Assembly: GCA_021817985.1 (NCBI GenBank)
Contig: JAKAFK010000030.1
Coordinates: 1-39,945, forward strand
DNA length: 39,945 nucleotides
Direction of reading: 5' to 3'
DNA from: Pseudomonadota bacterium
Lineage (GTDB): Bacteria > Pseudomonadota > Gammaproteobacteria > Burkholderiales > JAKAFK01
Shown here: positions 1-39,945 of the stretch, one piece after another
Layout of the letters: each line of letters starts with the position of its first letter
Position numbering within the stretch: position 1 is the first letter of the stretch
Notes under the pieces: generated by a model
Database searches by the model: none
Told to the model about the DNA's origin: nothing
What the model saw: the letters and a program-made list of their open reading frames with translations, nothing else
Position numbers and translations under genes: made by a program

Positions 1-1
1 A

Positions 2-151
2 CTCCGAGGCCATTTGCGGGATCCCGGATTTCTGACAGATATGGATGCGTTGCTGAGGGTCGGGATCCAATACGACCCCATGGAAGCCGCCGACTTCGTC
101 ACCGAGCATCTGCTCAATCGGCTGCCCATCGGCGGAGAGGGGAGGGGATGA
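2..151 (+). CDS. C-terminal end of an unrecognised protein (partial)
   Basis: A frame open from the window edge encodes 49 residues and stops at TGA 149-151. The tail carries a stretch reading MEAADFVTEHLLNRLP and looks like a genuine acidic, helical C-terminus rather than a shadow frame; the other forward frames are much less protein-like. I do not recognise the family and cannot assign a function from 49 residues. It lies left of the tRNA fragment at 332-381, so if that fragment is an attR site this gene would be the last gene of the integrated element. A short hairpin (182-199) follows it. Confidence 0.45.
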   Translation, partial: LRGHLRDPGFLTDMDALLRVGIQYDPMEAADFVTEHLLNRLPIGGEGRG

Positions 152-181
152 TCTGCCCTGCCTTGTGCGCCCACGGGGGTG

Positions 182-199
182 GTTTCGGAGTGCCGAAAC
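182..199 (+). terminator. Hairpin after the first partial gene, no U-run
   Basis: GTTTCGG (182-188) and CCGAAAC (193-199) form a perfect 7-bp stem around the 4-nt loop AGTG, 31 bases after the stop of the partial gene. There is no T-run behind it, so it is at most a weak terminator or a 3'-end stabilising hairpin. Confidence 0.3.
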
Positions 200-225
200 G
201 AGGTGTCGCCGCAGACGAATCCCCT

Positions 226-272
226 GTGCAAGAATCTTGCACATCGGAATGTGATGTGCAATGATTGTGCAA
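226..272. repeat. Cluster of GTGCAA motifs, one pair forming a perfect palindrome
   Basis: GTGCAA occurs at 226-231, inverted at 237-242, and again direct at 256-261 and 267-272. The first two are part of the 17-bp palindrome GTGCAAGAATCTTGCAC (226-242). The stretch is followed by strongly AT-rich DNA (about 273-325), unlike the GC-rich surroundings. The cluster lies about 60-110 bases from the tRNA-fragment att site, a typical position for integrase arm-type or excisionase binding sites. That role is inference from position; the repeats themselves are visible. Confidence 0.45.
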
Positions 273-331
273 AATTATATGAATATTTGTTATTATTATT
301 CAGTACGATGCATTCGCAAATAAGGTTGTTT

Positions 332-381
332 GGAGACTCATAATCCCTTGGTCGACGGTTCGAGTCCGTCCGGACCCACCA
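332..381 (+). other. 3' half of a tRNA-Ile2(CAU) gene: likely attR attachment-site remnant
   Basis: The sequence contains an anticodon loop CTCATAA with CAT at 339-341, a T-arm (stem GACGG 354-358, loop TTCGAGT 359-365, stem CCGTC 366-370), the acceptor 3' strand CGGACCC (371-377), discriminator A378 and an encoded CCA (379-381). The arrangement resembles tRNA-Ile2(CAU), the TilS-modified isoacceptor. No D-arm or 5' acceptor strand (GGGTCCG expected) lies upstream; similarity stops in the anticodon stem, where one pair is already mismatched. Tyrosine integrases often recombine in this part of tRNA genes and leave such a 3' fragment at the far junction. It is not expected to be a functional tRNA. 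Confidence 0.75.
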
Positions 382-566
382 AGAATTCAATTCGCGACAT
401 GGCGCGCGAGGCGGGCGGGTCCGGCGAGGGTCCGACCGGCTTCCGGCCGCCACATCCGCGACGATGCTCCGGCTCTCGGCGGTCGATATGCCGTTGGGGC
501 GCGAAGGCCCCACCTTGGCGTCAGTCTATGTACGTTCACCGGGGTGCGAACGTGCTCTTCGAGTGC
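382..566. other. Intergenic region without a recognisable gene
   Basis: Nothing coding is convincing here; an open frame that runs through it starts inside the tRNA remnant. Two hairpins are visible: GGGGC/GCCCC in the stretch about 496-512, and ACGTTC (532-537) with GAACGT (548-553) around a 10-nt loop. The second lies just beyond the stop of the minus-strand gene at 567 and may end its transcript, but it has no T-run. Confidence 0.35.
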
Positions 567-1169
567 CTATGATCCTTGCTTGGTGACGGTGGCGTCGGGG
601 CCTCCTGCGAGGATGACCTGCAATGCCCGCCCACGCTCTTCAAGCGCTTCTTTCACCGCTTCGGCACGAAGCTGAGGCACTGGATCGGAGGCGTTGGTGC
701 TTTCGCAGCGGAGGGCGATATCCGAGACCATCGTGACGACCGCCTCTGCCAGCCGCAAATCGGCGTCGCGCAGCTTTTCCAAGACGATCCGCTCATTTCG
801 ATGCCGCTGCCACACGCGGTCGTTCTCGGGAACCGCGGCATTCCGGATCGATGTCTCTATTTCCTCTATGGCCTTCTGCTGGCGCTCCAGGGCCCGGGCG
901 ACTTCCATCGCCGCCTTGTCGGGAAATGGGTGTTCCCGGCTCGGGGGAGGCAGACGTTCGCGTCGCCAAGCCATTTCGAGCCGACGGACCGCATCGCGCG
1001 ATTGCCCCAGAAGTCCGGATAACTCATTGCGGATCAGGGCATCGTCCGCGCGCAGCTTGTTTTCTTCGCGATAGGCGTTGTATCCCCAGCCATAGAAGAG
1101 ATTTTCCACCAACTTGCGAACGGATCCCGCTTCGTCGATGGCGTTGGGGATGGTGCGCAGTTCGATCAT
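567..1169 (-). CDS. Hypothetical coiled-coil protein, partner of the SPFH gene
   Basis: 200 residues; I do not recognise the family. The protein is rich in Glu, Arg, Ala and Leu with long charged helices, especially residues about 45-180, which suggests coiled coil. It has no signal peptide and no transmembrane segment, so it should be cytoplasmic. It starts 49 bases after the stop of the SPFH-domain gene upstream on the same strand, which suggests one transcript and a joint function, perhaps as a soluble partner or scaffold of the SPFH protein. The C-terminus is short and polar. The gene has normal GC-rich composition. Confidence 0.6.
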   Translation of the reverse strand: MIELRTIPNAIDEAGSVRKLVENLFYGWGYNAYREENKLRADDALIRNELSGLLGQSRDAVRRLEMAWRRERLPPPSREHPFPDKAAMEVARALERQQKAIEEIETSIRNAAVPENDRVWQRHRNERIVLEKLRDADLRLAEAVVTMVSDIALRCESTNASDPVPQLRAEAVKEALEERGRALQVILAGGPDATVTKQGS

Positions 1170-1218
1170 GTTCGGTCTCCAAAGGGCCGGTCGCCCGGCC
1201 CTTTCCTCCGTCAGGCGA

Positions 1219-2073
1219 TCACTTTCCGAGGTCGGTCATGCCCCCGGCATTGAACGTGCCGAGCGCGCCGCCGATCTGGAACGGCTGTCCCACCGCTGCG
1301 TTCGGGGCGGACACGAGCCCCTTCTCCGCCATCTTGAGCGCGGTATAGTAGCGGACGGCCTCCATTGGGGTGAGCCCGAACGCGCGCAGCGAGATCAGCT
1401 CCCTCATCCGCTCGTCCCGCGGCATGACCAGGAGCTTCAGATCGTTGAGCAGGATGCCATACACCCCCAGGAAATCGGCCAGGTGCTGCTTGCACAGTTC
1501 CACGATATCATGCACGCGCTCGTTGATCTGTTCCATCGGAGTGACCTGGACGATTTGGTTGATGGCCTGTTCGATGACCGGACCCGCATAGGCCGCCACC
1601 TCGTCCGTCGTGATGAAGTGGCCGTCAAACGGCATGTGGGTGACCAGCTTGAGCGCCTCGTCCTTCGTGTCCACGTGAATGTAGTAGTCGGCCTGATAGA
1701 CCATTTCGGCCATTTCGGCGCTGGTTGCGACACCGCTATTCTGGACGCGCAGCTTGGAGCGCTGCACGAAGATCGCTTCATATTGCCACGGCGATTGCCC
1801 GCCGAAGAAACCCTGCACAATGCTGCCCAGGATCGGCTTGTCCGGCGTCGTGATCGGATACTGCCCCGTCTCATAGACGTTCAGCACCGCACCGCGCGAT
1901 TTCAGAACCGCGAAGTGGTTGCTCTCCACGGTCAGCAGGGATCCCGAGGTGATGCTTTCGTCGGGAAACTTCCATGCGACCACTTTCGGACCCATGACGT
2001 CCTTGCCATCGCGATCCAGCGTCGTGATGACCTGCCTCGTCAGAGCGCCGCCCGAATTGCCCATGATACTCAT
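1219..2073 (-). CDS. SPFH/Band-7 domain protein (virion-core-like or YdjI-like family)
   Basis: 284 residues. The N-terminal half (about residues 28-175) matches the SPFH fold of the soluble 'virion core protein'/YdjI-type family: a KVVAWKFPD opening, a strand with VESNHFAVLKSRG, then YETGQYPITTPDKP and a later YEAIFVQRSKLRV strand. The family forms oligomeric scaffolds, often at membranes; this copy lacks an N-terminal membrane helix. The C-terminus (about 245-284) is Gly/Ala-rich. A purine-rich GGCGAGG precedes the ATG by a few bases. A candidate promoter lies at 2286-2313, giving a leader of about 200 bases. It is followed by the coiled-coil gene at 567-1169, probably co-transcribed. Confidence 0.75.
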   Translation of the reverse strand: MSIMGNSGGALTRQVITTLDRDGKDVMGPKVVAWKFPDESITSGSLLTVESNHFAVLKSRGAVLNVYETGQYPITTPDKPILGSIVQGFFGGQSPWQYEAIFVQRSKLRVQNSGVATSAEMAEMVYQADYYIHVDTKDEALKLVTHMPFDGHFITTDEVAAYAGPVIEQAINQIVQVTPMEQINERVHDIVELCKQHLADFLGVYGILLNDLKLLVMPRDERMRELISLRAFGLTPMEAVRYYTALKMAEKGLVSAPNAAVGQPFQIGGALGTFNAGGMTDLGK

Positions 2074-2285
2074 GTCGTACCTCGCCTTGTGGTTGAACCC
2101 AACGGACGGTTGGCCCCGCCGGATGGCCGTGGAATAGATGATACCTGCGGGATTTTGCAGTCTTGCGAATCTTTCAGGGCATGCTGATCAAGCGGCTGTG
2201 CGCGCGCCGCCGTTGGGTCCGGCTCAGCCAATGCCCCGCCTGCGGCGGTGGATCGAAGACGCAGGATGGTGTTGCAGCTTGGGCC

Positions 2286-2313
2286 ATTCTAGCATCCCAT
2301 CGTCATCTCGCAA
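2286..2313 (-). promoter_or_regulatory. Candidate sigma-70 promoter for the SPFH operon
   Basis: On the minus strand TTGCGA (2313-2308) is followed after 16 bases by TAGAAT (2291-2286), 4/6 and 5/6 matches to consensus. The start would fall near 2279, leaving a leader of about 205 bases before the SPFH ATG. Confidence 0.4.
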
Positions 2314-2971
2314 GCAGAAAGGCCGATCGGCGTGATGGCGTCGAATCCGCCCCCGCGCTCTGCATGGGGCCTACCGGGAGGGTGCGCGCCCTCTTGTGCG
2401 GCCCAGGCGAGTGCGGACGCGCAATGGACGCGTATCGTGTTGTCGTCTAGCCTTGGACGGTGGAATCGGTGGGGCGCTTCTGCCGGCAAGCGGTGGGTAT
2501 CCCGGTCTGGGCTGAACTAAAATTTAGAAAGCAATTCCGATGCGCGCGACGGATGCCGGGTTTCTCCCGATCGTGGCGTCTTGCCCTGGAAGCGCTCGCG
2601 CCCGAGGGCGTCCGGCCTGACCTGGGACGGTGGTCCACGACATGGCGCGCCCGCGGCCCCGGGCGGAACGCGTCAGGGCATTCAGGCGCGGCGGCAGGTC
2701 ATGGATGTCACTGCCGCGTGGATCCAGTGGCTTGCACGGGCGCTCTCCCCGGCCGACGGAAGGTCCATCGGAAGCGCATCGGGGGCGAAGGCCGTCCACG
2801 GATCTTTACTCACCGGCCTGCGCGACGGAAGCCCCTCGGAACGGCGCCAGGCGATCGGATCGGGAGTCGTCGCCTTCCGAGATCAGGGCACAAAAATCTA
2901 ACCGCTGTCCCGCCAGATCGGGCCGCATGGCTTCCGGCGGACCCGGGGGCGAGGCTTGCAAGGAGACGCTC
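2314..2971. other. Long intergenic stretch, no convincing gene
   Basis: Open frames in this region overlap each other on both strands, have Arg/Pro/Gly-rich shadow-like composition and no ribosome site I trust. A short AT-rich island lies at about 2515-2540. Apart from the ribosome site of the following DUF427 gene (AAGGAG, 2960-2965) I see no recognisable element. Confidence 0.4.
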
Positions 2972-3364
2972 ATGAGTGCGAATAGCGGCCCTGGGTTCAC
3001 CCAATATCCGAACCACCGGCTCACGGCGAAGCCGGCCGAAGCCCGCGTGCGAGTGACCTACAAGGGAGAGGTCATCGCCGACACTCGGGAGGCGGTGCAA
3101 CTCGAGGAAACGATGGAAGGCAGCACGGTGGCGCCGATCGTCTACTACTTTCCGCGCAAGGATGTGAGGATGGAACGCCTGGTGCGTACGGCGCACGAGA
3201 CACACTGCCCCTTCAAGGGTATTGCCGCCTATTATTCCATCGCCGGCGGCCCGGAAAATGCCGCCTGGACCTATGAGCAGCCGTACGACGAGATGGCGGC
3301 ACTCAAGGGCCGGCTGGCCTTTTATCCGGACAAGGTGGATTCGATCTCGGCCGCTCAGGACTGA
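2972..3364 (+). CDS. DUF427 domain protein
   Basis: 130 residues, nearly all DUF427: a VRVTYKGEVIADT strand pair, then VAPIVYYFPRKDVRM, then THCPFKGIAAYYSI and a C-terminal AFYPDKVD. This is a small beta-rich fold found in many bacteria whose biochemical role is not established. The start is set by AAGGAG at 2960-2965, six bases before the ATG; a longer frame reaches further upstream but has no such site and an unlikely composition. It has no signal peptide. It stands alone, with a GC-rich hairpin (3413-3435) about 50 bases after its stop. Confidence 0.85.
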   Translation: MSANSGPGFTQYPNHRLTAKPAEARVRVTYKGEVIADTREAVQLEETMEGSTVAPIVYYFPRKDVRMERLVRTAHETHCPFKGIAAYYSIAGGPENAAWTYEQPYDEMAALKGRLAFYPDKVDSISAAQD

Positions 3365-3412
3365 CCACGCCGTGCCGAGGACGGCGCTGGGCGGATTTCG
3401 CCCGAAAGGCAC

Positions 3413-3435
3413 GGCGGCGCGCGGGAGGCGCCGCC
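3413..3435 (+). terminator. Strong GC hairpin after the DUF427 gene
   Basis: GGCGGCGC (3413-3420) and GCGCCGCC (3428-3435) form a perfect 8-bp stem with a 7-nt loop. Only two T follow, so termination would be inefficient unless assisted. Confidence 0.4.
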
Positions 3436-3810
3436 TTGGATACCTGCCCACTGTACTATACTTTGGATGCCTTTCGGTTGAAAGGGCGACGCCGGGCCGC
3501 GCGAGTGGCGGTGCGCCGGGTCGCCCCGCGAGTTTCGCAAACCGCTGAGGGGGCCTTCCTGTCCGGGGACCTCCGCAGGCATGCCCGTCCCTCGACGCGA
3601 CGTTCTCGCCTCGAGCGCCTCGGAGCGCGCCCGTTCTCAGCGAGATCCATTCGTTTTCAGGCGATTGATGCGGCGCCCCGGGCCGATCCGGGGCGTTGGT
3701 CCTCAAGCGCCTTCAAGCCCCGCATGGCGAGCGTGACGGCATCCGATCATCGGTGTTCGCGCGGACACAAGCGGGCTTCGAACGCGCAACTTGGCGACGA
3801 GTGATTCAGC
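3436..3810. other. Intergenic region with a promoter-like -10
   Basis: TATACT (3457-3462) is a good -10; the best upstream partner, TTGGAT (3436-3441), is only 15 bases away, so the promoter is doubtful. Directly downstream CCTTTC and GAAAGG form a small hairpin around GGTT (about 3470-3487). No coding frame in the next 320 bases is convincing. This could be a long leader of the gene at 3811 or an independent RNA; I cannot tell. Confidence 0.3.
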
Positions 3811-4824
3811 GTGCCTATACGAGGAAAGTGGTCCGCTCGCGAACTCCTGGCGAGGTCGTGGCGGTTGGTGCGTGTTGGGGAGCGCAAGGGCGATAGGACG
3901 ACAGATCGCTTCGGTCTGCGCTGGGCGCTTGCCAGGAAGGGAGGCGCGGCGTCCGCCGACTGCGGGACTGTTGCTGCCGATCCCGGTTCCCCACGCACGA
4001 GCGCAAGCGATCGTCTGCCCCCTGAGGGGAGGCAGTTCCGTGCCCTGTGTGAGGCGATTGGCCGGGACGAGGGCGCGGAGAGTGCGCTCGTCTTATCGGA
4101 CCTGATCCGCGCTTTGTACCTGGACGAGACGTCTTTCCATTTTGGGCAGCTCGATGCCCTGGGACCGAAGGCCTGCCAGATCGCGCAAGGCTTGTTGCAG
4201 GGCCGCCTGGGAAGAAATTTTCCGTTGGAGTATTGGGAGCAGGCTTATGCGGCCACGGTACAAACCCGCGTGCATGCGCCGGACGACGCGGCGCGGCAAC
4301 CCGGGCTCTCATCGCCGCTTCATGCGCCGGGAGCCACTCGCGCGATGCCCTCAGCCATGACACAACGGGCGGGCAGTGCCCACTGGGCCGCCTGGGTGGT
4401 CGGGTTCAGTCTTGCGGCGATCATCGGCCTCCTGCTGTCATGGATTCTCTTGCCGCAAGACAAAAGAATCGGGCGGCTGCCCAGTGTGCCGCTTACGGCT
4501 GGGCGAACCGAGCATTCGGGGGCCGCCGTGCCGCCGACGCGGCATCCCCGGTCTCCAGCGGCGGATGCATCGGCATCCACGGCGGGAGGGGGCCGCGTGC
4601 CCAGTCGATCGTCCGTGACCGTTTCGGTCAAGCCCGCCGGGCGGCGCGTGCCCTTGCTCAGAGGGCGTGTTCGCGCCGTGCGGCGCCGCGTGCGCCCCCT
4701 GCCCTTCAGGGGACGGCGGTATGCACGGGTGCACCGGGGGGGCGTGAGTGCGCTCTTCGGCAGGGGCGTCGTGGAATTGCCCCAGACGCCGGATGCGAAC
4801 ACGGGATACCTGCCTGGAACCTGA
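3811..4824 (+). CDS. Hypothetical single-pass membrane protein with an Arg/Pro-rich tail
   Basis: 337 residues from a GTG. I do not recognise it. Residues about 70-155 form a soluble, helical-looking segment with several Leu/Ala/Glu runs; a clear hydrophobic helix spans about 193-214; after it comes a long low-complexity tail very rich in Arg, Pro, Ser and Gly. The first 65 residues look poor and the true start may lie downstream. No good ribosome site supports the GTG. The reading frame stays open for a kilobase, which is weak evidence at this GC content. It may also be partly spurious. Confidence 0.4.
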   Translation: MPIRGKWSARELLARSWRLVRVGERKGDRTTDRFGLRWALARKGGAASADCGTVAADPGSPRTSASDRLPPEGRQFRALCEAIGRDEGAESALVLSDLIRALYLDETSFHFGQLDALGPKACQIAQGLLQGRLGRNFPLEYWEQAYAATVQTRVHAPDDAARQPGLSSPLHAPGATRAMPSAMTQRAGSAHWAAWVVGFSLAAIIGLLLSWILLPQDKRIGRLPSVPLTAGRTEHSGAAVPPTRHPRSPAADASASTAGGGRVPSRSSVTVSVKPAGRRVPLLRGRVRAVRRRVRPLPFRGRRYARVHRGGVSALFGRGVVELPQTPDANTGYLPGT

Positions 4825-4967
4825 AACGGCTCATCCGGCGCGGCCGCGCGCGGCAGCCATTGAGTTGGTTTTGCAAACGCATTATCCTTGGGCCTTGAGG
4901 GAGTGCGCTCCCGTCTGCTTCGCCCTTTCGCCGGGCGGTCCTATTGGGAACTTCATACTCTTAACGC

Positions 4968-6005
4968 ATGGAACTCGTAGCCGAGGACGTGTTTTGCTTG
5001 CAGGTGATGTTGGCCTCCGGTGTGCAGGCGATCCGGGTCGACGAGTCGGCTTTGTGCGTCTATGCGCTGACGCACAAGGGCGAGGCGCGGGTGGTCTTGC
5101 ATCCCCAAGGCAATGTCGAGCGCTATCTGCGTCTCGTGCGGGAGCTCTTGGTCGAGCATGCGATGGAAAGCGGGCAGGGCTACCGGGAGCGCCCCCGCCG
5201 CCGAAGCCAGGTCTTTCATATCGAGTCCGCTAATCTGGAACCCCTCTTGCTGACCGGCGATGTGCAAGCCTTGTCGTCGGTCGCGCGGTCCGCGCGTCTG
5301 ACCGACGAACTCGCAGCGCGCGTGTGGTGGGCGATGCCCAACGCGGATCATGCGCGACGGATGCTGGAGCGCGAGTGCGTGGCCCATGGACAGACCGGCA
5401 AGGCGCTCGCCCAGTTTCTGATCGGCGATTTGCCTTTCGAGTCTGATAGCGAGATTATCGAGAGCCTCGTCATCCTGCTCCAGAACGGTCTTGTCGAGGA
5501 GTCGCAGCGCATGGCGCTGTGGAAGAAGGGGGCCCATAAGCCCGTCTATTATGTGCCCTTCCTTGCCGTGACACCGGACGACTTGCCTTGCGCGCGTGCC
5601 GCCCGTCCTGACTGGGAGGCGCTTTGCGGTCAGACCGCTGCGCGCGCGGAGAGCGATGGACGGATGCGGCGGTTGTGCCGCGTGCTTGCCGGCAACGGAC
5701 AGGCGTTCTTGCAGGCATGCGCTTTTGTCCTGACCCATGCCGATCAGCAGGATCTGGTGATCGCCGCGCTCGGCGTTTTGAGCGAGTACTTCCGTCTTCC
5801 GGCTGACGCGGAGGAGCCCGCCGACCCGTCGCGCGACGAGCTCGCCATGCGTGCCTTGTCCCGCGTCGGCCCATGGCGCCTGCGCGAATTCCTGCCGGAC
5901 AGCACGGTCAGCGGCACGCTCATGCGCGCGCGGCTCAAACCCCTGACTGACGAAGTGCTGGGGCACATTCATGTGCTGCTCGGTCGTCCCGCCGCCCCGC
6001 CCTAA
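4968..6005 (+). CDS. dsrS: DsrS-like sulfur-metabolism accessory protein
   Basis: 345 residues, cytoplasmic, no signal peptide. The opening (MELVAEDVFCLQVMLASG, then QAIRVDES) and the central LTDELAARVWWAMPNADHAR segment recall DsrS of sulfur-oxidising gammaproteobacteria such as Allochromatium. DsrS is known as a cytoplasmic protein needed for normal oxidation of stored sulfur, but its biochemical role is not settled. No other dsr gene is adjacent. There is no Shine-Dalgarno sequence before the ATG; a -10-like CATACT lies at 4954-4959, so a leaderless or very short-leader message is possible. The assignment rests on recalled sequence resemblance, not a search. Confidence 0.65.
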   Translation: MELVAEDVFCLQVMLASGVQAIRVDESALCVYALTHKGEARVVLHPQGNVERYLRLVRELLVEHAMESGQGYRERPRRRSQVFHIESANLEPLLLTGDVQALSSVARSARLTDELAARVWWAMPNADHARRMLERECVAHGQTGKALAQFLIGDLPFESDSEIIESLVILLQNGLVEESQRMALWKKGAHKPVYYVPFLAVTPDDLPCARAARPDWEALCGQTAARAESDGRMRRLCRVLAGNGQAFLQACAFVLTHADQQDLVIAALGVLSEYFRLPADAEEPADPSRDELAMRALSRVGPWRLREFLPDSTVSGTLMRARLKPLTDEVLGHIHVLLGRPAAPP

Positions 6006-6033
6006 GGATCAACCGACGGCTCCGTGGTAAATT

Positions 6034-6061
6034 TTGGCTCCGGGCCGCGATTCCGTACAAT
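6034..6061 (+). promoter_or_regulatory. Candidate sigma-70 promoter of the lpxL-type gene
   Basis: TTGGCT (6034-6039) and TACAAT (6056-6061) are 16 bases apart, 4/6 and 5/6 matches. The pair begins 29 bases after the dsrS stop, so the acyltransferase gene probably has its own start near 6068 and a leader of about 75 bases. Confidence 0.5.
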
Positions 6062-6141
6062 GCAGGCTTTGCGCCTAAACAGAACGAAAACCGGCGTAAG
6101 GCGGCTTCTTGCGGGGTCGCGAGGATCTTTGGAGCATATCG

Positions 6142-7044
6142 TTGGCACGTATTGCGATTGCGGCCTTGTGGCTGCTGCACTTTCTGCCGCTGCCGTGGCT
6201 CGCGCGCATCGGACGGGTTCTGGGGTTCATTCTCTATTCCTCCGCGGCGAAGCGACGCCGGATCGGGCGCATCAATCTGCGGCTTTGTTTTCCCGAACTG
6301 GATGATAGGGCGCGTGAGCGGCTGTTGCGGCGCCATTTTGCGGCGATCGCGCAAAGTCTCCTGGATCGCGGGGTCCTGTGGTGGTCGAGCGAGGCCCGCA
6401 TTCGCCAATGCGTGCGCGTCGAAGGACAGGAACACATGGACGCCGTGCGAGGGCGTCCGGTCATCTGGCTGGCCCCTCATTTTGTCGGGCTCGACATGGG
6501 CGGCGTGCGGATTAGCGTGGACTACCAGGTGGTGTCGATTTACGCCAAGCAAAAGAATCCGCTCTTCGATGCGTTGTTCCTGCGCGGCCGGATGCGGCTG
6601 GGTTCTCCTTTGCTCCTGTCTCGCCAGGACGGCGTGAGGGCGGTCGTGAGAGCACTCAAGGCGGGTATGCCCTTCTACTACCTGCCCGACATGGACTACG
6701 GGCCGCGGGACGCCATTTTTGTTCCGTTCTTCGGCGTGCCCGCCGCGACGATTACCGGGATGTCTCGGCTGGCCAAGCTCTCCGGGGCGGTGGTCGTGCC
6801 CTGCGTCACGCGGCAGCGCGCCGATGACAAGGGGTACGTGGTGCGGTTTTATCCCCCCTGGCAGGACTATCCGAGCGACGAGTTGGAGGCGGATACGCGC
6901 CGGATGAACGCATTCGTCGAGGACAGGGTTCGGGAAATGCCGGAGCAGTATCACTGGCTCCACAAGCGCTTCAAGACCCGGCCGGCGGGGGAAGCCGGCT
7001 TTTACGAGGGGATCAAAAAAAATACCCGCCGAAAAGGCGGGTAG
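6142..7044 (+). CDS. lpxL: Lipid A biosynthesis acyltransferase (LpxL/HtrB family)
   Basis: 300 residues from TTG 6142, the usual length. The enzyme transfers a secondary acyl chain from acyl-ACP to Kdo-lipid A at the inner membrane. An N-terminal hydrophobic helix (IAIAALWLLHFLPLPW) anchors it; the catalytic HX4D motif is H113-F-V-G-L-D118 in the segment LAPHFVGLDM; later PFYYLPDMDYG and FFGVPA segments are family-typical. The TTG is preferred because GGAG (6131-6134) lies 7 bases ahead; another TTG at 6109 is in frame. The last residues (about NTRRKGG) are encoded by the terminator hairpin of the small RNA gene on the opposite strand, so this C-terminus is atypical. LpxL, LpxM and LpxP cannot be told apart here. 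Confidence 0.85.
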   Translation: MARIAIAALWLLHFLPLPWLARIGRVLGFILYSSAAKRRRIGRINLRLCFPELDDRARERLLRRHFAAIAQSLLDRGVLWWSSEARIRQCVRVEGQEHMDAVRGRPVIWLAPHFVGLDMGGVRISVDYQVVSIYAKQKNPLFDALFLRGRMRLGSPLLLSRQDGVRAVVRALKAGMPFYYLPDMDYGPRDAIFVPFFGVPAATITGMSRLAKLSGAVVVPCVTRQRADDKGYVVRFYPPWQDYPSDELEADTRRMNAFVEDRVREMPEQYHWLHKRFKTRPAGEAGFYEGIKKNTRRKGG

Positions 7045-7067
7045 AAGGGGTGTATTGGAGATAAGCG
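7015..7067 (-). ncRNA. Candidate small RNA, left copy of a tandem pair
   Basis: A predicted transcript of about 53 nt. It would start near 7067, seven bases after the -10 GATAAT (7079-7074), run through a C/U-rich segment containing TTATCTCC and CACCCCTTC, and end in an intrinsic terminator. The terminator is TACCCGCC/GGCGGGTA (7023-7030 with 7036-7043), loop GAAAA, then eight T (7022-7015). The C/U-rich part can pair with Shine-Dalgarno sequences, as in several sRNAs that act by blocking ribosome sites. The 3' end overlaps the last codons of the acyltransferase gene on the other strand. No open frame is present. Transcription is inferred, not shown. Confidence 0.55.
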
Positions 7068-7073
7068 GATCAG

Positions 7074-7102
7074 ATTATCCGGTAAGTACGGAAAGAATGC
7101 AA
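7074..7102 (-). promoter_or_regulatory. Promoter of the left small RNA copy
   Basis: Minus strand: TTGCAT (7102-7097), 17-base spacer, GATAAT (7079-7074). The -10 lies inside the repeat unit and the -35 outside it, yet spacing and the TTGC core match the right copy. Confidence 0.55.
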
Positions 7103-7123
7103 GTGATTTTTTGCGTGCACGGG

Positions 7124-7176
7124 AAAAAAAATACCCGCCGAGGAGGCGGGTAGAAGGGGTGTATTGGAGATAAGCG
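7124..7176 (-). ncRNA. Candidate small RNA, right copy of a tandem pair
   Basis: Same architecture as the left copy and identical except for two loop bases (GAGGA). The predicted start is near 7176; the terminator stem TACCCGCC/GGCGGGTA lies at 7132-7139 and 7145-7152 and is followed by eight T (7131-7124). It could also be the terminator of the H+-ATPase gene that ends at 7317 on the same strand, but the promoter between the two and the conservation of the whole unit argue for an independent RNA. Confidence 0.55.
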
Positions 7177-7182
7177 GATCAG

Positions 7183-7211
7183 ATTATCCATTATTATCTC
7201 CCGGCGCGCAA
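7183..7211 (-). promoter_or_regulatory. Promoter of the right small RNA copy
   Basis: Minus strand: TTGCGC (7211-7206), 17-base spacer, GATAAT (7188-7183). A second GATAAT-like hexamer lies a few bases upstream of the -10. Confidence 0.55.
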
Positions 7212-7316
7212 GTCTTTTTCGACTCGTTTTGAGTTTCCGCAACTCGCGCCATCGCCGAGTCGCGGGACGGCGTGGTGACGGGACGCCCCTCGCCGGCGCT
7301 GCGGCGCGCGTGGGCG

Positions 7317-9824
7317 TCACGAATGTCGCTGGACGATCCGTGAATCGTGCAGGTGGCGCCCCAGGGTGTCGATGAACCGGAGATGGCGGGGCGTCAGGTG
7401 CTGGAAGCGGCGCTGGATCGAGACCTTCACGGCGTCCGTCACGAACGACCAGACGATGGAATAGAGCCAGATGATGCCGATCGCGAACCAGGAGATCGGG
7501 GCGATGAGGCCGAAGCCATAGGCGCACAGCAAGGTGGCTGCGATCTTGGTCGACAGCGCGGCCCAGATCATGATGGGCGCCGGATACGGTTTCTTCACGT
7601 ACGAGTCGCGATTGCGCGCGATGAATAACGCCAGGTGGCCAGAGACCGCCATCTTGAGGAACACGAAGGTCTGTACTTCGGCGATCGGGAGCTTGAGCCA
7701 GTCGACCGCGAGATAGAGCATGAGGAAGCTGCCGGCGGTGCCGGTCACCCCCATGGCGGTCGCGACCGCAAGCACCCGGTGCATGTCCCAGCGTACCGGA
7801 CTCTTGTCGACGGCGGTGTTGTCATAGGCGATGGCCATGATCGGCACGTCGTTGAAGAAGGCGAGCAGGATGATCATGATCGCCGTGATCGGATAGAAGT
7901 TGTAGACGATCATGGCCAGCACGACGAAGATCATGATGCGGATCGTTTCGTTGATGCGGTAGATCGCATACGCATTCATGCGCTCGAAGATGCGGCGCGC
8001 CTCTTCGACAGCCCGCACGATGGTGGACAGCCCCGGGGCGGTGAGGATGAGATCGGCGGCCGCGCGCGCGGCGTCGGTGGCCCCGGACACGGCCACGCCG
8101 GCATCGGCCTGCTTGAGGGCGGGCGCGTCGTTGACCCCGTCGCCGGTCATGGCGACCAGGTGGCCGCGAGCCTGCAGCGCCTTGACGATGGCGTATTTGT
8201 GCTCGGGAAAGACCTGGGCGAAGCCGTCGGCTTGCTCGATGCGCTCGGCAGCGTCCACCGGCGGCGGACCGTCGTTGCCTTGGAAGAGTGCGGCGGCGGG
8301 CTGTATATCGGCCCCGAGTCCGAGCTGGGTGGCGGTCTCGCGCGCGATGGCCACATTGTCGCCGGTGACCATCTTGATCTGGATGCCGTGTTCGCGCGCT
8401 TCGCGCAGGGTGCGCGCGGAGTCCTCGCGGGGCGGGTCGAACAGCGGCAGGAGCCCCAAGAATTGCCAAGGTCCGCCCTCGATTCGCCGCGCCACGCCGA
8501 GGGTGCGGTAACCCTTGGCGGCCAGCGCCTCGATGACGTCGTTGGCGCGGCTCGCGGTGGCCGCGTCGCCGTCGACCAGGGCGAGAATCACCTGGGGCGC
8601 CCCCTTGGTCACGGTGAAGGTGCGCCCGTCCTCGTCCCGGACCTCCGCTTCGGTGCGCTTGCCCACGGGGTCGAAAGGCATGAAGCGGGTCTGCACGAAG
8701 CCTTTCGTCGCCGAGGGGTCGGCCAGGCCCTGGATGACCGCCAGATCGATGGCATCCCGGTTTTCCGGCTTGGAGGCGAGGGCGCCTGTCAGGATGACCT
8801 CCCGCGGGTCTGCGGCCTCGAAGACGACCGGTTCCCCGAGAACGAGCTTGTTCTGGGTGAGCGTCCCGGTCTTGTCCGAACACAGGATGTCGATTCCGGC
8901 CATTTCCTCGATGGACTGCAGGCGCGAGACGATGGCCTTCATCTTGGACAGGGCCAGCGCCCCCACCGCCATGGTGACGGAGAGGACGGCCGGCATCGCC
9001 ACCGGGATGGAGGCCACCGTGAGGATCAACGCGAACTGGATGAGCTCCAGAAACGGAGCGCCGCGGTAGAGTTCCACCAGAAGGAGCACGGCCACGAGCG
9101 CGAGGCTCATGTAGATGAGGTAGTCGCCGATGGCGAGCACGGCTTTCTGGAAGTGCGACGGCGCGCCCGCGGCCTCGACGAGCCGGGCGGTCTCGCCGAA
9201 ATAGGTCTTGGTGCCGGTGGCCGTGACGAGGGCGGCCATCTCGCCCTGCTTGGCCACCGAGCCGGAGTAGACGGTATCGCCTGCTTTCTTGGATACCGGC
9301 AGCGATTCCCCGGTCAGTGCGGACTGGTCGACGCTCAGGTACTCGCCTTCCGCCAGCTTCGCGTCGGCGGGGATGATATCCCCCATCCTTAGCCGTATCA
9401 GGTCGCCGGGCACGAGGCGCGAGGCGTCGACGTCCTGCCACTGGCCGTCGCGCAGCACGCGCGCCGTGAGGGCGAGCTGGCTTTTGAGCGCCTCCAAGGC
9501 GTTGGCCGCCTTGAACTCCTGCCAGAATCCCACTGCGGCGTTGAAGACCAGAAGGACGAGGATGATGACAAAATCCGCCCAGTGGCGCACGAGCGCCGAC
9601 AGGATGGCGGCGATCTCGATCATCCAGGGGATGGGCCCCCAGACGTAGCCTAGAAATTTGAGAAGGGGATTGACCCTCTTCTCTGGCAGCGCATTGAGGC
9701 CGATGCGTGCGAGCCGACGCTCGGCCTCGGCTTGGCTGAGTCCCTGCGGCGCGCTTCCCAGCCGTTCGAAGGCCTGCGTGAGATCCAGTGCCTTCGCTTC
9801 GTCGCCGCCCAATGAATCCACCAT
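7317..9824 (-). CDS. Plasma-membrane-type proton-exporting P-type ATPase
   Basis: 835 residues, P3A type, like fungal and plant Pma1. It should expel H+ at the expense of ATP, a plausible role in pH homeostasis of an acid-living cell. The N-terminal cation-ATPase domain (about 10-60) is followed by two helices, the actuator domain with TGES (171-174), helix 4 with PVAMP (274-278), the phosphorylation site DKTGTLT starting at D317, KGAP near 407 in the nucleotide domain, and GDGVND (561-566), then six C-terminal helices. The ATG at 9824 is chosen because GGGAGGA lies six bases upstream; an ATG five codons earlier precedes that site. Cation specificity is inferred from overall resemblance, not proven. 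Confidence 0.9.
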   Translation of the reverse strand: MVDSLGGDEAKALDLTQAFERLGSAPQGLSQAEAERRLARIGLNALPEKRVNPLLKFLGYVWGPIPWMIEIAAILSALVRHWADFVIILVLLVFNAAVGFWQEFKAANALEALKSQLALTARVLRDGQWQDVDASRLVPGDLIRLRMGDIIPADAKLAEGEYLSVDQSALTGESLPVSKKAGDTVYSGSVAKQGEMAALVTATGTKTYFGETARLVEAAGAPSHFQKAVLAIGDYLIYMSLALVAVLLLVELYRGAPFLELIQFALILTVASIPVAMPAVLSVTMAVGALALSKMKAIVSRLQSIEEMAGIDILCSDKTGTLTQNKLVLGEPVVFEAADPREVILTGALASKPENRDAIDLAVIQGLADPSATKGFVQTRFMPFDPVGKRTEAEVRDEDGRTFTVTKGAPQVILALVDGDAATASRANDVIEALAAKGYRTLGVARRIEGGPWQFLGLLPLFDPPREDSARTLREAREHGIQIKMVTGDNVAIARETATQLGLGADIQPAAALFQGNDGPPPVDAAERIEQADGFAQVFPEHKYAIVKALQARGHLVAMTGDGVNDAPALKQADAGVAVSGATDAARAAADLILTAPGLSTIVRAVEEARRIFERMNAYAIYRINETIRIMIFVVLAMIVYNFYPITAIMIILLAFFNDVPIMAIAYDNTAVDKSPVRWDMHRVLAVATAMGVTGTAGSFLMLYLAVDWLKLPIAEVQTFVFLKMAVSGHLALFIARNRDSYVKKPYPAPIMIWAALSTKIAATLLCAYGFGLIAPISWFAIGIIWLYSIVWSFVTDAVKVSIQRRFQHLTPRHLRFIDTLGRHLHDSRIVQRHS

Positions 9825-10126
9825 CGCGCATCCTCCCATGTCCGCGGATCGGGGCCGAGGGGCGAGACGCAGGGGCAGGCGGCACTAGGGCATCGCGGGG
9901 GACAGGCAAACATTCTTACTCCGACGGCGCGCCGCACGAGCTTTTGCGCGGATCCGTGCCTGCCCCGGGGGAAATCGCCGGCCCAACACCTCGCACGTGA
10001 CGGCTTTTCGTCCTAGGATACGCCGTCCCCGCCCCACCTGGAAAGCGCAGCGGCCCGCACGGCTCCTCTGCCCAGGCGAGAACCGGTTCGAAGCCCGCGT
10101 GCCGTGGAGGGGCGAGGCGGATGGCC
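9825..10126. other. Intergenic region between ATPase and rhodanese genes
   Basis: About 300 GC-rich bases with no convincing gene. It must hold the ATPase promoter; I see no strong sigma-70 pair, only isolated -10-like hexamers on the minus strand near 9915 and 10015. No intrinsic terminator for the rhodanese gene is visible. Confidence 0.35.
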
Positions 10127-10447
10127 TTAGGCCGCCGGCGCGAGGGCCTCGCCGGCGCGGAGCCAGGCCTCAACGCCGCCTTGCAGATTGTAGGCGTTGC
10201 GGTGGCCGCGCGAGGCGAGGAACGCGCACACCTGGCCCGAGCGTGCGCCAGAACGGCAATAGAAGACCGTCGGCTGCGCGGGGTCCAGCGTGTCGGCCTT
10301 GAGGGGCACGAGGTGCATCGGCATGTGAACGGCCCCATCGATGACGCCGTAGGCGACTTCGGCCTCCGTCCTGACGTCGATCAGGAGCACGTTCTGGTTT
10401 TCGCTGAGCACCTGCCGTAGCTGTAACGCATTGATTTCACTGTACAT
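10127..10447 (-). CDS. Single-domain rhodanese (sulfurtransferase)
   Basis: 106 residues, one rhodanese domain. LLIDVRTEAEVAYGVIDGA is the CH2A-type motif region and the active loop is C64-R-S-G-A-R, so Cys64 would carry the persulfide. It has no signal peptide and should be cytoplasmic, moving sulfane sulfur, which fits a sulfur-metabolising host; the true acceptor is unknown. The ATG at 10447 follows a clear promoter (10479-10507) with a leader of about 24 bases; longer in-frame starts lie upstream of that promoter and are rejected. The ribosome site is weak. It diverges from the sdh operon. Confidence 0.85.
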   Translation of the reverse strand: MYSEINALQLRQVLSENQNVLLIDVRTEAEVAYGVIDGAVHMPMHLVPLKADTLDPAQPTVFYCRSGARSGQVCAFLASRGHRNAYNLQGGVEAWLRAGEALAPAA

Positions 10448-10478
10448 TATGCGATACTCTGGTGTATGAGAAAGCGCT

Positions 10479-10507
10479 AATATAAGGTCGTGGCGGGCAA
10501 AAATCAA
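10479..10507 (-). promoter_or_regulatory. Sigma-70 promoter of the rhodanese gene
   Basis: Minus strand: TTGATT (10507-10502), 17-base spacer, TATATT (10484-10479). The start is expected near 10472, about 25 bases before the ATG. Confidence 0.6.
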
Positions 10508-10585
10508 TAGGGCGTTCGGGTCCGTGGTCGGCCGCGTCCGTGCGCGACCGGGTCTTTCAAGGGCAACGGCTTTGCGGGTACACTT

Positions 10586-10591
10586 TACAAT
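10586..10591 (+). promoter_or_regulatory. -10-like element ahead of the sdh operon
   Basis: TACAAT lies 74 bases before the sdhC ATG. No good -35 is found at 16-18 bases (GCAACG at 17), so an activator may be needed or the true promoter lies elsewhere. Confidence 0.3.
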
Positions 10592-10664
10592 TTGGCAGGG
10601 AGCGTTGGGTGCCGTGTCCTTGGGGGCGCCGCGCTCGCCTTGCTGCGTTAAGGGGCGTCGAGCG

Positions 10665-11087
10665 ATGCGTTTCAGTGGTCGGCCATCGGGGCAGGCGGTA
10701 GCCGGAAGCGCCGTGCGGCCGCGTCCCATCTATCTGAATCTTCTGGCCATTCGAATTCCCTTGCCGGCCATGGTCTCGATCCTCCACCGGGTGAGCGGGG
10801 TCGTGCTTTTTCTCGCGCTGCCCCTCGCGCTGTGGCTGCTCGAGCAGTCGCTGGGCTCGCAGGAAGGCTATGCGCGCGCGGTTGCATTGGCGGCTCATCC
10901 GGCAGCCAAGCTCGTCTTCGCGGGCCTGTTGTGGGCCTATGCGCACCATTTCCTGGCGGGGCTTCGCATTCTTGCCATGGACCTGGGGCTCGGGCTAGAA
11001 CGCCGGGCGGCCCGAAGGTTGTCGGCGGGGATCCTCTGCGCGGGGCTCGCCGCGGCGGCGGCGCTCGCAGGGGCATGGCTATGGTAG
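10665..11087 (+). CDS. sdhC: Succinate dehydrogenase cytochrome b556 subunit
   Basis: 140 residues with three membrane helices. It anchors the SDH flavoprotein/iron-sulfur dimer, binds heme b and forms part of the quinone site. The conserved opening RPIYLNLLAIRIPLPAMVSI, with LHRVSGV (Ser and Arg of the quinone pocket), is followed by helices at about 44-62, 77-100 and 118-140; a heme-ligand His is expected in AYAHHFLAGLR. The ATG at 10665 follows AAGGGG by nine bases; a GTG nearer the conserved part is an alternative. First gene of sdhCDAB-sdhE. Confidence 0.9.
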   Translation: MRFSGRPSGQAVAGSAVRPRPIYLNLLAIRIPLPAMVSILHRVSGVVLFLALPLALWLLEQSLGSQEGYARAVALAAHPAAKLVFAGLLWAYAHHFLAGLRILAMDLGLGLERRAARRLSAGILCAGLAAAAALAGAWLW

Positions 11088-11431
11088 GCGGAGCGCTCAA
11101 AGGCGCGCGCTATGGCTTGCGCGACTGGCTGATCCAGCGCGCCAGCGCGGTCATCGCGGCGGGCTACAGCATGCTGTTGCTGGCCCGGGGGCTGTGGGTC
11201 CATCCGCATACCCTCGCGCAATGGCAGGGGCTTTTCGATCCGCTGGCGATGCGCCTGGCGAGCGAGCTGTTCTTGTGGAGCATACTGCTGCATGCCTGGG
11301 TGGGCGTGCGCGACGTCGTGATGGACTACATCCATGCGGCTTCAGCCAAGCTGGCGCTCTACGGCCTCGTCATCCTCCTGCTGGCGACCTATGGCTTATG
11401 GGGCACCTTCATCGTGTGGCGGGTGATCTGA
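11081..11431 (+). CDS. sdhD: Succinate dehydrogenase hydrophobic membrane anchor subunit
   Basis: 116 residues, three hydrophobic helices (about 18-40, 52-75, 88-112). With SdhC it holds the heme and quinone site in the membrane. [12 protein letters not shown] and [14 protein letters not shown] are typical of SdhD. The start ATG at 11081 overlaps the end of sdhC and has GCAGGGG seven bases ahead; an ATG at 11075 is also possible. The overlap implies translational coupling with sdhC. The stop is one base from the sdhA start. Confidence 0.88.
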
Positions 11432-11432
11432 C

Positions 11433-13196
11433 ATGGCACTGGCTCGGCGCACCTTTGACGCCCTCATCATCGGGGGAGGGGGCGGGGGCCTGCGTGCGGC
11501 CTTGCAGCTGGCCCGATCGGACCTCAAGGTGGCGCTCGTCTCGAAAGTCTTTCCGACGCGCTCGCACACCGTCTCGGCGCAAGGCGGCATCACCGCGGCA
11601 CTGGGCAATGTGAGCGAGGACCACTGGCTTTGGCACATGTACGATACGGTCAAGGGCTCGGACTATCTGGGCGACCAGGACGCCATCGAGTTCATGTGCC
11701 GGAACGCCCAGGAAGTGGTCTATGAGCTCGAGCATTTCGGCCTGCCCTTTTCGAGGCTGGAGAACGGGCGGATCTATCAGCGACCGTTCGGCGGCCAATC
11801 GCGTGAGTTCGGCGGGGGCCAGGCCGTCCGGACATGCGCGGCGGCCGACCGCACCGGCCACGCCTTGCTGCAGACCCTTTACCAGCGCAACGTGCACGCC
11901 AGGACCCATTTCTTCGACGAATTCTTCGCCATCGACCTCATCCAGGACGCGCACGGCGACTGCCTGGGCGCGCTCGTGCTCGACATCGAGACGGGCGAAC
12001 CGTTGGTGCTGGAGGCGCGCGCCACCTTGCTGGCCACCGGCGGGGCCGGAAGGATTTTCCATCACTCGACCAATGCGCTCATCAATACGGGCGACGGTCT
12101 CGGACTCGCGCTGCGGGCCGGAATCCCATTGCAGGACATGGAATTTTGGCAGTTCCATCCGACCGGCATCGCCGGCGTGGGCTGCCTGATCACCGAGGGC
12201 GCGCGTGGAGAGGGCGGCTTTCTGGTCAATCGCCTGGGCGAACGGTTCATGGAACGCTATGCGCCGCAGGCCCAGGATTTGGCGAGCCGCGACGTCGTGG
12301 CGCGCGCGATGGCCGTCGAGATCCGCGAGGGGCGCGGCTGCGGGCCGGCGGGCGATTACCTGGAGCTCAGGCTTGCCCATCTGGGGGGCGATCTCATCCG
12401 CTCGAGGCTGCCGGCGATCCGCGAGTTGGCCCGAACCTTCGCGCATGTCGACCCGATCGATGCGCCGATACCCGTGGTGCCGACCGCGCACTATATGATG
12501 GGGGGCATTCCCACCAACCTCGAGGGCCAGGTCGTGGCGCCCCATCGCTTCGGTCCCGAAGAGCCGGTGCCCGGACTGTATGCCGTGGGGGAGTGCGCCT
12601 GCGTTTCGGTCCATGGCGCCAACCGGCTGGGCGGCAATTCGCTGCTCGACCTCATCGTCTTCGGGCGGGCCGCAGGCAACCACATGGCGTCCTACCTGCG
12701 AGACAATCCTTTTCCCAAGCCGCTGCCGGCCGACGCCCTCGATCGTGCGATGGCGCGCCTGGCCCGCTGGGCGCGAAAAGGCCCGGGAGAACCGGTGGGG
12801 CCGATCCGCGAGGCGCTGGCGAAGACCATGGAAGCCTATTGCGGGGTCTTTCGCAACGAGACGCTGCTCGCGAGTGCCCAGGCCGAGCTGGAGTCCTTGG
12901 CGCAGCGCCTCGCGGGCGCGGTCTTGCGCGACCATTCGTCGGCCTTCAATACGGCGCGCATCGAGGCCCTCGAGACAGAAAATCTGCTCGAAGTGGCTCG
13001 TGCCACGGTGGTCTCCGCACGGGCCCGGCAGGAGAGCCGGGGCGCGCATGCACGCGAGGATTTTCCGAGCCGCGACGACGCGCGTTGGCTCAAGCACACG
13101 CTGTACTACCGCGACGGCGACGTGCTCGACTACAAGCCCGTGCGGCTCAAGCCGCTCACCGTCGAGCCGTTTGCGCCCAAGGAACGGCACTACTGA
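11433..13196 (+). CDS. sdhA: Succinate dehydrogenase flavoprotein subunit
   Basis: 587 residues, full length. It oxidises succinate to fumarate and passes electrons to SdhB. The FAD-binding glycine run is in [15 protein letters not shown] (about 10-24); FAD is covalently held by His45 in [24 protein letters not shown] carries the flavin/dicarboxylate pocket; the C-terminal helical domain ends in LKPLTVEPF. No frameshift is seen. It lies one base after sdhD and eight before sdhB. Confidence 0.97.
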
Positions 13197-13204
13197 GGGA
13201 AAGC

Positions 13205-13900
13205 ATGCGTTTTTCCATTTTCCGCTACAACCCGGAATGCGACGCCAAGCCGTATATGCAGGACTTTACGCTGGACATCGATCCTCGCAACCACATGCTC
13301 CTCGATGCGCTTCTGGCCATCAAGGAGCAGGACGAGACGCTGACCTTGCGCCGCTCCTGCCGGGAGGGCGCGTGCGGGTCCGATGCCATGAATATCAATG
13401 GTCGCAACGGGCTCGCGTGCGTGACGCCGCTTGGCGCCCTCAAGGAGCCCGTGCAGGTCAGGCCGCTGCCGGGCCTGCCGGTGATCCGCGATCTGGTGGT
13501 GGACATGACCGGCTTTTACAACGCCTACCGTTCGATCAAGCCGTACCTGATCAACGACGAGCCGGAACCGGAAAACGAACGCCCACAGTCGCCGGCCGAG
13601 CGCGCGCAGCTCGACGGACTCTACGAATGCATGCTGTGCGCCTGCTGCTCGACCAATTGCCCCTCGTACTGGTGGAACCCGGACAAGTTTCTCGGTCCGG
13701 CCGCCCTTCTGCAGGCATACCGGTTCATCGCCGACAGCCGGGATCGGGCCACGGCCGAGCGCCTCGATGACCTCAACGACGCCTACCGGCTGTTTCGCTG
13801 CCACAACATCATGAACTGCGTCGACGTGTGCCCCAAGGGGCTGAATCCCACCCGCGCCATCGGGCAGATCAAGGCATGGCTGACCAAGCGGATCCTTTGA
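13205..13900 (+). CDS. sdhB: Succinate dehydrogenase iron-sulfur subunit
   Basis: 231 residues. It carries the three clusters between FAD and quinone. The [2Fe-2S] site is in SCREGACGSDAMNING with the later NGLAC (the third ligand position is Asp, as in E. coli). The [4Fe-4S] site is in YECMLCACCSTNC and the [3Fe-4S]/[4Fe-4S] ligands in CHNIMNCVDVCPKGLNP. GAGGGAA lies just before ATG 13205, which is much better than the longer upstream frame. The 3' end overlaps sdhE. Confidence 0.97.
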   Translation: MRFSIFRYNPECDAKPYMQDFTLDIDPRNHMLLDALLAIKEQDETLTLRRSCREGACGSDAMNINGRNGLACVTPLGALKEPVQVRPLPGLPVIRDLVVDMTGFYNAYRSIKPYLINDEPEPENERPQSPAERAQLDGLYECMLCACCSTNCPSYWWNPDKFLGPAALLQAYRFIADSRDRATAERLDDLNDAYRLFRCHNIMNCVDVCPKGLNPTRAIGQIKAWLTKRIL

Positions 13901-14133
13901 GCACTGCCAACCGGCTGCGCTGGCGTTGCCGGCGGGGCATGCTGGAACTCGACCTGCTGCTCGCCCAGTTCCTGGATACGCGCCTTGCCCAGCTGTCCGA
14001 GCGCGATCTGGCGCGCTTTTTCATCCTGCTCGATCGCCCGGATGCGGACATCTGGGCGCAGTTGTGCGCCGCGCCCGGGGATTCCGAAGCCCTTGGCGCG
14101 CGCCTTCTTGCGATGGTGCGCGAGGCGGCCTGA
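13876..14133 (+). CDS. sdhE: SDH flavinylation factor SdhE
   Basis: 85 residues, DUF339/SdhE family. It promotes covalent FAD attachment to SdhA. The hallmark RGxxE is present as RRGMLELD (about 19-26), followed by FILLDRPDADIW, typical of the C-terminal half. It overlaps the end of sdhB by 25 bases from ATG 13876; a TTG at 13897 is an alternative start. The usual place directly behind sdhB supports the call. Confidence 0.88.
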   Translation: MADQADPLSTANRLRWRCRRGMLELDLLLAQFLDTRLAQLSERDLARFFILLDRPDADIWAQLCAAPGDSEALGARLLAMVREAA

Positions 14134-14239
14134 CCCGCACCGGCCTCGGGTACCGCAGTGGGCCGGAATGTGACATACTCCAGGGTTTGAGCTTCGCGGG
14201 GCGTAGAAGAATGGTGCCGATGTCCTGCACCCCGAGGCT

Positions 14240-14273
14240 GGCCGGGAAAGGCCCGAAGAGATCTTCCCCGGCC
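14240..14273 (+). promoter_or_regulatory. Leader hairpin ahead of gltA
   Basis: GGCCGGG (14240-14246) and CCCGGCC (14267-14273) form a 7-bp stem enclosing a smaller GAAG/CTTC hairpin. It lies 53 bases before the gltA ATG in a 193-base gap. It has no T-run; it may be a stabilising leader structure or a weak sdhE terminator. A -10-like CATACT is at 14174-14179. Confidence 0.3.
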
Positions 14274-14326
14274 CGGCGCGATGGTCGTGAACGCGGTCGC
14301 GCCTGATTCCAGCAGGAGAACCCACG

Positions 14327-15646
14327 ATGAAAGAGAACAAAGCCACACTGACTTTTGACGACGGGCGGAAACCGATTGAGCTGCCGGTCCTGTCCGGGAC
14401 CTTGGGCCCGGACGTCATTGACATCCGGAAGCTCTCGGCGCACAACCTTTTCACATACGATCCGGGCTTCCTCTCCACCGCCAGCTGCGATTCTGGCATC
14501 ACCTACGTCGACGGCGAACGGGGCATGCTCTACTATCGCGGCTATCCCATCGAGCAGCTCGCCCGAGGGTCCGACTTCGTCGAGGTGTGCTACCTGCTGC
14601 TCTACGGAGAGCTGCCGGCGCCTGCGCAGAAGGCCCGCTTCTCCGAGACACTGTTCTCCCATGCCATGGTGCACGAGCAGGTCAACAGCTTTTTCCGGGG
14701 CTTCCGCCGCGACGCGCATCCGATGTCCGTCATGGTCGGGGTGGTGGGCGCGCTGTCGTCGTTCTACCATGATGCCCTGGACATCTCGGATGCGGCGCAT
14801 CGGGAACTGTCGGCATTCCGGCTGCTGGCCAAGCTCCCGACCATCGCCGCCTGGTGCTATAAGTACAGTATCGGACAGCCCTTCATGTACCCGCAGGAGG
14901 GGCTGGGCTATGCCGAGAATTTCCTGTACATGATGTTTGCCACGCCATCCGGCAGTTATCGCCCCAATCCGGTGAGCGTTCAGGCGATGGACAGGATCCT
15001 GATCCTGCACGCGGATCACGAGCAAAATGCCTCGACCTCCACCGTCAGGCTCGCCGGCTCCTCGGGCGCCAACCCGTTCGCATGCATTGCCGCGGGACTC
15101 GCATCGCTTTGGGGACCTGCCCACGGGGGCGCGAACGAGGCGGTGGTGAAGATGCTGGAGGAAATCGGCGACGTTTCCCGCATCGGGCAATACGTGAAAC
15201 GCGCCAAGACCAAGGGCGATCCCTTTCGCCTCATGGGTTTCGGCCACCGCGTGTACAAGAACATGGACCCGCGCGCCGAGGTCATGCGGGCCACCTGCCA
15301 CGAAGTCCTGGACGCGCTCGGGCTGGAGCAGGATCCCTTGTTCAAGATCGCGCTCGCGCTCGAAAGCGTCGCGCTCGAGGACGACTATTTCATCGAAAAG
15401 AAGCTCTACCCGAACGTCGACTTCTATTCCGGCATCGTGTTGCGGGCGCTCAAGATTCCGACCAGCATGTTCACGGTGATCTTCGCCCTCGCGCGGACTG
15501 CGGGCTGGGTGGCCCAATGGAACGAAATGATCTCGGATCCTCAGCGCAAGATCGGACGGCCGCGACAGCTCTACACCGGTCGCGCGTTGCGCGATTATGT
15601 GCCGCTCGAACGGCGCGAGGCATCCGATCCGTCAACGGCAGGCTAG
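14327..15646 (+). CDS. gltA: Citrate synthase
   Basis: 439 residues, the hexameric gammaproteobacterial type. It condenses acetyl-CoA and oxaloacetate. Catalytic residues are His266 ([10 protein letters not shown]), His307 ([11 protein letters not shown]) and Asp365 (NVDFYSG), matching E. coli H264/H305/D362; [11 protein letters not shown] lies near 228. The N-terminal beta domain is present. AGGAGA precedes the ATG at suitable distance. It follows the sdh operon after 193 bases and sucA starts 13 bases behind it, so gltA and sucA are likely co-transcribed. Confidence 0.97.
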
Positions 15647-15659
15647 CTTCCCGTGAGAC

Positions 15660-18389
15660 ATGGACGACGAGCACGCTTCACACCGGAACTCGGACCCTCA
15701 TGCCACCGCCCTTGAGTCGCTCTATGCGGCCTTCCTGACCGATCCCGCGTCGGTCTCGCCGGCCTGGGCCGCCTGTTTCCGGCAGTTGGGCCCCGGCGCG
15801 CCCGACTTGCCGGGGGCCCGGCCGGACGCCGAGGCCTTGCGCGACAAACAGGTGCTCGTGCTGCGGCTCATCAATGCGTTCCGCTTCCTGGGGCTGCGCG
15901 GGGCGGATGTCGACCCGCTCAAGCGCGGCACGGCCCCTGTGAAGGAGCTCGACCCGCATACCTATGGACTGGACGAGGGCGACCTCGACACGGTGTTCCA
16001 CACCGGATCCTTGTTCGGGCCCGCCCGCGCGAGCCTGCGCGAGATCTTGTCGATGCTGCGGCAGACCTACTGCGGGACGATCGGCTGCGAGTACATGCAT
16101 CTGAGCGATACGGAGCAGAAGCGGTGGATCCAGGCCAGGATCGAGGGCTCAAGGTCGACGCCCGCGTTTGCGCCCGAGGAGCGGCGGCAGATCTTTGAAC
16201 GGCTGACCGCCGCCGAGTGCCTGGAGCGGTATCTGCATGCCCGTTACGCCGGGCAAAAGCGCTTCTCCCTGGAAGGGGGAGAGACGCTGATCCCGCTGCT
16301 GGACCATCTGATCGAGGCGTGCGGTCGCCAACAGGTGGCGGAAATTGTCATCGGCATGGCCCATCGGGGCCGCCTCAACGTCCTCGTCAATATCCTCAGA
16401 AAATCCCCGCAGCACCTTTTCCAGGAGTTCGAAGGCAAGTACGAGGATCTGCGCGCCGCGGGTGACCTAAAGTATCACCAGGGATTCTCTTCGGATCTCG
16501 CGACGGCGGGCGGCCTCGTCCATGTCGTGCTCGCCTTTAACCCGTCCCACCTGGAAGTGGTTGATCCGGTGGTGGAAGGCTCGGTGCGGGCTCGCCAGCA
16601 CCGTCATGGGGATCTCGAGGGGGAGCGGGTGGTGCCTTTCCTCATCCATGGCGATGCCGCTTTCTCCGCGCAGGGCGTCGTCATGGAGACGCTCAACATG
16701 TCCCAGACGAGGGGCTTCCGTACGGGCGGGACCGTGCACCTCGTCATCAACAACCAGATCGGCTTCACCACCTCCGATCCGCGCGATACGCGCTCGTCCC
16801 TTTACTGCACGGACGTGATGAAGATGGTGGAGGCGCCGGTGTTCCATGTGAACGGCGACGACCCCGAAGCGGCTTTGCTGGTGGCCCAGATCGCACTCGA
16901 CTACCGCATGACGTTCAAGCGGGACGTGGTCATCGATCTGGTGTGCTTCCGGCGCCTGGGGCACGACGAACAGGACGAGCCGGCGGCGACACAGCCGCTC
17001 ATGTACAAGAGGATCGGGCAGCACCCCGGGCCCCGGGCGCGCTATCTGGAACGACTGACGTCCGCCGGCGTGCTGGCGGCGACGGAGGCCACGCGCATGG
17101 AGTCCGACTACCGTGCCTGGCTCGAGGCTGGCGACGCCCCGGCGCGCCCCAGGCGCGCGAGCGCCACGGACTGGTCCCCCTATCGCGGGAGCGATTGGCG
17201 AGCGCCGGCGCTCACTCGGCTTCCCCGCTCGAGGATTGCGCGGTTGGGCACGGCCGCATGCGCGGTCCCGGTGCAGTTCAAGCTCCACCCCAAAGTGGAG
17301 GAGATTCTCGCCAGCCGCCGCCTGATGGCGCGGGGAAAGGCCCTGATCGATTGGGGAATGGCTGAGACGCTGGCGTATGCGAGCCTGCTCGAGGAAGGCT
17401 ACGGGGTTCGCATCTCCGGGCAGGACAGCGGGCGCGGCACCTTCTTTCACCGGCATGCCGTGCTGCACGACCAGAACCGGGAACGCTGGGATGCCGGCGA
17501 CTACGTGCCCCTTCAGCATGTCTCGCAGAGGCAGGCGCCGTTCGTCGTGATCGACTCGCTGCTGTCGGAAGAGGCCGTCTTGGGCTTCGAGTATGGATAC
17601 AGCACGGCCGAGCCGAACGAACTCGTGCTCTGGGAGGCGCAGTTCGGGGATTTTGCCAATGGCGCCCAAGTGGTGATTGATCAGTTCATCAGTTCCGGGG
17701 AGGCCAAATGGGGCCGGTTGTGCGGCCTCGTCTTGATGCTGCCCCACGGCCAGGAGGGCCAGGGCCCCGAGCACTCCTCGGCACGCCTGGAGCGCTTCTT
17801 GCAGCTGTGCGCGGAGGAGAACATGCAGGTCTGCCAGCCGGCGTCCGCGAGCCAGATGTTCCATCTGCTGCGGCGCCAGATGTTAAGGCCCTATCGCAAG
17901 CCGCTGATCATCATGAGCCCGAAGGGATTGCTGCGCAATCCGGCGTCCTTCTCTCCGATCGAAGCCTTGACCGAAGGGAGCTTCGCCCCGGTGATCGGGG
18001 AGTCCCAAGCGCTCGATCAGGCTGCCGTGCGGCGGGTCATCGTGTGCAGCGGCAAGGTCTATTATGACCTTCGGCGCGCGCGCGACGAGCGCAGCAGACG
18101 GGATGTCGCGCTGATCCAGCTGCCGCAGCTCTATCCTTTTCCCGACCGCGAGTTGCAAGGCATGCTCAGCGCTTACCCTGCCGCGTCTGAACTGGTGTGG
18201 GCGCAGGAAGAACCCGAGAATCAGGGGGCATGGACTTGGATCCGCGAGCCGCTTGCCCGGCTTGCGGCGCCTGGGCAGGCGCTTCGCGTGGTGGCGCGGC
18301 CCGCATCGCCATCGCCCGCGGCCGGCGACATGTCGCGCCATCTCGAGCAGGCGCGAGCGCTGCTGGAGGAAGCCATGGCCTCGGCCTGA
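15660..18389 (+). CDS. sucA: 2-oxoglutarate dehydrogenase E1 component
   Basis: 909 residues, full length. This is the thiamine-diphosphate decarboxylase of the OGDH complex. The N-terminal E2-binding-type motif is visible (LESLYAAFLTDPASV, about 19-33), then the core with VIGMAHRGRLNVLVN, HGDAAFSAQGVVMETLNM and NNQIGFTTSDPRDTRS, and the C-terminal half with the FSGQDSGRGTFFHRHA-type segment (ISGQDSGRGTFFHRHA here) and LPHGQEGQGPEHSSARLERF. No Shine-Dalgarno sequence is obvious, so coupling to gltA (13-base gap) is likely. No sucB or lpd follows: a minus-strand small RNA converges on its end and the next gene is unrelated. Confidence 0.96.
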   Translation: MDDEHASHRNSDPHATALESLYAAFLTDPASVSPAWAACFRQLGPGAPDLPGARPDAEALRDKQVLVLRLINAFRFLGLRGADVDPLKRGTAPVKELDPHTYGLDEGDLDTVFHTGSLFGPARASLREILSMLRQTYCGTIGCEYMHLSDTEQKRWIQARIEGSRSTPAFAPEERRQIFERLTAAECLERYLHARYAGQKRFSLEGGETLIPLLDHLIEACGRQQVAEIVIGMAHRGRLNVLVNILRKSPQHLFQEFEGKYEDLRAAGDLKYHQGFSSDLATAGGLVHVVLAFNPSHLEVVDPVVEGSVRARQHRHGDLEGERVVPFLIHGDAAFSAQGVVMETLNMSQTRGFRTGGTVHLVINNQIGFTTSDPRDTRSSLYCTDVMKMVEAPVFHVNGDDPEAALLVAQIALDYRMTFKRDVVIDLVCFRRLGHDEQDEPAATQPLMYKRIGQHPGPRARYLERLTSAGVLAATEATRMESDYRAWLEAGDAPARPRRASATDWSPYRGSDWRAPALTRLPRSRIARLGTAACAVPVQFKLHPKVEEILASRRLMARGKALIDWGMAETLAYASLLEEGYGVRISGQDSGRGTFFHRHAVLHDQNRERWDAGDYVPLQHVSQRQAPFVVIDSLLSEEAVLGFEYGYSTAEPNELVLWEAQFGDFANGAQVVIDQFISSGEAKWGRLCGLVLMLPHGQEGQGPEHSSARLERFLQLCAEENMQVCQPASASQMFHLLRRQMLRPYRKPLIIMSPKGLLRNPASFSPIEALTEGSFAPVIGESQALDQAAVRRVIVCSGKVYYDLRRARDERSRRDVALIQLPQLYPFPDRELQGMLSAYPAASELVWAQEEPENQGAWTWIREPLARLAAPGQALRVVARPASPSPAAGDMSRHLEQARALLEEAMASA

Positions 18390-18397
18390 CCGCGCTA

Positions 18398-18466
18398 AAA
18401 AAAACCCGCCGGGGGGCGGGTGAAGGGGGATGCACGTTCCCACAAAGGAGAACGAGACCTTATTGT
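18398..18466 (-). ncRNA. Candidate small RNA antisense-facing to the sucA end, related to the tandem pair
   Basis: A predicted transcript of about 69 nt. From the -10 TATAAT (18478-18473) it would run to an intrinsic terminator ACCCGCC/GGCGGGT (18405-18411 with 18416-18422), loop GGGG, then eight T (18405-18398 side). Before the terminator lies CCCCCTTCACCCGCC, close to CCCCTTCTACCCGCC of the 7.0-7.2 kb pair. A second hairpin GTTCTC/GGGAAC (18454-18449 with 18442-18437) exposes CTTTGT in its loop, next to an anti-Shine-Dalgarno CTCCTTT. A GAGAC/GTCTC inverted repeat (18470-18455) spans the expected start. There is no open frame. It ends nine bases from the sucA stop. Confidence 0.55.
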
Positions 18467-18472
18467 CTCGTA

Positions 18473-18496
18473 TTATAGGGGCATTTGCAAATTTTA
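18473..18496 (-). promoter_or_regulatory. Promoter of the sucA-proximal small RNA
   Basis: A perfect TATAAT on the minus strand (18478-18473). The hexamer 17 bases upstream reads TGGATA (4/6 to TTGACA). The inverted repeat GAGAC-N6-GTCTC (18455-18470) overlaps the expected start and could be an operator. Confidence 0.5.
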
Positions 18497-18654
18497 TCCA
18501 CCGCCTTGTGTTGTCCGGCTCCCCGAGACGAGCGAGCCTTGCAAGGCCGTGGCGTAAGTCCTTCCCCGATCACGGCGCGGCGCCTCCAACCGCTCCCGCA
18601 AGGCACTTGGGGGCGTGGCGGGCACGCCTTCCGGTGAAGGGCTATCGTACTGCC

Positions 18655-18660
18655 TATAAT
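18655..18660 (+). promoter_or_regulatory. -10 element of the SYLF gene
   Basis: A perfect TATAAT 92 bases before the ATG; no good -35 at 16-18 bases. The rest of the gap 18479-18751 shows nothing else beyond the GGAGG ribosome site just before the start. Confidence 0.4.
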
Positions 18661-18751
18661 GGAAAAACAGGGCAGTCGCGCGTGGGCCGTATTGTCTGCT
18701 GGGCAAGCGTCGGCAACCTGTTTTTTCGCTTCCTGACTGGAGGACAATCTA

Positions 18752-19447
18752 ATGAACAAGCGCAGTTGGGCGGTGTATTCGACGGTCGCGGCCCTCACGT
18801 TTCTGGCGCACTCGCCGGCATACGCGCAGGGGCAAAATGAAGTGACCCGGCTCGAGAGGGCGACGAGCGTGCTCCACGAGATCGACCGGATCCCCGAGAA
18901 AAGCATTCCTCCTGCGCTTTTGCGCCATGCGCAGGGGGTGGCGGTGATCCCGAACGTCATCAAGGTCGGCTTCATCATCGGCGGACGAACCGGCAAGGGG
19001 GTTCTGGTGGTGCGGCGCCCGAACGGCCGATTCAGCGATCCGGTCTTCATCCGCATCACGGGTGGGAGCATCGGGTGGCAGGCGGGCGTCCAGTCGACAG
19101 ATGTGGTGCTGGTCTTCAAGACGCGCCGGTCGATCGAGGGGCTGATGCACGGGACCTTCACCTTGGGCGTCGGCGCCAGCGTGGCGGCGGGGCCGGTCGG
19201 ACGGAATGCCGAGGCGGCCACCAATGCGCAGCTCAAGGCGGAGATCTTCTCCTATTCGCGCTCCCGCGGGTTGTTCGCCGGGGTCGCTCTGGATGGATCG
19301 AAACTGGATGTCGATCAGGCCGCCGATGCGGCGTTCTATGGCCCGGGCCTGACCCCCGAGGACATCATCGCCGGGCGGGTCAGCCATGTGCCCGCCGTTG
19401 CCACCGGATTCACGCGCGAGGTCCAGGCGGCCCAAGCCGCTCATTGA
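18752..19447 (+). CDS. Secreted lipid-binding SYLF-domain protein (Ysc84-like)
   Basis: 231 residues. A signal peptide (Lys/Arg start, hydrophobic core, cut after AYA at about residue 25) exports it to the periplasm. The remainder is a SYLF/Ysc84 domain: PPALLRHAQGVAVIPNVIKVGF, then GFIIGGRTGKGVLVVR, GSIGWQAGVQSTDVVLVF and a C-terminal AFYGPGLTPEDI. Bacterial members bind lipids or are of unknown role. GGAGG precedes the ATG. It converges with glgX (20-base gap) and has its own TATAAT. Confidence 0.85.
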   Translation: MNKRSWAVYSTVAALTFLAHSPAYAQGQNEVTRLERATSVLHEIDRIPEKSIPPALLRHAQGVAVIPNVIKVGFIIGGRTGKGVLVVRRPNGRFSDPVFIRITGGSIGWQAGVQSTDVVLVFKTRRSIEGLMHGTFTLGVGASVAAGPVGRNAEAATNAQLKAEIFSYSRSRGLFAGVALDGSKLDVDQAADAAFYGPGLTPEDIIAGRVSHVPAVATGFTREVQAAQAAH

Positions 19448-19467
19448 GCCGGCAGCCGCGAGGCGCG

Positions 19468-21609
19468 CTAGGTGCTCTCCTCCCGGAAGAGCGCGAGCGC
19501 GCGCCCGGCGAGGCGATAGATGGCCTCAGGCTGCGCTTTGGGTGCGGCCTCCGGCCTGCCTGATGCCGCGCTCGTATCCACCAGCGCCTGCCACCGTCCC
19601 GAGGGATGGTAGCGGGGCAGGTGGAAGGTGACGTCGTCGGCCTGCGCGTTGATCAACAGGAGGAAGTTGGCGTCGGTGATCGGCTTGCCATGGGCGTCGG
19701 ACTCCCCCAGCGCTTCGCCCGCCATGAACACCGCAAGGCACAGGGTGTTCGGCTGACGCCACGCGTCGTCCGTCATCTCTTCGCCGTGGCAGTCGAGCCA
19801 CACGATGTCCTTGAGCGTGCCGCCCTGGAGGGGCCGTCCCTGGAAGAAATTGCGCCGCCGAAACAGGGGGTGGCGTTTGCGCAGCGCGATCAGGCCGGCA
19901 ACGAAGGTCTGCAGGGCCTGCTGGTCCCCATCCAGTTCCCAGTCGAGCCAGCTGATCTCGTTGTCCTGGCAGTAGGCATTGTTGTTGCCCTGCTGCGTGC
20001 GTCCCATCTCGTCGCCGGCGCACAGCATCGGAACGCCCTGCGAGAGGAACAAGGTGGCGAGGAAATTGCGCTTTTGCTGAGCACGCAAGAGCCTCACGTG
20101 GGCGAGATCCGTTGGCCCTTCCCAGCCGCAGTTCCAGCTGTCATTGTGGTCCTCGCCGTCGCGATTGCCCTCCTGGTTGACCTCGTTGTGCTTCGCGTTG
20201 TAGGACACGAGGTCATGCAGCGTGAAGCCGTCGTGGGCGGTGACGAAGTTGATGCTGGCATAGGGGCGCCGCCCGCTGCGCTCATAAAGATCGCTCGAGC
20301 CGGCAAGCCGCGAGGCTAATTCGCCGACCCGGCCGGACTCTCCCTTCCAGAAGCGCCGGGTCACGTCGCGGTATTTTCCGTTCCATTCGGTCCAGCCGAC
20401 CGGGAAATTGCCGACCTGGTAGCCGCCTTCCCCGACGTCCCAGGGCTCGGCGATCAGCTTGACCTGGGACAGCACGGGATCCTGATGGATGATGTCGAAG
20501 AAGGCGCCCAGCCGGTCGACGGCATGGAGTTCGCGTGCCAGGGCCGAGGCCAGATCGAAGCGGAATCCGTCCACATGCATCTCGAGGGCCCAGTAGCGCA
20601 GGCTGTCCATGATGAGCTGGAGGACGCGCGGATGCGTCATGTTGAGCGTGTTCCCGCAGCCCGTGTAGTCCATGTAGCGGTCGTTGCGGTCCGGCAGCAG
20701 GCGATAATAGGCACTGTTGTCGATGCCGCGGAACGACAAGGTCGGGCCCAGATGGTCACCCTCGGCCGTGTGGTTGTAGACGACGTCCAGGATCACTTCG
20801 ATGCCCGCCGCGTGCAGGGCCTTGACCATGCTCTTGAACTCGTCTTCCGGAACCCCGGTGGCGGAATAGCGGATGTCCGGGGCGAAAAAGCCGATCGAGT
20901 TGTATCCCCAATAATTGCGCAGTCCCTTGCGGACGAGTTGCGGTTCGTCGACGGCGGTATGCACCGGCATCAGTTCGATGGCCGTGATGCCGAGCCGTTT
21001 GAAGTGCTCGATGACCGGTTCGCTCGCCAGCCCCGCATACGTTCCGCGCAGTTCCGGCGGCACCGCCGGATGGCGCCAGGTGAAGCCCTTCACGTGGAGT
21101 TCGTAGATGATGGTCTCGTGCCAGGGGATCGCGAGGCGACGGTCGTCGTGCCAGGTGAACGCGGTCTCGATAACCTTGGACTTGAGCGCCCAGCGCGCGT
21201 TGTCGGCGTCGTTGAATGACAGGTCAGCCTGCGAATCGCCCGGGCGGTAGCCGAAGTGCGCGTCGTTCCACTCGAATCCCCAGACCAGGCCTTTGGCATA
21301 GGGGTCGACCAGCACCTTGTGGGGATTGAAACGATGACCCGCCTTGGGATCATAGGGGCCGTATACGCGATAGCCATAGAGCAGCCCGGGACGGGCGTCC
21401 GGCAGATAGCAATGCCAGACCTGGTCGGTTCTCTCGTGCAACGCGATGCGCCGGATCTCCTCGACGCCGGTGCGATCGAAGAGGCAGAGCTCGACCCGCG
21501 TCGCGTGCTCGGAGAAGAGGGCGAAGTTGACGCCGTTGCCGTCCCAACTCGCCCCGAGCGGATAAGGCGCCCCCGGCCACACCGCACCGGCGAATTTTTC
21601 GTCTGTCAC
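19468..21609 (-). CDS. glgX: Glycogen debranching enzyme (isoamylase-type GH13)
   Basis: About 713 residues. It hydrolyses alpha-1,6 branches of phosphorylase-limit glycogen. An N-terminal CBM48 ([20 protein letters not shown]) is followed by the GH13 barrel with [10 protein letters not shown], the nucleophile Asp352 in DGFRFDLA, acid/base Glu388 in AEPWDVG and Asp460 in VTAHDG, then [22 protein letters not shown]-type segments characteristic of GlgX/TreX. The GTG at 21609 has GCGAGGA six bases ahead; an ATG two codons earlier abuts that site, so GTG is preferred. It lies 42 bases downstream of glgC, same operon. Confidence 0.93.
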
Positions 21610-21651
21610 GCGCATTCCTCGCCCAGTCAGAAAGCGCTGCGTGTGCGGCGC

Positions 21652-22884
21652 TCACATGTGGTTCTCAGCCCAGTCGCGCTCGCGTGTTCCGCGCGGGACC
21701 ACGACGATGCCGGATCGCGTCACATGAAATCGCGCCCGGTCCTGAGCGGGGTCGAAGCCGATCGTCGTGCCGGCCGGAAAGCTATTATAGCGGTCCACGA
21801 TGACCTTGCGTAGGCGGCAGTTGCGCGCGATGTGCACGTAATCCATGATGATGCAATCGTCCACCTGGCAGCCGGCTTCGATGGCCACCTCGCGACGGAT
21901 CACCGAGTTCCGTATGCGCGCGCCGTCGATCAGGGTGCCGCCGCCGAAGACGGTATTCTGGATCTCCCCCGCGATGATCCTCGCCGTCGGCCCTTGGTAA
22001 TTGCTGGAATAGATCGGCCATTTGGGATTGAAGATGTCGAATCGCGGCCGGGCGCCCAAGGTGTCCTGGTTGGCCGCGAAATAGGTGTCGATGGTGCCCA
22101 CGTCCCGCCAATAGGCCGGTTCCTCGTCGGGCGACACCCCGGGCACGCTGTTGGCCGAAAAGTCATAGGCGAACAGGCGGTGGGTCGCGAGCAGGCGCGC
22201 GAGCACGTCGCGGCCGAAGTCGTTGTCGCCGCGCCCGTGCGCTTCTCGGGACGTTTCCTCCAGCACCCGGGCGTTGAACAGGTAGTTGCCCATCGAGGCC
22301 AGGGCATAGCCGGGCGCGCCCGGCATGGGCGTGGCGTGCTCGGGCTTTTCCTGAAACTCCTTGATCCGACCGTTCGGACTGATGCCGATGATGCCGAACG
22401 AAGAGGCCTGCGCCAGGGGCACCGGCACGGTGGCGACGGTGATGTCAGCCTCCATCTCCTGATGAAAGCGGATCATCTGACGCACGTCCATGCGGTAGAT
22501 GTGGTCTGCGCCGAAAACCGCCACGATGTCCGGATCGTGCCGGCGGATCAGGTTGAGGTTCTGATAGACGGCGTCGGCCGTGCCCTGAAACCATTCCGGT
22601 CCTTCCCGCATCTGCGGCGGGACGACGGTGACGAACTGGTCCTGCACGATAGGGGAGAGCACCCATGATTTGCGGATGTGCTCGATGAGCGATTGAGACT
22701 TGTACTGGACGAGGAGGTAGATGGCATAGATCCGGGAATTGATCAGGTTGCTGAGCACGAAATCCACGATGCGGTAGCGGCTGCCGAAGGGCACCGAGGG
22801 TTTCGAGCGTTCTTGCGTGAGAGGGGCAAGGCGCGTGCCTTCGCCACCAGCGAGGACGAACGCAAGGATCTTGAGCTTCAACAT
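21652..22884 (-). CDS. glgC: Glucose-1-phosphate adenylyltransferase
   Basis: 410 residues. It makes ADP-glucose from ATP and glucose-1-phosphate, the committed step of bacterial glycogen synthesis. The nucleotide-binding opening LAGGEGTRLAPLTQERSKP (about 12-30) is intact, followed by FGSRYRIVDFVLSNLINS and the substrate loop FGADHIYRMD; the C-terminal part is a left-handed beta-helix with VDDCIIMDYVHI. GGAAGG lies before the ATG. Its gap to the GH13 gene upstream is 142 bases and contains a GC hairpin (22945-22960); glgX follows closely. Confidence 0.95.
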   Translation of the reverse strand: MLKLKILAFVLAGGEGTRLAPLTQERSKPSVPFGSRYRIVDFVLSNLINSRIYAIYLLVQYKSQSLIEHIRKSWVLSPIVQDQFVTVVPPQMREGPEWFQGTADAVYQNLNLIRRHDPDIVAVFGADHIYRMDVRQMIRFHQEMEADITVATVPVPLAQASSFGIIGISPNGRIKEFQEKPEHATPMPGAPGYALASMGNYLFNARVLEETSREAHGRGDNDFGRDVLARLLATHRLFAYDFSANSVPGVSPDEEPAYWRDVGTIDTYFAANQDTLGARPRFDIFNPKWPIYSSNYQGPTARIIAGEIQNTVFGGGTLIDGARIRNSVIRREVAIEAGCQVDDCIIMDYVHIARNCRLRKVIVDRYNSFPAGTTIGFDPAQDRARFHVTRSGIVVVPRGTRERDWAENHM

Positions 22885-23026
22885 GAGGAGCCTTCCTTAT
22901 CCTGTGCGGCGCACAAGCGTCGCGTCAGAGCCTATCGCCGGAAGGCGGCCTTGAGGCCGCGCGGTGCCGACCCGGCTCCCCGCCGACGCGGCCGTCATCG
23001 GGGTCGGGCGTGAGCGGGCAGCGGCG

Positions 23027-24349
23027 TTATGCGGGTGCCTTCCCTTCGGCGTAAAAAATTCGCATCTCGAGCGGCGCCACGCGGATGCGCTGATCGGACG
23101 GTGAAAAGGGATGGGCGATCATGGGCGTGATCTCGGTCATGTTCTGCGGGCTGGTCGCGAGGATCTCGGCCACATGCGATGCGGCAACGTCATGCGCATG
23201 GTCCCCGTGGGGATTGATGAGGGCCGCCACGCACCCGGGCGCCTTGTCGGAGCGGCGCATGAGGCCGACGAGCGGCGTGGCGGGCGGCGTGAAGCGCGCT
23301 TGCGGCCCCTCGTCGTTGAGCACGGGACAGGCGGCCTTCATGGCATTGGCGGCGGCGACGAATGTCGTGATATCGAAGGACGGCGACTCGCCCGGGGTAG
23401 GACGCGTCATCACCACGTGCAGCTGCCGGCGCAGGCCGAATTCATAGCCGACGGGCATCATCACGGCCGCCGAGAAGTAGGTGCTGAACAGATAGCGCAG
23501 CTTCGACTGGCGCTCGTCTCCGCCGGTCTCCGCGGCCAGGCGTGCGGTGTCGTGGCTCTCGGGAAAGGCGACCGAGGGCGCGATATGGCGGAAGCGCTCG
23601 TACTGATCGAGCAGCCAGTCGGATTGGAAGTCCCACCATTTCGCGCTATTGAAGAAATAATCGAAGCCCGCGCCATGCAGTTGCGCGATCTGCTCAAGGG
23701 GTGAGCCCAGCGTCTCGGCAAGGAACATCGTCTCGGGGCGCATCTGCCTCGCGGCCTCGATGACCTCGCGCCAGATCTCGCCGGGAACCTTGTACGCCGC
23801 ATCACACCGGAAGCCGTGGAAGCCCAGGCGGATGTAGTAGCGCACCAGGTCCTTCCAATATTCGACCATCTGCGTGCGATGCGCAGGGTTGTCGAAGTCG
23901 ATTTCCGCGAGATCCGTCCACACCGTCCGATGATTGGGGTCGTTCGGATCGACTGCGAAGGGCGAGCGGATGGCCCCGTCGGGCTCGCGCGCGAACCATT
24001 CAGGGTGCTGTTCCACCAGCACGGAGTCTCGTGCCGTGTGGTTGATGACCAAGTCCATCATCACGAACAAGCCGCGTTCTTCCGCGCGCACCAGAAATTC
24101 CGAGAGAAGGTCCTCTGCCGCGACTTTCGCCTTTCCCTGGAATAGCGGATTGAGGCGGTAGAAGTCCTTGATCGCATAGAGGCTTCCCGAGCTTCCGGTC
24201 TCATGGAACGGATTGACGAAGATCCAGTTGAAGTTCATCCGCTCGATATGCGGGAGTTGCGTTTCCCAGTCTCGCACCGAACCCACGAGCAGCGGAAACA
24301 GATTGTAAATGCGCGGACCTTGCATTGCGGCGGGGAGGGGAGTGGGCAA
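23027..24349 (-). CDS. GH13 alpha-amylase-family enzyme of the glycogen locus
   Basis: 440 residues from TTG 24349 (GGAGA nine bases ahead). A compact GH13 barrel: region I DLVINHT (99-105), nucleophile Asp183 in GFRCDAA, acid/base Glu212 in FLAETLG, and Asp267 in ESHDTAR. It has no signal peptide, so it acts in the cytoplasm on maltodextrin or glycogen fragments. There is no N-terminal carbohydrate-binding module and only a short C-terminal domain (to about 440), shorter than GlgE, GlgB or GlgX. Substrate and subfamily are uncertain; hydrolase or glucanotransferase activity are both possible. It stands first in a minus-strand row with glgC and glgX. Confidence 0.8.
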   Translation of the reverse strand: MPTPLPAAMQGPRIYNLFPLLVGSVRDWETQLPHIERMNFNWIFVNPFHETGSSGSLYAIKDFYRLNPLFQGKAKVAAEDLLSEFLVRAEERGLFVMMDLVINHTARDSVLVEQHPEWFAREPDGAIRSPFAVDPNDPNHRTVWTDLAEIDFDNPAHRTQMVEYWKDLVRYYIRLGFHGFRCDAAYKVPGEIWREVIEAARQMRPETMFLAETLGSPLEQIAQLHGAGFDYFFNSAKWWDFQSDWLLDQYERFRHIAPSVAFPESHDTARLAAETGGDERQSKLRYLFSTYFSAAVMMPVGYEFGLRRQLHVVMTRPTPGESPSFDITTFVAAANAMKAACPVLNDEGPQARFTPPATPLVGLMRRSDKAPGCVAALINPHGDHAHDVAASHVAEILATSPQNMTEITPMIAHPFSPSDQRIRVAPLEMRIFYAEGKAPA

Positions 24350-24536
24350 TTCGATCGTTCTCCGAACGGCAGTTGGGCGGTCAGGGAACCGGTGCGCGGA
24401 CCCGGATCACGCGACGGCTCCACAATTCATTTATAGCGCACTGCCCGGGCCTGCGCTTCTGGCCGTCTTCGGGCGTGCGTCTTAAATCATACACGGGCGG
24501 TCATGACCCTTGCACGCACGGACGGCCGGGAAAGCG

Positions 24537-26054
24537 CTAGCAAGGATTGGCGGGGTGCATCATGATGGGGGTGAGCCAGCTGTGGCCATCGCGCGCGACC
24601 AGAAGTTCCGCCGCTTCCGGTCCCCACGAGCCCGCGGCATAGTTGGGGAAGCCGGGGTCCTCATGGTCCGCCCATGCCACGAGGACGGGTTCGAGCAGGC
24701 CCCACGCCGCTTCGACCTGGTCGGCGCGCATGAACAAGGTGGCGTCATTGTGCATGATGTCCCACAGCAAGGTCTCGTAGGCGTCGGGCGAGGGTTTCTG
24801 GAACACCTCGCCATAGCTGAAGCGCATGTTGACCGGCCTCAGGCGGAAGATGGCGCCCGGCTCCTTGGCCGTGAAGCGCACCACGATCCCCTCGGCGGGC
24901 TGGATCTGGATGACGACGCGCGTGGGCTCGGCGTTGAGCCCCAGCGACGGGTCGAATGCGCGATGGGGCACGTCGCGAAAGCGCACGGAGATCTCCGAAC
25001 ATTTGACCGGCAGGCGCTTTCCGGTACGCAGGTAGAAGGGCACGCCCTGCCAGCGCCAGTTGTCGACGAAAAGCTTCAGTGCGCAATAGGTCTCGGTGCG
25101 CGACTGGCGATCCACCTTGGGTTCGGCGCGGTAGGCGCGTTCCTCGCGGCCTTCGATCCAGCCCCCGTCATACTGGCCCCGCACGGCGTACTCGTGCATG
25201 CGGTCCCGGGGGAACGGCCGGACAGCCCGCAGGACTTCGAGCTTCTTGTCGCGGATGTCGTCGGCCGCGTAGGCGACGGGCGGCTCCATCGCCACCAGGC
25301 ACAGCAGCTGGAGCAAGTGGTTCTGGACCATGTCGCGCAGCGCCCCCGCCTGCTCGTAATACCCCGCGCGATGCCCGACGCCGAGCGTCTCGGCGACGGT
25401 AATGACCACGTGGTCGATGTAGCGCCGGTCCCAGATCGGCTCGAAGATCGGGTTGGCAAAGCGCATGGCCAGGATGTTCTGCACCGTTTCCTTGCCGAGG
25501 AAGTGATCGATGCGATAGATCTGCCTCTCCTCGAAGCCGTGGGCGAGCACCCGGTTGATGTCGCGCGAGGAGGCGAGATCCCGCCCGAGCGGCTTTTCCA
25601 CGACGATGCGGGCGCCTTTGCGATCATGCGCGAGTCCGGCCTCGTCCAGGGCCCGCGCGACGGGTTCGAAGGCCTCCGGCGGGGTCGCGAGATAATAGAC
25701 GCGCTCGGAGCGCGTGCGCCACTGCTCGTCCTGTGCCGCAAGGCAACGGACGAGCGGCTCAAGGCCTGCTTTGTCCGCAGGGCCCATCTGCACATAGCGA
25801 AGGCACTGGGCAAAGCCCGCCCACTCCTTCGCCGGAGGCTTGCCGCGGCGCGAGAAACGGGCGACGTCCGCGTGGTATTGGTGGGCCAAGGTCGCGGCAT
25901 CGCGTTGTCCGCGCCCGGTGGCGACGAGCGTGAAGCGCTCGGGCAGGAGCGCGTCCAGGTACAGATTGAACAATGCCGGCACGATGAGGCGTGCGGCCAA
26001 ATCGCCCGTTGCGCCGAACAAGACCAGCTGGAGTGCCTTCGCCTCGGCGGCCAT
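24537..26054 (-). CDS. zwf: Glucose-6-phosphate 1-dehydrogenase
   Basis: 505 residues. It oxidises glucose-6-phosphate with NADP(+) or NAD(+) and opens the oxidative pentose phosphate route. The nucleotide motif GATGDLA is at 14-20, EKPLG at 153-157, and the catalytic RIDHFLGKE at 181-189 (Phe in place of the usual Tyr). The C-terminal domain is complete. ATG 26054 is chosen because the family begins near the dinucleotide motif; a frame 27 codons longer exists but is unlike the family. Only a weak AGGGCGG serves as ribosome site. pgl and edd are not adjacent. Confidence 0.95.
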   Translation of the reverse strand: MAAEAKALQLVLFGATGDLAARLIVPALFNLYLDALLPERFTLVATGRGQRDAATLAHQYHADVARFSRRGKPPAKEWAGFAQCLRYVQMGPADKAGLEPLVRCLAAQDEQWRTRSERVYYLATPPEAFEPVARALDEAGLAHDRKGARIVVEKPLGRDLASSRDINRVLAHGFEERQIYRIDHFLGKETVQNILAMRFANPIFEPIWDRRYIDHVVITVAETLGVGHRAGYYEQAGALRDMVQNHLLQLLCLVAMEPPVAYAADDIRDKKLEVLRAVRPFPRDRMHEYAVRGQYDGGWIEGREERAYRAEPKVDRQSRTETYCALKLFVDNWRWQGVPFYLRTGKRLPVKCSEISVRFRDVPHRAFDPSLGLNAEPTRVVIQIQPAEGIVVRFTAKEPGAIFRLRPVNMRFSYGEVFQKPSPDAYETLLWDIMHNDATLFMRADQVEAAWGLLEPVLVAWADHEDPGFPNYAAGSWGPEAAELLVARDGHSWLTPIMMHPANPC

Positions 26055-26215
26055 GCCGTTTACCCGCCCTGGATAAGGAGAGGGGCGGAGGCAGCCAAGC
26101 CATTCGGCGCTCCGGCCCTGCCCCAAGCATAGCATCGCGATGCGCCGCCTGGCGTGGCCAATTTGTTCTAAAATACATGCAGGGCATCATGATAACTCGA
26201 CAAAGGGATGGCACC

Positions 26216-26536
26216 ATGGACGACAGTGCAGAACTCGAGCCGATGACCAAAGAGCGGCTGCTCGCGGATTTCAGGACGGTTGTGGCCGACGCGGAGGAAC
26301 TCCTCAAGGCCACCGCCGCACAGACCGGAGAGCGCATCTCGGCGGCGCGCAGCCGAGTGGAGGCGAGTTTGCAGGATGCGCGCGTGAAGCTGGCCGACAT
26401 GGAGCAAGGGGTCGTCGACCGGACCCGGGAGGCGGCCAGAGCGACCGACCGTTACGTGCATGAGCATCCCTGGCAGTCGGTGGGGGTCGCGGCGAGCATC
26501 GGGTTGCTGCTCGGTCTCCTGATCGGCCGACGCTAA
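26216..26536 (+). CDS. yqjD: DUF883/ElaB-YqjD-type membrane-anchored protein
   Basis: 106 residues: a charged helical region (about 1-80) and one C-terminal helix, SVGVAASIGLLLGLLIGRR, the hallmark of the ElaB/YqjD/YgaM family. E. coli YqjD is an inner-membrane protein that associates with ribosomes in stationary phase; the same role here is inference. AAGGGATGG precedes the ATG. TAAAAT at 26169-26174 could be its -10, without a good -35. It is the first gene of a three-gene operon matching yqjD-yqjE-yqjK. Confidence 0.85.
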   Translation: MDDSAELEPMTKERLLADFRTVVADAEELLKATAAQTGERISAARSRVEASLQDARVKLADMEQGVVDRTREAARATDRYVHEHPWQSVGVAASIGLLLGLLIGRR

Positions 26537-26545
26537 GAGCCGCGG

Positions 26546-26953
26546 ATGGTCAAGGAATCACCCGGCCGAGGCGACGGGGAGCGCTCGGAGGGCCTTCTTG
26601 AATCCCTCAAGACGCTGCTGTCCACCCTTCTTGCGATTGTCTACAACCGCGCGCAGATCTTCGCGACGGAGCTGGAGGAAGAACGGCTGCGCTTCGAACG
26701 GCGCATCCTCCTGGCCTTCGCCACCGTCGTATTCCTCGCCATGGCCCTGCTGTTCCTCAGCCTGGGCATCATGTTCTTGCTGTGGAATCGCTACCGCATA
26801 CTCGCCTTGGTGGGGGTGACGGCCTTTTATCTCGTGCTTGCCTGCGTTGCATTCTGGGGCCTGCTGCACGATTTCCGCTCGAAGCCGAGACTGTTCCAGG
26901 CGACGCTCTCGGAGCTCGACAAGGATCGGCGCGGGTTGGGCAGGACGCCATGA
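26546..26953 (+). CDS. yqjE: Holin-superfamily-like inner-membrane protein (YqjE type)
   Basis: 135 residues. An amphipathic N-terminus (LLESLKTLLSTLLAIVYNRAQIFATELEEE) is followed by two membrane helices (about 53-79 and 85-108) and a charged C-tail. This is the 'phage holin family' DUF1469 type found beside yqjD; despite the name no phage gene is nearby. It starts nine bases after yqjD and its stop overlaps the start of the next gene (ATGA). Confidence 0.8.
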   Translation: MVKESPGRGDGERSEGLLESLKTLLSTLLAIVYNRAQIFATELEEERLRFERRILLAFATVVFLAMALLFLSLGIMFLLWNRYRILALVGVTAFYLVLACVAFWGLLHDFRSKPRLFQATLSELDKDRRGLGRTP

Positions 26954-27234
26954 CGCGCGTGGCGAGGATTCGGGCGAAGCGGGAGGCGCTTGTGCTGCAG
27001 GCGGATTTGCTGCGGGGCGAGTTGGGCTACGCGCTCGACCCCTGGCGCAAGCCGCTTCGCTACGTCGATCTGGGCTGGGGCGTTGTGCGGGCCCTGAAAC
27101 GCAAGCCGTTGTGGATTATCCTGATTTCGGCGGGCGTCCTGGGGCTGCGTGCGCAGCGGGTGGGCAAGTGGGCCGTGAAGACGTGGTCGGTCTGGAAGAT
27201 CTTCGGGCTTTTCCGGCAAGCGCGCCGGTCGTAG
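26950..27234 (+). CDS. yqjK: YqjK-like protein
   Basis: 94 residues, very basic. It begins with a helical region rich in Arg and Lys (RIRAKREALVLQADLLRGEL), then has a short hydrophobic stretch (PLWIILISAGVLGL, about 54-67) and a basic end. Size, order and ATGA overlap with the preceding gene match YqjK of the yqjDEK operon. The family role is unknown. Confidence 0.65.
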   Translation: MTRVARIRAKREALVLQADLLRGELGYALDPWRKPLRYVDLGWGVVRALKRKPLWIILISAGVLGLRAQRVGKWAVKTWSVWKIFGLFRQARRS

Positions 27235-27280
27235 CCGCCCCACTTTTGAGGACCATGGCCGCAGGAGGGGCCGCATCGCG

Positions 27281-28345
27281 ATGAGCCTATTGTTTGCGCC
27301 GTTCAAGCTGCGGGAAGTGACCTTCAGGAACCGGATCGTCGTCTCTCCCATGTGCCAGTATTCAAGCGTCGAGGGCATGGCCACCGACTGGCATCTGGTG
27401 CATCTGGGCAGTCGCGCGGTCGGCGGGGCCGGGCTGGTAATCACGGAGGCGGCGGCGGTGAGCCCGGAAGGGCGCATCAGCGCCGCGGACCTCGGGATCT
27501 GGAACGAGGCGCAGGCGGAACGGCTGCGCCCCATCACCGATTTCATCAAGGCGCAAGGCGCGGTGGCGGGCATCCAGCTCGCCCATGCCGGACGCAAGGC
27601 GGCCACCGAGGCGCCCTGGCGCGGCGGGCAACCGCTCGGCCCCGAACGGGGATGGCTTACCCTGGCGCCGAGTGCGATCGCGTTTGCGCCGGGCTACGAG
27701 TGCCCCCGGGAGATGACCGAGGCGGACCTCGATCAGGTGAGCGTGCAGTTCGCCGAAGCCGCCGCGCGCGCGTGCCGCGCGGGCTTCGAGGTGGTCGAGA
27801 TCCATATGGCGCACGGCTATTTGCTGCATCAGTTCCTGTCTCCCCTGGCCAATCATCGCCGCGACGGCTGGGGCGGCGATCTGGAGCATCGGCTGCGCTT
27901 TCCGCTGCGCGTCGCGCGTGCGGTGCGGGCGGCCTTCCCGTCCCATCTGCCGGTCTTCGTGAGGATCTCGGCGACCGATTGGGTGGAGGGCGGGTGGGAT
28001 CTGCCGCAGTCCATCCGGCTCGCGCGCGCGCTCGAGGCGGAAGGGTGCGATCTTATCGTGGCCAGCAGCGGCGGTGCGGTGCCGGACGCCAGGATCCCGG
28101 CGGGGCCGGGTTTCCAGACGCCCTTTGCCAGCGCCATGCGGCAAGAGGCGGGGATCAAGACTGGGGCGCTCGGCCTGATCACGGACCCGGCGCAAGCCGA
28201 GCAAATCCTGGCGACCGGCCTGGCGGACATGGTCGTGATGGCCCGCGAGCTGCTGCGCGACCCGTACTGGCCGCTGCGCGCGGCGCGCGCGCTGGGGGCC
28301 GACGTGCAATGGCCGGTGCAGTATCAGCGCGCCAAGCTCGGCTAG
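27281..28345 (+). CDS. NAD(P)H:flavin oxidoreductase, old yellow enzyme family (XenA/YqjM type)
   Basis: 354 residues, a single FMN-binding TIM barrel. It reduces activated C=C bonds with NAD(P)H. The class marker Cys25 (SPMCQYSS) belongs to the thermophilic-like XenA/YqjM group; QLAHAGRKA, EIHMAHGYLLHQFLSP (substrate-binding His pair) and LGLITDPAQAE near the phosphate site are present. It follows yqjK by 46 bases and has a good GGAGGGG upstream. An intrinsic-terminator-like hairpin (28382-28420) comes behind it. The physiological substrate is unknown; detoxification of electrophiles is common in the family. Confidence 0.92.
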   Translation: MSLLFAPFKLREVTFRNRIVVSPMCQYSSVEGMATDWHLVHLGSRAVGGAGLVITEAAAVSPEGRISAADLGIWNEAQAERLRPITDFIKAQGAVAGIQLAHAGRKAATEAPWRGGQPLGPERGWLTLAPSAIAFAPGYECPREMTEADLDQVSVQFAEAAARACRAGFEVVEIHMAHGYLLHQFLSPLANHRRDGWGGDLEHRLRFPLRVARAVRAAFPSHLPVFVRISATDWVEGGWDLPQSIRLARALEAEGCDLIVASSGGAVPDARIPAGPGFQTPFASAMRQEAGIKTGALGLITDPAQAEQILATGLADMVVMARELLRDPYWPLRAARALGADVQWPVQYQRAKLG

Positions 28346-28381
28346 GGGCGCAGGCCGCCCGCGCGGCGGCGTTATCTACCT

Positions 28382-28420
28382 GCGGGAGCGCCGAAGACGA
28401 AGGCCTCCCGCTGCCTTTTT
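28382..28420 (+). terminator. Intrinsic-terminator-like hairpin directly before pepN
   Basis: GCGGGAG (28382-28388) pairs with CTCCCGC (28405-28411); inside, GCC (28390-28392) pairs with GGC (28402-28404) after one bulged C. Five T follow at 28416-28420. It ends only 12 bases before the pepN ATG. Confidence 0.55.
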
Positions 28421-28432
28421 CAGGATCACGTT

Positions 28433-31096
28433 ATGTCACCCCACAAGACCGGCCGTCAACCCAAGACCATTTACCTCAACGACTATCGGGTCCCGGATTA
28501 TTTGATCGATTCGGTCGACTTGGCCTTCGACCTCGACGAGGCGGCGACCACGGTGACATCGCGCCTTGCCCTCCGGCGCAACCCATTGGGCCAGTCTGCT
28601 ACCCCGCTGGTGCTCAACGGGGAGCGTCTGACGCTCAAGTCCATCGCCATGGATGGGCAACCCTTGGCGGCAGACGCCTATAGGCTCGGGCCGGATGCCT
28701 TGGTCATCGAGCATCCGCCCGAGCGTTTCGTGCTGGACGTGGAAACCGGGATCAACCCCCAGGAGAACTCCGCCCTGGAGGGGCTCTATACCTCCGGGGG
28801 CAATTTCTGTACCCAATGCGAGGCGGAAGGATTCCGCAAGATCACCTACTATCTCGACCGCCCCGACGTGATGGCAAGCTTCACCACCCTCATCCGCGCG
28901 GACAAGGCCCGCTATCCGGTGCTGCTGTCGAACGGCAACCTGGTGGAGCAAGGCGAGCTTGCGCAGGGCCGCCACTATGCCAAGTGGGTCGATCCCTTCA
29001 AGAAGCCTTGTTATCTCTTTGCGCTGGTGGCGGGTGATCTCGCCCATCTCGAGGATGTCTTCGTGACCGCGGGCGGGCGTCCTGTCACGCTGCGCATCTA
29101 TGTCTCGCCCGGCCGTCTCGACCAGTGCGCGCACGCCATGCGTTCCCTCAAGCACGCCATGGCCTGGGATGAGCGGGTGTTCGGCCTGGAATACGACCTT
29201 GACGTCTACATGATCGTGGCCGTCGACGACTTCAATATGGGCGCCATGGAGAACAAGGGGCTCAATCTCTTCAACGCCCATTATGTGCTTGCCAATCCCG
29301 AGACGGCGACCGACAGCGACTACGACGGGATCGAAAGCGTGATCGGCCACGAATATTTCCACAATTGGACGGGCAACCGGGTGACCTGCCGGGACTGGTT
29401 CCAATTGAGCCTCAAGGAAGGGTTGACGGTCTTCCGCGATCAGGAGTTTTCCGCCGACATGGGATCGCGCGCCGTCGCCCGCATCCAGGAGGTCCGTGCG
29501 CTGCGCACGGTGCAGTTCGCCGAGGATACGGGGCCGATGGCGCACCCGGTGCGGCCGGAATCCTACATGGAGATCAGCAATTTTTATACCGCGACGGTGT
29601 ATTCCAAGGGGGCCGAGGTGATCCGCATGCTGCGCACCCTGATCGGTGCGGCCGCCTTCCGGCGGGGCATGGAGCTCTATATCGCGCGCCATGATGGTCA
29701 AGCCGTCACGACGGATGATTTCGTCCAGGCCATGGCCGATGCCGCCGGCAGGGACTTGACGCGCTTCCGGCGCTGGTACAGCCAGGCGGGAACGCCCGTG
29801 CTCCGCATCGAGGCGGCATATGATCCGGATGCGCTCGAATACACCTTGCGCGTCAGGCAGTCGTGCGCCCCGACGCCCGGCCAGCCGGTCAAGGAGCCCT
29901 TGCATATCCCCTTGAGCGTCGCCTTGCTCGATGCGCAGGGCAAGGAAATGCCTCTGCAGTTGGTCGGCGAAAGGACGCCGGCCGGCACGGCGCGGGTGCT
30001 GGAACTCACCGAAGAGGCGCATGCCTTCCGTTTCTTGAACATCCGTGAGCGCCCTTATCCTTCCCTCTTGCGCGGTTTTTCCGCGCCGGTCAGGCTCGAG
30101 TCGAATTGCACCGCTGAGGAACTGGCGTTTCTCGCCTCTCACGACACCGATCCTTTCAATCGCTGGGATGCGGGACAGCGGCTTTTCACGCGCACCCTCC
30201 TGGGGCTCGTCGAAACCTGTCGACACGGCGGCACGCTGGGCCTCGATCCGATCGTCGCCGAGGTGGTCGGGCGGACGCTGGCCGGCGCCGAGAAGGACTG
30301 TGCGGCCGCGGCGCAGGCCTTGGCCTTGCCCGGCGAGGCCTATCTTGCGGAGCTGATGACGCCGGTGGACGTCGAGGCCATCCACGCGGCGCGGGAATTC
30401 GCGCGCGCGACCCTCAGGCGCCAGCTGGGCGCCGAATGGCTCGCAACCTACCGCCGGCTGCGCCCGGCCGGACCCTATCAGTACGATGCCCAGGCGAGCG
30501 GGAGGCGCGCCTTGAAGAACACCTGCCTGAGATACCTCATGGCGGAGGAGGACGAGACGGCGATCACCCTCTGCATGGAGCAGTTCCGCTCGGCCGACAA
30601 CATGACGGACAGCCTGGCGGCCTTGACGGCGCTTGCGGACCTGGATCGCCCTGAGCGCGAGCAGGCGCTCGGTGCGTTCGAGGCCCGCTGGCGGCACGAT
30701 GCCCTGGTGATGGACAAGTGGTTCTCGGTGCAAGCCACCTCACGGCTTCCGCAGGCGCTCGAGCACGTGCGCGCCTTGATGCGCCATCCGGCCTTCGACA
30801 TCAAGAACCCCAACAAGGTGCGCGCGCTCATCGGGGCATTCTGCCGCGGCAATCCCACGGCCTTCCACGCGGCTTCGGGGGCGGGCTATGCATGGCTTGC
30901 CGACCAGGTGCTCGCCATCGATCGGCTCAACCCGCAAGGGGCTGCGCGGCTGGCGGGGGTGCTGAGCGCGTGGCGCCGATACGACGCCGGACGCTCTGCG
31001 CTCATGCGCAGCCAGCTCGAGCGCATTCTTGCTGCACCGAACCTTTCCAAGGATACCTTCGAAGTGGCTGAGAAGAGCCTCGGGGTCGCCGCGTGA
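28433..31096 (+). CDS. pepN: Aminopeptidase N (M1 family)
   Basis: 887 residues, E. coli PepN type, cytoplasmic. It removes N-terminal residues from peptides. The exopeptidase motif GAMEN is at 270-274, the zinc motif HEYFH at 306-310 (HEXXH) with the third ligand Glu in LKEG about 329; the N-terminal beta domain (about 10-190) and the long C-terminal helical domain are complete. AGGA lies before the ATG. The terminator-like hairpin immediately upstream means that its promoter lies very near or that its leader is attenuated. Confidence 0.96.
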   Translation: MSPHKTGRQPKTIYLNDYRVPDYLIDSVDLAFDLDEAATTVTSRLALRRNPLGQSATPLVLNGERLTLKSIAMDGQPLAADAYRLGPDALVIEHPPERFVLDVETGINPQENSALEGLYTSGGNFCTQCEAEGFRKITYYLDRPDVMASFTTLIRADKARYPVLLSNGNLVEQGELAQGRHYAKWVDPFKKPCYLFALVAGDLAHLEDVFVTAGGRPVTLRIYVSPGRLDQCAHAMRSLKHAMAWDERVFGLEYDLDVYMIVAVDDFNMGAMENKGLNLFNAHYVLANPETATDSDYDGIESVIGHEYFHNWTGNRVTCRDWFQLSLKEGLTVFRDQEFSADMGSRAVARIQEVRALRTVQFAEDTGPMAHPVRPESYMEISNFYTATVYSKGAEVIRMLRTLIGAAAFRRGMELYIARHDGQAVTTDDFVQAMADAAGRDLTRFRRWYSQAGTPVLRIEAAYDPDALEYTLRVRQSCAPTPGQPVKEPLHIPLSVALLDAQGKEMPLQLVGERTPAGTARVLELTEEAHAFRFLNIRERPYPSLLRGFSAPVRLESNCTAEELAFLASHDTDPFNRWDAGQRLFTRTLLGLVETCRHGGTLGLDPIVAEVVGRTLAGAEKDCAAAAQALALPGEAYLAELMTPVDVEAIHAAREFARATLRRQLGAEWLATYRRLRPAGPYQYDAQASGRRALKNTCLRYLMAEEDETAITLCMEQFRSADNMTDSLAALTALADLDRPEREQALGAFEARWRHDALVMDKWFSVQATSRLPQALEHVRALMRHPAFDIKNPNKVRALIGAFCRGNPTAFHAASGAGYAWLADQVLAIDRLNPQGAARLAGVLSAWRRYDAGRSALMRSQLERILAAPNLSKDTFEVAEKSLGVAA

Positions 31097-31318
31097 GCCC
31101 GGCGCAGCCATCGTCCTTCGTGCGGCCCTCGCGGGGGGGGGGGAGCGGAGGAGGCACGGCTGCACGCTGGCTATAATTCGTGATGAGAGGCGCGTGCGCG
31201 TGCCTGCTCCGGCAGTCGTCCCGCCGGGATCCGGCGACGTGGCAGCGCGCGATGGACGCCAGGGCCGTGAATTCCGCCGGATGACGTCGCCGCAACCTTC
31301 TTGCCGGGGGATGATGAG

Positions 31319-31522
31319 ATGACCGACGTGATTCAAGCGACTGCGGAGCAGATACAAAGGCTTCGCCAACGCATTCCCAATGACAGCCAGACGGCGCAAG
31401 CCATTGACCGTGACGCACCCTGGAAGGAAATCTACGCGTCGGCGGAGAAGGAAGGCTTTCGCGAATTGTGCGCCACCATCTGCCTGGGACAGCGGGACGC
31501 CCAGCAGAATGCGGGGGAATGA
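31319..31522 (+). CDS. Small hypothetical protein
   Basis: 67 residues, not recognised. It is charged and helical, with two Cys (LCATICLG) near the C-terminus. A TATAAT at 31172-31177 might serve it, with a leader of about 140 bases; no good -35 is seen. The ribosome site is only GGGGGATGATGAG. Composition is protein-like, but the length makes it uncertain. It lies between pepN and the AT-rich DnaA-box region. Confidence 0.5.
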   Translation: MTDVIQATAEQIQRLRQRIPNDSQTAQAIDRDAPWKEIYASAEKEGFRELCATICLGQRDAQQNAGE

Positions 31523-31616
31523 TTCGCCAGGCGCTTGTGCACTGCCCGCGTGCGGGCGCGTGCCGGCCATGGTCTCCACGGAACGGGGCGCGGCCGCCTC
31601 TGCGGGTCTGTAACGC

Positions 31617-31632
31617 ATTGTTTGCGAACAAT
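31617..31632. repeat. Inverted repeat at the edge of the AT-rich region
   Basis: ATTGTT (31617-31622) and AACAAT (31627-31632) around TGCG, followed by AT-rich DNA (ATAAATAATATG). It may be a protein-binding site or a weak hairpin. Confidence 0.4.
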
Positions 31633-31707
31633 AAATAATATGTCCAAAAACTGCGCAGGACTAAGCAAGGCGTTATTTTTACAGAAAGTTGCAAAATTGT
31701 GATGCGG

Positions 31708-31779
31708 CGATCCACAACTTTATCCACAGTTTTTGTGGACCATTAAAAATATTTATTTATTTATTAGTGATTAAAAAAC
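31708..31779. other. DnaA-box cluster next to an AT-rich, unwinding-like segment
   Basis: A perfect DnaA box TTATCCACA lies at 31720-31728. Two 7/9 matches flank it: CGATCCACA (31708-31716, same strand) and TGGTCCACA (minus strand, 31742-31734). The first two begin 12 bases apart; the third faces them, and the last two also form a TCCACA/TGTGGA hairpin. Directly to the right, 31743-31779 is almost only A and T with ATTTATTT repeats. This fits an origin, a DnaA-reactivating (DARS) or a DnaA-titrating (datA) site. No dnaA, dnaN, gidA or par gene lies in the window. The boxes are seen; the role is inference. Confidence 0.5.
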
Positions 31780-31941
31780 GTTCCTCAACGATTCTCCATG
31801 AAGAGTGCGCCAACGCTTTGATTCGTCGAATGCCTGTTTCTTCCCATCGGCCTGGCGGCCGGATTGCCGTGGGCATGGCGTCCCATGGCGCCTATGCCGG
31901 GCCTGCCCGTGCCTCCCGCACTGACCGTCGGAATCCCATTC

Positions 31942-32604
31942 ATGCCCTTTTCCCCGCTGCGGCTTCTCCTCTTCATCCTGGCTTTGATTGTCTTGGTGGT
32001 ATTCGTTCAGTTGGGGATCGTTGCCATCGCCTTCGGCAAGCTGGGGCTATCGGCCGACTCCGCGTATGTCCTGATCATTGCCACGCTGGTGGGCAGCCCG
32101 ATCAATCTGCCCTTGTTTCGCATTCCCTCGGGCACGTCGCCCGCGCGCATCCTGCCCTTCGAGGTGCGTCGGCGGCTCGGCATTCGAGGCCGGCCGTTTC
32201 CGAATCAGACCGTCATCGCCGTCAATGTGGGCGGCTGCGTCATTCCGGTGGCCTTTTCGATTTATCTGCTGGTGCACGGGGGTGTCGGCATCGGCGCTGC
32301 GGCGCTCGCCGTCGCGGTGGTGGGGGTGGTGGCCTATGGCTTGAGCCGCCCGGTCCAGGGGGTGGGGATCGGCATGCCCGTTTTCGTGCCGCCGATCACC
32401 GCCGCGCTGGTCGCCGTGCTGCTCGATCCCGCGCACAGTGCGCCATTGGCTTATGTCGGCGGGACCCTGGGGGTTCTCCTGGGCGCCGATCTCCTGCGTC
32501 TCAAGGACATCGGGCAGATGGGCGCGCCGGTGGCCGCCATTGGCGGGGCCGGGACCTTCGACGGGATTTTTCTGACGGGCATCGTCGCCGTCCTGTTGGC
32601 ATGA
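31942..32604 (+). CDS. DUF1614 multi-pass membrane protein
   Basis: 220 residues with about six hydrophobic helices. LGIVAIAFGKLGLSADSAY, VGSPINLPLFRI and TVIAVNVGGCVIPVAFSIYLL are the conserved stretches of DUF1614, a family of unknown function in archaea and proteobacteria. The ATG at 31942 is taken because the first helix starts there; longer frames add a Pro-rich unlikely N-terminus. The ribosome site is poor. The nearest neighbour downstream is the ABC transporter, about 160 bases away. Confidence 0.75.
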   Translation: MPFSPLRLLLFILALIVLVVFVQLGIVAIAFGKLGLSADSAYVLIIATLVGSPINLPLFRIPSGTSPARILPFEVRRRLGIRGRPFPNQTVIAVNVGGCVIPVAFSIYLLVHGGVGIGAAALAVAVVGVVAYGLSRPVQGVGIGMPVFVPPITAALVAVLLDPAHSAPLAYVGGTLGVLLGADLLRLKDIGQMGAPVAAIGGAGTFDGIFLTGIVAVLLA

Positions 32605-32763
32605 AGGGCGATTGTCGAGGCCGCCCGGCCCGTTTATACTGCAAGCAGAACGTCTGAACGCCTTGCCTGTGCTGCGGGACGCGTCGTCCGGCATCAGGGC
32701 CGTCACGTGGTCCAAAGGGGTCGGCGATACCGCCCTTAACTCTCGATAACTTGAAGCCAATCC

Positions 32764-34614
32764 ATGCGCGCGTATCATTTCGGCTCGCCGCCCAGTCGGC
32801 GGAACGACTGGAAGACCATCAAATCCCTGCTCCCCTATCTGTGGGAGTTCCGGGCGCGGGTCATCATCGCGCTCGTCTTGCTGGTCGGGGCCAAGGTCGC
32901 CAACGTGGCGGTTCCGCTGCTGCTCAAGCGCATCGTCGATGCCCTCAACAAGCCGCACGTGGTGCTCGTGCTCCCGATCGCGCTGCTCGTGGGCTATGGG
33001 CTGCTGCGCTTGACGAGCAGCCTGTTCGGGGAACTGCGCGACGCGGTGTTCGCGAAGGTGACCCAGCGCGCCATTCGCCGCGTGGCGAACGAAATGTTCG
33101 AGCACCTGCACGGCCTGTCCTTGCGTTTCCATCTGGAGCGCCAGACCGGAGGCGTCTCGCGCGACATCGAGCGCGGGACGCGCGGGATCAGCTTCCTGCT
33201 CAATTTCATGCTGTTCAACATCCTGCCGACGCTGGTGGAGATCGCCCTGGTGGCGGCGGTCTTGCTCGCCAAATATGCGATCGTGTTTTCTCTGGTGACC
33301 TTCCTCACGCTGGGCTTGTACATCGGATTCACGCTGATCGTCACCGAGTGGCGCATGGTCTTTCGGCGCACCATGAACGACATGGATTCAAAGGCGAACA
33401 CGCGGGCCATCGACAGCCTCTTGAACTACGAGACGGTCAAATACTTCGGCAACGAGGCCTACGAAAGCCGCCGCTACGATGACAGCATGCGAGTCTGGGA
33501 GACGGCGGCGGTGCGCAACCAGACTTCGCTTGCGTTCCTAAACGCCGGGCAGAGCGCGATCATCGCCATCGGCGTGACGCTCTTGATGGTGCTCGCAGGC
33601 GAAGGGGTGGTGAACCGCACCATGACGATCGGGGACCTCGTTCTCGTCAACGTCTACATGCTGCAGCTCTACCAGCCGCTCCACTTCCTGGGCTTCGTTT
33701 ACCGCGAAATCCGCCATTCCCTCGCCGACATGGAGCGCATGTTCACCCTTCTGGACGAGCATGCCGAGGTGGCGGACAAGCCCAATGCGCCGCCGCTGGC
33801 CGTCACGCAAGGCCGAGTGTCCTTCGAGCACGTGGATTTCGGCTACCGCCCGGACCGGCAGATCCTGCACGACGTCTCCTTCGAGATCCCGTCCGGCACG
33901 ACGGTGGCGGTGGTCGGTCCGAGCGGCGCGGGCAAGTCCACCCTGTCGCGCCTCATTTTCCGCTTCTTCGATGTCCAGCAGGGGCGCATCACGATCGACG
34001 GCCAGGACGTGCGCGAGGTCACCCAGAAAAGCCTGCGCGGCGTCCTCGGAATCGTGCCGCAAGATACGGTGCTGTTCAATGATACGATCTACTACAACAT
34101 CCTATACGGACGCCCGGAGGCTTCCCGCGACGAGGTCATTGCGGCCGCCCAGCACGCCCATATCCACGACTTCGTCGAGTCCCTTCCCGACAGGTACGAC
34201 ACGGTGGTGGGCGAGCGCGGCCTCAAGCTGTCGGGCGGCGAGAAGCAACGCGTGGCCATCGCGCGGACCATCCTGAAGAATCCGCCCATTCTCGTGTTCG
34301 ACGAGGCGACGTCCGCGCTGGACTCGAAGTCGGAGAAGGCAATTCAGGGGGAATTGCAGCGCATCGCGCGCGACCGAACGACGCTGGTGATCGCCCACCG
34401 GCTGTCCACCATCGTGGATGCGGACGAAATCCTGGTGATGGACCACGGGCGGATCGTCGAGCGGGGCACGCATCGCCAGCTCCTGACGCGCGCGGGCATG
34501 TACGCCCATATGTGGGCGTTGCAGCTGACGGAGCGTGAGTCCGATGAGCGTCCGATGCCTATAGTGGCCAACGGTCTTGCGGAAGATCGGCCGGCGAGAA
34601 GCCTCGCGTCCTGA
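32764..34614 (+). CDS. ABC half-transporter, Atm1/HMT1 type
   Basis: 616 residues: a permease domain with six helices (about 30-320) and an ATPase domain (about 350-590). Walker A GPSGAGKST begins at 385, the signature LSGGEKQR is at 489-496 and Walker B ILVFDEATSALD begins near 509. Sequence landmarks such as GTRGISFLLNFMLFNILPT and LLNYETVKYFGNE are typical of the Atm1/ABCB7 family, which exports glutathione conjugates or glutathione-metal complexes and, in bacteria, protects against heavy metals. Metal-rich acid habitats would suit this, by inference. The ATG has only a weak ribosome site. It is followed by a convergent small lipoprotein gene. Confidence 0.92.
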   Translation: MRAYHFGSPPSRRNDWKTIKSLLPYLWEFRARVIIALVLLVGAKVANVAVPLLLKRIVDALNKPHVVLVLPIALLVGYGLLRLTSSLFGELRDAVFAKVTQRAIRRVANEMFEHLHGLSLRFHLERQTGGVSRDIERGTRGISFLLNFMLFNILPTLVEIALVAAVLLAKYAIVFSLVTFLTLGLYIGFTLIVTEWRMVFRRTMNDMDSKANTRAIDSLLNYETVKYFGNEAYESRRYDDSMRVWETAAVRNQTSLAFLNAGQSAIIAIGVTLLMVLAGEGVVNRTMTIGDLVLVNVYMLQLYQPLHFLGFVYREIRHSLADMERMFTLLDEHAEVADKPNAPPLAVTQGRVSFEHVDFGYRPDRQILHDVSFEIPSGTTVAVVGPSGAGKSTLSRLIFRFFDVQQGRITIDGQDVREVTQKSLRGVLGIVPQDTVLFNDTIYYNILYGRPEASRDEVIAAAQHAHIHDFVESLPDRYDTVVGERGLKLSGGEKQRVAIARTILKNPPILVFDEATSALDSKSEKAIQGELQRIARDRTTLVIAHRLSTIVDADEILVMDHGRIVERGTHRQLLTRAGMYAHMWALQLTERESDERPMPIVANGLAEDRPARSLAS

Positions 34615-34637
34615 TGATGCGCTCGTCCGGCGTGCGA

Positions 34638-34832
34638 TCAGTGGTAGATCTGGCTTTGCCTCTCGACGCAGCGATTGAAGCCGGGCGTGTCTTTGAGATG
34701 GCCGAGGCCTTCGCAATAAGGACCGAAGCGTTGCGCTGCCGGTTCCTGGGACGGCTGGGCGGGCATCGGGGCGGCGGCGCACCCGGCCAGGAGAGCACTC
34801 AAGGCGGCGATGATGAGTCCCGTTCTATGCAT
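34638..34832 (-). CDS. Small lipoprotein
   Basis: 64 residues. It has a lipoprotein signal with lipobox LLAGC (Cys18), then a short Pro/Ala linker and a conserved-looking end with GPYCEGLGHLKDTPGFNRCV, a pattern (Cys-x3-Gly, Thr-Pro-x-Phe-x2-Cys) seen in many short proteobacterial lipoproteins of unknown function. AAGGAAA before ATG 34832 fixes the start; a longer frame has a poor composition. It ends 23 bases from the stop of the ABC transporter, convergent. Confidence 0.75.
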   Translation of the reverse strand: MHRTGLIIAALSALLAGCAAAPMPAQPSQEPAAQRFGPYCEGLGHLKDTPGFNRCVERQSQIYH

Positions 34833-34985
34833 GACTGGTTTCCTTTTCAGCCGCCATTGTAACCGCATCGGCGGCCGCGAAACAATCAGGCAGGGCCGTT
34901 CCGGTTGGTGGGGGTGCGGCGGCGATGCGTTAAAATGCCCACGCGCAGGGCGAGACCGATTGCTCGGCATGAAGCGCGTGCCAGC

Positions 34986-35016
34986 ATAAAGAGCCTTCCG
35001 ATCCAAGACTCTTTAT
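34986..35016. repeat. 8-bp inverted repeat, possible operator or leader hairpin
   Basis: ATAAAGAG (34986-34993) and CTCTTTAT (35009-35016) with a 15-base spacer. A TATAAC (35014-35019) overlaps the right arm, and an AGGAG (35036-35040) follows, so the repeat could sit on a promoter for the frame at 35047. The rest of 34833-35046 shows nothing else recognisable. Confidence 0.35.
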
Positions 35017-35046
35017 AACCCGAAAACCGATCATTAGGAGACGTTC

Positions 35047-35346
35047 GTGTCACAGCGTTTGCGTGCGGTGTCCTTCTCGGCAGGCGTCGACCTGCCGGTC
35101 TCGCTTGCCGTCATCAGCCGCTTGGTCGTCCGGCTCGGGACGACGCAGCCCGCACCGTCCGTCTCGGGCTGCCGGTCGCCTGCCGCGCACGCCAGACGAG
35201 CCGCCCGACGCGGGCAGGCTGCCCAGCACGGCCTTCATGGGGGGTGTGGGGTGCCGGCCCCGTGCCACGGCGCCCTCGGCGGTGACCCGCAGTCCGATGT
35301 CGCCCCCGGGGATGTCGGACGAGTGCGCGAGCGGAGCGGTGCGTAG
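35047..35346 (+). CDS. Doubtful small frame upstream of the DUF423 gene
   Basis: 99 codons from GTG with AGGAG seven to eleven bases ahead. Only the first 35 residues look protein-like (RAVSFSAGVDLPVSLAVISR); the remainder is Arg/Gly/His/Pro-rich and resembles an out-of-frame reading. It could be a short leader, a degenerate gene with a frameshift after about 35 codons, or non-coding. It abuts the DUF423 ATG at 35349. Confidence 0.25.
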   Translation: MSQRLRAVSFSAGVDLPVSLAVISRLVVRLGTTQPAPSVSGCRSPAAHARRAARRGQAAQHGLHGGCGVPAPCHGALGGDPQSDVAPGDVGRVRERSGA

Positions 35347-35348
35347 CC

Positions 35349-35792
35349 ATGCAAGAGTCGATTCCCCCTTCTGCGCTTGAGCGCGTCCCCACGGGGTCAC
35401 CGCTTTCCCCCCTTCCGCTGGCGAGCCGCGTCTTTCTGGTGCTCGGCAGCCTTGGCATGGCGGCTGCCGTGGTGCTGGGCGCCCTTGGCGCCCACCTGCT
35501 CGAGGCGCGCCTGACCGCGCCGCGGCTGGCCGTCTATGAAATCGCGTTGCATTACCAGATCATCCATTCCCTGGGCCTGCTTGCCATCGGCCTCGTAACG
35601 CCTCGGCTGTCTTCCCGGGGGTGCATTCGCTGGGCCGGGGGGCTCATGACCGCAGGCATCGTGGTGTTCTGCGGCAGTCTGTATGGCCTAAGCCTGACCG
35701 GATGGCCGGTGCTCGGACGCGTGACTCCTTTCGGCGGCACGGCGTTTATCCTGGCGTGGTTGCTGCTGGCGCTTGCCGTCCTCAAGTCCTAG
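35349..35792 (+). CDS. DUF423 membrane protein
   Basis: 147 residues with four helices. The family pattern is clear: VFLVLGSLGMAAAVVLGALGAHLL, then VYEIALHYQIIHSLGLLAIGL, and a C-terminal GGTAFILAWLLLALAV. DUF423 (YgdD type) proteins are small inner-membrane proteins of unknown function. The first about 25 residues are unconserved, so the true start may be further in. Confidence 0.85.
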   Translation: MQESIPPSALERVPTGSPLSPLPLASRVFLVLGSLGMAAAVVLGALGAHLLEARLTAPRLAVYEIALHYQIIHSLGLLAIGLVTPRLSSRGCIRWAGGLMTAGIVVFCGSLYGLSLTGWPVLGRVTPFGGTAFILAWLLLALAVLKS

Positions 35793-35844
35793 AGGAGCGC
35801 CTCGGCCTCGATTCATCGCCGTACGGGCGGAGGTTCCTTTTTCC

Positions 35845-36387
35845 ATGGCCGAGTATTGTCGCTCAGCGCCGCACGATGACATCCACAGGGCGTATCACGC
35901 CTTGGAATATGGTTTTCCTGTCCGCGACGACACCGTCTTGTTCGAGCGTCTGGTGCTGGAGATCAATCAGGCGGGACTGTCCTGGGGAACTATCCTCAGG
36001 AAGCGGGCGGCGTTCCGGCAAGCGTACGCGCAATTCGACATCGCGCGAGTGGCGGCCTTTGGAGAGGCCGACATCGTTCGCCTATTGGGGGACGCAGGCA
36101 TCGTACGCAACCGCCGGAAGGTGCTCGCCGCTATCGAGAATGCCCGCCGACTCAGGGACATCCAAGCGCGCTTTGGCGCCTTCTCGGCTTGGCTCGATAG
36201 CCACCATCCGCGCCCCCATGACGCATGGGTTGCGCTCTTCCGACATTCCTTCGTATTCATGGGTCGTGAGATCGTGGGCGAATTCCTCATGAGCACGGGC
36301 TACCTCCCAGGCGCCCATGGCCCCGACTGCCCTGTTTATCCGGAAGTCCTCGCCGCATCCCCGCCTTGGCTCAGAAGCCCGGCGTGA
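35845..36387 (+). CDS. tag: DNA-3-methyladenine glycosylase I
   Basis: 180 residues from ATG 35845 (GGAGG about 11 bases ahead). It removes 3-methyladenine from alkylated DNA. The zinc-snap ligands are present: Cys5, His18, His158 and Cys162, matching E. coli Cys4/His17/His175/Cys179. The catalytic Glu39 stands in LEINQAGLSWGTIL. HALEYG replaces the usual HDxEWG. The frame could start further upstream, overlapping the DUF423 gene, but that part is unlike the family. It probably follows DUF423 in one transcript. Confidence 0.9.
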   Translation: MAEYCRSAPHDDIHRAYHALEYGFPVRDDTVLFERLVLEINQAGLSWGTILRKRAAFRQAYAQFDIARVAAFGEADIVRLLGDAGIVRNRRKVLAAIENARRLRDIQARFGAFSAWLDSHHPRPHDAWVALFRHSFVFMGREIVGEFLMSTGYLPGAHGPDCPVYPEVLAASPPWLRSPA

Positions 36388-36514
36388 TCCGCGAGCGTTC
36401 GCGGCAGGGATGTGGCGGGCCCATCCGGCGCCCCAAGGGGCCCAAGTGCTATAACAAAAAGACGGTGCCCGCTCGGACGAGCATAGGTACCCGGCTTGAG
36501 CAGGAGGACTGACG

Positions 36515-36802
36515 ATGTCTGAATCCGACGCCAGGCGCCGGCAGCTGATCAAGGCTCTACTTGCGCTGGGCATGGGCCTGGCGCTTCCCGACGCATGGCC
36601 GGCCATGGCGGGAACGGGGGGCAAGGCCCTCGGCGTGGCGGGCCATAAGGTGAGTCAAGCGGCGGCGAAATATCGGGCCACCCCCAATGGCAGCGAGTTT
36701 TGCGCCGACTGTGCCAACTTCATCTCCCCCAATGCGTGCCGGAAGGTCCAGGGCACCATCAGCCCGAGCGGTTGGTGCACGCTCTGGCAAAAGAAGGCTT
36801 GA
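36515..36802 (+). CDS. High-potential iron-sulfur protein (HiPIP, Iro-like)
   Basis: 95 residues. The N-terminus has RRRQLIK and a hydrophobic stretch ending AWPAMA, a twin-arginine-type signal as expected for a HiPIP exported with its cluster. The mature part, about 64 residues, holds Cys63, Cys66, Cys75 and Cys88 (C-x2-C-x8-C-x12-C), the four [4Fe-4S] ligands, with SGWCTLW near the end. Short HiPIPs such as Iro of Acidithiobacillus serve as periplasmic electron carriers in acidophilic sulfur and iron oxidation; the partner here is unknown. AGGAGG precedes the ATG and TATAAC (36450-36455) may be the -10. Confidence 0.9.
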   Translation: MSESDARRRQLIKALLALGMGLALPDAWPAMAGTGGKALGVAGHKVSQAAAKYRATPNGSEFCADCANFISPNACRKVQGTISPSGWCTLWQKKA

Positions 36803-37021
36803 TGCGGCGTTTGCAGACGCACGATGCGCCGGCCCGAAATCCGAACGTCGCATTGGCCCTGAGGAAGGCCCCGCGTGCGCGGTGTCGGGCAATAGTCTGC
36901 GCGTGCTGCGCAACCCGGAATCGTCCCCGTGGCCTCAAGGAGCTGAAGGCAATCGGTTCATTCTTCAGCGTTGCTTACCCTGCCGATTTCGGGGGGCTGA
37001 TGGGCCTGGGGCGGGGTGTGG

Positions 37022-37222
37022 ATGCTAGAATCCGAAAGCGGCCGCATTCGTCTCCTGACTGAGCGCGATGGGCCGCAGTTGGCGCGGCAATGGGTGGCCA
37101 CCACGCTGGCCTTATACCGGGAAGCGGTCGAAAACCCGCGTTCGCACGCATCCCTGCCTGAATACCGGCCGTTTTTCGAGCGCGCGATTCGCGAGTTCGA
37201 AACCTTTCTCGCCCGGAACTGA
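37022..37222 (+). CDS. Small hypothetical protein
   Basis: 66 residues, unrecognised. It is soluble, with two likely helices (QLARQWVATTLALYREAVE and PFFERAIREFETFLA). Composition and the amphipathic helices look genuine. ATG 37022 has GGGGCGGGG six bases ahead; a GTG two codons earlier is also in frame. It stands alone after HiPIP, with about 220 bases between them that show no gene. Confidence 0.5.
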   Translation: MLESESGRIRLLTERDGPQLARQWVATTLALYREAVENPRSHASLPEYRPFFERAIREFETFLARN

Positions 37223-37275
37223 CCCTGCTCTCCCGGTCCCGAGGGCAGCCGGACAGCAGGGTCGCCCGCGGGTGT

Positions 37276-37650
37276 CTAACGCATTTTGCGCATCGGTCGC
37301 TTGGCGCCTTCCTTGGTGAAGCTCAGGTGCACGCGCAAGGTGTCGCCATCCCGGACGGTTCTGAGCGAGGCCGGGGGAAAGTGCAGTTTCAGATTCTGCG
37401 GCTCGCTTTTCAGCTCGAGGGTGCCTTCCCGACGGTTGAGATGCTCCACGGTACCCACCATGTAGTGCGAGCCCATGACCCGCATCCGAGTGTGTCTGAC
37501 CGCGTGGTGCCTGTAATGCGGCGACGGGTGGGACTTCATCATGCCGGGGCTGGTGCCGGGCGGCGCGCCGGTGGTTTGCGCGGCCGCCGTGGTGGCGAAA
37601 CTTCCTGCCAACAGCAGGCTCATCAACAGCGCAGTCGTCTTCGTTATCAT
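37276..37650 (-). CDS. Periplasmic His/Met-rich protein
   Basis: 124 residues. Signal peptide with cleavage after TTAAA (about residue 24). The mature N-terminus is rich in His, Met, Pro and Arg (MMKSHPSPHYRHHAVRHTRMR), followed by a small beta-strand-rich region (VGTVEHLNRREGTLELKSEPQNLKLHF) like an OB or DUF5666-type fold. Metal binding is a guess from composition. ATG 37650 has GTAGGAG eight bases ahead, so a TTG further upstream is less likely. Its upstream region holds two inverted repeats (37745-37811). Confidence 0.7.
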   Translation of the reverse strand: MITKTTALLMSLLLAGSFATTAAAQTTGAPPGTSPGMMKSHPSPHYRHHAVRHTRMRVMGSHYMVGTVEHLNRREGTLELKSEPQNLKLHFPPASLRTVRDGDTLRVHLSFTKEGAKRPMRKMR

Positions 37651-37744
37651 TTGGAGAACTCCTACCAAGGGGGTTGATTGGACGGCACCTATCTGTCTTG
37701 CATAGACCTCCGGTGTCGTGCCTCGGCACCGGATGCGCAGGACA

Positions 37745-37811
37745 CTCCCGTCCGGTGGACTTTCCGACGGGAGGTTGGGCAGCAGGCATGTTCTGTCCCG
37801 CAGGCGCCTGC
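37745..37811. repeat. Two palindromes upstream of the periplasmic protein gene
   Basis: CTCCCGTC (37745-37752) with GACGGGAG (37766-37773), a 13-base spacer; and the perfect 12-bp palindrome GCAGGCGCCTGC (37800-37811). They lie in the shared upstream region between the minus-strand gene ending its leader at 37650 and the end of the UDG gene at 37911. They may be a terminator for the UDG transcript and an operator, respectively; no U-run is present. Nothing else is seen in 37651-37910. Confidence 0.35.
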
Positions 37812-37910
37812 ATAAATGTCCCCGGAGTATAGTACAGGTCCCGGCGCTGGGGCCGATCGTGACGCACGCGTAATTTTGCGCCCGCGTATCCGGGAAAACG
37901 GACGCCTGCC

Positions 37911-38471
37911 TCAGCGGACGGGCGGATGGCCCGCGAGCGTCTCAAAGAGCGTGCGCAGGTCCGCGGCGAGCGTGTGTCGCCAAGCCGGATTACGGGCTGC
38001 GGCGGCTGGATGGAATGTGGGGAAGTACAGCCGGTCACGCCGGACGAAGCGCCCGCGCACGTCCGCCAAGCGGGTTGCGCCAAGCAGTGAGCGCGTGGCG
38101 AGCGCACCCAGCAGGCAGATGACGGCAGGGGCGATGACGGTGATCTGGCGCATCAGGTGGGCGCCGACACAGGTGGCGATTTCCGGTTGGTGCGGCAAGC
38201 GGTTATGCGGCGGGCGGCATTTGACGATGCTGGTGATGAATGTCCGGTCGCGGGCGATGCCGGCCTCGTGCAGGAGGTCGTCGAACACCTTCCCTGCCGC
38301 GCCGCAGAACGGTCGGCCTGTGGCATCCTCCTGCCGCCCCGGCGCTTCGCCCACGAACATGAGGCGCGCGTCGGCGGGCCCCTCCCCGGGAACGGCGTGA
38401 TGCCGCCCTTCATGCAAGGGGCAGCGTGTGCATACGCCGATCTCCTGGGCGATGGTGGGAAGATCGACCAT
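37911..38471 (-). CDS. Uracil-DNA glycosylase, family 4 (iron-sulfur type)
   Basis: 186 residues. It excises uracil from DNA, chiefly arising from cytosine deamination. The motif GEAPG is at 41-45 with GRPFCG after it, motif TFHPAAAARNP near the C-terminus, and the four cluster Cys are 14, 17, 85 and 101 (CTRC, KCRPP, ATC), as in thermophile-type UDGs. It is encoded 40 bases behind the aldolase gene and is probably co-transcribed. Confidence 0.92.
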   Translation of the reverse strand: MVDLPTIAQEIGVCTRCPLHEGRHHAVPGEGPADARLMFVGEAPGRQEDATGRPFCGAAGKVFDDLLHEAGIARDRTFITSIVKCRPPHNRLPHQPEIATCVGAHLMRQITVIAPAVICLLGALATRSLLGATRLADVRGRFVRRDRLYFPTFHPAAAARNPAWRHTLAADLRTLFETLAGHPPVR

Positions 38472-38511
38472 GGGGTTCGCGCCCGAAGAACTGGCGTGTC
38501 CGATCCACTTT

Positions 38512-39534
38512 TCAGGTCGCCTGCGTCTCCAGGGCGGAGGCGTACTGCCCTTGTTGCGCCAGGCTGTTCAGCCGTGCACGGCGATACAAGGCGAGCTGGG
38601 CGGCCGAACGATGGGCGGCGTTGCCCTTCCAGGTGGCCATCGGTACCGACTGCAAGGCGCGCGAGTAGGAAAAGCTGACGTTCCAGGGCAGCGTCACGCC
38701 GGATCCATGCATGGCGTTCAGGTTGGCGGTCGCCGCTTCGTCGGGTTGTCCGCCAGAGAGGAAGTTGATGCTGGGGACTGCGGCAGGGACCGTACGGCGG
38801 AAGCAGCGCAAGGTGTAGTCGGCGACTTCGGACGGCGCGGCCTGATGGGCGCAGTCCTTGCCGGCGATGACCATGCTGGGCTTGAGCAGCATGTGCTCCA
38901 GCACGACGCGTTGTCGATGGAGCGCGTGGAAGACGGCGGCGAGCACTTCTTGCGTGACGTAGGCGCAGCGTTCGATCGTATGGTCGCCGTCCATGAGCAC
39001 TTCCGGCTCGACGATGGGGACGATGGACTGCTCCTGGCAATAGGCGGCGTAAAGCGCGAGCGCGTCGGCATTGCGTTCGATCGCCTGCGCCGACGGCGTG
39101 TCGTCCGTGATCGTGAACACGGCGCGCCACTTCGCGAAACGGGCGCCTAAGGGCCGATACTCGGCGAGGCGCCCGGCCAGCCCGTCGAGGCCTTGCGTCA
39201 GCTTGTCGCCTGGGAAATGGGCGAGCGCGACGGTGCCTTTGTCGACCTTGATGCCCGGGACTATCCCCTGCTCGACCAGCACTTGCGGCAGGGGGCGGCC
39301 ATCATCAGCCTTCTGGCGGAGGGTCTCTTCGTACAGGATCACGCCGCTGATGAATTCGCCGAGCCCATTGGTGGTGAACAGCATCTCGCGATAGCTGCGC
39401 CGCGTGTCTTCCGTGCAGGGTATGCCTAACGCCTTGAATCGCTTCTCGATCGTGCCGGTGCTCTCGTCTGCGGCCAGCAGCCCCTTTCCCGGGGCGGTCA
39501 AGGCGGCGACGGTCTCGTCCATTTGGTGCGCCAT
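38512..39534 (-). CDS. fba: Fructose-bisphosphate aldolase, class I
   Basis: 340 residues, eukaryote-like class I type. It splits fructose-1,6-bisphosphate through a Schiff base on the Lys of LLKPSMVIAG; the opening GKGLLAADESTGTIEKRF and SINFLSGGQPDEAATANLNAM (phosphate site) are intact. It works in glycolysis or gluconeogenesis and, in autotrophs, in the Calvin cycle. ATG 39534 fits the family start and has AGAGGGA three bases ahead; an in-frame extension runs into IS sequence. An IS200/IS605-type element ends about 15 bases upstream, so its native promoter may have been displaced. Confidence 0.95.
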   Translation of the reverse strand: MAHQMDETVAALTAPGKGLLAADESTGTIEKRFKALGIPCTEDTRRSYREMLFTTNGLGEFISGVILYEETLRQKADDGRPLPQVLVEQGIVPGIKVDKGTVALAHFPGDKLTQGLDGLAGRLAEYRPLGARFAKWRAVFTITDDTPSAQAIERNADALALYAAYCQEQSIVPIVEPEVLMDGDHTIERCAYVTQEVLAAVFHALHRQRVVLEHMLLKPSMVIAGKDCAHQAAPSEVADYTLRCFRRTVPAAVPSINFLSGGQPDEAATANLNAMHGSGVTLPWNVSFSYSRALQSVPMATWKGNAAHRSAAQLALYRRARLNSLAQQGQYASALETQAT

Positions 39535-39544
39535 GGGTCCCTCT

Positions 39545-39945
39545 GCTATCAAGAAGGTGCGCGAAGGTGCGCACGGTTCTTTTCCTGCCCCGACGTGTCT
39601 TGATGACCACATTCGTATCTGACAGGCGTGACTTCCCCGGCTACGGCAGGAACCATTCCTGCCGCAGCGCCGCCGTTGCCGGTCGGACTCGCCACGGGTA
39701 GGGCAGTTACGGTTGCCAGCCGTTGCAGGTTGCGTGCGGCGTTATGGTCGCGGTCATGGTGGGTGCCGCATTGTGGGCACGTCCATTCCCGATCGCTCAA
39801 CGTCAGCGCCTCGTTTTTCCAATCACAGACCGAACACAGGCGGCTGCTCGGATACCAGCGGTCGGCAACGATCAGCCGTGTACCGTAGCGTTTGGCCTTG
39901 TATTCGATCTGCGAGCGGAACATGCCAAAACCCACGTCGCTGATG
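39545..39945 (-). mobile_element. Right end of an IS200/IS605-family element (continues past the window)
   Basis: This holds the 3' part of tnpB and, at 39557-39574, the hairpin GTGCGC/GCGCAC with a 6-nt loop, in the position of the subterminal right-end hairpin of this family. The exact element end is not determined; it should lie within a few bases of 39550. No tnpA is visible in the window. Confidence 0.6.
39549..39945 (-). CDS. tnpB: TnpB RNA-guided nuclease, C-terminal part (partial)
   Basis: The frame enters from the right edge (ATC codon 39944-39942) and ends at TGA 39551-39549. It contains the zinc ribbon (RLCSVCDWKNEAL, then WTCPQCG) and the third RuvC motif HDRDHNAARN, whose Asp belongs to the catalytic triad. 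The earlier triad residues lie beyond the window. TnpB proteins cut DNA guided by an omega (reRNA) transcribed from the 3' end of their own gene and the element's right end. The last about 15 codons run through the right-end hairpin, and the stop lies beyond it. The N-terminal integrity cannot be judged. Confidence 0.85.
   Translation of the reverse strand, partial: ISDVGFGMFRSQIEYKAKRYGTRLIVADRWYPSSRLCSVCDWKNEALTLSDREWTCPQCGTHHDRDHNAARNLQRLATVTALPVASPTGNGGAAAGMVPAVAGEVTPVRYECGHQDTSGQEKNRAHLRAPS

Follow-up and report, generated by a model that had tools for sequence, protein, structure and literature searches.

A pair of short, almost identical repeats lies at 7015-7211 of the window, as we call the whole stretch of 39,945 nucleotides that was analysed (contig JAKAFK010000030.1), between an lpxL-type gene and a proton ATPase gene. 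The question raised by this locus is whether the repeats are just two terminators in series behind the ATPase gene, or genes in their own right. We consider it probable, as judged from sequence comparison, that they are two tandem genes for trans-acting small RNAs (sRNAs) that act like, and were probably shortened from, the RNAs of Rfam family RF02278. The features of the locus are the following.

6109-7044, plus strand: lipid A lauroyl acyltransferase-type gene (lpxL/htrB type); PF03279 above cut-off, NCBIfam matches below their cut-offs
7015-7080, minus strand: repeat unit 1, with -10, predicted sRNA-1 and terminator; from the direct repeat and comparison with JAJYKK010000076.1
7015-7066, minus strand: predicted sRNA-1, about 52 nt; from the fold, with the 5' end placed from the -10
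7015-7043, minus strand: predicted intrinsic terminator of sRNA-1 (stem 7043-7023, 8 pairs, T8); from terminator scan and fold
7043-7052, minus strand: second C-rich stretch CACCCCUUCU of sRNA-1; in the pairing test, no start-region preference beyond shuffles
7057-7063, minus strand: UAUCUCC of sRNA-1, aligning with UGUCUCC of RF02278 in the model alignment
7074-7079, minus strand: putative -10 GATAAT of sRNA-1; from sequence and comparison
7097-7102, minus strand: -35-like TTGCAT of sRNA-1, outside the unit, 17 bases from GATAAT; from sequence, four-copy comparison and genome count
7124-7189, minus strand: repeat unit 2, with -10, predicted sRNA-2 and terminator; from the direct repeat and comparison with JAJYKK010000076.1
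7124-7175, minus strand: predicted sRNA-2, about 52 nt; from the fold, with the 5' end placed from the -10
7124-7152, minus strand: predicted intrinsic terminator of sRNA-2 (stem 7152-7132, 8 pairs, T8); from terminator scan and fold
7152-7161, minus strand: second C-rich stretch CACCCCUUCU of sRNA-2; in the pairing test, no start-region preference beyond shuffles
7166-7172, minus strand: UAUCUCC of sRNA-2, aligning with UGUCUCC of RF02278 in the model alignment
7183-7188, minus strand: putative -10 GATAAT of sRNA-2; from sequence and comparison
7206-7211, minus strand: -35-like TTGCGC of sRNA-2, outside the unit, 17 bases from GATAAT; from sequence, four-copy comparison and genome count
7317-9839, minus strand: plasma-membrane proton-efflux P-type ATPase gene, ending upstream of the pair; TIGR01647, 1000 bits, above cut-off

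A repeat search returned the two units as a direct repeat of 66 nt with a start-to-start spacing of 109, identical at 64 of the 66 positions (97%), and the only two mismatches (7033-7034 versus 7142-7143) both fall in the loop of the hairpin. Read 5' to 3', each unit consists of a GATAAT close to its 5' edge, a C/U-rich sequence, a hairpin of eight pairs and a run of eight T residues, and in both cases a TTGC-type -35 is found at 17 bases, outside the repeated unit. The original prediction had described exactly this anatomy, including the confinement of all differences to two loop bases, and it was confirmed for both units. A terminator scan of 6700-7700 gave two sites, each of them on the minus strand; shuffled sequences gave 0.7 on average (sd 0.9). 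The predicted 52-nt RNAs would start with GCUUAUCUCCAAUACACCCCUUCU, followed by the terminator, and they fold into an unpaired 5' part and the terminator hairpin at -15.2 kcal/mol (z about -4.7), a stability equalled by none of 200 shuffles.

A generic sigma-70 scan of 6700-7700 called neither unit promoter, its sole match there being a TCGAAA paired with a different GATAAT at 7198-7193. The case for the promoters therefore rests on their conservation and on the frequency of the arrangement TTGCNN-17-GATAAT. In 412,094 bases of the own genome (the window plus 20 fetched stretches), this arrangement occurs twice on both strands taken together, and the two occurrences are the two unit promoters; about 0.2 would be expected by chance, given 49 GATAAT words and a TTGC frequency of 0.0044. 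Chance hardly accounts for the promoter arrangement.

Genus and family of the window genome were represented by just two genomes in the set compared, the own one (G000) and one other (G001). An exact scan of the genome contig collection with 26 bases of the unit retrieved a single record, JAJYKK010000076.1, from a metagenome bin; this other genome of the genus carries the same tandem pair, at the same locus and in the same copy number. A DNA search of 60 genomes of the order, own genome included, gave matches in three, with the pair occurring in the genus's two genomes only; the match in the third genome (G005; L011) and a further match in the own genome (L012) comprise only the hairpin. Unit 2 is identical to its orthologue at 66 of 66 positions and unit 1 at 64 of 66, whereas the flanking coding sequences are identical at 893/981 and 556/615 positions (90.4-91.0%) and the flanking spacers at only 53-73%, i.e. 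71/99 positions from the ATPase gene to the -35 of unit 2 (with 62 gap columns), 11/15 and 14/20 in the stretches between -35 and unit, and 9/17 in part of the inter-unit spacer. The hairpin stem is invariant across the four copies of the two genomes, and a CTTGC at the -35 position is kept in all four, while the flanks of the paralogues otherwise align poorly. The conservation of the units next to diverged flanks shows constraint on the -10, on the unpaired part and on the hairpin alike, which is more than two plain terminators would need. Concerted evolution could be a source of the identity within a genome, not of that between genomes.

These data bear directly on the view that the repeats are only tandem terminators of the ATPase message and that the promoter-like words beside them are due to chance. 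Such a view accords with the orientation of both hairpins, which is the right one to end this message, with the lack of any other minus-strand terminator in 6700-7700, and with the failure of the generic promoter scan to call either unit promoter. A plain terminator, however, needs neither the 37 conserved bases upstream of the stem nor a GATAAT, and a TTGC that is kept 17 bases away and outside the repeat in every copy is superfluous for it; moreover, the first hairpin lies 164 bases past the ATPase stop codon. We regard termination as the sole role of the repeats as rather unlikely. The comparison gives good support to the original claim of two sRNA genes, each with a promoter of its own. 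It likewise supports the corollary that the pair is not merely a duplicated ATPase terminator, since conservation extends to the -10 and the unpaired C/U-rich part to the same degree as to the hairpin.

Being short, nearly identical and placed between convergent genes, the copies could also represent a mobile or palindromic element without RNA function. The conserved locus and copy number in the other genome argue against such an element, and so does the search of the own genome, in which no further copy of the unit was found: seven other matches span 14-37 bases, none has an E below 0.0014, and the best of them is a hairpin. This origin of the repeat is very improbable.

In both genomes, the final 30 bases of the lpxL-type gene (7015-7044; ten codons, stop included) overlap unit 1 and reach into the sRNA-1 terminator; the terminator scan found no plus-strand terminator in 6700-7700. 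The lpxL mRNA could therefore, by read-through, carry the exact complement of both RNAs, and the units might mainly silence lpxL, or the lpxL tail might soak up the RNAs. An RNA that acts only in antisense should diverge along with its target, whereas lpxL is much less conserved than the unit; in addition, unit 2 lies entirely beyond the gene. Both points make a main role in lpxL silencing improbable.

With the repeats read as two trans-acting sRNA genes, their relation to known families can be considered. No Rfam family matched the window at the curated cut-offs. Below cut-off, the top match of both units was RF02278, 'Betaproteobacteria toxic small RNA', with 26.8 and 26.2 bits (E 0.0015 and 0.0022) against a curated cut-off of 50, followed by Hrs1 on the other strand (23.7 bits, E 0.014) and anti-hemB (19.6 bits, E 0.021). 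The 5' UNUCUCC and the terminator align, just seven bases at the 5' end aligning well: the UCC that follows in the UGUCUCCUCC of the family is absent, and of the two hairpins of the family only the terminator hairpin forms, the units having 10 bases where the model has 23. The 3' intrinsic terminator is present in the units as in the family. When the entire own genome was searched with RF02278, the first two ranks went to true members located on other contigs (62.3 and 53.3 bits), the third to a short gene at C178:50673 (27.2 bits) and the fourth to unit 2 (26.8 bits, E 0.0046), unit 1 being unlisted and the next match scoring 19.2 bits (E 0.38). The short gene (G000:C178:50673-50719; L190, 1501-1547) consists of UGUCUCCUCCGACAC directly followed by a terminator and is conserved in the other genome (L195); with its exact UGUCUCCUCC start and hardly any first hairpin, it looks like an intermediate form. 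Of the 399 genomes of the order, 144 have an RF02278 match above cut-off, compared with none of 14 control genomes; this contrast suggests that the order is Burkholderiales. At E up to 1, 11 of these 14 control genomes also match (none above cut-off), so that weak matches alone mean little; in ten control loci, taken from matches of the unit's own model, there was no RF02278 match at E up to 10.

The pair might accordingly consist of true, if diverged, RF02278 members. This is a possibility of some weight, as RF02278 is the top Rfam match, unit 2 ranks in the own genome right behind the true members and one short gene, and the latter has the appearance of an intermediate; we nevertheless think it doubtful in view of the scores of 26-27 against 50, the absent first hairpin and the short stretch of good 5' alignment. 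The pair and RF02278 have in common that they are very short and intergenic, with a terminator of their own, a 5' UNUCUCC and C/U-rich unpaired stretches, and that they occur in the same order. They differ in that the pair lacks the first hairpin, has UAUCUCCAAU instead of UGUCUCCUCC, scores below cut-off, and stands in tandem at 109-base spacing with predicted RNAs of about 52 nt, compared with 57-92 nt for RF02278-type RNAs. In family f8, two genomes each have two canonical RF02278 genes separated by 200-380 bases (L134, 501-943; L135), so that closely spaced pairs also occur within the known family. The link to RF02278 and to the arrays described below was no part of the original prediction.

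A covariance model (R1) built from the four copies of the pair and searched against 399 genomes gave matches at E up to 0.05 in 69 of them, and 22 of 30 R1 loci were inspected. Fourteen inspected loci outside family f37 were judged by eye to be gene ends, terminators or chance matches. In f37 (best E 8.1e-4), minimal units with a predicted length of about 47 nt lie between msbA and metH (gene names from L044) in eight of the nine family genomes (G081, G037 and G123 among them), with two or three units in seven genomes and one in G037. The two units of G161 are 374 bases apart, and G315, an assembly with 6% contamination, has two loci with units. Most f37 units have a GAACCGUAUCUCCUCCUUU-like 5' part that is C/U-rich and anti-Shine-Dalgarno-like, and their terminator hairpin shows one compensatory pair, A-U to G-C, in 4 of 14 distinct sequences. 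Loci L044, L045, L046, L048, L049, L050, L051 and L052 have a dyad CTTAA(G/T)...RTAAG about at the -35 place, possibly a binding site for a regulator.

A second model (R2), built from 15 of 19 f37 units (unit 1 of L046, both units of L047 and unit 2 of L051 were left out), scored the window units with 32.5 and 31.1 bits (E 3.3e-4 and 7.4e-4); six unrelated genomes score higher, and sequence therefore does not establish common descent. RF02278 matched two of three f37 loci weakly (23.6 and 22.2 bits) and was not the best Rfam match there, ranking below Hrs1 on the other strand (31.2, 27.2 and 20.7 bits) and anti-hemB (26.6 bits); at curated cut-offs, Rfam gave nothing in L051, L044 and L013. 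None of the nine f37 genomes reached the RF02278 cut-off, five having weak matches (best E 4.4e-4) and four none at E up to 0.01. The f37 units resemble the pair in forming arrays of one to three, each unit with one terminator hairpin and an upstream element of its own, and differ in locus, in the CTTAA...RTAAG dyad in place of TTGC and in that the sequence link is not significant. We treat the f37 arrays as putatively the same kind of thing as the pair, not as proven relatives.

At other loci of f37 (L087, L088, L090, L091 and L092) a further short sRNA-like gene was seen, made up of GCATACCCTCCT and a terminator. A scan of 300 genomes for a tandem-TCTCC pattern (matches in 76) was discarded, as its gap was too short and it misses the window's own pair. 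The window itself has another candidate sRNA gene at 18395-18490 on the minus strand, directly 3' of a frame at 15660-18389 that was named by eye as oxoglutarate dehydrogenase-like. It has a promoter-like TTGCAA-17-GACAAT (GATAAT in the other genome, L095), with a TATAAT in the spacer as a rival -10. The candidate further comprises a GUUCUC...GGGAAC hairpin, one U-G pair of which is replaced by U-A in the other genome, as well as CAUCCCCCUUC and a T8 terminator; its Rfam matches are weak only.

As to the action of the RNAs, pairing with gene starts was examined for 217 starts in the 412 kb, crudely called as longest ATG frames, with 60 shuffled segments as reference. The pairing of CUUAUCUCCAAU is strongest in the 25 bases that precede the starts (mean -4.68 kcal/mol, versus -3.55 to -4.05 at six other places), and 5 of 60 shuffles were as low. 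For the same starts, CACCCCUUCU and the whole 5' part showed no start-region preference beyond that of shuffled segments, 25 and 37 of the 60 shuffles, respectively, being as low. The canonical UGUCUCCUCC, included as a yardstick, itself reached only 24 of 60, from which it follows that the test is insensitive. The anti-Shine-Dalgarno character originally ascribed to the RNAs thus finds modest support for CUUAUCUCCAAU but not for CACCCCUUCU. When both genomes of the genus were searched for start codons preceded by the extended complement TTGGAGATA, three matches were obtained in G000 (five for the reversed control) and one in G001 (none for the control); no convincing start was found among these four, all of which are crossed by a frame that is open 300 bases upstream. 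The conserved match pair L196/L199 was rejected as a target, as it is inside a reading frame. In each of the two genomes, two Hfq genes exceed the Pfam cut-off.

The toxic sRNAs are reportedly due to Kimelman et al. 2012, as told in papers that cite this work. Homologous sRNAs in tandem have a parallel within the Betaproteobacteria in NmsR (NgncR_162/163) of Neisseria, and AbcR1/AbcR2 of the Rhizobiales are likewise a homologous sRNA pair. The NmsR sRNAs are longer than the window RNAs and have several hairpins; AbcR1/AbcR2 are also longer RNAs, and they act near ribosome-binding sites. By the NmsR-type definition of adjacent homologues each with a promoter, the pair shows the repeat and promoter-like words, as read from the DNA. 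According to PMC5688073, NmsR has C/U-rich unpaired stretches complementary to ribosome-binding regions, and the double-hairpin RNAs of B. cenocepacia (ncS03, ncS05, ncS27 and ncS62) are four homologues of 57-92 nt with two hairpins, whose C/U-rich regions are complementary to ribosome-binding sites and which 'occur not in tandem'; overexpression of ncS27 slows growth and its silencing speeds growth. For Bordetella pertussis S17S, the 5' end of which is close to RF02278, PMC11722255 describes repression of a sigma-54 regulator by base pairing, with the S17 pairing near the ribosome-binding site backed by compensatory changes, and overexpression that is without toxicity in E. coli, so that toxicity is not general in RNAs of the RF02278 kind. 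Members of RF02278 are also reported from Herbaspirillum (PMC7011215) and in a start-site map of B. cenocepacia (PMC4603805). In the literature covered by the search, beyond which lie most subscription papers, no tandem single-hairpin toxic or anti-Shine-Dalgarno sRNA was found.

We propose that each RNA of about 52 nt would be read from its own TTGCNN-17-GATAAT promoter and end at its own intrinsic terminator, and that it has an unpaired C/U-rich 5' part and a U8-tailed hairpin, which may bind Hfq. The RNAs probably act at ribosome-binding sites: UAUCUCC would pair with the Shine-Dalgarno sequence of several mRNAs and block ribosome binding, as for RF02278-type RNAs, and the two copies might provide a higher dose or mutual backup. 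The pair would be a shortened derivative of the 'toxic' or double-hairpin sRNAs in which the first hairpin has been lost. More tentatively, the pair and the f37 arrays may stand for an undescribed minimal class of single-hairpin sRNAs of 47-52 nt, which would derive from the toxic double-hairpin RNAs through loss of the first hairpin. Amplification would have produced tandem arrays in which every copy has its own promoter, and these would lie at different loci in two or more families of the order.

RF02278 is widespread in the order, but only few targets have been tested in the literature, as far as the consulted parts of it go. That the units remained nearly unchanged while the neighbouring genes lost 9-10% identity points to strong selection on an RNA of some 50 bases. 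A natural form without the first hairpin would reveal which part is needed for binding and repression, and tandem copies that each have their own promoter would help to decide between dose and division of labour as the force behind sRNA duplication. If the proposed class is real, each such array would act as a general brake on the initiation of translation, tuned by gene dosage.
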